Assembly (NCBI GenBank): GCA_014730275.1
Contig: WJIL01000004.1
Coordinates: 1-40,210 of the forward strand
DNA: 40,210 bases
Origin: Candidatus Lokiarchaeota archaeon
GTDB taxonomy: Archaea > Asgardarchaeota > Thorarchaeia > Thorarchaeales > Thorarchaeaceae
Reading direction: 5' to 3'
The position numbers and the translations under genes were made by a program. Below, piece after piece: positions 1-40,210 of the stretch. The notes under the pieces were generated by a model that was not told the origin of the DNA, did no database searches, and was given only the letters and a program-made list of their open reading frames with translations. The first letter of the stretch is position 1; each line of letters starts with the position of its first letter.

Positions 1-169
1 GCTCGTTGATATGGTGATATCCCAGCGCATCACCGCAGGTCTTCTTCCCAATGAGATGTCGCTCTTTGCGGTCCAAAAGAAGAACTGAGTGTCCTTTCTT
101 TGCAAGAGTATAAGCTGCTGTACAACCCGCAGTTCCCGCTCCAGCGACAATGACTTCGTAATCTGACAT
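1..169 (-). CDS. Geranylgeranyl reductase family FAD-dependent oxidoreductase, N-terminal fragment
   Basis: Only the first 56 codons lie in the window; the rest runs off the left edge. The protein begins MSDYEVIVAGAGTAGCTAAY, a Rossmann dinucleotide-binding fold with the glycine pattern GAGTAG followed by an acidic residue at the end of strand two (LLLD). It continues to KKTCGDALG, which matches the Cys-Gly-Asp-x-(L)-Gly signature of the geranylgeranyl reductase family. In archaea these FAD enzymes saturate the isoprenoid chains of membrane lipids. The exact substrate cannot be told from this fragment. GGAG lies 9 bases before the ATG and supports this start. Confidence 0.8.
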   Translation of the reverse strand, partial: MSDYEVIVAGAGTAGCTAAYTLAKKGHSVLLLDRKERHLIGKKTCGDALGYHHINE

Positions 170-255
170 GTAGTATAACTCCGGTATTTTGAGGTGATTG
201 TATCCGTTAGGATGACACGGCACCCCGGAAGAAGAAAGGCATTAAGGGTTACGCT

Positions 256-1200
256 TTATTCAGACTGCCACTTATGATAGGCAAATCCTGTAAGAACTTC
301 CTTCGTTATTTCTCGGCCAGCAACAGCAGCAATACTGTTTGGGTCCCTCATCGGATTCAGCTCAACTAGATCAACATACTTTACCTTGTTGGACTCAAAG
401 CAAGCCCGAATGAATTGAAGCAATTCTACCAATTCTAGGCCCCCTGCTTCTGGGTGACTTATCCCCGGTGCTACATCAGGTTTCAAAACATCAATGTCAA
501 TCGAAACGTAGATGTAATCCGTTCTATCAGCAATCTCCCGAATTGTTTCCGAGAAGCTCTCTAGGGTATGGATCGGTACATCTTCTCCACCAGCAAGCTC
601 CTTTCTGTGTTCAGGTGGAGCTGTCCTCAGATCATGGGCAAGGATATCCTGCTTGTCTACGATATCATCTTCAAGAATTCTGCGAAGTGTCGTAGCATGA
701 GATAGCTGATACCCACCATAGTCCGGATTAAAGTCTGCGTGAGCATCCAAGTAGACAATACCATAATTTCCGCCAGTACCTTTCTCGAGGCCTTTGATTA
801 GAGGATAAGTGATGTAATGATCGCCGCCTATGAAATAAAGATGGCTGGATGAAGATGCAAGGCGCTCTGCGGCACCCGCCATATCGTACATTGCCTGTTC
901 TGGCTGTCGTAATTCGATTTCTAGGTCTCCTATGTCCTCCAAAGTTAGCATGTCAGTAAGTGGTTCAAACTCTTTGAATTCATCATATCCAACTGTGAGG
1001 GGATAGCTGTGCGTCCAGCGGCTTGTCGTTACCTTCCGAATCTCCCGAGGGGCAAACCTGCAGCCAGGCAGGTAACTGGAGGTCAAATCATGTGGAACGC
1101 CAAGGATACCAACATCAGGCTCTCCGGAAGTGGGAGGTGGAATCCCCCAGAATGCTTCAGGTAGCTTCAGATATCCATTCAATCTGTCTCTGAGCGCCAT
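256..1200 (-). CDS. Arginase/agmatinase family ureohydrolase
   Basis: A 314-residue protein with the full binuclear manganese site of the ureohydrolase family: GGDH (His128), DAHAD (Asp152, His154, Asp156), SHAT (His168), SIDID (Asp235, Asp237) and a C-terminal VELNP (Glu280). The family hydrolyses a guanidino or related group, usually of agmatine or arginine. The loop after His168 reads SHATTLRR, so the substrate is uncertain; agmatinase is the default guess, with guanidinobutyrase or formimidoylglutamase as alternatives. I chose the ATG at 1200, preceded by GGTG at a 6-base distance. An in-frame upstream ATG at 1290 would add 30 residues beginning with a run of Phe, which is only a read-through of the neighbour's oligo-T terminator. 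Confidence 0.85.
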   Translation of the reverse strand: MALRDRLNGYLKLPEAFWGIPPPTSGEPDVGILGVPHDLTSSYLPGCRFAPREIRKVTTSRWTHSYPLTVGYDEFKEFEPLTDMLTLEDIGDLEIELRQPEQAMYDMAGAAERLASSSSHLYFIGGDHYITYPLIKGLEKGTGGNYGIVYLDAHADFNPDYGGYQLSHATTLRRILEDDIVDKQDILAHDLRTAPPEHRKELAGGEDVPIHTLESFSETIREIADRTDYIYVSIDIDVLKPDVAPGISHPEAGGLELVELLQFIRACFESNKVKYVDLVELNPMRDPNSIAAVAGREITKEVLTGFAYHKWQSE

Positions 1201-1258
1201 GATTTTCACCGGAATACACCATTGGCTGCTTTCACATAAACATGCTGAATGAGGTGTT

Positions 1259-1305
1259 CCAAAAAAAAAAAGAAAGAATATGGCCCTCATGCTAACCTGA
1301 GGACC
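1259..1305 (-). terminator. Hairpin plus oligo-T terminator of the 1318-2958 gene
   Basis: On the minus strand an 8-bp stem GGTCCTCA/TGAGGGCC (one G-T pair, plus-strand 1282-1289 and 1298-1305) with an 8-base loop is followed by a T-rich tract ending in 11 or more T (plus-strand A run near 1259-1271). It lies just past the stop codon of the surface protein gene and before the ureohydrolase start. Confidence 0.75.
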
Positions 1306-1317
1306 ATCTCATGCATT

Positions 1318-2958
1318 CTATATTTCGTACGTGTCTCCGCCGCCTTTTCCGCGAACGAGTCTCACTATGTTGAAAACAGCACCCAATCCAACTACGCCAA
1401 GTGCGATCGCTGTGTACGGCCAACCATCCATCAATCCCTGCGAGAACAGAGACCCAATATCTGATCGAACCACAACACTCTGGCGGTCGGTGTCCTTTTC
1501 GTAGAGAGCCCCATCATACTCATACATTACAGAGGCACCAGTGAAGGAGTAACTCCCCTCGTTTGGGAACGTGACGGTATACTGCATCGTGCTGCTATCT
1601 CCCGGTTGAATTGAGGCTACAGATGTCTGTGTGTTGCCATCCACGCTGACTGAGCCATAGTAGCTTGCTAGACCGGAGTCATCTACTGTGATATTGGTGA
1701 TTGGTTGCTCTCCATTGTTGGTCACAGTAACTGTAACCGTGGTCGTACCGCCAACTGCAACCGACCGAGGGCTAAAGCTCCTCGAAATCGTCACATTAGG
1801 CGGGAAGTCGTCACTCTCAAAATTGAGGACGTAATCAGAGACTGTTCCAATGCCGGTAGCATTCCACATCACGGTCTGGGAGGTGTTGTCGTACATACTC
1901 ATACCGGCAACATTAGGACTGAAACCCGTGATATTGCTCGTCGTTGGCATGTTGGCTACAACGACTGAAAGCCCTTCTGGAAGTGGGCTGAAATCGTCAG
2001 GAGATCCAACGAGACTTGATAATCTTAGTTCCGTATCTCCAAGTACAATCTGTTGCTCACCAACATAACCTGCTGCAGCAATAGCGATTGGCCCTGTGAC
2101 ATTCCCGAAGGGATTTTGGGCTATTGCAAACTCTGGTAGAGTGGTGGGCTGAGATGCACCTTCGAAAAGACTCACCAGCTCTCCGATATCTGGGATAGCT
2201 AACATCCCAGCAGCAGAACCTCGCACATCAGTAAAGACCGATTGGTCAATTGAACCCAGCAGTCCCTCATTAGATAGACCATCCAATACAGCTGAAACCG
2301 CATCATCGAAGGGGTTTGATACCTGATCCAAAAACACGTTGATTGAATCGAATGGCAAGGTAACATTCTCTTCTTCTGGGAACGTAGATTCGTCTATTCT
2401 GAGATTGAGAAGCTCAGCGAAATTAAATCCAAATCCATCTGGACTGGACAGGTGGTTACGAACCGCGTTCATACGGCTTTGAGCTACCGAATCGTCAAGA
2501 TTCACGTATGCCGCGAACATCAAAGTGAATTCGTCACCGAGTAAATCAGTTATCTGACCAGGATCGAAACCCCCATTGAATTGCGAAGGAGTCAACCCAT
2601 CCCCATTGCCTCCCCCACCGGTCATTTCTGAAAAACCGATAAGGTCGAAGACATAATTCAAGAATTCACCCTTTGTTGCAACCATAGCAACAGCAAGGCA
2701 ACCGTCATACATGTCATCTTCAATGGCAAGCGCATCTGATGGAAGGCCAAGCTGTCCATAGACAAGGCGAGGTGCTCCTTCCTCATCAATGCTGCTTAGC
2801 AAGATTTCAGCTCCTTCGCCTAGAAGCTCACCAATGATATCTTCTGGGTTTTGAGCCGGAGCGAAAGCCGGCGACGTGCTGGCTGCTGCGACTACTGATG
2901 GAATAACCAGAAACGCTACTATGAAACTAATAGTTATGATTTTACGTTCTACTCTCAT
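1318..2958 (-). CDS. Secreted, membrane-anchored surface protein with a CARDB/DUF11-like domain
   Basis: A 546-residue protein of unknown function. Residues 7-26 are a signal peptide. Residues about 390-495 form a beta-sandwich of the CARDB/DUF11 kind (NGEQPITNITV, followed by alternating beta strands and an EGSYSFTG segment). Residues 515-535 form one membrane helix followed by basic residues, so most of the protein should lie outside the cell. Residues 40-370 are Asn/Asp/Gly-rich and I do not recognise a fold. The next gene downstream in the same orientation starts past a terminator; upstream, 12 bases separate it from the membrane protein at 2971, so the two are probably co-transcribed and may act together. 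Confidence 0.7.
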   Translation of the reverse strand: MRVERKIITISFIVAFLVIPSVVAAASTSPAFAPAQNPEDIIGELLGEGAEILLSSIDEEGAPRLVYGQLGLPSDALAIEDDMYDGCLAVAMVATKGEFLNYVFDLIGFSEMTGGGGNGDGLTPSQFNGGFDPGQITDLLGDEFTLMFAAYVNLDDSVAQSRMNAVRNHLSSPDGFGFNFAELLNLRIDESTFPEEENVTLPFDSINVFLDQVSNPFDDAVSAVLDGLSNEGLLGSIDQSVFTDVRGSAAGMLAIPDIGELVSLFEGASQPTTLPEFAIAQNPFGNVTGPIAIAAAGYVGEQQIVLGDTELRLSSLVGSPDDFSPLPEGLSVVVANMPTTSNITGFSPNVAGMSMYDNTSQTVMWNATGIGTVSDYVLNFESDDFPPNVTISRSFSPRSVAVGGTTTVTVTVTNNGEQPITNITVDDSGLASYYGSVSVDGNTQTSVASIQPGDSSTMQYTVTFPNEGSYSFTGASVMYEYDGALYEKDTDRQSVVVRSDIGSLFSQGLMDGWPYTAIALGVVGLGAVFNIVRLVRGKGGGDTYEI

Positions 2959-2970
2959 CTTTTATCACGC

Positions 2971-3540
2971 TCACTCCTTTGGTCTTACTATGGCTCCGAT
3001 AATTCCCGCCACAATGACAGTAACTATCGGTGTGAATAGCCAAATCAGCAATGGCGTTAAAATGTTAGAAATATCTGGCCCTGAGCCACCGCTCGCTGCT
3101 ATCATAGGAATAATCTCATCAATAGCTGACTGAACAAGGGGTACGCTCAGAACATCAGTTATTGATGTGCCCTGAGGAATTGGCGGAAGTGTTCCCAGTT
3201 CTATTCCAGACATGAATAGCTGATACGCACAGAAGACAGCAATGAGTACACAGCTCAACCATGTAACTATTCCAACAACAAAAGATCCCTTCTTTGTACC
3301 TGCCATGACGCCTCCAATAAAACCAGCTCCAGCCCATACGGCAACCATGGTGATGTTGTTAAGCGGATTAACGAGCAATATATTCACCATGACCAATAAA
3401 GGCCGAATGTAGTTTCCAAGCTGGGGAGCAAGCCATAGCACAATTGTATTGTAGCCTTCGGGAAGCATAAACCAACCTACAGCAAGAACAATGCCTAGCG
3501 CGGCAAGCCAACCGAAGTACTTCGATCCGAATGTGCTAAT
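2971..3540 (-). CDS. Four- to five-helix membrane protein, probable non-AUG start
   Basis: A hydrophobic protein of unknown function with helices such as TMVAVWAGAGFIGGVMAG, GIVTWLSCVLIAVFCAYQLF and a C-terminal LIWLFTPIVTVIVAGIIGAIV. The first ATG is at 3468 (165 residues), but the same frame stays open upstream to a stop near 3573 and encodes YFGWLAALGIVLAVGWFML, a natural first membrane helix that the ATG would cut in half. A strong GAGGAGG (plus-strand 3550-3556) sits upstream, with no ATG, GTG or TTG at a useful distance. The ATT at 3540 (9 bases away) or the ACG at 3543 (6 bases) are the likely starts. If a weaker site is used, the ATG at 3468 remains possible. Confidence 0.65.
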   Translation of the reverse strand: MSTFGSKYFGWLAALGIVLAVGWFMLPEGYNTIVLWLAPQLGNYIRPLLVMVNILLVNPLNNITMVAVWAGAGFIGGVMAGTKKGSFVVGIVTWLSCVLIAVFCAYQLFMSGIELGTLPPIPQGTSITDVLSVPLVQSAIDEIIPMIAASGGSGPDISNILTPLLIWLFTPIVTVIVAGIIGAIVRPKE

Positions 3541-3664
3541 CGTAATAATCCTCCTCGATATTATGTTCTAACATACCTCTAGCGTTCGGTCTATTAACAC
3601 TTTGGTGCTGGTCTCCTGTGCGAAAATAAAAATAGGTGGAACTACACATATCCGAACACTATGT

Positions 3665-3710
3665 GTGGAATCTAGCATCGTATATGTGCAACTACATCTA
3701 CAGATTCCAC
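3665..3710. promoter_or_regulatory. 9-bp inverted repeat in a divergent intergenic region
   Basis: GTGGAATCT (3665-3673) and AGATTCCAC (3702-3710) are a perfect inverted repeat separated by 28 bases. They lie between the leftward membrane protein gene and the rightward winged-helix regulator gene at 3765. The half-site spacing of about 37 bases, centre to centre, would suit two dimers or a looped operator. Autoregulation by the adjacent regulator is an inference from position only. Confidence 0.45.
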
Positions 3711-3764
3711 CAAAACAATGTGTACTCCGGTGCACAAGCAAGTAGATAGAGGGATAAATCACTG

Positions 3765-4121
3765 ATGGATAATGAGGAAATGCTTCAGTCCGCATACGAA
3801 GTCATCCAACTGATGTCTTCGTTGAACCAGACAAAGCGGGCAATACTCTTGGCACTGGCCCACATCTATCCGCGGAGTGTAAGTGGTGTTCAGCTCAGCC
3901 GACTCATCGGTTATAGCGGAAAATCGAGGAGCCTCTATCGAGGCGTCCTAGATCGTCTCCAAGAGGACGAGCTAATCATGATTGATGAGTTGACGCCCAG
4001 GCTCTACGCCATTCGAATCAACAACGAGCATCCTCTTCTAGAGGTGCTGGTCAAGATGTGCAGAGAGTATGGGCAGAAAGCGCAAGAGCTGTACCTCAAC
4101 TCGCTGGAGGAAGACTCATGA
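3765..4121 (+). CDS. Small winged helix-turn-helix transcriptional regulator
   Basis: A 118-residue protein. Residues about 20-90 read as a winged helix: helix one KRAILLALAHIY, then SGVQLSRLIGYSGKSRSLYRGVLDRLQEDELI as helix-turn-helix with recognition helix, then a beta wing (MIDELTPRLYAI). The C-terminal helix (LLEVLVKMCREYGQKAQELYLNSL) could mediate dimers. It resembles TrmB/MarR-like archaeal regulators but I cannot place it in one family. Its stop codon overlaps the next start by ATGA, so it is translationally coupled to the membrane protein at 4118. The inverted repeat just upstream is a plausible operator. Confidence 0.65.
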   Translation: MDNEEMLQSAYEVIQLMSSLNQTKRAILLALAHIYPRSVSGVQLSRLIGYSGKSRSLYRGVLDRLQEDELIMIDELTPRLYAIRINNEHPLLEVLVKMCREYGQKAQELYLNSLEEDS

Positions 4122-4720
4122 ATAGACTCCTTGAACAAGCACGGGGCCTCTATATAGACAGACAACGTCTTGCACTGGCAGCATCAATCGTTGTCTTCTC
4201 GGTCACGCTCTATTTGTTCTATAGCACGGGTATATACGGCTTTGATACGCAACCACCAGACTGGATTCCACCAGGGTGGGCCCAAGGTTTCGAAGTCGTG
4301 GTCTCCTACAATACTGTCGGTTTTATCCTAGCTTGTGCGCTTCTGTTCTTCGGCTATGCGTTCTGGTCATGGGCTTTCCTTCCAGCACCAGCCGTTGACT
4401 ATACTGAAGCGGTATTGCACGGCATTTTTGGGAGACGGACCGAAATCAAACACAGCATTGGCAAGAAGTTCAATCTTACTTTGGATGATATTGATATCCA
4501 AGTTCAATGCAGAATCCGCGGTGAAGGTCCTGAAGAGTGGTTCAGCTACGAATTAGTAAGCTCCGAAATCATTTCACCACGCTTGGAGAGCATTGCTTTG
4601 CGGCATGGATTCTCGGTAGACAATAATCACCTCAGAGCTAGCATCACCAATGACGAACTACACTTGAGAACGCTTCTCTTCGCCAAAGCAATCAAAATGG
4701 CTCGATGTCTACCTTCCTAG
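4118..4720 (+). CDS. Two-helix membrane protein with a cytoplasmic domain
   Basis: A 200-residue protein of unknown function. Two membrane helices lie at about 18-40 and 65-92 with a short Pro/Trp-rich loop between them. A soluble domain of about 105 residues follows, beginning DYTEAVLHGIFGRR and continuing with mixed alpha/beta character. The ATG at 4118 overlaps the TGA of the upstream regulator and has GGAGGA at a good distance, so I prefer it to an in-frame ATG at 4058 that would run 60 bases into the regulator gene. Coupling to a winged-helix protein hints at a membrane sensor with its regulator, but that is inference. Confidence 0.6.
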   Translation: MNRLLEQARGLYIDRQRLALAASIVVFSVTLYLFYSTGIYGFDTQPPDWIPPGWAQGFEVVVSYNTVGFILACALLFFGYAFWSWAFLPAPAVDYTEAVLHGIFGRRTEIKHSIGKKFNLTLDDIDIQVQCRIRGEGPEEWFSYELVSSEIISPRLESIALRHGFSVDNNHLRASITNDELHLRTLLFAKAIKMARCLPS

Positions 4721-4811
4721 AGAGTTTGGCTGGCAAGACGCGCAAGATAGAACTCTAAACGAGAAAACTTCTATTATTGCCTATAGACTTCAACTGCTTG
4801 GGCGCATTTCT

Positions 4812-5204
4812 GTGGTCAATACAATAAAAAGAACCATTCGGATTATTCAGAGTAACTATCCTTCGATACGCGGAGCATGCGTCTTCACGTCTGAAGGAAG
4901 AATCGCTTTTCAAACAGAGAACATGCAATTAGGATCTGATGCATCCAGATTGCTACAAGTTTGGCAACAGAATCAGAAGGAGTTCACAATAAAACACCTT
5001 AATTTCGTGACTGCACTTAGAGACAAAAACAGTTTCGTGGGAATCAATCCATCAGGAGCTACATCAATAATATGCGGAACTGGAAGGGGTACTTGGTATG
5101 TGGCGGTATTCGTTCCCATGGATGTAGATAAGACCAGCATCTTGAAGGAATGTCAGCGCGCTGCAAAGAGCATAGAAAGTACAACTTCGATATTCAGTAT
5201 CTAA
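4812..5204 (+). CDS. Roadblock/LC7-like small protein (tentative)
   Basis: A 130-residue protein with a GTG start at 4812. It has the length and order of a roadblock/LC7 domain: an N-terminal helix (VNTIKRTIRIIQSN), a strand with a loop (RGACVFTSEGRIAFQTEN), a long helix (DASRLLQVWQQNQKEFTIK), a beta-hairpin pair (FVTALRDKNSFVGINP, TWYVAVFVPMDV) and a final helix (ILKECQRAAKSI). Roadblock proteins are frequent in Asgard archaea, where some work with small GTPases, but none is encoded here. The fold call is my own reading and a profilin or longin-like protein is not excluded. Its stop overlaps the stop of the leftward gene at 5201 by 4 bases. Confidence 0.45.
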   Translation: MVNTIKRTIRIIQSNYPSIRGACVFTSEGRIAFQTENMQLGSDASRLLQVWQQNQKEFTIKHLNFVTALRDKNSFVGINPSGATSIICGTGRGTWYVAVFVPMDVDKTSILKECQRAAKSIESTTSIFSI

Positions 5205-5650
5205 TTTGACGGTGAAAGAATAGGTTTCTGTTCAGCAATTGTTCGGGCAACCACTGCTAGTATTGCTCCCAACCATCCCAAAGATTGCATGAACTGAAAC
5301 ATGAGCCCCATTGTGAATCGTCCGGACAGTGTTAGATTTGCCAGAGTTACGACCAAGCCAGATATCGTCATGGCAATGAAGAAGGCAATAGCCGTTCTAG
5401 CCTCACGGACATGCTTCGTAGTCAAAACAAAACCCGTGGCGATTATTCCGACTCCACCAATTACCGTAAATATTGCAAGAAGTCCCGCCATTATTTCGAG
5501 AGTAAGGGATCCATTCGGTCCCAGCAGCTCCTCCCAACCCCCTGCTAAGCCTCCGATGAAGCCAATAGTACCGCTAGACCCTGACAAGACTATCAGAGCA
5601 CCCCCGATTATGCACAGGAATAGGGGGGTTTGATTGTGCAGCCGTGACAC
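5201..5650 (-). CDS. Four-helix membrane protein at the end of the nucleoside transporter operon
   Basis: A 149-residue hydrophobic protein of unknown function with four predicted helices at about 8-35, 52-75, 85-108 and 118-138. It starts 2 bases after the stop of the second permease, so it belongs to that operon. A link to the transporter is plausible, because the first permease of the operon carries an unusual extra four-helix block of similar size, but I see no clear residue similarity between the two. Its stop overlaps that of the convergent gene at 4812-5204. Confidence 0.65.
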   Translation of the reverse strand: MSRLHNQTPLFLCIIGGALIVLSGSSGTIGFIGGLAGGWEELLGPNGSLTLEIMAGLLAIFTVIGGVGIIATGFVLTTKHVREARTAIAFFIAMTISGLVVTLANLTLSGRFTMGLMFQFMQSLGWLGAILAVVARTIAEQKPILSPSN

Positions 5651-5652
5651 TT

Positions 5653-6609
5653 CTACGCACGCGCCTCCTTCTCGTATGGTTCACCAACAGCGGCCGGCGG
5701 AACAGCTTTTCGTATGCCTGCCAATGCTACAATAACTAGAACATAGGGAACCATCTGTATGAAGCTAAGATACTGCGAGACAACTTCTACACCGAGGGTT
5801 ATCTGCAGGGCGTATTGAAGCCCATCAAGGAAGCCGAAGAACATCCCTGCAAGGAAACAACCGATGGGTGTCCAGTTCCCAAAAATCATGGCAGCCAATG
5901 CGATAAATCCTCTCCCACTGGTCATGTTCTTTGCGAAAGCGTTTTCGAATCCTAAAGACAGATATGCACCAGCTAGTCCAGCCAAGCAACCACTGATAAC
6001 TACAGCTACTATTCGAACCCATTCGACATCCACGCCTGCTGTATCGAGGGTGCTGGGATCTTCTCCTGAAGCTCTGATTCGAAGTCCAAAAGGAGTCTTG
6101 TAGAGCACATACCAAGAAATCACAACAATCACAAACATCAAGTAGATAATGGGCGATAGATTACCGATTGCAGTTCCTATGCCAGGTATGTCCTTAATGA
6201 AGGGTAATTCCACCGGAGTAATACCGGGTACTTCATCGGATCGCCCCTTTCTTCCCCAAACGACTTGTAAGCCTAGAGTGCTAAGTCCGAAGCCTATGAG
6301 TATTAGGCCCGTGCCGCTGACGATTTGATTTCCTTTGAACTTTACACATATGATGGCATGGAGCAATCCGAGGGCTGCACCGCCTATTATTCCAATCAGA
6401 ATACCCAGCCAAGGATTTCCAGAGTAGTGGCTGGCAACCGCTCCAGTAAATGCGCCCGTAAGCATCATTCCCTCAAGTCCAATGTTAACAACGCCAGACC
6501 TCTCTGAGAACATACCTCCCAGTGCGGTGAGAACTAACGGAGTACCCATCTGTAGTGTGGCTTTGATCAACCATCCGAGAATCAGAATTGTAAAGTCACC
6601 AAGTTGCAT
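5653..6609 (-). CDS. Nucleoside ABC transporter permease, second subunit (YufQ/NupQ-like)
   Basis: A 318-residue inner-membrane permease of the BPD_transp_2 family. It has the typical opening GMFSERSGVVNIGLEGMMLTGA and the coupling-loop region FGLRIRASGEDPSTLDTAGV, followed by AGCLAGLAGAYLSLG-like helices, as in the YufQ/NupQ subunits of BMP-type nucleoside importers. Length is usual for the family. The upstream permease ends 4 bases before its start, so the two are translated together and should pair as a heterodimer in the membrane. Confidence 0.9.
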   Translation of the reverse strand: MQLGDFTILILGWLIKATLQMGTPLVLTALGGMFSERSGVVNIGLEGMMLTGAFTGAVASHYSGNPWLGILIGIIGGAALGLLHAIICVKFKGNQIVSGTGLILIGFGLSTLGLQVVWGRKGRSDEVPGITPVELPFIKDIPGIGTAIGNLSPIIYLMFVIVVISWYVLYKTPFGLRIRASGEDPSTLDTAGVDVEWVRIVAVVISGCLAGLAGAYLSLGFENAFAKNMTSGRGFIALAAMIFGNWTPIGCFLAGMFFGFLDGLQYALQITLGVEVVSQYLSFIQMVPYVLVIVALAGIRKAVPPAAVGEPYEKEARA

Positions 6610-6613
6610 TCTA

Positions 6614-8101
6614 TCAGGCCTCCCCCTCTGATTTTATCAGATAGTATGATATCAAATCGAAAACCATGGTCAAGCCACCAAGAATCAAGGACATTAGAAC
6701 CATAGCAAAATCGCCTACTACCAAACCTACAGCCCCAACCGATAGCCAGAATAAACCTGACACAATTCCGATTTTGAGCCCAAGCATCTTGTTAGTAAGC
6801 ATAAGTATGGCCCCTGAAACTCCAATTCCAGCAGCAGCCATAACAAGTCCAGAAGCAGCAAAATGAACCGCTCCGTATGATCCGACAAGAGTAAAACCAA
6901 TCAGAGAAGCAACCGAAGTAATGGCAATAGCGAAGAAATGCGGCATACCCATTTTTGGTTTTTCTTTCATCCATTTTGCTTGTTCGATGCCTCTATCAGC
7001 AAGCCAATCCATTATTCTTGGCGCAGCTACAAAGACGACTATAAGTCCTTGAATAAGGCTGACCATTTCGCTTGGGACTCCTGCAAGCCTTTGCATGCTC
7101 CTACCACCAACATTCAAAGCTCCGAAGAATAGTGCGCCCATGAGAACACCCCACGGGTTATTTGCCCCTAGTACAGCTACAGTTATGCCGTCCCATCCGA
7201 GTCCGGAAGACCATCCATCAATGAATCGATGATGATATCCCAGAATTTGCCCGGCACCCGCTAATCCCGAGAGAGCGCCAGCGATAGCCAGGGAGAGAGC
7301 CATCTTGGCCTTTGCATTAATACCAGCATATTCAGCTGCTTCCAAGTTCGATCCCACTGCCCTCATTTCATACCCTAGAACTGTTCTGTTTATCAGAATA
7401 TCCACCCCCACAACAGAGAGAATAGCAACAATGAAGGCCCAACTCAGGAAATTTCCCAAAAGAAACGGAAGCTCGGCAGTCTCATTGATTAACGGGGTTT
7501 GAAGAATGTACTCATTTCCAGGTTCCAAAAACGGGCCAGCAACCAACCAATGCGTAAGTAGAATAGCAGTATAGCTGAGCATCATCGTTGTAACCACTTC
7601 ATGAGCTCCTCTATAAGCCCGGAGGAGACCCGGCAAAAATCCCCACAAACCCCCAACAAAGGCCCCTACTGCAAGCGCTGCGATTGGATGAATAACTACT
7701 GGTAGGCTAATTGCATAACCGGTGACAGTTGCAGCCAATGAACCCACGTAAACCTGACCCTCGGGACCAATATTGAATAGCCCGCATTTGAAAGCGAAAG
7801 CTACTGATAACCCCGTGAAGATGAGCGGGGTGGCATTGAATAATACCTGTGCCCACTGGACCATAGCGGCTCTCAATAACGCGACGTAGGCAAGAAGGGG
7901 ATTGTAACCGGTCATTATCATGATAAGGGCAGCGATAAGCATCGCAAGGACGATTGACCCTACTGTGGAAATGACAGTCTTCTGGAACTCTGGGCTGGAA
8001 ATCTTGCTTTCGATCCCTTCAACAATAGCATCTATTGGCGTTCCTTCCATTGGTTCTCCTTCTCCAGAACTGCTTATGCTGGTTTCTTCATCGTTCATCA
8101 T
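6614..8101 (-). CDS. Nucleoside ABC transporter permease, first subunit (YufP/NupP-like) with C-terminal extension
   Basis: A 495-residue permease. Residues about 45-365 match the family: FKCGLFNIGPEGQVYVGSLA at 104-123, the conserved RAYRGAHEVVTTMMLSY segment, then MRAVGSNLEAAEYAGI at 246-261. After residue 385 come about four further membrane helices (389-490) that usual family members of about 350 residues lack. The start ATG overlaps nothing but abuts the ATPase stop with no gap (8101/8102), indicating coupled translation. The extension ends SYYLIKSEGEA. It may be a fused copy of a small membrane protein or an added regulatory part; I cannot tell. Confidence 0.88.
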   Translation of the reverse strand: MMNDEETSISSSGEGEPMEGTPIDAIVEGIESKISSPEFQKTVISTVGSIVLAMLIAALIMIMTGYNPLLAYVALLRAAMVQWAQVLFNATPLIFTGLSVAFAFKCGLFNIGPEGQVYVGSLAATVTGYAISLPVVIHPIAALAVGAFVGGLWGFLPGLLRAYRGAHEVVTTMMLSYTAILLTHWLVAGPFLEPGNEYILQTPLINETAELPFLLGNFLSWAFIVAILSVVGVDILINRTVLGYEMRAVGSNLEAAEYAGINAKAKMALSLAIAGALSGLAGAGQILGYHHRFIDGWSSGLGWDGITVAVLGANNPWGVLMGALFFGALNVGGRSMQRLAGVPSEMVSLIQGLIVVFVAAPRIMDWLADRGIEQAKWMKEKPKMGMPHFFAIAITSVASLIGFTLVGSYGAVHFAASGLVMAAAGIGVSGAILMLTNKMLGLKIGIVSGLFWLSVGAVGLVVGDFAMVLMSLILGGLTMVFDLISYYLIKSEGEA

Positions 8102-9751
8102 CTATACCCCTTTTACGCGTTCTTCATGTCCTGCCATGAGCAAGCCTAGCTCTTCATATGTAGTCTCTTCGGGTCTGACTTTCGCAACTATTTTACCCTC
8201 ATGAATCACAGCAATTCTTCCAGCCAAGTTGGTGATTTCATCGAGCTCTGCTGATATCAATAAAATAGCTGCTCCCTTATCTCGCATGTCGATCAGAGTG
8301 TTTCGTATGAATTCAGTTGCTCCTACATCAAGCCCTCGGGTAGGTTGAGCTGCCAACACGAGCTTTGGCTTGTAGGCCAATTCCCGTGCAACTATGACTT
8401 TTTGCTGATTACCTCCAGATAGGGTTCTCGTCGGCGCATTGATTGAAGAAACCATAATTGAGTATTCATCAACAAGATCACTAGAAAGCGAAGAAAGCTG
8501 TTGCATATTCAGCAGGGAATCATTCGGGCCAGTAGCAAAAGGCGCATAGTAATGCCTGCCAAGAGCTATATTATCCCGCACCGTGAAATCTAGAACCAAG
8601 CCCTTTCTGTGTCGATCCTCGGGGATGTGACATACTCCCGTCTCGCGGACCTTTCTTGCATCAAAGTTCGTGATTTCATTTCCATCGACGAAAACTCTAC
8701 CATCGTCGACTTTCCTGATGCCAGCAATCGCCTCAACGAGTTCGGTTTGTCCATTTCCTTCGACTCCCGCAATTCCCAGAATTTCACCCTCACGTACACT
8801 CAGATTCACACCATCAACCGCAACAAGACCGCGGGTATCTGTCACTCTGAGATTCTCAACTCGAAGTATTTCTTTTCCTGGGTGTGCTTCCTCCTTCTCG
8901 ATTCTGAATACAACAGGTCGTCCGACCATCATTTTTGCAAGTTCTTTTGGACTCGTATCATCCTTATCTACAGTTCCCACTAGCTTCCCCTCTCGGAGAA
9001 CAGTTATTCTGTCACAAAGAACCATAGGCTCTCTCAGTTTGTGTGTGATGAGAATAATGGTTCTGCCTTGCTCTTTGAATTTATCAAGAGTAACAAAAAG
9101 GTCGTCAACTTCCTGCGGTGTAAGCACGGAAGTCGGTTCATCTAGTATCAGGATTTCCGCATTCCGATAAAGCGTTTTTAGAATCTCAACTCGTTGTCTC
9201 AGGCCAACGGACAAATCTTGAATTTTAGCGAAGGGATCAATCTTCATGCCATTCTCCAGTGCAATTTCTTTGATTCTCTCTGCGGCTTTGTCTATGTCCG
9301 TGGGCATAAGTAGCCCTGCGTCTTGCCCAAGTCTGCTTTCAAACGATTTGAACTTGGCAATGGTTGGTTCTAGGCCGAGAATAACATTCTCAACAACTGT
9401 GAGAGGCGGAATGAGCTTGAAGTGTTGATGCACCATTCCCACACCTCGGGCTATAGCTCCGTTAGGTGATTCTAGGTCGACTTCTTCTCCACGTATTTTG
9501 ATTGTTCCACTATCCTTGGAAAGCAATCCATATAGAATATTCATCAGAGTGGTTTTGCCAGCTCCGTTTTCTCCTAGCAGGCCGTGTACTTCGCCTTCTT
9601 CGATGCGCAGTGTAATATCCTTGTTTGCCTCCACACCGCCAGGGAACGTCTTGCTGATGTTCTCAAGCTCAATCGCGTAAATGGTTATTTCCTCCTTTGC
9701 ATAAGGTGGATTGCTGTCTGAAAGCGTCCCGTTTGTTTGTGTCGCTATCAC
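8102..9751 (-). CDS. Nucleoside ABC transporter ATPase with two nucleotide-binding domains (YufO/NupO-like)
   Basis: A 549-residue double ATPase of the sugar/nucleoside importer type. The first domain has Walker A GENGAGKTT (about 60-68), signature LSVGLRQRVE and Walker B ILILDEPTS. The second domain has a degenerate Walker A (GVEGNGQTE), signature LSGGNQQK and a Walker B-like LVLAAQPTRGLD, as is usual for this group. It energises uptake through the two permeases encoded downstream. About 120 bases separate it from the binding-protein gene upstream, and this space contains the binding protein's terminator, so it may also have its own promoter (a TATATTTT-like element near 9802-9810 on the minus strand). 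Confidence 0.92.
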   Translation of the reverse strand: MIATQTNGTLSDSNPPYAKEEITIYAIELENISKTFPGGVEANKDITLRIEEGEVHGLLGENGAGKTTLMNILYGLLSKDSGTIKIRGEEVDLESPNGAIARGVGMVHQHFKLIPPLTVVENVILGLEPTIAKFKSFESRLGQDAGLLMPTDIDKAAERIKEIALENGMKIDPFAKIQDLSVGLRQRVEILKTLYRNAEILILDEPTSVLTPQEVDDLFVTLDKFKEQGRTIILITHKLREPMVLCDRITVLREGKLVGTVDKDDTSPKELAKMMVGRPVVFRIEKEEAHPGKEILRVENLRVTDTRGLVAVDGVNLSVREGEILGIAGVEGNGQTELVEAIAGIRKVDDGRVFVDGNEITNFDARKVRETGVCHIPEDRHRKGLVLDFTVRDNIALGRHYYAPFATGPNDSLLNMQQLSSLSSDLVDEYSIMVSSINAPTRTLSGGNQQKVIVARELAYKPKLVLAAQPTRGLDVGATEFIRNTLIDMRDKGAAILLISAELDEITNLAGRIAVIHEGKIVAKVRPEETTYEELGLLMAGHEERVKGV

Positions 9752-9819
9752 AAATGGTATTTAATGCTACGGGTTAGAGAGAACATATACTGGCTATCTA
9801 CAAAATATAGGAAGATGCG

Positions 9820-9853
9820 AAAAAAAAAGAGATAAGAGAGGCTGACGCCTCTC
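9820..9853 (-). terminator. Terminator after the BMP binding-protein gene
   Basis: On the minus strand GAGAGGC-GTCA-GCCTCTC (plus-strand 9836-9842 and 9847-9853) is a perfect 7-bp stem with a 4-base loop, followed shortly by nine T (plus-strand A run 9820-9828). It lies 20 bases past the stop and before the ATPase gene. Partial read-through would give more binding protein than membrane subunits. Confidence 0.85.
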
Positions 9854-9872
9854 AATCCGTTCTTACACTAGA

Positions 9873-10919
9873 TTACCAGTACTTGCTTGTTGGTACAGTG
9901 ACGTTGCCGTCAATGATTTTCTGCTTAAGGTCCTCAACCGTGGTTATGATGTCGTCTGGTAGCGTTAACAAGTCTTCATTGGTTTCGTAACCAACTCCAC
10001 CATTAGCAAGATTCCAGACACGAATTCCAGGCTGGAACTCATCGTTATAGACGTCCTCGATTGTCTCAAATACAGCGACATCTACCCGCTTCAGCATCGA
10101 CGTGATACAGGCAGTTGGTGGTTCAGGGTTCTCTGGATCTTCACATCCCAGATACATCTGGGGGCTATCAACACCAATAACATAGGTGTCGTGATCGGTC
10201 CCGTTATTCTTGGCTGCCGTAAAAGCACCTAATCCAGACTGACCAGCTGCAGCAAAAATAATGTCAGCGCCATCAGTGTACATTCCGTTTGCTAAGCTCT
10301 GACCCGCTGTGGGGTTTGCCCACTCACCAACATAATTGACTGAGTAGTCTATGCCTTCATTGGTGTAGTTTGCGCCCCATAGGTATCCAGCAGCAAACTC
10401 ATTAATTAGAGGGATATCCATCCCACCCAGAAAACCAATATGGTTGGTTTCTGTGTACATTCCTGCTATTGCACCAACAAGAGCTGATCCCTCGCTTGCC
10501 GAGAAAATAAGGCTCGACACATTGGGCTGGTCTACTACCATATCAACTATAGCAAAACGTTGGTTCGGGTAGTCTTTGGCCGTTTTGTTCAAGGCTTCTG
10601 CTTGATCGAATCCGATGGATATAATCAGCTCGTAGGTTTCTCCGGATTCAGGATTTGCATAATCCCGGAGATAGCCTTCGTACTCTGAAATCTCAGTCGG
10701 TTCGACGTACGTGAAATCCCAGCCTAACTCGGTCTTGGCTCGTTGAGCTCCCTCATAGGCGGCGTCGTTGAACGACTTGTCGCCTAATCCACCTGTCGCG
10801 AAAACAATGGCAACATTGGTGGGTGCAGGGAAGAGCATAGGTCCAAGGAATACAATTCCAGCACCTATAGCCACAACTAGCACAATGATAACGACTATGG
10901 CTGTTGTTTGTTTATTCAT
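9873..10919 (-). CDS. BMP/PnrA-family substrate-binding protein of a nucleoside ABC importer
   Basis: A 348-residue extracytoplasmic receptor. Residues 7-31 are a membrane-spanning N-terminus with no lipobox Cys, so it is probably tethered by this helix. The mature part opens with NVAIVFATGGLGDKSFNDAA, the BMP/PnrA hallmark, and continues with ELIISIGFDQAEALNKTAKD and FLGGMDIPLINEFAAGYLWG, as in the purine nucleoside receptor family. GGAGAG lies 7 bases before the ATG. It is the first gene of the importer locus. Purine nucleosides are the likely cargo by family; the sequence does not prove it. Confidence 0.9.
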   Translation of the reverse strand: MNKQTTAIVVIIVLVVAIGAGIVFLGPMLFPAPTNVAIVFATGGLGDKSFNDAAYEGAQRAKTELGWDFTYVEPTEISEYEGYLRDYANPESGETYELIISIGFDQAEALNKTAKDYPNQRFAIVDMVVDQPNVSSLIFSASEGSALVGAIAGMYTETNHIGFLGGMDIPLINEFAAGYLWGANYTNEGIDYSVNYVGEWANPTAGQSLANGMYTDGADIIFAAAGQSGLGAFTAAKNNGTDHDTYVIGVDSPQMYLGCEDPENPEPPTACITSMLKRVDVAVFETIEDVYNDEFQPGIRVWNLANGGVGYETNEDLLTLPDDIITTVEDLKQKIIDGNVTVPTSKYW

Positions 10920-11040
10920 TTTCTACTCTCCTTCGCGTTCATTAGCGTGTATTGAAAGTGCCTCTCACCGAGGCTCCCTTTGCTAGTGTTTGCTCAACCA
11001 CCCTAAAAAGGATAGTGCCTAGAATTGGAACGTCACCAAA

Positions 11041-11835
11041 TTGATTTTCACAAAACTGATAGGCATGTTTGTTACCCAACCAACCATGACGGTTGCAAAG
11101 CTAGTTCGTGGAGAAGACGAAACCTCCACAATCGTGTTTGTTCATGGTGCTGGAGGCTCAGCAGGCACATGGATGATGCAACTCCGAGGTTTATCAGACA
11201 GGTTGCGTGTTGTTGCTCTGGAATTGAACGGGCATGGAGATACACCAGATCGAGAACCAGAAGACGTAGATGGTACCTACCTGGAGGATATCAAGAGGAT
11301 TGTCCGCGAGTATCAGAAACCAATTCTGGCTGGGCATTCCATGGGGGGTGCACTCGCCCAATTGTACGCACTGAAATACCCAGACGAAATTTCAGGTCTA
11401 GTACTCATTGGCACTGGTGCCAAGCTCAAAGTCCACCCAAATGTGTTTGATGCCATCGACTCGGGCATGGACAAATACCTAGAACTCGTCGAACAATTCA
11501 TGTTCAGCAAAGAGACTGATGATGAAGTGATTCAAGCTTCTCTGAAGGAGATCCGCCAATGCCCCAGAAGCGTCATCAGACGGGACTTTGAGATGTGCAA
11601 CAACTTCGATATCATGAACGAAGTAAGTCAAATCGATTTACCTACGCTCATTCTCGTTGGAGCAGATGACCTCATGACTCCACCAAAATACGCGAAGTAC
11701 CTGCATGAAAATATCCCCAACTCAGAATTTCATGTTATTGATAATGCCGGCCACGGTGTTATGGTTGAGCAACCAAGCGAATTGAACAGCATGGTAATGC
11801 AGTGGACTGAAAGAATACTAAATCTATCTGATTAA
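11041..11835 (+). CDS. Alpha/beta hydrolase
   Basis: A cytoplasmic protein of up to 264 residues with the alpha/beta-hydrolase catalytic set: oxyanion segment FVHGAGGSAGTW, nucleophile elbow GHSMGG (Ser about 100), acid in LILVGADDLMTP and base in NAGHGV near the C-terminus. The substrate is unknown; esterase, lipase or C-C hydrolase roles all fit. The start is unsettled: TTG at 11041, ATG at 11065 or ATG at 11086 are all in frame, none has a clear ribosome site, and the last begins MTVAKLVRG immediately before the conserved core. A CTAAAAAG box at 11003-11010 would put transcription start near 11035. The 3' end overlaps the convergent gene by 12 bases. Confidence 0.85.
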   Translation: MIFTKLIGMFVTQPTMTVAKLVRGEDETSTIVFVHGAGGSAGTWMMQLRGLSDRLRVVALELNGHGDTPDREPEDVDGTYLEDIKRIVREYQKPILAGHSMGGALAQLYALKYPDEISGLVLIGTGAKLKVHPNVFDAIDSGMDKYLELVEQFMFSKETDDEVIQASLKEIRQCPRSVIRRDFEMCNNFDIMNEVSQIDLPTLILVGADDLMTPPKYAKYLHENIPNSEFHVIDNAGHGVMVEQPSELNSMVMQWTERILNLSD

Positions 11836-12231
11836 TTTCTGCCTCTTTCGTTCCATCTCGACTGCGCGCATCATCCGGGTTCTATCGAAATAGACTTCGT
11901 TTCGCGTTATCTTACCCTCTTCCAACTCAACAATGTCGACCCCCATTTCAGTCAATTCCTCAGCACCCACATGGATTTCGCATTCCCATTTAACAATAAA
12001 TCCGCGTTCAATCGGGAAGACTTCAATCGGGGTCCATACCCAATCGTGGTACTTCCGCAATAACTTCCTAAAATATTCCAGAATCTCATCTCGGCCCTGC
12101 AGACCCTGTCGATGTTTTGGATCCATATACTGAGCATCCTCAGCGTAGAATTCAATCAGCTTCTCTGGTTGGTTTCCAGTCCATGTCGAAAGCCACTCTT
12201 CACAGAATTCAAAGAGGTCGTCTTTTGTCAT
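11824..12231 (-). CDS. SnoaL-like/NTF2-fold protein
   Basis: A 135-residue protein of the NTF2/SnoaL type. The N-terminal helices FEFCEEWLSTWTGNQPEKLIEFY lead to the signature AEDAQYMDP, followed by LQGRDEILEYFRKLLRKY, and then long antiparallel strands (FIVKWECEIHV, GVDIVELEEGKITRNEVYFD). The fold makes a cone-shaped pocket that in relatives holds small hydrophobic substrates (ketosteroid-isomerase or polyketide-cyclase type). No catalytic residue can be assigned with certainty. It is convergent with, and overlaps by 12 bases, the alpha/beta hydrolase gene. Confidence 0.75.
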   Translation of the reverse strand: MTKDDLFEFCEEWLSTWTGNQPEKLIEFYAEDAQYMDPKHRQGLQGRDEILEYFRKLLRKYHDWVWTPIEVFPIERGFIVKWECEIHVGAEELTEMGVDIVELEEGKITRNEVYFDRTRMMRAVEMERKRQKLIR

Positions 12232-12376
12232 ACAGTTTACATCCTATTTCCTGGCTTTATTCGATGCTCAATCGAGTCGTTTTCTACGGCTATGTAGTGA
12301 TAAAGGTAACTAACGACGAGACAGATTTGATTCCTGTAAAGAATCCGAGTAGTTGATTCCATGGCTGAAACTGAAG

Positions 12377-12406
12377 AAAAAGGAGTGGAGGGGTACTTGC
12401 CCCTCC
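12377..12406 (-). terminator. Terminator of the MFS transporter gene
   Basis: On the minus strand GGAGGGG-CAAGTA-CCCCTCC (plus-strand 12387-12393 and 12400-12406) is a perfect 7-bp stem, followed after a few bases by TTTTT (12377-12381). It lies 12 bases past the MFS stop codon. Confidence 0.75.
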
Positions 12407-12417
12407 TCTAGTGGCTT

Positions 12418-13803
12418 CTATTCTACGGCAAACGGAATATCATCCTCCAGATAAACTTCCGCTTCTCCTTTAACTGGTTGCCTTACCTTCAGTAACAGCA
12501 GTATTGCTACAACAAAGAAAAGAAGAATAACCAGCATAGCAGCCATGTGTGCCTCTATTGTAAGTGATGGCAACTGCTGTGGATTCACCAAGAGCAGCAC
12601 TGATCCGTATACAAACGGTCCCAGTATAGCAGCGAATTTTCCGGTGAGGGCATAGAACCCATACATCTCCGTCTTTTTCTCCTCAGGAATGAACTGTCCA
12701 AACATACTGCGTGCTGTGCTTTGTGATGAACCCATGCCAACACCCGCAATCATGCCAACAATCCACCATATTGTCTGACCAAATCCGACAAACAAATACG
12801 CTATCAATAAGGCTGCAATCCAGATGAACAAGGTAGAGATCAGCGTTTTTTTCGTACCGATTCTATCAGCAATCGAACCGAAAATGAAGGCACCTGGTAT
12901 AGCTGCCAATTGCGTTACTGCGAAGAAAACGAGCGTCATTGTTGTATCGAAAGCATAGACGGCAGCACCGAAGATGGCTGCGTAGTAGATAACTGTCGTT
13001 ATTGCATCACTGAATAAGAAGTAGGCTACAAGGAATAATGGAAGTCCTTCGTAGTTTCGTATCTGTCTCAGTGTATTTGCCACCCTTCTGAAACCGACTC
13101 TTGCAATTCCGATATCCTCTTCTCCAGGAAGTTTCTTCGCTGGACGGCTTTTCAGCATGATGAAGCTGGGAATAGAAAAGACCAGGAAAAACAGGGCACT
13201 TAGAATGAAGGCATAGGTGTATGGGAGACCATAGACGAAGGTCGTAACCAACGCTATCAAAATTGTAGCCATGGCACCAACATATCCAGCAGCAAATCCA
13301 TACCCACCGATACGGCCAATATTCTCTTCAGTTGAAATTTCGGGCAACCACGCGTTATAGAATGGCAGGGCGCCCTGAAAGCCAATATTTGCTATGATGA
13401 ATATCAGCCATGCCCATACCCAGATATCCAGTCCCAGCACAGGTGGAAAACTGAAAGGTCCTGACTCTGTAGGAAGGATCGGCGGCAGGAAAATCATCAT
13501 GGCTGTAAATATGATGCAGATGCTTGTATAGAAGCCCATGAATTTCTTCTTGGATCCTCCAAAGTCAGCAATCGCTCCAAGCACTGGTGAGCTCAGTGCT
13601 ATGACAATCATCGTTATGCTTCCAGCATATCCCCACATGGCGTCTCCAAGCGTTTCATTTCCAACGAGAAGACGGAAATATAGGGGGAAAAGGGCCGTTA
13701 CTATCAACACTGTGAAACTCGTATTGGCAAGATCGTAGAGATACCAGCCAACCCGTTCTTTTCGGTCGGTTGGCACCTTTTTTGTTGTTTGTTCATTACT
13801 CAT
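12418..13803 (-). CDS. MFS transporter of the UMF1 (YxiO/Atg22-like) type
   Basis: A 461-residue protein with about 12 membrane helices. The opening GWYLYDLANTSFTVLIVTALFPLYF matches the UMF1 family (usual form WALYDWANSxF), and the second half contains the repeated MFS loop FGSIADRIGTKKT. Bacterial and archaeal members are uncharacterised exporters or facilitators, and the fungal relative Atg22 exports amino acids from vacuoles, so the substrate is open. I chose the ATG at 13803; 43 residues in frame upstream would cover the promoter and its palindromes and are not coding. A TTTATA element lies about 55 bases upstream. Confidence 0.85.
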   Translation of the reverse strand: MSNEQTTKKVPTDRKERVGWYLYDLANTSFTVLIVTALFPLYFRLLVGNETLGDAMWGYAGSITMIVIALSSPVLGAIADFGGSKKKFMGFYTSICIIFTAMMIFLPPILPTESGPFSFPPVLGLDIWVWAWLIFIIANIGFQGALPFYNAWLPEISTEENIGRIGGYGFAAGYVGAMATILIALVTTFVYGLPYTYAFILSALFFLVFSIPSFIMLKSRPAKKLPGEEDIGIARVGFRRVANTLRQIRNYEGLPLFLVAYFLFSDAITTVIYYAAIFGAAVYAFDTTMTLVFFAVTQLAAIPGAFIFGSIADRIGTKKTLISTLFIWIAALLIAYLFVGFGQTIWWIVGMIAGVGMGSSQSTARSMFGQFIPEEKKTEMYGFYALTGKFAAILGPFVYGSVLLLVNPQQLPSLTIEAHMAAMLVILLFFVVAILLLLKVRQPVKGEAEVYLEDDIPFAVE

Positions 13804-13884
13804 ATGATACACTCCATCTAGCGGGTAGTCTATACTTACCCACGACCAAGTGGGTATAAATTGCACATGCAATTGTATCATATG
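13801..13884. promoter_or_regulatory. Nested palindromes over the MFS promoter and start codon
   Basis: Three inverted repeats are nested here. The outer pair CATATGATAC (13801-13810) and GTATCATATG (13875-13884) is perfect over 10 bp and its first arm covers the MFS start codon. Inside are TACCCAC/GTGGGTA (13837-13843, 13850-13856), and ATTGCA-CA-TGCAAT (13860-13873). The minus-strand TATA-like box TTTATA overlaps the junction of the two inner repeats (13856-13861). This looks like an operator region for a repressor; the outer arms could also pair in RNA only if transcription starts further upstream than the TATA box implies. Confidence 0.55.
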
Positions 13885-14022
13885 CATTGCCCTTCCTAGT
13901 ATTATCTCTACTGATTTTTTGACAATCAACAAATATTGTAAGCAGATATCAAGGTGAAATCATAAATAAGAAATTCAACTTGGATGAGCGCCGAGTCTTG
14001 ATATAATCCATTTCTTACAGTT

Positions 14023-14717
14023 TTAGGAACTGCCTATTCTTGAATCGCCATATTGTCGCTTCTTGAAGTACTCAATGGTAAGAATAGATACCACTGTTGC
14101 TGCTGCAACAGCCGCAAACAAAGGAAGAAACCTGCTCAATGCCCTAAGCAAGATGAGATCCAACGGCGTATCTTCAGGATATTTGACGATGACACAAACA
14201 GTATCCTTGACAGTATTTCCTTCCGAATCATACAGAATCAATGTGTATCTATAGCTACCGACTTCTAATCCATCAATATTAAAAGTAATGGCAGATCCAT
14301 ACCAAGAACCAGCCTTGATCAGTGTACGCATACCGAAGACTTTGAATGAATGGGCGTCCCAGTCCCACGCATTCCAGATGATTGAATTCCCCGTAGTATT
14401 CCAGAAATACGAGATATTATACAGATGCTCAACAACCGGTTCTTCCCGATTAAAGGCAAAGGGATGGTCATCAGTCCTTGAAGTAGATAGGGATTTTTCG
14501 GGGTTCCATTTCCTTCAAAACCTTGTTTTTCAAAATCACAATCATTTTCTACGACGATAGATGCATGTTCAACGTAAGATGAGACAGAATGGGATTTGCG
14601 TTCTGCTTTGCTCAGAGCTGCAGACCTAGATACAGGATTATCACTATCATTTAGAAATAGCAGTCCTAAGATGAGAAGAACAAGTGCCACTTTATTTACT
14701 GAAACTCCATCCATCAT
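14023..14717 (-). pseudogene. Internally deleted and frameshifted NosD-like gene
   Basis: Two adjacent reading frames make one broken gene. The N-terminal part, in one frame, has a signal-like segment and CDFEKQGFEGNGTPKNPYLLQ, matching SDFSEQGWPGSGTLEDPYIIQ near residue 60 of the intact neighbour at 14851. Near 14470 homology jumps to another frame, reading TDDHPFAFNREEPVVEH and later NTTGNSIIWNAWDWD, matching residues about 901-940 of the neighbour. It then continues to the anchor helix. So about 830 residues of beta-helix are missing and the frame changes at the junction. The leader GGATGGAGTTTC is kept, but the base after it no longer gives an ATG. Programmed frameshifting is possible but less likely. 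Confidence 0.75.
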
Positions 14718-14850
14718 ACACTATGCATTGTGTTTGTAACCAAAAAAACTTTCAGCGCCAAGCAAACAGGCAGATATTGTTATCTTTGTTGATTTCTTCC
14801 ATAGTATGATTCTACCATTTGATATGAAATGGCAGGCTTGTACTGGAAAT

Positions 14851-17800
14851 CTAATCTTCTACGGGATATTTTTCTTCAAAATAATCAATGGCGAGTATGG
14901 ATATCACTGTCACTGCTGCCAAAACAGTCATGATTTGGAATAACCACCGCAAAGTTCCCATAGGAAGGATGCCTGGTGTCATATCGGGTGGATACTTTAC
15001 AACCACCTCAACAGTGTCTGTCGCGAAGTTGTTTTCTTGATCACATACAATTAGCGTATATCTGTGAATCCCTACATCAAGTCCGTTAATATCAAGAATA
15101 ATGGATGAACCATTCCATGAACCGGACAGAATAGGTGTATACCCGTAGAAGATTCTGTATGATTTGCAGTCCCAGTCCCAAGCAATCCAATTCAGATAAT
15201 GTCCAGTTGTATTGTAGTAATACTCTACATCGTTTTGGGGAGATAGGACTGGCTTTGCCCGGTGAAAGTCGAATGGATGTTCATCTATACTCCCTGCCGT
15301 TCCCTCTATGGAATAGATACCCCCAGAATAACCAGCCCAATAGTTGCCAAGTTTGTCCTTTTCCCAGATGTTCGAGTCACCATCATCGAATCCGTCAGAG
15401 TGTGTGTTGAACCCAAGGCGATTCAAGTAGATCTGATTGTTTGAACTACCTTCTTCTAGATTCATCCCATATCTCTGGTTATAGGCAGCTACGTTCTTTG
15501 ATAGTACACCTTCTCTAAGATGCAGCAGGAATCCGTCTTTCGAGTTATTGCGAGCAAAATTCTGAATTACATCACACGAATACGAGTATTGAATACTGAA
15601 TCCAGCATTGGAGTTGCTAGAAGCATTGTTGAGGCTTATGATGCACCCCGTACCCTCATAGATTGTAAAACCATCATATCCGTTTTCAAACGCGAAGTTT
15701 CCATTCAGGATACAGTTACGAGACAGAATAAGAAAGAATCCTCCTGATTCTCCTGAGATAGCATGGTTTTCTGTCAATGTACTGTCCGGAGAATGCGTAA
15801 CGAAGAAACCCACATATGTGCAGTTCAACGCCCTATTGCCCTTGAGGGTTGAATTTGGTGACTTTTCAATTCTGAATCCATAATATGAGCTTCCCGCAAC
15901 TGTGCTATTAGTTACGGTGCAATCTGTACAGTACGCAAGCTGAACATTACCGGAATCATTGAAGACTGCATCACTCACTGTTGTATTATGGCAGTTTAGA
16001 AGAAGTATTTGACCGAAATCGGTGCCATCAATTTTTGCATTTCGTAACTCTCTGAAATAACCCAACGGCTTTCCATTGACAGTGTTGTCAGCTACATCTT
16101 GCTCCCATTCTCTCAAACTACCAACTATAGAAAGAGAGTTTCCGAAGAGGCTATTATTTTTGACAGTACCATTGGCACAATATGCTAGATGGATTCCCTG
16201 CTTCGAATTAGCGGTGATTCGGTTATCAATCAGCTCAAATCCATCAACCATATCCACAAATATGCCATGCCCACCATTGTTCTCGATAGTGCAATCATCT
16301 AAGCAAGGATAATCAGAATCGTCCAAGTAGAAACCGTGATCAGTATTGCCATTTGCGGTATTGTTAATGTAGGTACAAAAATGGGAACCCCGCGAATAGA
16401 ATCCATATCCTGAAGTATAAGTCGCGTAATTGTGCTTCAATATGCAATTCTCAGAGTAGAATAGATGATAGGCAGCATACGTGGAGCGAGTTACATTGTT
16501 ATTGGTTAGATTACACCCGGGAGAGTATGCGAGTTGAATTCCTATTGAAACATTAACAAACATCGCATCCATCACAACGACATTTCTACAATTGACAAGG
16601 ACAATCTGTCCGTAGAACCTGCCATTCAACACAAAATCTTCCAAATCCACGAAATAGCCAAGGCTTCTCCCATTTACGGTGTTTCCTCTGATTTCGTGTA
16701 TCCATTCGTTCATGTTAGATGCGGCTAGTAATAGCCCGTTTTCTATGAAGATATTGTCTTCCAGAACGCAAGTAAAAGATTGTGCTAGAATGAACCCATT
16801 CTCATTCTCGGCAATGGTGTTTGCAGTAAACGTAATATCTCGACACACACGTACATGAAACCCGATTTCATTCTTGCTTGCCACATTGTTTTCCGTTACA
16901 GTATCATCGGTGTATCTCAAATCAAATCCGTATTTACTATGTGACACGGAATTATCAGTCAATGTGCATTGTTCACAATCACTTAGGAATACTCCCCTGT
17001 TTGAGCTATTCGTAATCATGTTGTCGCTTATTACGCAAGAAGTGCAACCCTGTAGTTTGAAAGCTAGATTCGAATTGGACATTGTATTACCCGTCAAGTC
17101 GCAGGTAGAGCAATGTCCAAGCTGAATTCCCCCACCTTGAGAGAAGTTTCCGTCGGCAACACTGATATCGGTACAATCTGCTAGAATGACCTCACCATAG
17201 GAGCTCGCATCTATATCCTCACTGTTTATGCTTCTGTAGTATTTCACAGGTTTTCCGTTGAGTATGTTTCCTGATATATCATGCAGCCAATATGAAACAC
17301 GAGAGCCATCCAATCTAATATCATTGTCAACAAGTGTGTTGTTAATAACTTCACAATTCTCTGATTTTAAGTAGATACCGCATTCAAGGTTGCGGCTTAC
17401 AGTATTATCGGTGAAAGAACAGTACTGACAGTACAGCGCATCGAAACCTGCAAACAAGTTCCTTTTCGCGGTACTATGCATAACCTGGCAGTTCTCACAG
17501 AATGATAGTAGAAATCCTGCCTCTGAGTTCCCTATCGCTGTATTGTTGATTAGAATGCAATCGCGTGAAGAGCTTATGAAAACACCCCGAGCGTGGTCCC
17601 TAATCAGGCAATCTTGGATGATGCCATTCTCCACCTTGTAGAAGTAGATTCCGTTGGAGAGGGATTCAGTATCTGCTGATATAGTGCAGTTCCTTATTTC
17701 GAAGTAAGCTGTAGTGTTCCGGATTTCGATGCAGGTGTAGTCGCTACTAATGACCAAGTCCTGAATGATATATGGATCTTCCAGAGTGCCACTTCCGGGC

Positions 17801-17985
17801 CAACCTTGTTCTGAGAAATCCGAGTTGTCGTTTATCAGAATCCGTTCATTATCATTCTCGGATATAGCCAAAATTCGCTGATTTCTAGGAGTTTTCCCGC
17901 TTTTCACTATGAAAATATGAGCAGTTAGAGTCGATATAACTAGAAGTAATCCCAAAACAAATGATAATCCGGTCAATCGTTTCAT
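14851..17985 (-). CDS. NosD-like right-handed parallel beta-helix surface protein
   Basis: A 1044-residue protein: signal peptide at 6-26, a start module SDFSEQGWPGSGTLEDPYII at 55-74, a long run of beta-helix coils (about 75-880, repeats such as NCTISxNT and GFxLxxCxxCxLTxNxxxxN), a beta-sandwich at about 910-997 and a membrane helix at about 1015-1034. Three larger insert modules recur about every 195 residues (232-298, 427-493, 627-693), each with a W-x-H/Q-D/E start, GNTVNGKPLGYF, FGQIxLxNC and IQLAYCxxC. Many coils carry CxxC. NosD-like domains often bind carbohydrate or serve adhesion; there is no nitrous oxide reductase gene here, so a copper-maturation role is not supported. GGAG lies 6 bases before the ATG. 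Confidence 0.85.
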   Translation of the reverse strand: MKRLTGLSFVLGLLLVISTLTAHIFIVKSGKTPRNQRILAISENDNERILINDNSDFSEQGWPGSGTLEDPYIIQDLVISSDYTCIEIRNTTAYFEIRNCTISADTESLSNGIYFYKVENGIIQDCLIRDHARGVFISSSRDCILINNTAIGNSEAGFLLSFCENCQVMHSTAKRNLFAGFDALYCQYCSFTDNTVSRNLECGIYLKSENCEVINNTLVDNDIRLDGSRVSYWLHDISGNILNGKPVKYYRSINSEDIDASSYGEVILADCTDISVADGNFSQGGGIQLGHCSTCDLTGNTMSNSNLAFKLQGCTSCVISDNMITNSSNRGVFLSDCEQCTLTDNSVSHSKYGFDLRYTDDTVTENNVASKNEIGFHVRVCRDITFTANTIAENENGFILAQSFTCVLEDNIFIENGLLLAASNMNEWIHEIRGNTVNGRSLGYFVDLEDFVLNGRFYGQIVLVNCRNVVVMDAMFVNVSIGIQLAYSPGCNLTNNNVTRSTYAAYHLFYSENCILKHNYATYTSGYGFYSRGSHFCTYINNTANGNTDHGFYLDDSDYPCLDDCTIENNGGHGIFVDMVDGFELIDNRITANSKQGIHLAYCANGTVKNNSLFGNSLSIVGSLREWEQDVADNTVNGKPLGYFRELRNAKIDGTDFGQILLLNCHNTTVSDAVFNDSGNVQLAYCTDCTVTNSTVAGSSYYGFRIEKSPNSTLKGNRALNCTYVGFFVTHSPDSTLTENHAISGESGGFFLILSRNCILNGNFAFENGYDGFTIYEGTGCIISLNNASSNSNAGFSIQYSYSCDVIQNFARNNSKDGFLLHLREGVLSKNVAAYNQRYGMNLEEGSSNNQIYLNRLGFNTHSDGFDDGDSNIWEKDKLGNYWAGYSGGIYSIEGTAGSIDEHPFDFHRAKPVLSPQNDVEYYYNTTGHYLNWIAWDWDCKSYRIFYGYTPILSGSWNGSSIILDINGLDVGIHRYTLIVCDQENNFATDTVEVVVKYPPDMTPGILPMGTLRWLFQIMTVLAAVTVISILAIDYFEEKYPVED

Positions 17986-18050
17986 GGAAACTCCAACCTT
18001 TACGCATTACATTAGGAGATTGAAATAAGAAAAATCTTTCAGGACGCTGT
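17986..18050 (-). promoter_or_regulatory. Conserved leader and promoter of the NosD-like family
   Basis: Just before the start codon the minus strand reads GGTTGGAGTTTCC, and about 35 to 50 bases further upstream a T-rich block CTGAAAGATTTTTCTTATTT. The first block recurs as GGTTGGAGTTTC before the gene at 18075-21143, GGTTGGGCTTTCG before 21280-21807 and GGATGGAGTTTC in the pseudogene. GGAG within it is the ribosome site. The T-rich block has a close copy, CTGAAAGTTTTTTTGG, upstream of the pseudogene, and is probably the promoter region. Confidence 0.55.
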
Positions 18051-18074
18051 CTTGTAGTTTTGAATCAGTATCCA

Positions 18075-21000
18075 TTATTTACGATTTCTCTTTTCCAAGT
18101 ACTCCATACCAACCACCGCTGCCACTATTACGGCAGAAACAGCTCCAACAACAATCAACACGAGCTCCATATCTATCAAGTTTGCAGCACCAGGCGTATA
18201 TCCTGAGGGCCATTCCACTGTTACAAACACTGTATCTGTAGTTGTATGATTCTCCCCATCGCGAACAAGCACAGTAAAATTATACGTGCTAGGTGATAAA
18301 TCATGGTCAATGTTATGGGTTATGCGTCCAGAGGTGGATATCCCTGCAAGAACAATCTCAGGACCCCTGAAGATACTGAAATGCATAGGTTCCCAGTCCC
18401 ATGCTTGCCAAATAATAGAGTGACCAGTAGTATTCGAGGGATATGACATATCCGGTGGATGGTTTATCACAGGATAGTCATGGTAGTACTCGTAAGGATG
18501 TCGATCGATACTGTAATCGGTACCAGGTATCGAATATGATCCGCCACCATCATAATTGCTGTAGTAGTTACCAAAAACGCCATTATCCCAAGAGTTTGCA
18601 TTCCCATCATTCATAGCGTCAGCTTCAGTGTTGAAGCCAATACGATTCAAGAAGAGAACGTTATGATAACTGTGCTCATCCAGAAATATGCCATATTTCC
18701 CATTGTGGTTCGCTGTATTTTTTGTTATGTTGCTCTCAGAAATGCGTAGATGAAACCCATCTTTGAGATTCTCTGAGGCTGTATTCCTTGTCACCAAGAG
18801 GTTTTCCGAATATGCTATACCGAACCCGTCGTGGGAATTATGGGTAGCTTCATTATCGTTCAACGTGCTATCATTGATGATTTCAGCTCTGAAGCCGTCA
18901 AGAGTGTTGTTACTAGCCGTATTGCCAGCAATGGTACAACTAGTCAAACTCCTTACATAGAAGCCATTTCCCGGATTTGAATCTGCGAGATTATTTTGCA
19001 GTCCGATGCCAGTTGCACCTCGAAGCGAGAATCCGCCAGCCAAACAGTCGCGAGCAATATTGTCGGATAATGTAGAGCTGATACATTCTTGCAGATAGAA
19101 ACCATAGTAGGAACTGCCTATTACAGTAATCTGCCTGAGGGTACATTGTCCACAGAAGGCGAGCAGAATGCCTCCAGATGTCCTATCCAGAGTTCCATCT
19201 TCTATCGTTACATCATTGCAGTCGACGGCAATTATCTGACCAAATTGATCCGCATGGAGTACCATGTTTTGTACTTCTTTGAAGTAACCCAACCGCGCAC
19301 CGTTGATGGTGTTCCCCGACATCGTATGAATCCAGTTGACGCGGTCTCCACTAATGTGAAGTGCATTATTTAGAAATGTGTTGTCACGCAGGGTACAGTT
19401 GTCAGAATAGATAAGAGAGACGCCTTGTTCCAAGCTGTTGGATATTGTGTTGTTTATGAGGGCGCAATCTTCAGCCAGAAACACAGCAAAACCTTGGTCC
19501 GTATTATTGTTCGCAGTATTATTCTGGAGTACACAGGAGCTAGATAGTAGTAACCCGAAACCAACGCCCTTGCCACTAATTGCGACGCTTTCTGCAATTG
19601 TACAATTGTGAGAAGAGAACACGAAGTAACTATATTGCGATGCATTATAGACCGAGATATTGGATAGTGTACAGTTCACTGAATAGGCAATTTGCAGGCC
19701 TGCTGCAACGTTTTCGTAAACTCCTCCCTCGACAGTAGAACCGCTGCAATTAGCGAGAATGAGTTGTCCATATGCTGCACCATCAATATTGCTGTGGTTT
19801 GTGTTCCAGAAGTAGCCAAGATCCTTCTCATTAATGGTATTCCCTCCCGCGTCGTGCCGCCAATGTCTCTTCTCATATCCAGAAACGAGAAGACTATCAT
19901 CCTCGAATGTGTTGTTTACAAGGGTACAGTCAGCAGATTGGAGAAGCTGGAAACCACGTGTATTTCTTTCAATATTGTTCTGTGTGAAGACATTATTGTC
20001 TGAAGAATAGACATGGAACCCAGCATAATTCTCTGAAGCTGTATTGTTTGCAAATGTTGTATTGTCACTATCTGCAATGTCGAAACCCCATGAATTAGCC
20101 GCCGCGATGTTATTCATAAGTGTACAATTGTCACAAGAATCCAATTCAAATCCATGGTATGTGTTTGAAGCGCTGCTTCCATTCAATACACAGCCCTCCG
20201 ATTCTAAGAGTGTGAAACCCGTGTAGCTGCTGCTTGCTGTGATGTTTGTAATTGTACAGTTCGAGCAGTATGCCGCTGTTAACCCTCCTGATCCGCTGAC
20301 AAACACACCATTTGAGACAGTTACGTTGGAACAGTTCGCAAGAATGACTTGCCCATAGGAACTGGCATCTACGAATAGGTCTCGTGTATTCTTGCAATAC
20401 TTGAGTGATTTTCCATTTATCATATTCCCTGAGAGGAAATGCATCATGTACGATAGCTGCCACCCTTCAAGTTGAAATCCGCAACCAATAAGCGAGTTAT
20501 TGAAGAAATTGCAGCTCCTCTTTGAGAGTACAAAGAAGCCGTAGCGGGAATTATTCACAGCTGTGTTGTTAGAAAATGTAGATCCTTTGGAATCTTCAAT
20601 AAAGAAGCCATAAGAAGTTGTGCCGGAAACAATGTTGTTTTCGATTGTGCAATTCTCCGCGCTCCGAAACTCAAATCCGATGAATGAATTTTGCACAGCT
20701 GTGGTATTGGTTATGCTGCAGTCTTCACAACCTACAATAGAGGCAGCAGATGAGTGATTTTCAATCATGCAATCATGTAGATTGCCATGTTCGACTCGGT
20801 AGAAAGTGACACCAGGTCCAGATTGCCCGTCCATACCAGAAATGAGACAGTTTCTTATTTCGAAATGGACTGACGTGTGAGAAATCTGAATGCTAGGAGA
20901 ATCAGCCGTGATATTCAACCCCTCAATGAGATATGGATCTTCCAGAGTGCCACTCCCGGGCCAACCTTGTTCAGTAAAATCTTGATTACTAGAGATAACA

Positions 21001-21143
21001 ATCGGACCATGTTTATCATAGGACGAAGGTTGCACAATATTGCGTTCATATGTTCCAGAAGACATCTCTTTGGTTCCCGTATTTGGGATTGACAGAAAAA
21101 GCATCAGTGCAAATACAAATCCAAACAGCATCCTCTTCTTCAT
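18075..21143 (-). CDS. NosD-like right-handed parallel beta-helix surface protein
   Basis: A 1022-residue paralogue of the protein at 14851-17985, with the same order: signal peptide at 4-22, start module QDFTEQGWPGSGTLEDPYLI at 54-73, beta-helix coils with three insert modules (about 228-300, 426-492, 603-668), a TNNxxGxxxYSIPGTDYSID segment ending at 880, beta-sandwich at 893-978 and a membrane helix at 990-1011. Coils are rich in Asn and Ser and carry several CxxC (CEDC, CSNC, CDNC, CGQC). It should be exposed on the cell surface, held by the C-terminal helix. Function is unknown beyond likely carbohydrate binding or adhesion. Confidence 0.85.
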   Translation of the reverse strand: MKKRMLFGFVFALMLFLSIPNTGTKEMSSGTYERNIVQPSSYDKHGPIVISSNQDFTEQGWPGSGTLEDPYLIEGLNITADSPSIQISHTSVHFEIRNCLISGMDGQSGPGVTFYRVEHGNLHDCMIENHSSAASIVGCEDCSITNTTAVQNSFIGFEFRSAENCTIENNIVSGTTSYGFFIEDSKGSTFSNNTAVNNSRYGFFVLSKRSCNFFNNSLIGCGFQLEGWQLSYMMHFLSGNMINGKSLKYCKNTRDLFVDASSYGQVILANCSNVTVSNGVFVSGSGGLTAAYCSNCTITNITASSSYTGFTLLESEGCVLNGSSASNTYHGFELDSCDNCTLMNNIAAANSWGFDIADSDNTTFANNTASENYAGFHVYSSDNNVFTQNNIERNTRGFQLLQSADCTLVNNTFEDDSLLVSGYEKRHWRHDAGGNTINEKDLGYFWNTNHSNIDGAAYGQLILANCSGSTVEGGVYENVAAGLQIAYSVNCTLSNISVYNASQYSYFVFSSHNCTIAESVAISGKGVGFGLLLSSSCVLQNNTANNNTDQGFAVFLAEDCALINNTISNSLEQGVSLIYSDNCTLRDNTFLNNALHISGDRVNWIHTMSGNTINGARLGYFKEVQNMVLHADQFGQIIAVDCNDVTIEDGTLDRTSGGILLAFCGQCTLRQITVIGSSYYGFYLQECISSTLSDNIARDCLAGGFSLRGATGIGLQNNLADSNPGNGFYVRSLTSCTIAGNTASNNTLDGFRAEIINDSTLNDNEATHNSHDGFGIAYSENLLVTRNTASENLKDGFHLRISESNITKNTANHNGKYGIFLDEHSYHNVLFLNRIGFNTEADAMNDGNANSWDNGVFGNYYSNYDGGGSYSIPGTDYSIDRHPYEYYHDYPVINHPPDMSYPSNTTGHSIIWQAWDWEPMHFSIFRGPEIVLAGISTSGRITHNIDHDLSPSTYNFTVLVRDGENHTTTDTVFVTVEWPSGYTPGAANLIDMELVLIVVGAVSAVIVAAVVGMEYLEKRNRK

Positions 21144-21279
21144 GAAACTCCAACCTATATGCAGTTCAAGATATCAAAGAATAGAGAAAAGCTTTGCCTA
21201 GGTTTCAAAGTGGATTCTTAGCGCTCAGCAGATTCTTTGTTGAATAAAGGCCAAGAGAATTGAAATACACAAGAGTTTC

Positions 21280-21807
21280 TTATTTTCGTCTATCCATGTA
21301 CTCTGCAAAGAGAACTGCAACCACTGTTGTTCCAGCGACAAGAATGATCGTCCCTTGTAAACCGAAGCGCAATACTCGAATCCTCGCAAGATCAGAAGCT
21401 AGGAATTCTTCAACTTCAACTGTGACAGTATCGACCGCTGCCTTACCATCTCCATCGAACAGAATGACAGTGTATTGGTAAGTGCCCAAATCCAGCCCGT
21501 CTATATCAATTGAGATTCGGCTTTCCTTCAATCTGGAAGATTCCACAAGTTTGTTATTCCTGTACACTCTATAGTATTCCAAAACAATTTTCTGCACCCT
21601 CCACGTGATTGAATGCCCTGTTGTTCCATGCCTGTAAACCACATCGCTTGGATGATTTAGAATCGACGACGTCTCATTCAAAAGAGAATATCGATTATCG
21701 AGCTCCTCCACTTTCTGAACTGGGGATGTTGTTTGGGAATGCCTGCCACTCATCAGAGCAACGAAGACTATAACGAGAATGGCGATTTGGAAAACATTCC
21801 TTCTCAT
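21280..21807 (-). CDS. Short surface protein: anchor module of the NosD-like family without the beta-helix
   Basis: A 175-residue protein from the ATG at 21807 (a TTG at 21822 would add 5 residues). It has an N-terminal signal or anchor helix, then HPSDVVYRHGTTGHSITW...YRVYRNN...ISIDIDGLDLGTYQYTVILFD, the same beta-sandwich as at the C-termini of the NosD-like neighbours, then a C-terminal membrane helix (GTIILVAGTTVVAVLFAEYM). The frame is intact, unlike the pseudogene at 14023, and the leader GGTTGGGCTTTCG is related to that of the large genes. It may be a stand-alone partner or a stabilised deletion product. Confidence 0.7.
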   Translation of the reverse strand: MRRNVFQIAILVIVFVALMSGRHSQTTSPVQKVEELDNRYSLLNETSSILNHPSDVVYRHGTTGHSITWRVQKIVLEYYRVYRNNKLVESSRLKESRISIDIDGLDLGTYQYTVILFDGDGKAAVDTVTVEVEEFLASDLARIRVLRFGLQGTIILVAGTTVVAVLFAEYMDRRK

Positions 21808-21978
21808 CGAAAGCCCAACCAAAATTCACATGTAAGATTTCCCATTTCCAAATAAGAATAGTCTTGTAGCAGTTCTGCTCTCAACCAAGATTCATACAAT
21901 TCTATGGAAAAAAGGACTCATTTGCCAAACTTGAAAAGGATTAGAATACAAACAATTGTTAAGAAGGAGAAGGAAGTT

Positions 21979-22764
21979 ATGGCTGAGAATGATTGTGAAG
22001 ATTATGAAGAATTAGGAGCGCCTGACGCAAAGATTGTGCAGATGAAAGATATTGAGATGGATGATCCCTTACTGATTTGTGGTTTTCCCTCAGCTGGTCT
22101 AGTTGGTTCAATCGCCGCTAACACTATTATTGATCAATTCGAAATGGAACAGATTGCGTTTCTTCGTTCTAAGCATATCCCATCAGCTGCAGTATTCTTT
22201 GAAGGCAGACTGCGGCACCCATTTCGCATCTACGCAAGCAAGGACAAGAACTTGCTCGTCGCAACTACCGAGCTTCCAGTTAACAAATCCGGCCTCTATG
22301 AAGTAACATCATGCTTGCTTGATTGGGCAAGAAGCCTCGGATCTACAGAAACAGTAGTCCTCGATGGTATTCCGGTTCGAGGAATTCCCTCGGATAGGAA
22401 AGTCCTATATGCAACTGAAGAGGAAAAAATGGCTGAATTCGAGAATGTCGAAGAGCTAGAGATTCTTCAGAAAGGAGTTATCACAGGGATTGCTGGCTCG
22501 ATACTCAAAGAGACACTTACCCGGAAAATGATTGGCTTCACTTTCTTGACTCCTGCAGTTAGCGTGGTTCCCGATCCAAAGGGTGCCATCAAGCTGCTAC
22601 ACGTTGTTGACAAGCTATATGATATTGACATCGATACAAGCGAACTCGAAGAGAGTGCTGAGCAGATCAAGCAGAAAATGCGTGAGATGGCTGAGCAGGT
22701 CGAAGGCATGCGGCAACAGCAAGATGAAGCCGGAAAAACTGGCTTCCAGCGTCTCTACGCTTAA
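21979..22764 (+). CDS. PAC2-family proteasome assembly chaperone/activator with C-terminal HbYX
   Basis: A 261-residue cytoplasmic protein of the PAC2 family. The core begins DDPLLICGFPSAGLVGSIAANTII and includes HIPSAAVFFEGRLRHPFRIY and VVLDGIPVRG; a coiled coil follows (about residues 215-252) and the protein ends RLYA. The final Leu-Tyr-Ala fits the HbYX motif (hydrophobic, Tyr, any) with which archaeal PbaA/PbaB and proteasomal ATPases dock on the 20S alpha ring. I chose the ATG at 21979, preceded by GGAGAAGGAAG; an in-frame ATG at 21904 would add 25 basic residues unlike family members. Confidence 0.85.
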   Translation: MAENDCEDYEELGAPDAKIVQMKDIEMDDPLLICGFPSAGLVGSIAANTIIDQFEMEQIAFLRSKHIPSAAVFFEGRLRHPFRIYASKDKNLLVATTELPVNKSGLYEVTSCLLDWARSLGSTETVVLDGIPVRGIPSDRKVLYATEEEKMAEFENVEELEILQKGVITGIAGSILKETLTRKMIGFTFLTPAVSVVPDPKGAIKLLHVVDKLYDIDIDTSELEESAEQIKQKMREMAEQVEGMRQQQDEAGKTGFQRLYA

Positions 22765-22806
22765 TTGACGTCAGAATACAGATTCCAAAGAATCCACAAT
22801 GGTTCG

Positions 22807-22844
22807 GCTGGTGATTCGTTCACCAGCTGGCTCCGATATTTTTT
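22807..22844 (+). terminator. Hairpin and oligo-T terminator of the PAC2 gene
   Basis: GCTGGTGA (22807-22814) pairs perfectly with TCACCAGC (22820-22827) around a TTCGT loop, and TTTTTT follows at 22839-22844. It lies 43 bases after the PAC2 stop codon. Confidence 0.65.
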
Positions 22845-22876
22845 CTGTAAATAACTTACATGATGAGATGCAAAAA

Positions 22877-23884
22877 TCATATTTGAACAAGTGAATAGGC
22901 TTCCTTGATGATTTCCCATGCCGATACACCTTCCATATCTCCGACAAGTGTTCTAACATCATCGCGTACATCTCCCATCCACTGGAATGAATCGCTCATT
23001 ACCCAATCATATCCCATTTCCTGCATGACTTGTTCGTTAAGAGACCAAGAAACCAGTTCATTGGCCCGAAGATATCGTTCAAGATTCTTCTCAATCAGGG
23101 GACCCACTTCACGATGATTGATTGCAGTAGTGTTGTAGAGCAGATGGGTACAAATTTCATGAGACACCATTGTAACAACCATGAGCGGCTCTACATGCGC
23201 GTAGAACCCATCCCTATCAGCAAGTAATGACGTTCCTTGAGTGGTAGTTGGATTGATCAGTTCCACTATGAACCATGGATATGGAAACTCGATGGATGTC
23301 TTTTCTTCCCACGCAGCTATCCAGTCATGACTTCTGAACATCGGCGTCAGGCGAGCACCTGCTTTCTCTAATAGCTCAGAAGCTTCGTTCCAATCTTCTT
23401 TGAACCAACCGTGGTAGAACTCGACTGCTATGTCTCGATACTCGGCCAAAATCTCCGGCCATGGATCAGGAACAGGACCTTCGAAACCACAATACCGCTT
23501 GAATTCGTCATTGGGCATATACCTAGAAACCATTTCTTCTTTTTCGGGAAATTCATGGATTATCTTCAATGGATGAGTATGTCGCAAATCATTTAGTATA
23601 GATTGTAGCGAATCGATATCTTCAGCCAAATATGCAGGTATCTGATACAAGAGAGCAAACCAAGTTGAAGAACTGATACCTTCTAGGGCATCAAAATGCG
23701 ATTGAAAAGCCTGTATCGAGTTATCTTGAAGATGTTCTTGTATCTGTGCTTTTCTGTCATCTCTTGCAATCTCATCAAATCCTCCAATTCGCAGGCCCAC
23801 AAGCAACGATTGTAACAGATTCGGAATCTCACTTACTGCAGCTTTCACAGGTTTCTCAATAGAGATGTCGTTCAATGTCATCAT
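22877..23884 (-). CDS. Uncharacterised protein with an HExxxH motif, putative metallopeptidase
   Basis: A 335-residue soluble protein that I do not recognise as a named family. Its only strong clue is MVVTMVSHEICTHLLYN, with His242-Glu243-Ile-Cys-Thr-His247, an HExxxH motif of the type seen in dipeptidyl peptidase III rather than the usual HExxH. A candidate third ligand, Glu284, sits in the helix SWSLNEQVMQEMG. The N-terminal 220 residues are mainly helical with a Trp/Pro-rich segment (GPVPDPWPEILAEY). It lies between a proteasome partner gene and an M24 gene, which makes a peptidase role plausible but not proven. Confidence 0.6.
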   Translation of the reverse strand: MMTLNDISIEKPVKAAVSEIPNLLQSLLVGLRIGGFDEIARDDRKAQIQEHLQDNSIQAFQSHFDALEGISSSTWFALLYQIPAYLAEDIDSLQSILNDLRHTHPLKIIHEFPEKEEMVSRYMPNDEFKRYCGFEGPVPDPWPEILAEYRDIAVEFYHGWFKEDWNEASELLEKAGARLTPMFRSHDWIAAWEEKTSIEFPYPWFIVELINPTTTQGTSLLADRDGFYAHVEPLMVVTMVSHEICTHLLYNTTAINHREVGPLIEKNLERYLRANELVSWSLNEQVMQEMGYDWVMSDSFQWMGDVRDDVRTLVGDMEGVSAWEIIKEAYSLVQI

Positions 23885-24013
23885 CCTTCAGATGTATGGA
23901 ACGTCGAGTCCGTAACAGCTTCTTAGAGCTTTCTAATGAAGCCCTATTGATGCTGATTAGAAGCATGGAAGTAGTAGTGAAAATGGTAGTCACGGTAGCT
24001 TTATGCTACTTCG

Positions 24014-25234
24014 ATGATGCATAAGCTGGAGGACGTTCAATTGACTCGCACAAGAATTAGACCTGATGAGCATCGAAACCGGATAGATTCGCTTAAGAGC
24101 AAGCTAGATGAAAAGGATATCCGAACCTTCGTTGTTCTGAGTTCCAAGAACATATTCTATCTTAGTGGTTTTTCGTTTATTCCTACTGAGCGTCCTATCG
24201 CGCTCATTATCCACAATGGAGAAGCGCATGCGTTTGTTCCATCACTTGAGATTGATCATATAGAACAGCAGGTACCATTTCTCGCGCAGGTGTTTTCTTA
24301 CTATGAGTATCCCGACCACACGCATCCAATGGAAGTCTTCTCAGAAGTCCTTACCTCCGAGCTGCACGTGCAGCCCAAGACTATTGCATCTGAAGCGCCC
24401 GGTTTCTCTGGCTATTGGGGATATCAGGGGCCCAGTTTCGAAAAGGCAACAGGTCTCAAATTCAAGATTCCGTCCGACATAGTAATGGATATGCGTGTTG
24501 TGAAGGAACCAGCAGAAATTGAGCTCATGAGCAAATCAGCCAAATGGGCCAGTAAAGCACATTATTACCTTCAGGAGTACACAGAAATAGGAAAGAATGA
24601 GATAGAGGTAACAATCCGAGCTAGTTCAGATGCTTCAGATGACATGGTCAATGCCCTCGGAGATGACTATCATCCAACAGGCTTCAGCATGTTTCCCGCT
24701 ACCGCTCTTTACCGTGGACAAATCGGTCCGAACTCTTATTATCCACACGCTCTTTCTCGCGGTTTGATCTTCTCTGAGGGTGATACACTCGTAACAGGTG
24801 CCACTTCTGATCTGTACGGAATCCAGTCGGAATTGGAACGTACTATGTTTATGGGGGAACCAAGCTCGAAACAAAGGAAATTGTTTGAAGCGGCAACCGC
24901 TGCTCAGTCTGCAGCCCTTTCCGCAGCTGGTCCTGGCGTGAAGTGTGCGGACGTGGATAAGGCAGCTCGAAGAACTCTGAAAGAACATGGCGTATTCGAA
25001 TTAGCACGACATCACACTGGTCACGGACTTGGGCTGGAAGGTCATGAACGGCCATTTCTTGATATCGGATCGGAGGAGGAAATGAAACCCGGCATGATAT
25101 TCTCATGTGAGCCAGGTGTTTATGCAGAGGGTATTGGAGGCTTTCGTCACAGTGATACATTTGTTGTAACAGACCAGGGAATAGACGTACTAACTGAATA
25201 CCCGCTTGACATGGAAGAGCTCATCATTGGGTAA
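24014..25234 (+). CDS. M24 family (Xaa-Pro peptidase/creatinase-fold) protein with altered metal site
   Basis: A 406-residue protein with an N-terminal creatinase domain (about 15-150, SKNIFYLSGFSF) and a C-terminal pita-bread domain (about 165-400). The family signature is present as SDLYGIQSELERTMFMG, HHTGHGLGLEGHERP and CEPGVYAEGIGGFRHSDT. By alignment of motifs, the five metal ligands read Gly262 (usually Asp), Glu273 (usually Asp), His337, Glu366 and Ser380 (usually Glu). So the two-metal site is incomplete, as in creatinase and other non-metal relatives. It may hydrolyse a C-N bond other than a prolyl peptide. The start is ATG at 24014, with a second ATG next to it. Confidence 0.8.
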   Translation: MMHKLEDVQLTRTRIRPDEHRNRIDSLKSKLDEKDIRTFVVLSSKNIFYLSGFSFIPTERPIALIIHNGEAHAFVPSLEIDHIEQQVPFLAQVFSYYEYPDHTHPMEVFSEVLTSELHVQPKTIASEAPGFSGYWGYQGPSFEKATGLKFKIPSDIVMDMRVVKEPAEIELMSKSAKWASKAHYYLQEYTEIGKNEIEVTIRASSDASDDMVNALGDDYHPTGFSMFPATALYRGQIGPNSYYPHALSRGLIFSEGDTLVTGATSDLYGIQSELERTMFMGEPSSKQRKLFEAATAAQSAALSAAGPGVKCADVDKAARRTLKEHGVFELARHHTGHGLGLEGHERPFLDIGSEEEMKPGMIFSCEPGVYAEGIGGFRHSDTFVVTDQGIDVLTEYPLDMEELIIG

Positions 25235-25358
25235 GAATGGGAATGCCGAGATTGATTTTTCGTGAGTATAACCAATCTAAAATCGACTCATGCTCGATAT
25301 CGGAAGACCATGTGCGATAGACCCGATTTGGGTCGAGTTGGCCAGCTGAACAAGCAAA

Positions 25359-25628
25359 CTATTGGTAGTCTGAACTAGCGTCTGTTTCGCCTGTTTCATC
25401 ATAGAGACCAAGCGATGTCAGATCAGGCAAACCCTTCTGGATCCTGTGTACTATTCTTTCACCATATTCAATAATTGCTTTTGCAACTAAATCGCGGCCC
25501 TTTTCTTCTCCGAATTCCTCCACTAGAACCTTCGAAAAAGCGATATGTAACAGGGCGACTCTAGAGAGGGCGCCTCGCGTGGCCTCTATTGCTTCCTCAA
25601 TTGGGATATTCCTTTCTTCTTCGCTCAC
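25359..25628 (-). CDS. Truncated ATC-hydrolase-like paralogue (N-terminal helical part only)
   Basis: An 89-residue protein with a GTG start. Residues 7-75 (NIPIEEAIEATRGAL...LLHIAFSKVLVEEFGEEKGRDLVAKAIIEYG...GLPDLTSLGLYDETG) are clearly homologous to the first 80 residues of the protein at 28552-29076, but the Cys-containing second half is missing and replaced by a short tail. I found no trace of the missing half in the 97 bases downstream. It may be a working helical subunit or a decaying copy. A TATA-like stretch 25 bases before the GTG suggests that it is expressed from a leaderless transcript. Confidence 0.65.
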   Translation of the reverse strand: MSEEERNIPIEEAIEATRGALSRVALLHIAFSKVLVEEFGEEKGRDLVAKAIIEYGERIVHRIQKGLPDLTSLGLYDETGETDASSDYQ

Positions 25629-25647
25629 AGAAAAAACCTAAACCGGA

Positions 25648-25659
25648 ATATATATTATA
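25648..25659 (-). promoter_or_regulatory. TATA box, probable leaderless promoter
   Basis: An uninterrupted A/T stretch (minus-strand TATAATATATAT) is centred 25 bases upstream of the GTG start of the 25359-25628 gene. In archaea this distance places transcription start at the start codon. No ribosome-binding site is present, which agrees. Confidence 0.6.
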
Positions 25660-25858
25660 CAATTATATTTTTTGAGGAATCGTTCTATGAAACTTGGGAC
25701 ATGACTTGCTTGTAATGTTAATTCCATAACATAGTTCCTCCAATTTTGATTTGGTGGAGAATGTGTCTAAGGTCTAATTTTGTTCAAACATTCATACAAT
25801 ATCCAAGAACCGATGTGTTTTTTAGTTCATATGAAAGTGGTTTTCGGAGGATAAATAC

Positions 25859-28351
25859 ATGCTCAAAAGAAAGCACGTCATATTCTTATCTCTCATCATG
25901 TTGATGAGTTTAAGTTATATTCCATCGGAAGTATTTTCCGTTGATAATTCAACGGTAGATAGTTTGATTGGAACAGCAACCCCGGCTGAAATCATGCCGC
26001 GTAATATACGAGTAGGAGTCTATGATGAACCAAACAAGACCGCCCCAGATTGGGCATATGGTGGAGATGTGAATAACGACTCTAGTGACATCGGGCAAAT
26101 ATTGGAGGATGCAGGGTATGAGGTACATCTCCTAACATTCCAGAATTTGCTTGACCACGAACTGGTTCTTTCGGAGTTCGACGTTTTCGTAATCCCTGAT
26201 AATCTTCTGCGGGAAAATGTAACCATGCTTGCAAAATCATTCTGGTTATCTGGCGGAGGGATTCTTAGCATCGACAGCGCTGCCAATTTCCTAGGCTACG
26301 CTGGGATTATTCCCTATGAATCCGAGGGAGACCACGGATATGGCACGTACTGGTCGCATCAATCATCAGATATTCAAGCGGTAGCGAATCTTCATCCTGC
26401 TACGAAGAGCTTTTCGGTCGGAGATGAAATCAACATTACTTCGCTTTTGTGGTCAACCTTTGATTGGTCTGCAATCTCAAGCACAACTGAAGCATCCGAG
26501 TATGTCAAGCTTCTCTACGCTGAAGGAGATTCCAATAAAGCAACAGGAATAGCATACGAGCCCGAGCTCAGAGGTGGTAGAGTCGTGCATCTCCCAGGCT
26601 ATGCCCAGAACTTGGATGAAGATGTATTCATTGTTGAGGAAATGGAGTCTATGTGGATAGATGCTATCGAGTGGTTATGCCCGATTCCAAAATCTAGGAT
26701 TGCATTCGATATCTCCCATCAGCCAAGGCTAGGCTTTGACCCTTGGGATGAGGGGATGTCATATCCGGACTATCTTGTGGACTTCAGAGATCATCTCGTA
26801 ACTCATTCGTTTACAGTGGAGAAAATCTACCCCTCCTCCGAAGGCAATCTTACGGAAGACAATCTTGCGCCTTATGACATCCTAATTCTCACATCCCCAG
26901 ATTACAACTACACCAATTCGGAGAGAAGTGCTGTTGAGGCTTGGATTGACTCTGGTGGGTCTCTACTGGTTCTTGGAGAAGCCTTGGACCAAATTACCTT
27001 TGGAAAAGCAAGCGAACAGGTAAATTCCATGATCGCTCCCTTTGACATCGAAATCACACAAGGTTACTCGTCAGTAGTAGGTGATATCCTTTACCACCCC
27101 ATAAAAGATAGCGCAGAGACCGTCCAATTTGCTTCTGGTGGATACATAAACATTACAGGCGATGCGTTCCCATTAGTTAAGAAGAATGGGAATATCCATA
27201 TTGCTGCGACTGAGTATGGTAATGGTCGAGTAATAGTTTCAGGAGATATGAACTGGGCTGACAAGAACAATTTAGCAAGCGAAGACAATGAAGTTTGGGC
27301 ACTCAATATTGTAAATTGGTTGGGTTCAGTTGGAGCAGACACATTGCTATATTGTGACGATGTGATGGCAGATGATTTCTACGAAACACCTGCCGCCAAA
27401 GCATTGAATGAACTCAGAATAAACTACTTCTTGGTAACCTATGACTTAGGTCTCAATATTACTCTGGATGAGTATGAGTGGGAACATGTGATAGTTGATG
27501 CTCCCAACCGTTTTATCGACGAATCTATTCCCTATTTGATAGAACACGTTGAAAACGATGGCTATCTAGCAATGCACAACTTCGATTTCGACAATCCAGA
27601 TTACGAACCTTTGTTGAATTTGATGGGTGTCTCTTACGCTGATGATTACCCACTTGATGATGATTTCTATGTGTGGGACCAAGAGCATCCTGTCTACGTC
27701 AATCCAATCGATTTGGGTGAGACTTCATTTTCAATTAGCGGGCCATATGGTGATGACGGCGACCTGTTCCATGTCTTCGATAATGCTACTGCTCTAGGAG
27801 GTTCTAGTTCCCTTCCGCAGAATAACAAATGTGCACTTGCAGTTCGTAAGGATAGGAAGACCATCGCTATGGGTTACATATTCGATCAGATTGTTGGAGA
27901 CAGTGACGACTCAGCTTACCTTGATAGCTTCGAGCTATGGTTGAATGTCGTAGCCCATCTCTTTGCCCCAACGATTGATTCACCGGCGGATGTATCGTTT
28001 ACTGAAGGAGAAACAGGAAACAGTATTACCTGGAACCCTGTGAGCTATCATCCGGCTGAGTATGTTGTCAAAAGGAACGGAACAATTGTAGATTCAGGTA
28101 GTTGGGACGGCGGGCCCATCGAGGTCAATCTCGATACTCTGGAAGCGGCCAACTACACGTATGTTATCACCGCGATAGACTGGACAGGAAACAAAGCTAG
28201 TGATGTTGTCTTTGTTGAAGTAGAACCAGGTGCCGGCGGAGGAATACCTGGACTACCCGATAAGATATTCGGTATTGATACCTGGATAGTGCTTGCAGCG
28301 GTAGGTGCGGTAGTTCTGATTCTGATAATCGTACTTGCTCGAAGGAAGTAG
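25859..28351 (+). CDS. Large surface protein with three amidotransferase-like domains and a C-terminal anchor module
   Basis: An 830-residue secreted protein. Signal peptide 5-27. Three repeated alpha/beta domains of the class I amidotransferase-like type (as in DUF4350/ThuA-like proteins) follow at about 48-275, 278-490 and 495-700, each with a strand-DVFVIPD or DILILTSPD element and a WLSGGG or WIDSGGSLLVLG turn. I see no nucleophilic Cys at the usual elbow, so they are probably binding domains. Residues 703-790 are a beta-sandwich (DSPADVSFTEGETGNSITW) like that of the NosD-like cluster, and 808-827 is a membrane helix followed by ARRK. GGAGGA lies 7 bases before the ATG. It stands between the two ATC-hydrolase-like genes. 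Confidence 0.75.
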   Translation: MLKRKHVIFLSLIMLMSLSYIPSEVFSVDNSTVDSLIGTATPAEIMPRNIRVGVYDEPNKTAPDWAYGGDVNNDSSDIGQILEDAGYEVHLLTFQNLLDHELVLSEFDVFVIPDNLLRENVTMLAKSFWLSGGGILSIDSAANFLGYAGIIPYESEGDHGYGTYWSHQSSDIQAVANLHPATKSFSVGDEINITSLLWSTFDWSAISSTTEASEYVKLLYAEGDSNKATGIAYEPELRGGRVVHLPGYAQNLDEDVFIVEEMESMWIDAIEWLCPIPKSRIAFDISHQPRLGFDPWDEGMSYPDYLVDFRDHLVTHSFTVEKIYPSSEGNLTEDNLAPYDILILTSPDYNYTNSERSAVEAWIDSGGSLLVLGEALDQITFGKASEQVNSMIAPFDIEITQGYSSVVGDILYHPIKDSAETVQFASGGYINITGDAFPLVKKNGNIHIAATEYGNGRVIVSGDMNWADKNNLASEDNEVWALNIVNWLGSVGADTLLYCDDVMADDFYETPAAKALNELRINYFLVTYDLGLNITLDEYEWEHVIVDAPNRFIDESIPYLIEHVENDGYLAMHNFDFDNPDYEPLLNLMGVSYADDYPLDDDFYVWDQEHPVYVNPIDLGETSFSISGPYGDDGDLFHVFDNATALGGSSSLPQNNKCALAVRKDRKTIAMGYIFDQIVGDSDDSAYLDSFELWLNVVAHLFAPTIDSPADVSFTEGETGNSITWNPVSYHPAEYVVKRNGTIVDSGSWDGGPIEVNLDTLEAANYTYVITAIDWTGNKASDVVFVEVEPGAGGGIPGLPDKIFGIDTWIVLAAVGAVVLILIIVLARRK

Positions 28352-28362
28352 TTCAATGAATT

Positions 28363-28403
28363 GAGAGTCATTCCATGATGGGTGACTCTCACCCTTATTT
28401 TTT
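28363..28403 (+). terminator. Terminator of the large surface protein gene
   Basis: GAGAGTCA (28363-28370) pairs perfectly with TGACTCTC (28383-28390), followed by TTATTTTTT ending at 28403. A second, mutually exclusive hairpin GGGTGA-CTC-TCACCC is present in the 3' half (28380-28394). It lies 11 bases after the stop codon. Confidence 0.75.
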
Positions 28404-28551
28404 GGCAGTTGTCTCTATCATCATTTACGTGCCAAGTAATTCTGACATTTTGAAGTCCACATACACAATGTATTGGTTACACATTATTGAAGCTAGCACG
28501 GTTTTACAAAAGTCTTCTCTCGTCTGACTAGCCCACTTGCTGACTCTGTTT

Positions 28552-29076
28552 TCACTTCTTGCATTCAAGGAGTATGGGATCTACAGTCTGCCACGACCCA
28601 TCTTTGCTAGCGAATGTTTTCCGATCATCCTCTGTCGTAGGAACTACATCGAAGATACAAACTTCGTCGCCGCACGCCTCACAGGATATGTGAATCATTT
28701 TCTCCTCGGGATTAAGTGCCATGCTCTTGGCTGCATCAACATAGCAATACATATGCCCTACATCTAGAGCATCTTGTTGTTTGAACACCTTGCAAAGTGT
28801 ACACCCCCGAACGAATGTTTTGCCGTTTTTCGTCTTACCTTTTTCCTCGAATAGACCCAGCTCAGTTAAATCTGGTAATCCTTTCTCTACTCTTTCGGCT
28901 ATTCTATGTCCATAATCTATGATTGCTTTGGTTATCAATTCCTTTCCCCGATCTTCACCAAATTCATCAATCAGGACTTTTGAGAATGCAATATGCAAAA
29001 GTGCTAGACGGGCACGAGCTCCAACAGCGGCTTCCAATGCTTCAGCAATTGGTATCATCTTTCGATGTTCGTTCAT
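28552..29076 (-). CDS. L-2-amino-thiazoline-4-carboxylate hydrolase-like protein
   Basis: A 174-residue protein resembling the ATC hydrolase family. The N-terminal helical part (ARLALLHIAFSKVLIDEFGEDRGKELITKAIIDYG) is followed by a Cys-rich domain with Cys92, Cys95, Cys111, Cys132, Cys135 and Cys140 (GCTLCKVFK, YCYVDAAKSM, SCEACGDEVCIFD). The known family member opens the thiazoline ring in cysteine synthesis, but many relatives are uncharacterised, so I would not name the substrate. The Cys arrangement could also hold a metal. The N-terminal half is shared with the truncated protein at 25359. Confidence 0.6.
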   Translation of the reverse strand: MNEHRKMIPIAEALEAAVGARARLALLHIAFSKVLIDEFGEDRGKELITKAIIDYGHRIAERVEKGLPDLTELGLFEEKGKTKNGKTFVRGCTLCKVFKQQDALDVGHMYCYVDAAKSMALNPEEKMIHISCEACGDEVCIFDVVPTTEDDRKTFASKDGSWQTVDPILLECKK

Positions 29077-29105
29077 CTTCTTATCGTCTCAGTCGTGTAG
29101 TTGAG

Positions 29106-29112
29106 ATATATA
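29106..29112 (-). promoter_or_regulatory. TATA box of the 28552-29076 gene
   Basis: The minus strand reads CTATATATCTC, centred 33 bases upstream of the ATG, which predicts a leader of about 8 bases containing only a weak AAGAAG. Confidence 0.6.
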
Positions 29113-29203
29113 GTACTTCTGCACCTTCCAAAATCTTCCTTTGAAGACTGTTCCTTGCATTTATACTGCTAACCAGAAAATACCGAATAGCGATTCTGTA
29201 AAT

Positions 29204-30721
29204 TCATTGATAGAGGGTAGAGAATTTGTTTTCAAGGTAGCTGATGAAGGGTTCGCATGACATACTATCACCTGTGACCTCTTCGACCAGTTGCGGTGTA
29301 TCATACAAATTGCCCTTCTTGTGAATATTCCTATCCATCCAATTAAGGACATTAGAAACGTTGCCGAGCCTGATTTCTTGCTTCCAATTGGGGATATCCT
29401 CGGTCATTGCTGCCACAAGTTGAGCAGAGACAATATTCCCTAGGGCGTATGTTGGGAAGTAACCAAACATCCCTAGGCTCCAGTGAATGTCTTGTAGTGG
29501 CCCAACAGAAACGTCTTCAACTTCAATTCCAAGATATTTCTCACACAGCTCTCTCCACACAGCTGGAATCTCAGAAACCTTGATTTCATCTTGGAACAGA
29601 CGAGATTCGATTTCAAAGCGGATTATGATATGAAGATTGTATGATATCTCATCACTCACTACTCTAATCGGCACGGGTCTAACCTGGTTTACAGCTCTCG
29701 CGAATTCCAAGGGGGCCACATCATCAAATTGACCATAAGTGATTTCATTTACTAATGGCAGATAATACTCCATGAATTCAGGGGAGCGTCCTATAATATT
29801 CTCAGTAAATCTTGCTTGCGATTCACTAATGACAACTTGTTTTGTATTGCCCACGGGTAAGAATCTCCATTCTTCTTTGATATTTCGAGAATGGAGCGAA
29901 TGACCCGCTTCATGTAAAAAGCTGATGCAAGAACGAAAAAGATTGCTCTTTTCGTAGTTTAGTAGGATTCGTACGTCATCATAGTCGCCAATGGTTGACG
30001 GATGAGGACCTTCGCCGATTCTTCCGAATGCCTCCTCCGAAGTCAAATCATAACCGATAAACTCTGCTAGGCGTTCTACAATTTTGATTTGGGTCGCTTT
30101 CTCAACCGGCCTACTCAGAAAATCTGCCCTACTCTGTTGGCTTATATACGCATATTCCTCAATCAATTCTGGAAGGCGAGACTTCATCTCATCAAAAATA
30201 GATGCTATATGAGTGGTTCTTAGTCCATGATCGAATGCATCGATGCTCACGTCATACAAATTCTCTGAATCTATGATATCACGTAGGTATTGTAGCAACT
30301 CACAATGCACAGAAAATAGCTTGGCCAATTCGGTTTCGAAAATAGCCCAGTCTTTCTTCTTCAAAGCTCTATCTCGGGCTCGACTAGCCATGGCTCTTTG
30401 TTTGACTACCCGGCCCACTACTTCGTTAGGGACTCTTGTTTTCTTTTCATAATCAAGTCGTACAAGTGTAACATTGCGTTTCTGAACCTGACTGAGGTTA
30501 TCATAGGTTGTGCCTTTCTCAAGATCATCAAGAAGCTTTCCTATTTCATCCCTGCTAAGAGCTCGATGGACCAGCTGGGCAAGAAGCGCTTGTTGTTCGC
30601 TTCTTTGAGATTCTCCTTTAGGCGGTAGGGCTGTCCTCCTATCCCAAGCCAGAACTTTTCGAATCGATCTGAGTATAGCAGTTTCACGGTATACCCCCAT
30701 AAGGCGATTATACGTGTCCAT
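29204..30721 (-). CDS. M32 family carboxypeptidase (thermostable carboxypeptidase Taq type)
   Basis: A 505-residue zinc carboxypeptidase with the family landmarks: an N-terminal helix with VLAWDRRTALPPKGESQRSEQ, zinc motif FLHEAGHSLH (His270, Glu271, His274), third ligand Glu300 in VISESQARFTEN, DEISYNLHIIIRFEIE at 357-372, and the C-terminal GVEDVSVGPLQDIHWSLGMFGYFPTYALGN-type block. Length is normal for the family. It trims amino acids from peptide C-termini in the cytoplasm, and would act on peptides released by the proteasome. It starts at ATG 30721. Confidence 0.92.
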   Translation of the reverse strand: MDTYNRLMGVYRETAILRSIRKVLAWDRRTALPPKGESQRSEQQALLAQLVHRALSRDEIGKLLDDLEKGTTYDNLSQVQKRNVTLVRLDYEKKTRVPNEVVGRVVKQRAMASRARDRALKKKDWAIFETELAKLFSVHCELLQYLRDIIDSENLYDVSIDAFDHGLRTTHIASIFDEMKSRLPELIEEYAYISQQSRADFLSRPVEKATQIKIVERLAEFIGYDLTSEEAFGRIGEGPHPSTIGDYDDVRILLNYEKSNLFRSCISFLHEAGHSLHSRNIKEEWRFLPVGNTKQVVISESQARFTENIIGRSPEFMEYYLPLVNEITYGQFDDVAPLEFARAVNQVRPVPIRVVSDEISYNLHIIIRFEIESRLFQDEIKVSEIPAVWRELCEKYLGIEVEDVSVGPLQDIHWSLGMFGYFPTYALGNIVSAQLVAAMTEDIPNWKQEIRLGNVSNVLNWMDRNIHKKGNLYDTPQLVEEVTGDSMSCEPFISYLENKFSTLYQ

Positions 30722-30813
30722 TGTCTTGCCCTCTTTTGCTTATCCAACCGAATTCTATTACCATTCGGCAACTTAAAACCTTGTTGTTGACTTGCACGAA
30801 CGGCTTTCAGTGC

Positions 30814-31818
30814 CTAACAGTATTTCTCTTTCAGTTCATCCAAGATTTCAACTGTGTTATTCGAGAGAGGTTCCTCACCAAGAAGCTTCCTTGATTTGTT
30901 GTATAGTACAAAGAATCGGAACGGATTGCCTACCGATTCAATCATATCTTCACCAAGCTGTGCATCAGCGATTTTCTTAACCATGAAGTATCCAATCGGA
31001 TGCCCGCTAAGAGGCAATGATTGTCTTACCTTTCTGCCCACCTCCTCACGAGATTCACCGTTTCGATGCATAGTCTGTAGTATTCTATCAATCTTGGCTA
31101 GTGTTTCTTCTGCCCTTCTTAGCTCGGTCCGGTATTGTTCTACAAAGCCTGAATATGCATCAACAGGATTATGGCCGAAGAACCAGTCAGGCTTGTCGAT
31201 TTGATCTGCAATACCTTCCGCCTGTATTTGATTTATCGACCACATCAAATCATCATCCTCTTTCTGAACATTCTCCTTGTCATAACAAAGAAGGGCATCT
31301 CTGCACTGGTGATGATACTCATGAGCAATGAGACGATGGAGCAAATCACCTAATTGCATAGCCAAAAGGGCATCAAGAACAATCCATTCGTATCCTCTTG
31401 CGTCCATCTGGAAAAGCACAAATGCCACCTTCACCTCGCCGAGTAGAGAACTTTCGGGAAGGTAATCCTCAACCAAATCAGCAATTATCGGACCAAGCCG
31501 GGAAGCTTTCTCCCCAAAACCCTTGAGAAATGAGGTTATCTCGCTGCGTTTCTCTAAACCTTTTCTGAAATGTTCAATAAAGGTGCTTCGTGAAGAATCA
31601 ATTTTGCTGTGGCCTTTGTCAACTTCAGGTCGGTTAAATGCTTCACGTAACACTTCTTGAAAGAATTCCTCAGTGAACTCACTCTTGGTTAAAGCGGCAT
31701 ACCCGGGGCTCTCAAAGAGATCCTCCCAAAGCGCTTCTTCTGGCTTTCTGGCAGACCTGAATTGATCAATTATTTGCCAAAGCGTACGTACACCCCGGAT
31801 GTCTACGATGACTTCCAA
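30814..31818 (-). CDS. Putative zinc-dependent peptidase with HExxH (DUF5700-like gluzincin)
   Basis: A 334-residue protein with zinc motif HRLIAHEYHHQ (His166, Glu167, His170) and a downstream QAEGIADQID (Glu201 as third ligand), the gluzincin pattern seen in DUF5700/DUF2268-type putative peptidases. The later SGHPIGYFMVKKI matches the helix that often follows in that group. No signal peptide or membrane helix is visible, so it is cytoplasmic. The first start is TTG at 31818, without a clear ribosome site, and no in-frame ATG follows within the first 130 residues. Confidence 0.7.
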   Translation of the reverse strand: MEVIVDIRGVRTLWQIIDQFRSARKPEEALWEDLFESPGYAALTKSEFTEEFFQEVLREAFNRPEVDKGHSKIDSSRSTFIEHFRKGLEKRSEITSFLKGFGEKASRLGPIIADLVEDYLPESSLLGEVKVAFVLFQMDARGYEWIVLDALLAMQLGDLLHRLIAHEYHHQCRDALLCYDKENVQKEDDDLMWSINQIQAEGIADQIDKPDWFFGHNPVDAYSGFVEQYRTELRRAEETLAKIDRILQTMHRNGESREEVGRKVRQSLPLSGHPIGYFMVKKIADAQLGEDMIESVGNPFRFFVLYNKSRKLLGEEPLSNNTVEILDELKEKYC

Positions 31819-31941
31819 ATTAAGCCGCTCTTTCCTTCAGTCGTCATCTTGCATGAAATATTCATTGGTTTACTCATGGAACCAAATCGCGAGTTCTTCA
31901 TTATTTGATGATTCCGTTCAAGGTTACAATGTCATGTCTTC

Positions 31942-31988
31942 GAGATGATTACATCTCAAGAGGATCTTCACTCATCTTCAGTAGAAGA
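31942..31988. repeat. Two small hairpins in a 215-base gap
   Basis: The gap 31819-32033 holds no gene that I can support. It contains GAGATG-ATTA-CATCTC (31942-31957) and then TCTTC-AGTA-GAAGA (about 31975-31988), two palindromes with similar 4-base loops, upstream of the gene at 32034. They may be operators or chance. Confidence 0.3.
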
Positions 31989-32033
31989 CATTATTACCGT
32001 CTCAACAGGATTTGGTCCTAGGACGGTGCAGTT

Positions 32034-32666
32034 TTGACCACGGAATCCGATGAATCAGAGAAGAATGCAAAGAACTCTGGGATTCGAACAGGTTACAATT
32101 TTGACGATGCAAAATGGTTCGCAACAACATCCCTAGGAATTATGTTGATCAGCTACATCGGCATGGTGAATTCAGGAATCAGCTATTTTGGATTATCTTT
32201 TGACATAGGAAGTTTCCTCGGATTAGGTCCATTACTACTCTCAGAATCAATGATGATGATACCCGCGCATTTTGTCATCTCCATGCTATTCTTCGCGGGA
32301 GGTATTGAGTGGTACTTTTTGTGTCGCCATTGCCCCTGTTACGAACATTCTGGTGCAGAGCATGACGATGAGGGGAAATTCTATTGTCTAGCTAATTGGG
32401 GGAGCCCTAAAATCTTCGAGTACGATCCTTCGCCCATAAGTGCTAGGGGCAAAGTGGTTTTTCTTGTCTGGGGTATCGGTTTTGCCTTTCTATTCCAAGT
32501 TCTTTATCTCTGGGACCGCCTTGACTGGTTGATGGCGTATCTTGTATTGACTGCTGTGTTCTTGGTAACGCTTCGTCATTGGGCTTGTTCAAGCTGTCCA
32601 AATATTACCTGTGTACTGAACTGTGTACCGGAGAAGAATAAGGTAGCATTCATTGAGAAACGTTAA
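32034..32666 (+). CDS. Four-helix membrane protein with two four-Cys clusters
   Basis: A 210-residue protein with a TTG start at 32034. Two N-terminal membrane helices (about 30-52, 74-96) lead to LCRHCPCYEH with Cys97, Cys100, Cys102, His105 and then Cys118. Two more helices (about 139-160, 165-181) lead to ACSSCPNITCVLNC with Cys185, Cys188, Cys193, Cys197. Both clusters lie on the same side of the membrane by helix count and could bind a metal or an iron-sulfur centre. I do not recognise a named family. Confidence 0.6.
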   Translation: MTTESDESEKNAKNSGIRTGYNFDDAKWFATTSLGIMLISYIGMVNSGISYFGLSFDIGSFLGLGPLLLSESMMMIPAHFVISMLFFAGGIEWYFLCRHCPCYEHSGAEHDDEGKFYCLANWGSPKIFEYDPSPISARGKVVFLVWGIGFAFLFQVLYLWDRLDWLMAYLVLTAVFLVTLRHWACSSCPNITCVLNCVPEKNKVAFIEKR

Positions 32667-32801
32667 GCAAGAGCGATTTGCTGAGGAGCATCGGATATTC
32701 ACTTTTTTCGGTCTTTTACTGAATCCATCCGTTGTACAATTACTAAAACCGAAAATGAGATACAATTTAAGTGGAAACTGTATAGGTACTACTGCGAGCC
32801 G

Positions 32802-33152
32802 GTGAAAATGAAACTACGCAAAGACGATCCAATTGAAGGTAGTTGGAAAGGAGAGAATCCATCTCTGACTGTTCAAGCTGGGTCTACATTCTTTTTCAAT
32901 TTTCATCGGCATGGTTCAGTTGGTGAAGACGCGCGATTTGAAATCGTGGACAGAGATATCATCAAGCACCTGGAAACAGAGACTCATTACAAACATCCTG
33001 AGAAAATGAAGCCAGGATGGACTGGTGGAGATGCAGAAGCCGGGAAATGGTTCTTCAAGGCGCTGAAACCCGGAGAATCGAAAATTATAGTGCAGGAGCT
33101 ATTTCGCTTCGAGGTTGAAGAAACCCATGTTGTAGATATTACAGTCACGTAA
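32802..33152 (+). CDS. Small beta-sandwich protein, possibly chagasin-like
   Basis: A 116-residue protein (GTG at 32802, or ATG at 32808). Its strand order resembles chagasin-family (I42) cysteine protease inhibitors: TVQAGSTFFFNFHRHG, then GWTGGDAEAGKWFFKALKPGESKIIVQELFRFE and a final THVVDITV. The inhibitory signatures NPTTG and RPW are absent, so even if the fold is right, the activity is doubtful. A possible TATA element TTTAAG lies at 32766-32771. No signal peptide is present. Confidence 0.5.
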   Translation: MKMKLRKDDPIEGSWKGENPSLTVQAGSTFFFNFHRHGSVGEDARFEIVDRDIIKHLETETHYKHPEKMKPGWTGGDAEAGKWFFKALKPGESKIIVQELFRFEVEETHVVDITVT

Positions 33153-33155
33153 TGT

Positions 33156-33165
33156 AAAAAAAAAA
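33156..33165 (-). terminator. Oligo-T terminator of the acidic surface protein gene
   Basis: Ten T on the minus strand, 73 bases after the stop of the 33239-34282 gene. I see no strong hairpin, but archaeal polymerase can stop on a T run alone. The convergent gene ends only 4 bases away. Confidence 0.45.
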
Positions 33166-33238
33166 TGAAACACCTGTGCTCGTGATTATCTCGACGTAAC
33201 GAAACCTTAACCCAAAGCTCAGGCGTTAGAGAGAGAAA

Positions 33239-34282
33239 TTATCCTCTTCTTACTTTCAGGACAATTCCAAGAACTATTGCCACTCCAAGTATAGCAATGA
33301 TTGGCAAATATGCGCCTAGGTCAGCCATGGCGCTTGGACTCTCAATGATATTAGCTACTCCAATCTTAGGATCATGAACTATTCTCTCCCCACGAGGATA
33401 GTTAAGGAGTAACTCCTCCTCATTTTCTGAAGCTTCGGTCAAGCTTGACTTGACTGCCACATCAACTCCGTCTACCGTAGCTGTTTCTTTCCAAGTGAAG
33501 AAACCACTGTAATCATTGTTTGTAAAATCAACTCCTTCTTCCTCGGTGGCTCTTCCCTCTTCCTCATCTTCGGTTTCATCATCATATTCTTTTTCCGCTG
33601 AAGCTTCGAGTTCAACTTTCATTGCAAGCTGAGATGTGTCATTATGGTAGTCGAAGCCGTCAATAATCACGTCAATCTTGATCTCATTGGGAGCCACTGT
33701 TGTTCCGTTGATATCTGCAAATTCCCCGGTTGCATAAACCCTCGCGGCAAAGATGCCGTCTGAAGTAGTAACTTCTAGAGTATGAACCATGCCATTCGTG
33801 GTATTCTGAGTTGTGTATACAATTGGATTGAAGGTCTCAATAGCGTACGTTTGAACAAGAGTGTCCGTAGATTCATTGTAAAGACCATTATCATTGTCGT
33901 CAATATATTCAATGATTTCGTAGAAAGTCACTTCGAATTCCAGTTCCTTCTCTGAAGTCTCATTCTCAGTTTCATATTCGAGACTAAATTGGATGCCGTC
34001 CGATTCAGCATGAACACCAATCTCGATGGATTCCTCCACGCCGTTCGATTCTTTGGAGGATTTAATGGTGGCTTCGTAGTCCTGGACTTCGACTTCCACT
34101 TCTCTTTCATTTTCCTCTTCAGTTTCGTCATCTACTCCGTCATCATCTTCATCTTCAAAGTCATCTGCTTCTTCAGTCTCCGTGTCATCATCATCTTGTG
34201 CATTCACACCGACCATAGATGTAGTTAGGAGAAACAGAACTCCAAAAAGAAGAATCATGCGTAAAATCGCTTTTCTTTCCAT
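33239..34282 (-). CDS. Acidic secreted surface protein with C-terminal membrane anchor
   Basis: A 347-residue protein of unknown function. Signal peptide 6-29 ending VNAQ, then about 35 residues almost entirely Asp/Glu (30-65), a beta-rich ectodomain (about 66-300) and a membrane helix (about 322-342) followed by KVRRG. A segment YIDDNDNGLYNES (about residues 129-141) resembles a calcium-binding EF-hand loop, and a second acidic stretch lies near 233-249. The acidic repeats suggest binding of divalent cations or basic surfaces. TATA-like boxes lie about 40-60 bases upstream. Confidence 0.7.
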   Translation of the reverse strand: MERKAILRMILLFGVLFLLTTSMVGVNAQDDDDTETEEADDFEDEDDDGVDDETEEENEREVEVEVQDYEATIKSSKESNGVEESIEIGVHAESDGIQFSLEYETENETSEKELEFEVTFYEIIEYIDDNDNGLYNESTDTLVQTYAIETFNPIVYTTQNTTNGMVHTLEVTTSDGIFAARVYATGEFADINGTTVAPNEIKIDVIIDGFDYHNDTSQLAMKVELEASAEKEYDDETEDEEEGRATEEEGVDFTNNDYSGFFTWKETATVDGVDVAVKSSLTEASENEEELLLNYPRGERIVHDPKIGVANIIESPSAMADLGAYLPIIAILGVAIVLGIVLKVRRG

Positions 34283-34386
34283 GTCTTTTCACTACATTCA
34301 TCTCATATTGTGAATTATTAACTATATTTATCTATTATATTGAACTGTGTGAAAAATGAACATTAAGAACGCCTCATTAAAGACAA

Positions 34387-34416
34387 TACACTTCAATACA
34401 CTTCAAAATGCTTCAA
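34387..34416. repeat. Three CTTCAA repeats at a 10-base period
   Basis: TACACTTCAA occurs twice in perfect tandem (34387-34406) and a third unit AATGCTTCAA follows (34407-34416), so CTTCAA recurs every 10 bases, one turn of the helix. It lies 105-134 bases upstream of the acidic surface protein start. The surrounding 277-base gap (34283-34559) holds no gene that I can see. Confidence 0.45.
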
Positions 34417-34559
34417 ATAAGCAGGAAATGGCTGTAAGACAAGAGATGTCAACTATTCATAGATTCTCTCCACACGAGAATTGTAGTGGCATAATAAAGT
34501 AGAAATCAGTCGAACAGATAAAATTCGAAATCCATAGAAAATCGTGTGAAAGTTACCAT

Positions 34560-35792
34560 TTAGAATGAAATATTGTCGTTGATTTCCTTAAGCAGAGAAC
34601 AGGAATCGGTATCCAGAATTTCTTCAACTATCTGGATCAGTTCATCACCAATTGCCAATTCATCTTTCAACTTACGATTCTTTCTCAGTTTGGACAGATC
34701 AGGCAGGCCTGTATCAATCCTACGAGCTAAATCATGATATGATGCACTTCTGCTTTTTGGCAATCCCAAATACCAACGCTGACGCATTATGATTTCAAGA
34801 AGGGTGCTCAGTACTCTATGATTGGCATCGGGTTCAGATGGTAGCTGATGCCTAATCGAGATGTCTCTAATACCGATTTCTTTGCAGATTCTATGGCCTC
34901 TCATCATTACATTGATTGGAAATTCATCTCGAATCGGATGCCCATATCTATTATCGTCAGCATAGACTCTCTTAATTAGCTCCACATCGTCCGGATAATG
35001 ATTCCTTAGCACCCTCATGAAATGTTGCTTTTGACGGCCCGGCTTTAGTGTCATACCAGCAAACTGTATGTATTGGGCATCGACTTCCTTTGCTATCTTA
35101 GCTAGGTTAATCATATTCTCCTCGTCATCGCCGATTCCAGGGATTATTGGACTCGCCATCACTCCACCGTACAATCCGGCTTTTCTCACCTGACATAAGG
35201 CATCAAAGCGCTCCTCTGTGGTTGATGCCTTTGGTTCGAAAATTTGTTGTTTCTCTTTGTCTGTCAACGTTATTGTGAAGGAAACATTAGCAAATGCCTT
35301 CTCATGGATTTGTTCCAAGAGATCAAGATCTCTCAACACAAGGTCTGATTTTGTTAAGATGAAGACGGGCATTTCAAAATCGAGAAGAACCTCAAGTATC
35401 CTCTTGGTTACTTCGTGTTTCTCTTCTGCTGGTTGATACGCATCAGATACCCCTCCCGATACGCCAATGACTATCTTCCTTTTCCTCTTTTCAAGTGCTT
35501 CAGATGCGCTTTGAGAATCCATGAAAGGGATGAGTGTTTCTGAATCGATGCTCGATTGAGAAAGATAACCAAGGTTTTGTAATTCACGACGAAGAATATC
35601 AGGCGCGTTCTCCTTTATTCTGATATGTGAGGCGAAATTGTCAACGTGATAGTATTCTGACATGCCATCGCAGTAGGCGCAAGCGTGCTCGCAACCGCGA
35701 TACGGATTCAGAGAGCGATGTATGTGAAACCATGGATCAGCTTCCATATGCTTTGAAAACAGTGATTTGCTCTGAATGGTTTCATACTTCAC
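34560..35792 (-). CDS. Radical SAM protein of the spore photoproduct lyase type
   Basis: A 410-residue protein with a GTG start and GAGG 8 bases upstream. The 4Fe-4S motif is NPYRGCEHACAYCDG (Cys34, Cys38, Cys41). The core continues with GVSGGVSDAYQPAEEKHEVTKRILEVL, FILTKSDLVLRDLDLL, SFTITLTDKEKQQIFEP and ASPIIPGIGDDEENM, as in the Rv2578c/SplB-like group often annotated as DNA repair photolyase. Most members have no proven substrate, and the Cys that donates hydrogen in true spore photoproduct lyase cannot be assigned here. The C-terminal 90 residues are helical and extend beyond the minimal family length. Confidence 0.8.
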   Translation of the reverse strand: MKYETIQSKSLFSKHMEADPWFHIHRSLNPYRGCEHACAYCDGMSEYYHVDNFASHIRIKENAPDILRRELQNLGYLSQSSIDSETLIPFMDSQSASEALEKRKRKIVIGVSGGVSDAYQPAEEKHEVTKRILEVLLDFEMPVFILTKSDLVLRDLDLLEQIHEKAFANVSFTITLTDKEKQQIFEPKASTTEERFDALCQVRKAGLYGGVMASPIIPGIGDDEENMINLAKIAKEVDAQYIQFAGMTLKPGRQKQHFMRVLRNHYPDDVELIKRVYADDNRYGHPIRDEFPINVMMRGHRICKEIGIRDISIRHQLPSEPDANHRVLSTLLEIIMRQRWYLGLPKSRSASYHDLARRIDTGLPDLSKLRKNRKLKDELAIGDELIQIVEEILDTDSCSLLKEINDNISF

Positions 35793-35802
35793 TTACTGAG
35801 CC

Positions 35803-35820
35803 TCGTGTGATATCGTGTGA
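35803..35820. repeat. Direct repeat TCGTGTGA upstream of the radical SAM gene
   Basis: TCGTGTGA occurs at 35803-35810 and 35813-35820, a 10-base period, directly upstream of the GTG start. A third copy with one extra matching base (ATCGTGTGA) lies at 34541-34549, just beyond the stop codon of the same gene. The pair sits where a repressor would block transcription or initiation. Confidence 0.4.
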
Positions 35821-35935
35821 GTAGTACTCTAGATTGCATTGTAAGATGTTTTGCACAGTGGTTTCGCCAGCACCTCATTTAGAAATGCGAGTTAAAATAC
35901 AAATGTTTCTAGTCACTAGAAGAAAACCAGATTCC

Positions 35936-35970
35936 AAAAAAAAAATGTAAAGGGCACAAAGGCCCTTTAC
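35936..35970 (-). terminator. Strong intrinsic terminator of the caspase-like gene
   Basis: On the minus strand GTAAAGGGC and GCCCTTTAC (plus-strand 35962-35970 and 35947-35955) form a perfect 9-bp stem with a 6-base loop, followed by ten T (35936-35945). The TAA stop codon lies inside the first arm. Confidence 0.9.
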
Positions 35971-36824
35971 TTGACATAGAATGGAGCGCCAAGGTTGTCC
36001 AACATTGTCGGACAGCTATCGGGCTGTTCTGCAATGACAAGTGGACGTGCATACCAAAAGGCGTCTTGCACGTTGTCATAGGGCCCGTTCAGAATGCCTT
36101 GGTCACCGAAATAGTAGAAGAACAGGGTGTTCTGGAGCTCACCGTAGTCCCAACCATACTGATCAGCTTCTGCCGCTGCAATATAGACACCGCCAGATCG
36201 AACTTCATACGTCTGATCGAACATTCCACCACTGTGGCAACTGCAATAGATTGCAGAGAATTTGCTGGATTCAAGCTCCGCAAATTTGCTCGACATATAT
36301 GCGTCCGTAATAGCATAGAGGTCCCACGAAACCAAGCACTCATCGTAGCCATCTGTCTCGGTATCAGAGTCCCAGCTACCGTCTTGAGTTCGCGAACCGT
36401 GTCCCGAATAGAAGAAGACCACTTCTGAATTGGGGCCTTCATTAGCTATGAGCCAGTCCATCAGTACACCGAAATTATCGCTGGTTGCTGCTCCATCAAG
36501 AGCAAGAGCGTAGTTATATCCGTACGCCTCTAGAATCTGCTTCATCTCTAGCGCATCATTATGGGGGTTCATGAGGTCCGAAGACCTTCCGTCATAGTCC
36601 GTGATGCCAATAATGACCGCCCATTTGTCCTCCGGAGAATCGGTATAATACACGATTTCAGCCGGGGGAGGTTCAGGCTTGCCGCCACCGCCACCGCCGC
36701 CAGGTCCGTTTCCCATCACCATTCTCTGGTCCACTTGAATGGAAAGAGAAGGTAGGAGAAGGCCCATGGTTAGGCCAAGAAGCAGGATGACACCCACTGC
36801 TCTCTTCATCTCAGATTTGTTCAT
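35967..36824 (-). CDS. Secreted caspase-like (C14/metacaspase-type) peptidase
   Basis: A 285-residue protein from ATG 36824, which has GGTGAG just upstream; a GTG at 36833 is an alternative. Signal peptide at about 7-30, a Gly/Pro linker (GPGGGGGGGKPEPPP) and the p20-like domain: KWAVIIGITDY, catalytic His in FFYSGHGSR, acidic pocket DGYDECLVSWD and catalytic Cys in YCSCHSGG. The usual Asp two residues before the catalytic Cys (DxCHSG) is Cys here. Metacaspases cleave after Arg or Lys; the DE-x-L pocket suggests the same, but that is inference. It should act outside the membrane. Confidence 0.85.
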   Translation of the reverse strand: MNKSEMKRAVGVILLLGLTMGLLLPSLSIQVDQRMVMGNGPGGGGGGGKPEPPPAEIVYYTDSPEDKWAVIIGITDYDGRSSDLMNPHNDALEMKQILEAYGYNYALALDGAATSDNFGVLMDWLIANEGPNSEVVFFYSGHGSRTQDGSWDSDTETDGYDECLVSWDLYAITDAYMSSKFAELESSKFSAIYCSCHSGGMFDQTYEVRSGGVYIAAAEADQYGWDYGELQNTLFFYYFGDQGILNGPYDNVQDAFWYARPLVIAEQPDSCPTMLDNLGAPFYVK

Positions 36825-36837
36825 CCATCTCACCTAA

Positions 36838-36926
36838 TCACCCGAATAACTCAATCGGGATGATGTAGAAAATTATCCATGATATATAAGTGTACTTTAT
36901 TTTCTCCAATAATGTAGACTTATAAG
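36838..36926. promoter_or_regulatory. Divergent promoters of the caspase-like and 36966 genes
   Basis: Rightward, TATAAG at 36921-36926 is about 42 bases before ATG 36966, giving a short leader with GGTG. Leftward, minus-strand CTTATATATC near 36881-36890 is about 60 bases before ATG 36824. The predicted leftward leader contains the inverted repeat CCCGA/TCGGG (36841-36845, 36855-36859), a possible operator or hairpin. Confidence 0.55.
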
Positions 36927-36965
36927 ATGGAATTCGTTTCTACCTAGTTATTGCAGGTGTGAGAG

Positions 36966-37430
36966 ATGGGAAAAAGGATAAGGCTGGCTCTTATTGCCAT
37001 GATTTTCGTTGTGACTGGACTGCTACCTTTTGCTGCAGCTCAACCTAGGATTGCGACAGGATATGGTTTAGAAATAGTGGACGCCTATTATGCGGATTTG
37101 GACGGCGACGGGGTTGAAGATGATATCAAGATTCTAGTAGAGTTTTCATTTGGAAATACCAACCCATCAAGAGTTGACTTGAGACTCACGGTTGAATTAC
37201 CCTCAGGCACTGTCTACAGCTTCAGAGTTTCGGTATACAGACCACCCACTAAATCTATTCTGAACATCGATTGTTTCGATATGGCCACCGAGAGCGGATG
37301 GTACATAGTTAGCATGGTTGCGTCTGTCATGGGTTCAGGAAACGGTAAGGTCTACATTACTGACCAGATGGCATTTGATCCACCCACCAAAACCGGTCCT
37401 GGATTGCCGGGTGTCGACGCCTACTTCTAG
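36966..37430 (+). CDS. Small secreted protein with a calcium-loop-like motif
   Basis: A 154-residue protein of unknown function with a signal peptide at 5-25 (ending FAAAQ). At 44-53 it carries DLDGDGVEDD, the Asp pattern of an EF-hand or thrombospondin-type-3 loop, followed by a beta-sandwich-like stretch (IKILVEFSF, VDLRLTVELPSG, YSFRVSVY, GWYIVSMVASV). There is no C-terminal anchor, so it is probably released or bound to another surface protein. It is divergent from the caspase-like peptidase. Confidence 0.65.
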   Translation: MGKRIRLALIAMIFVVTGLLPFAAAQPRIATGYGLEIVDAYYADLDGDGVEDDIKILVEFSFGNTNPSRVDLRLTVELPSGTVYSFRVSVYRPPTKSILNIDCFDMATESGWYIVSMVASVMGSGNGKVYITDQMAFDPPTKTGPGLPGVDAYF

Positions 37431-37452
37431 ATACACAGAAGGTCGCATAGGA

Positions 37453-38553
37453 GTGAATCGCAACCAGCTCAAATTGCTCTTCAAGCTCCAAGAAAGCCCT
37501 GTAGCTCCAGTAGCGCAGCTTGCTAGAGAAATCGGAGTTTCCGCCCCAACAGTCCGCTCATGGCTCGATGAACTGAGAGAAAACCAAGTTTTCGTTTCGG
37601 TACCTGCTGATTTACACGAGGAGAAGATAGGTCTCGAGATTCACTCATTCCTGGTTAGTGTACGATCTTATGATGCTGTAACTAAACTCGAGGCATTCTG
37701 CGACGCCCATCCCTATACATCGTATAGAGGACGCATATTCGGCGGCAGGCACCAGGGTTTGTTCCTACAATTCAGAGAACCATCCGATGCGAAGGAGTAT
37801 GTTCTGGACGCATTATTGACTATGAAGGAGAAAGGCATTGTATCCAAAATCAGAGAATTTCCAAATCTTAGTAGTTGGAAATCAATCAACACGCGTCCGA
37901 AGCTGCATGCTTGGAATCCCTCACAAATGGTGTGGGAATTTGATTGGGAACAATGGTGGAACAATATCCGAAAAGAACCGGACCATCATGATTATGAATC
38001 ACGAGGGGCGGTTCAAGCCATCCCAATAGATGGTTTTGATGTACAATTACTCCAAGAAATCACAAAAGATGCAAGAAGAAAAAATACAGATATAATTCGG
38101 GCACTGGGAAGGGATCCATATGAGAAAGGGTTGCAGCAGGATGTCTCCAGAAGGATTAGACGTCTTGAGAAAGAAGTTGTCAAGTCATATAGGCTGTTCA
38201 TCAACTGGACATATTTCGATGTCTACAACACACCTATGGTTATCGCAAAAGCAGATAAAGACCAAGTAGAAATACTGATGTACCACCTGGAGAACAGCGT
38301 TTTTCCGTTCGGATCTAACATACGAAGAATTGAGGGGGGTTTTATCTGGTCTGCTAGATTACCCAGCGCTCATCTGTCAGAAATGGTCAAGCTAGTATGG
38401 GAAATAGCAGATAGTTTTGAACTTCTGATGATTGACTACAAGCAATCACAAATGTACGCTCTCTGGGCTGAAGCGTGGAATGAGACTTCGCAATCTTGGA
38501 GAATTGGAAAGGACTTCTGCTTGAACAGCCCACTGGAATCTGTAATCTCATGA
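37453..38553 (+). CDS. Two-part Lrp/AsnC-like winged-helix regulator
   Basis: A 366-residue protein that reads as a tandem duplication of an HTH plus alpha/beta domain. First half: winged helix at 5-50 (LLFKLQESPVAPVAQLAREIGVSAPTVRSWLDELREN) and a RAM-like domain at 60-135. Second half: helix-turn-helix at 194-243 (LLQEITKDARRKNTDIIRALG, RRIRRLEKEVV) and another alpha/beta domain at 245-330. I start at GTG 37453, 22 bases after the upstream stop; the frame is open further left but overlaps that gene by over 100 bases. Confidence 0.65.
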   Translation: MNRNQLKLLFKLQESPVAPVAQLAREIGVSAPTVRSWLDELRENQVFVSVPADLHEEKIGLEIHSFLVSVRSYDAVTKLEAFCDAHPYTSYRGRIFGGRHQGLFLQFREPSDAKEYVLDALLTMKEKGIVSKIREFPNLSSWKSINTRPKLHAWNPSQMVWEFDWEQWWNNIRKEPDHHDYESRGAVQAIPIDGFDVQLLQEITKDARRKNTDIIRALGRDPYEKGLQQDVSRRIRRLEKEVVKSYRLFINWTYFDVYNTPMVIAKADKDQVEILMYHLENSVFPFGSNIRRIEGGFIWSARLPSAHLSEMVKLVWEIADSFELLMIDYKQSQMYALWAEAWNETSQSWRIGKDFCLNSPLESVIS

Positions 38554-38635
38554 ATCACATACAATCACTTTGACTTCTCGGGAGGTAACGAATTAATAAA
38601 CCTTTGAGCAGAGATAGCATAGAAGTTGATTATCG

Positions 38636-39241
38636 ATGCCTGAAAAATCAACAAAAGGATATCTGATTCGTTTCAACGCCGACAAAACCAGATTTCCAGA
38701 TTTTTGCCCGGTCTGTAATGAACCTGCAGAAGATGTTGGAACGATAATCGCATCGAAATCCAAAACGGGTGAATCACTGGACCGAGAGTGGTCATTGCCG
38801 AGCAGCTTCGGCAAAGCTATACCTCAAAGAACCTCCAGAATGAGCTCAGGTCCTGCCTCTGTTAGGATGCTCCAAATCAATACCTGTGAAGATCATGCCT
38901 ATTCGGAGGAGGAAATAGGAAGAGCAAAAGGACTGTGCGCTGTAGTAAATGGCCTTTCCATTCTGATTCTTGTGTTTGCTGGATTCCAATTGGCAGTTCA
39001 TCTCATCGAGGGAATTGCTGCTCCGCTCTGGTTGTATATGCTTGTGGTCGGTGTTGCTCTGTTACTCATAATCTCCTACACAGGACTCGGATCAAGCGAA
39101 CTAGAGAAAGCAATCAGAGTGGTTGATTATAGTGAGCAGGGGGCAACAATAACCGTCAAGCTGCGGAATGAAGCATATGCAGAAGAGTTTATTCGGATGA
39201 ATCCACATGTAACGGTTGTTGAATCCCCTCAAGGGCTATGA
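38636..39241 (+). CDS. CxxC two-helix membrane protein, first of three tandem paralogues
   Basis: A 201-residue protein of unknown function. An N-terminal domain YLIRFNADKTRFPDFCPVCNEPA (Cys24, Cys27) and INTCEDH (Cys84, His87) could together form a CxxC/CxxH zinc site. Two membrane helices follow at about 103-124 and 130-150, then a C-terminal alpha/beta tail. It is about 38% identical by eye in matched motifs to the next gene. A TATA-like ATTAATAAA is at 38592-38600. Confidence 0.65.
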   Translation: MPEKSTKGYLIRFNADKTRFPDFCPVCNEPAEDVGTIIASKSKTGESLDREWSLPSSFGKAIPQRTSRMSSGPASVRMLQINTCEDHAYSEEEIGRAKGLCAVVNGLSILILVFAGFQLAVHLIEGIAAPLWLYMLVVGVALLLIISYTGLGSSELEKAIRVVDYSEQGATITVKLRNEAYAEEFIRMNPHVTVVESPQGL

Positions 39242-39288
39242 ATGTCACCTATCATTCTACTCGGTTTAGTATCTGAATATATGGCATT

Positions 39289-39306
39289 AACAAGGTAAAC
39301 AAGGTT
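39289..39306 (+). repeat. Tandem 9-base repeat upstream of the second CxxC gene
   Basis: AACAAGGTA and AACAAGGTT are adjacent. They lie about 40 bases upstream of a TATTTA box (39345-39350) that precedes the start at 39391. An activator site is possible. Confidence 0.35.
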
Positions 39307-39390
39307 AACTACACTCAATTATCATTTCCTTGGGGTTGCCAACCTATTTATGAAGCGAATCCATTTTCTAAGCGAGGAGAGATTCTAGCC

Positions 39391-39978
39391 ATGGGTCAGG
39401 ATAGAGCCTATGTTGTCAGATTCAACCCGGACAGGGTTACATTTCCAGACACATGTCCGGTCTGCAACAAACCCGCTGCAGCAGAGGGTATTGTAGTAGC
39501 ATCGCAAGGAAAAGAGGAAGAAGGCTTCGGAAGCATTAGACCAAGTTCAATTACAGCTCCTCAGCACAGAGCTTCTTTAATACAATCTGTTTCAACACGG
39601 AAGCTACGAATTCCTACAAGCTTTGAGCATGCTACCTCCGAAGGAGATAACAGCACAATGAGAAGCGTCGCGGCTATTATCAATGGACTATCAATAATCA
39701 CCTTTCTTATCGTATCATTCAATTTGGGATTAACCATTATGCAGGGTATGCCAGTTGCCCCCTGGATGGCAATACTCTGGATATCTCTTCTGATCACAGT
39801 GCTTGCTTCGTACAAAGCGCTCGGGCCGAATGGTCTACAGAAAGCAATAGACGTGGTGGAGTATGGTGGGAGAGGTTCAAGACTAACAGTGAAGATATTC
39901 AGCGTAAGTTATGCTAGGCAATTTTTGCATTCTAATGCCGATTCTGTTGAAATCATAGAAGGGGGAAACAGGCTGTGA
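39391..39978 (+). CDS. CxxC two-helix membrane protein, second tandem paralogue
   Basis: A 195-residue paralogue of the protein at 38636: YVVRFNPDRVTFPDTCPVCNKPA (Cys22, Cys25), two membrane helices at about 97-118 and 123-143, and a matching C-terminus (LQKAIDVVEY...LTVKIFSVSYARQFL). The site equivalent to Cys84 is Ser here (IPTSFEH), while the His is kept, so any zinc site would differ. GAGGAGAG lies 9 bases before the ATG. The stop overlaps the next start as GTGA, indicating coupling. Confidence 0.65.
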   Translation: MGQDRAYVVRFNPDRVTFPDTCPVCNKPAAAEGIVVASQGKEEEGFGSIRPSSITAPQHRASLIQSVSTRKLRIPTSFEHATSEGDNSTMRSVAAIINGLSIITFLIVSFNLGLTIMQGMPVAPWMAILWISLLITVLASYKALGPNGLQKAIDVVEYGGRGSRLTVKIFSVSYARQFLHSNADSVEIIEGGNRL

Positions 39979-40210
39979 ACCTCGGTAGAAACAAGGATTA
40001 CGTGATTCGCTTCGATATTGAAACGACTCGATTGCCGGAGATTTGCCCGATTTGTGGTCGGCCAGCAGATACCAAAAGCACGCTCATATCATCCAAATCT
40101 GATCTTCCCCAGGGGATGCAACGAATCTGGCCTGGTGCGAGTGACTACTACGGACGAAAACGAATCTCATCAGACCCGGGCTCATATATGGCCAAATCTC
40201 CTACTAGTAC
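39975..40210 (+). CDS. CxxC two-helix membrane protein, third tandem paralogue (partial)
   Basis: The first 78 codons of a third copy, cut by the right edge of the window. It starts with GTG overlapping the previous stop by 4 bases and reads DYVIRFDIETTRLPEICPIC, with Cys24 and Cys27 in the same place. The membrane helices would lie beyond the window. Confidence 0.65.
   Translation, partial: MNLGRNKDYVIRFDIETTRLPEICPICGRPADTKSTLISSKSDLPQGMQRIWPGASDYYGRKRISSDPGSYMAKSPTS

Follow-up and report, generated by a model that had tools for sequence, protein, structure and literature searches.

A variable site of giant NosD-like surface proteins in a probable Asgard archaeon, probably shaped by turnover of whole genes

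Between conserved genes for an MFS transporter and a PAC2-family protein, a draft archaeal genome carries what we regard, with a probability of roughly 70%, as a hypervariable surface-protein site that evolves by the birth and death of whole genes and in which the beta-helix of the giant proteins is not a cassette. The DNA analysed here (the window) is one entire contig of 40,210 bases from a 3.64-Mb draft genome (G000) that is 99.5% complete and in which actin is matched at 440 bits (E=5e-132). Together with a TRAP-beta-like gene, this match makes it very probable that the archaeon is an Asgard. The interval from the MFS gene to the PAC2 gene holds, on the minus strand throughout, a short gene of 175 amino acids, two giants of 1022 and 1044 amino acids (g1022 and g1044) and a broken giant gene (Table 1). 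The original prediction had described two intact NosD-like genes of these lengths, an intact 175-residue gene and a pseudogene that had lost about 830 residues with a frameshift at the junction; all four are recovered here, the broken gene lacking approximately 822 codons relative to g1044 and changing frame where the two pieces meet.

Table 1 Features of the surface-protein site and its flanks, by position in the window
Feature	Position	Strand	Description and evidence
MFS transporter, left fixed flank	12418..13932	-	94% amino acid identity to congeneric counterpart
Broken giant gene, 3' piece	14023..14478	-	Different frame; linker, sandwich, membrane helix and tail; 44% to g1044 residues 899-1039
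Part of broken gene absent from congeneric genome too	14155..14700	-	There, leader joined directly to last ~45 codons, with 3-bp TCA in common
Broken giant gene, deletion junction	14469..14476	-	Frame change; at most 3-7 bases in common
Broken giant gene, 5' piece	14472..14717	-	Signal peptide and first beta-helix turn
g1044, giant surface gene, 1044 aa	14851..17985	-	Same architecture as g1022; Pfam NosD E=5e-81 and AlphaFold2 model
61-bp patch of g1044, partner of 20921-20981	17760..17820	-	DNA alignment
g1022, giant surface gene, 1022 aa	18075..21143	-	Signal peptide, NosD-type beta-helix, sandwich, membrane helix; Pfam NosD E=2e-71 and alignment
61-bp patch of g1022, EQGWPGSGTLEDPY	20921..20981	-	DNA 90% identical to g1044 17760-17820; possible small gene-conversion tract
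Leader of first giant (g1022)	21144..21279	-	Homologous to leader of congeneric giant; coding sequences behind both saturated
Short gene, 175 aa	21280..21807	-	Signal peptide, flexible linker, beta-sandwich, membrane helix, without beta-helix
PAC2-type proteasome assembly chaperone family protein, right fixed flank	21904..22764	+	94% amino acid identity to congeneric counterpart

Architecture of the surface proteins

Both giants fall within the Pfam NosD (PF05048)/Beta_helix (PF13229) superfamily, scoring 271 and 240 bits against a gathering score of 23.6. The AlphaFold2 model of g1044 comprises a signal helix, a beta-helix (residues 48-853), a sandwich (920-997) and a membrane helix (1009-1039), and that of the short protein consists of a signal helix, a disordered linker, a seven-strand sandwich with pLDDT of at least 90 in most of its blocks, and a membrane helix. 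Foldseek places the helix near alginate epimerases, phage tailspikes and NosD, and the sandwich near fibronectin-III-like and PKD-like modules. The giants carry between 21 and 32 N-glycosylation sequons, or 2-3 for every 100 residues. Their modelled architecture predicts anchored single-pass surface proteins, and a role as an adhesin or as a virus-exposed surface would be in keeping with it.

The giants share with NosD, the nitrous oxide reductase maturation protein (7osf, 7o0y), the right-handed beta-helix fold and the Pfam NosD domain, but they differ from it in being membrane-anchored and in scoring far below the cut-off of the copper-chaperone subfamily TIGR04247 (137 and 84 bits against 300); neither Pfam nor NCBIfam detected nosZ, nosF or nosY neighbours among the window genes scanned. 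Similar non-canonical ‘NosD’ proteins have been described in methanogens (PMC12904285). In the genomes compared here, the ‘NosD’ label can mean an anchored surface protein rather than a copper chaperone.

The sandwich and membrane helix are not particular to this locus and recur in some 20 more of the genome's proteins. Genome-wide, many proteins bear this stalk, with between one and five copies of the sandwich. One of them is orf830 of the window (25859-28351), which has 830 residues and DUF4350/GIFT-like similarity; it ends in the sandwich and membrane helix of the surface proteins and is 95% identical in the congeneric genome. Two further loci (L104 1-11016 and L121 1803-7723, on contigs C95 and C137) hold tandem arrays of ~940-955-residue proteins with the same stalk, in which NosD motifs were not detected; these arrays are a second expanded surface family. 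Elsewhere in the window, positions 1318-2958 encode a protein, one region of which is TRAP-beta-like (translocon-associated) and DUF11/CARDB-like, and an Rfam search returned no match at gathering thresholds.

Relatedness of the genes and comparison with a congeneric genome

The two giants can be aligned end to end at 37% amino acid identity (38% in the helix and 34% in the anchor, with synonymous sites saturated in both), and the short gene matches the C-terminal ~128 residues of each (E ~1e-16). The 5' piece of the broken gene (14717 to ~14472) matches g1044 residues 45-78 and reads as a signal peptide followed by the first turn (DFEKQGFEGNGTPKNPYLLQGL), while its 3' piece, in a different frame, reads DDHPFAF and onwards into the sandwich and membrane helix. 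A tree of 33 anchors, drawn from two genomes, sets the local clade against 27 others; in it, the anchors of the window and their congeneric counterparts form one clade (support 96/82), bearing out the earlier proposal that a beta-sandwich and membrane anchor is common to the four loci on one strand. Within the best tree, the 3' piece of the broken gene is the sister of g1044.

Comparison within the genus spans two genomes, G000 and G001, both metagenome-style drafts. The site is present in G001, reversed on contig C12, with flanking proteins that are mostly 86-99% identical. Its MFS-to-PAC2 interval contains one giant of 1070 amino acids (g1070), a short gene and a broken-gene remnant; conserved flanks thereby enclose a surface-gene content that differs between the two relatives, as in a variable island. 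An assembly collapse in G001 is an unlikely source of this difference, as the giants have no more than 33-37% of their residues in common and the G001 contig runs unbroken through the site. The more distant G002, from the only other genus in which both flanking genes were found near each other, has no NosD gene at the site. Among named genomes, neither g1044 nor the MFS protein retrieved any relatives. Another genus has a NosD-like gene of 1461 residues at a distance of ~3 kb from a PAC2-family paralogue that is 53% identical to that of the window (L099 7135-15240; G019 contig C169), and a neighbourhood of PAC2 and NosD genes may be recurrent across genera.

The giants have diverged far more than comparable genes. 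g1070 matches g1022 at 35% identity and g1044 at 33%, whereas seven of the eight NosD orthologue pairs recognizable between G000 and G001 retain 71-93% identity (the eighth, 49%). Synonymous differences (pS) reach ~0.8 among all three giants, compared with 0.54-0.59 in the adjoining MFS, PAC2 and short genes. Given this saturation and the low identity relative to other NosD orthologues, g1022, g1044 and g1070 would most simply be different paralogues or imported alleles.

Identity between G000 and G001 falls into sharp blocks, with 93-99% outside and ~78-87% across the 10.9 to 22.85 kb around the island. Within positions 8650-29000 of the window, block edges lie near 10.9, 22.9, 23.95 and 25.3 kb, and the synonymous divergence of neighbouring genes varies tenfold, from 0.10 to 1.2. 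To judge from these alignments, the alternating blocks look like introgressive recombination between species, and the block carrying the island could have been exchanged between them; identity to G001 varies along other loci as well and not at the island alone. A small ATC-hydrolase-like gene (28552-29076), 61% identical to its congeneric counterpart, adjoins a gene that is 95% identical.

Explanations for the variation

The original prediction suggested that the beta-helix is a cassette removable from between a constant start and a constant anchor, and that the locus could represent surface variation by recombination. Surface variation is compatible with what we find, a local family with a common anchor at a site that differs between species, but the removable helix finds no support. 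In favour of a helix that is excised and inserted, one anchor is common to helix-containing, helix-deleted and helix-free members, the deletion in the broken gene took out almost exactly the helix, and the giants have in common, at the fixed start, a 61-bp patch of 90% identity. This patch encodes the conserved first helix turn, where 14 of 16 codons are the same in g1022 and g1044; with a significance of ~0.04 after rough correction, it may weakly point to a small conversion tract, or some exchange between neighbours. Outside the patch, the DNA of the two giants is unalignable, and the near-identical donor and expressed stretches of vls or pil systems are not found. A shuffled helix would differ in age from its own anchor, so the equal divergence of the two regions counts against shuffling; the three giants gave no sign of a mosaic pattern (P=0.12 in a runs test, P=0.21 and 0.72 in window tests), and as site patterns are not clustered we reject helix exchange between paralogues. 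The deletion ends had been expected to fall at repeated DNA, yet they have only ~3-7 bp in common, and in the corresponding neighbourhoods of the intact paralogues the longest common word (5-6 bp) does not exceed the shuffled mean of 6.3. This lack of repeats counts against repeat-mediated excision, which we reject, and points to what is probably an ordinary illegitimate deletion. The deletion is, moreover, out of frame, and G001 retains only the leader of the broken gene, directly behind the stop codon of the giant and fused through three common bases to the last ~45 codons; the third gene is thus dead in both species, a case of decay rather than a switchable form. Pfam scans of the window genes tested found no recombinase. 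We therefore give cassette switching almost no credence, and, by the features tested, the locus is not an antigenic cassette system of the vls or pil type. Elsewhere in the genome, two intact NosD genes are likewise preceded by a decayed NosD fragment with stop codons (L110 ~2760-3090, contig C103), a counterpart of which was not found in the congeneric genome.

Two further explanations concern individual genes. If g1070 were an extremely fast-evolving orthologue of g1022, nothing would have been replaced and G001 would only have lost its second giant. The two are reciprocal best hits, their leaders are homologous (66% identity, z=8.3) and their sisterhood in the anchor tree is not rejected (AU test, p=0.18), whereas a pairing of g1044 with g1070 is (p=0.0115). 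However, the best tree places g1070 outside the group of the short gene, g1022, g1044 and the broken gene, and pS between g1022 and g1070 is 0.82, saturated, against ~0.55 in the adjoining short, PAC2 and MFS genes; because synonymous change should not quicken with protein change, this saturation leads us to consider a fast orthologue unlikely. The short gene, for its part, is 67% identical in amino acids between G000 and G001 with dN/dS of 0.22, and its protein changes several times faster than those of its neighbours at equal synonymous distance. These values indicate what appears to be an old, separate orthologous gene under purifying selection, rather than a product of recent loss. Its ancestor could nevertheless have been a giant whose beta-helix disappeared in the distant past and which was then retained in a new role; this would make helix loss a real but rare evolutionary event here, and it is compatible with turnover of whole genes. 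Purifying selection on the gene and the nesting of the short pair among the giants in the best anchor tree (97/76) speak for such a descent. Against it, a tree grouping all giants is not rejected (AU p=0.21), another genus has a small protein of sandwich and helix that stands alone, with no NosD gene beside it, and nothing of the giants' first helix turn is recognizable in the short gene. We hold this origin to be tentative, somewhat short of even odds.

Under the reading that we favour, turnover of whole genes, the proteins of the site would combine a signal peptide, a long NosD-type right-handed beta-helix rich in sequons, one Ig-like sandwich stalk and one membrane helix, and would vary through the birth and death of entire genes. 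New genes would arise by tandem duplication and be differentially lost via illegitimate deletions, and whole alleles might be imported via recombination in the flanks. The driver could be selection on the exposed surface, for binding of glycans or partner cells or for escape from viruses.

Known systems and significance

Methanosarcina reportedly possesses surface proteins that combine beta-helix and PKD domains. These resemble the giants in joining a beta-helix to Ig-fold stalk domains and in occupying multigene loci, but they are said to be mosaic proteins, often with several PKD repeats, whereas each giant has one sandwich and mosaicism was not detected among them.

The cell-wall island GI1 of Haloquadratum walsbyi includes ‘major variable surface proteins’, some with a parallel beta-helix and others with Ig-like domains (PMC4535781), and shares with the present site a fixed chromosomal position and variable large surface proteins. 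Its genes are under purifying selection, recombination reaches into its flanks and virus escape has been proposed for it (PMC4535781). Here, purifying selection is seen in the short gene, the giants being saturated at synonymous sites, and the identity blocks around the island may correspond to flank recombination, with the variation along other loci noted above. GI1 nevertheless belongs to another phylum and spans tens of kilobases with many gene families and mobile elements, in contrast to ~7 kb and one family, and variation within a population was demonstrated there, whereas our comparison is between the genomes of two species.

VARTIG of Thermococcales, a hypervariable membrane-associated island with a large Ig-fold protein of family arCOG07710 (PMC8416519), is comparable in layout: its small genes align to the C-terminal end of the large one, and it contains pseudogene fragments (PMC8416519); PKD surface-protein loci are noted in the same work. 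Its description mentions no beta-helix, and its C-terminal Ig domain is the most variable part (PMC8416519), in contrast to the beta-helix architecture here and to a C-terminal divergence that equals that of the helix. By the features tested, the locus is not a member of VARTIG. That it should instead be an Asgard counterpart, a site dedicated to diversification where species swap whole giant ectodomains by recombination at the leader or first helix turn and at the flank or anchor, with viruses or partner cells exerting strong selection, is in our judgement a long shot.

Literature searches on surface variation in Asgard archaea found nothing. Asgard archaea are the closest known prokaryotic relatives of eukaryotes, and variation of their surfaces is almost undescribed. 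The site is small and well bounded, which allows the turnover of surface genes between sister species to be tracked gene by gene, and it is a candidate target of pressure from viruses or symbiosis.
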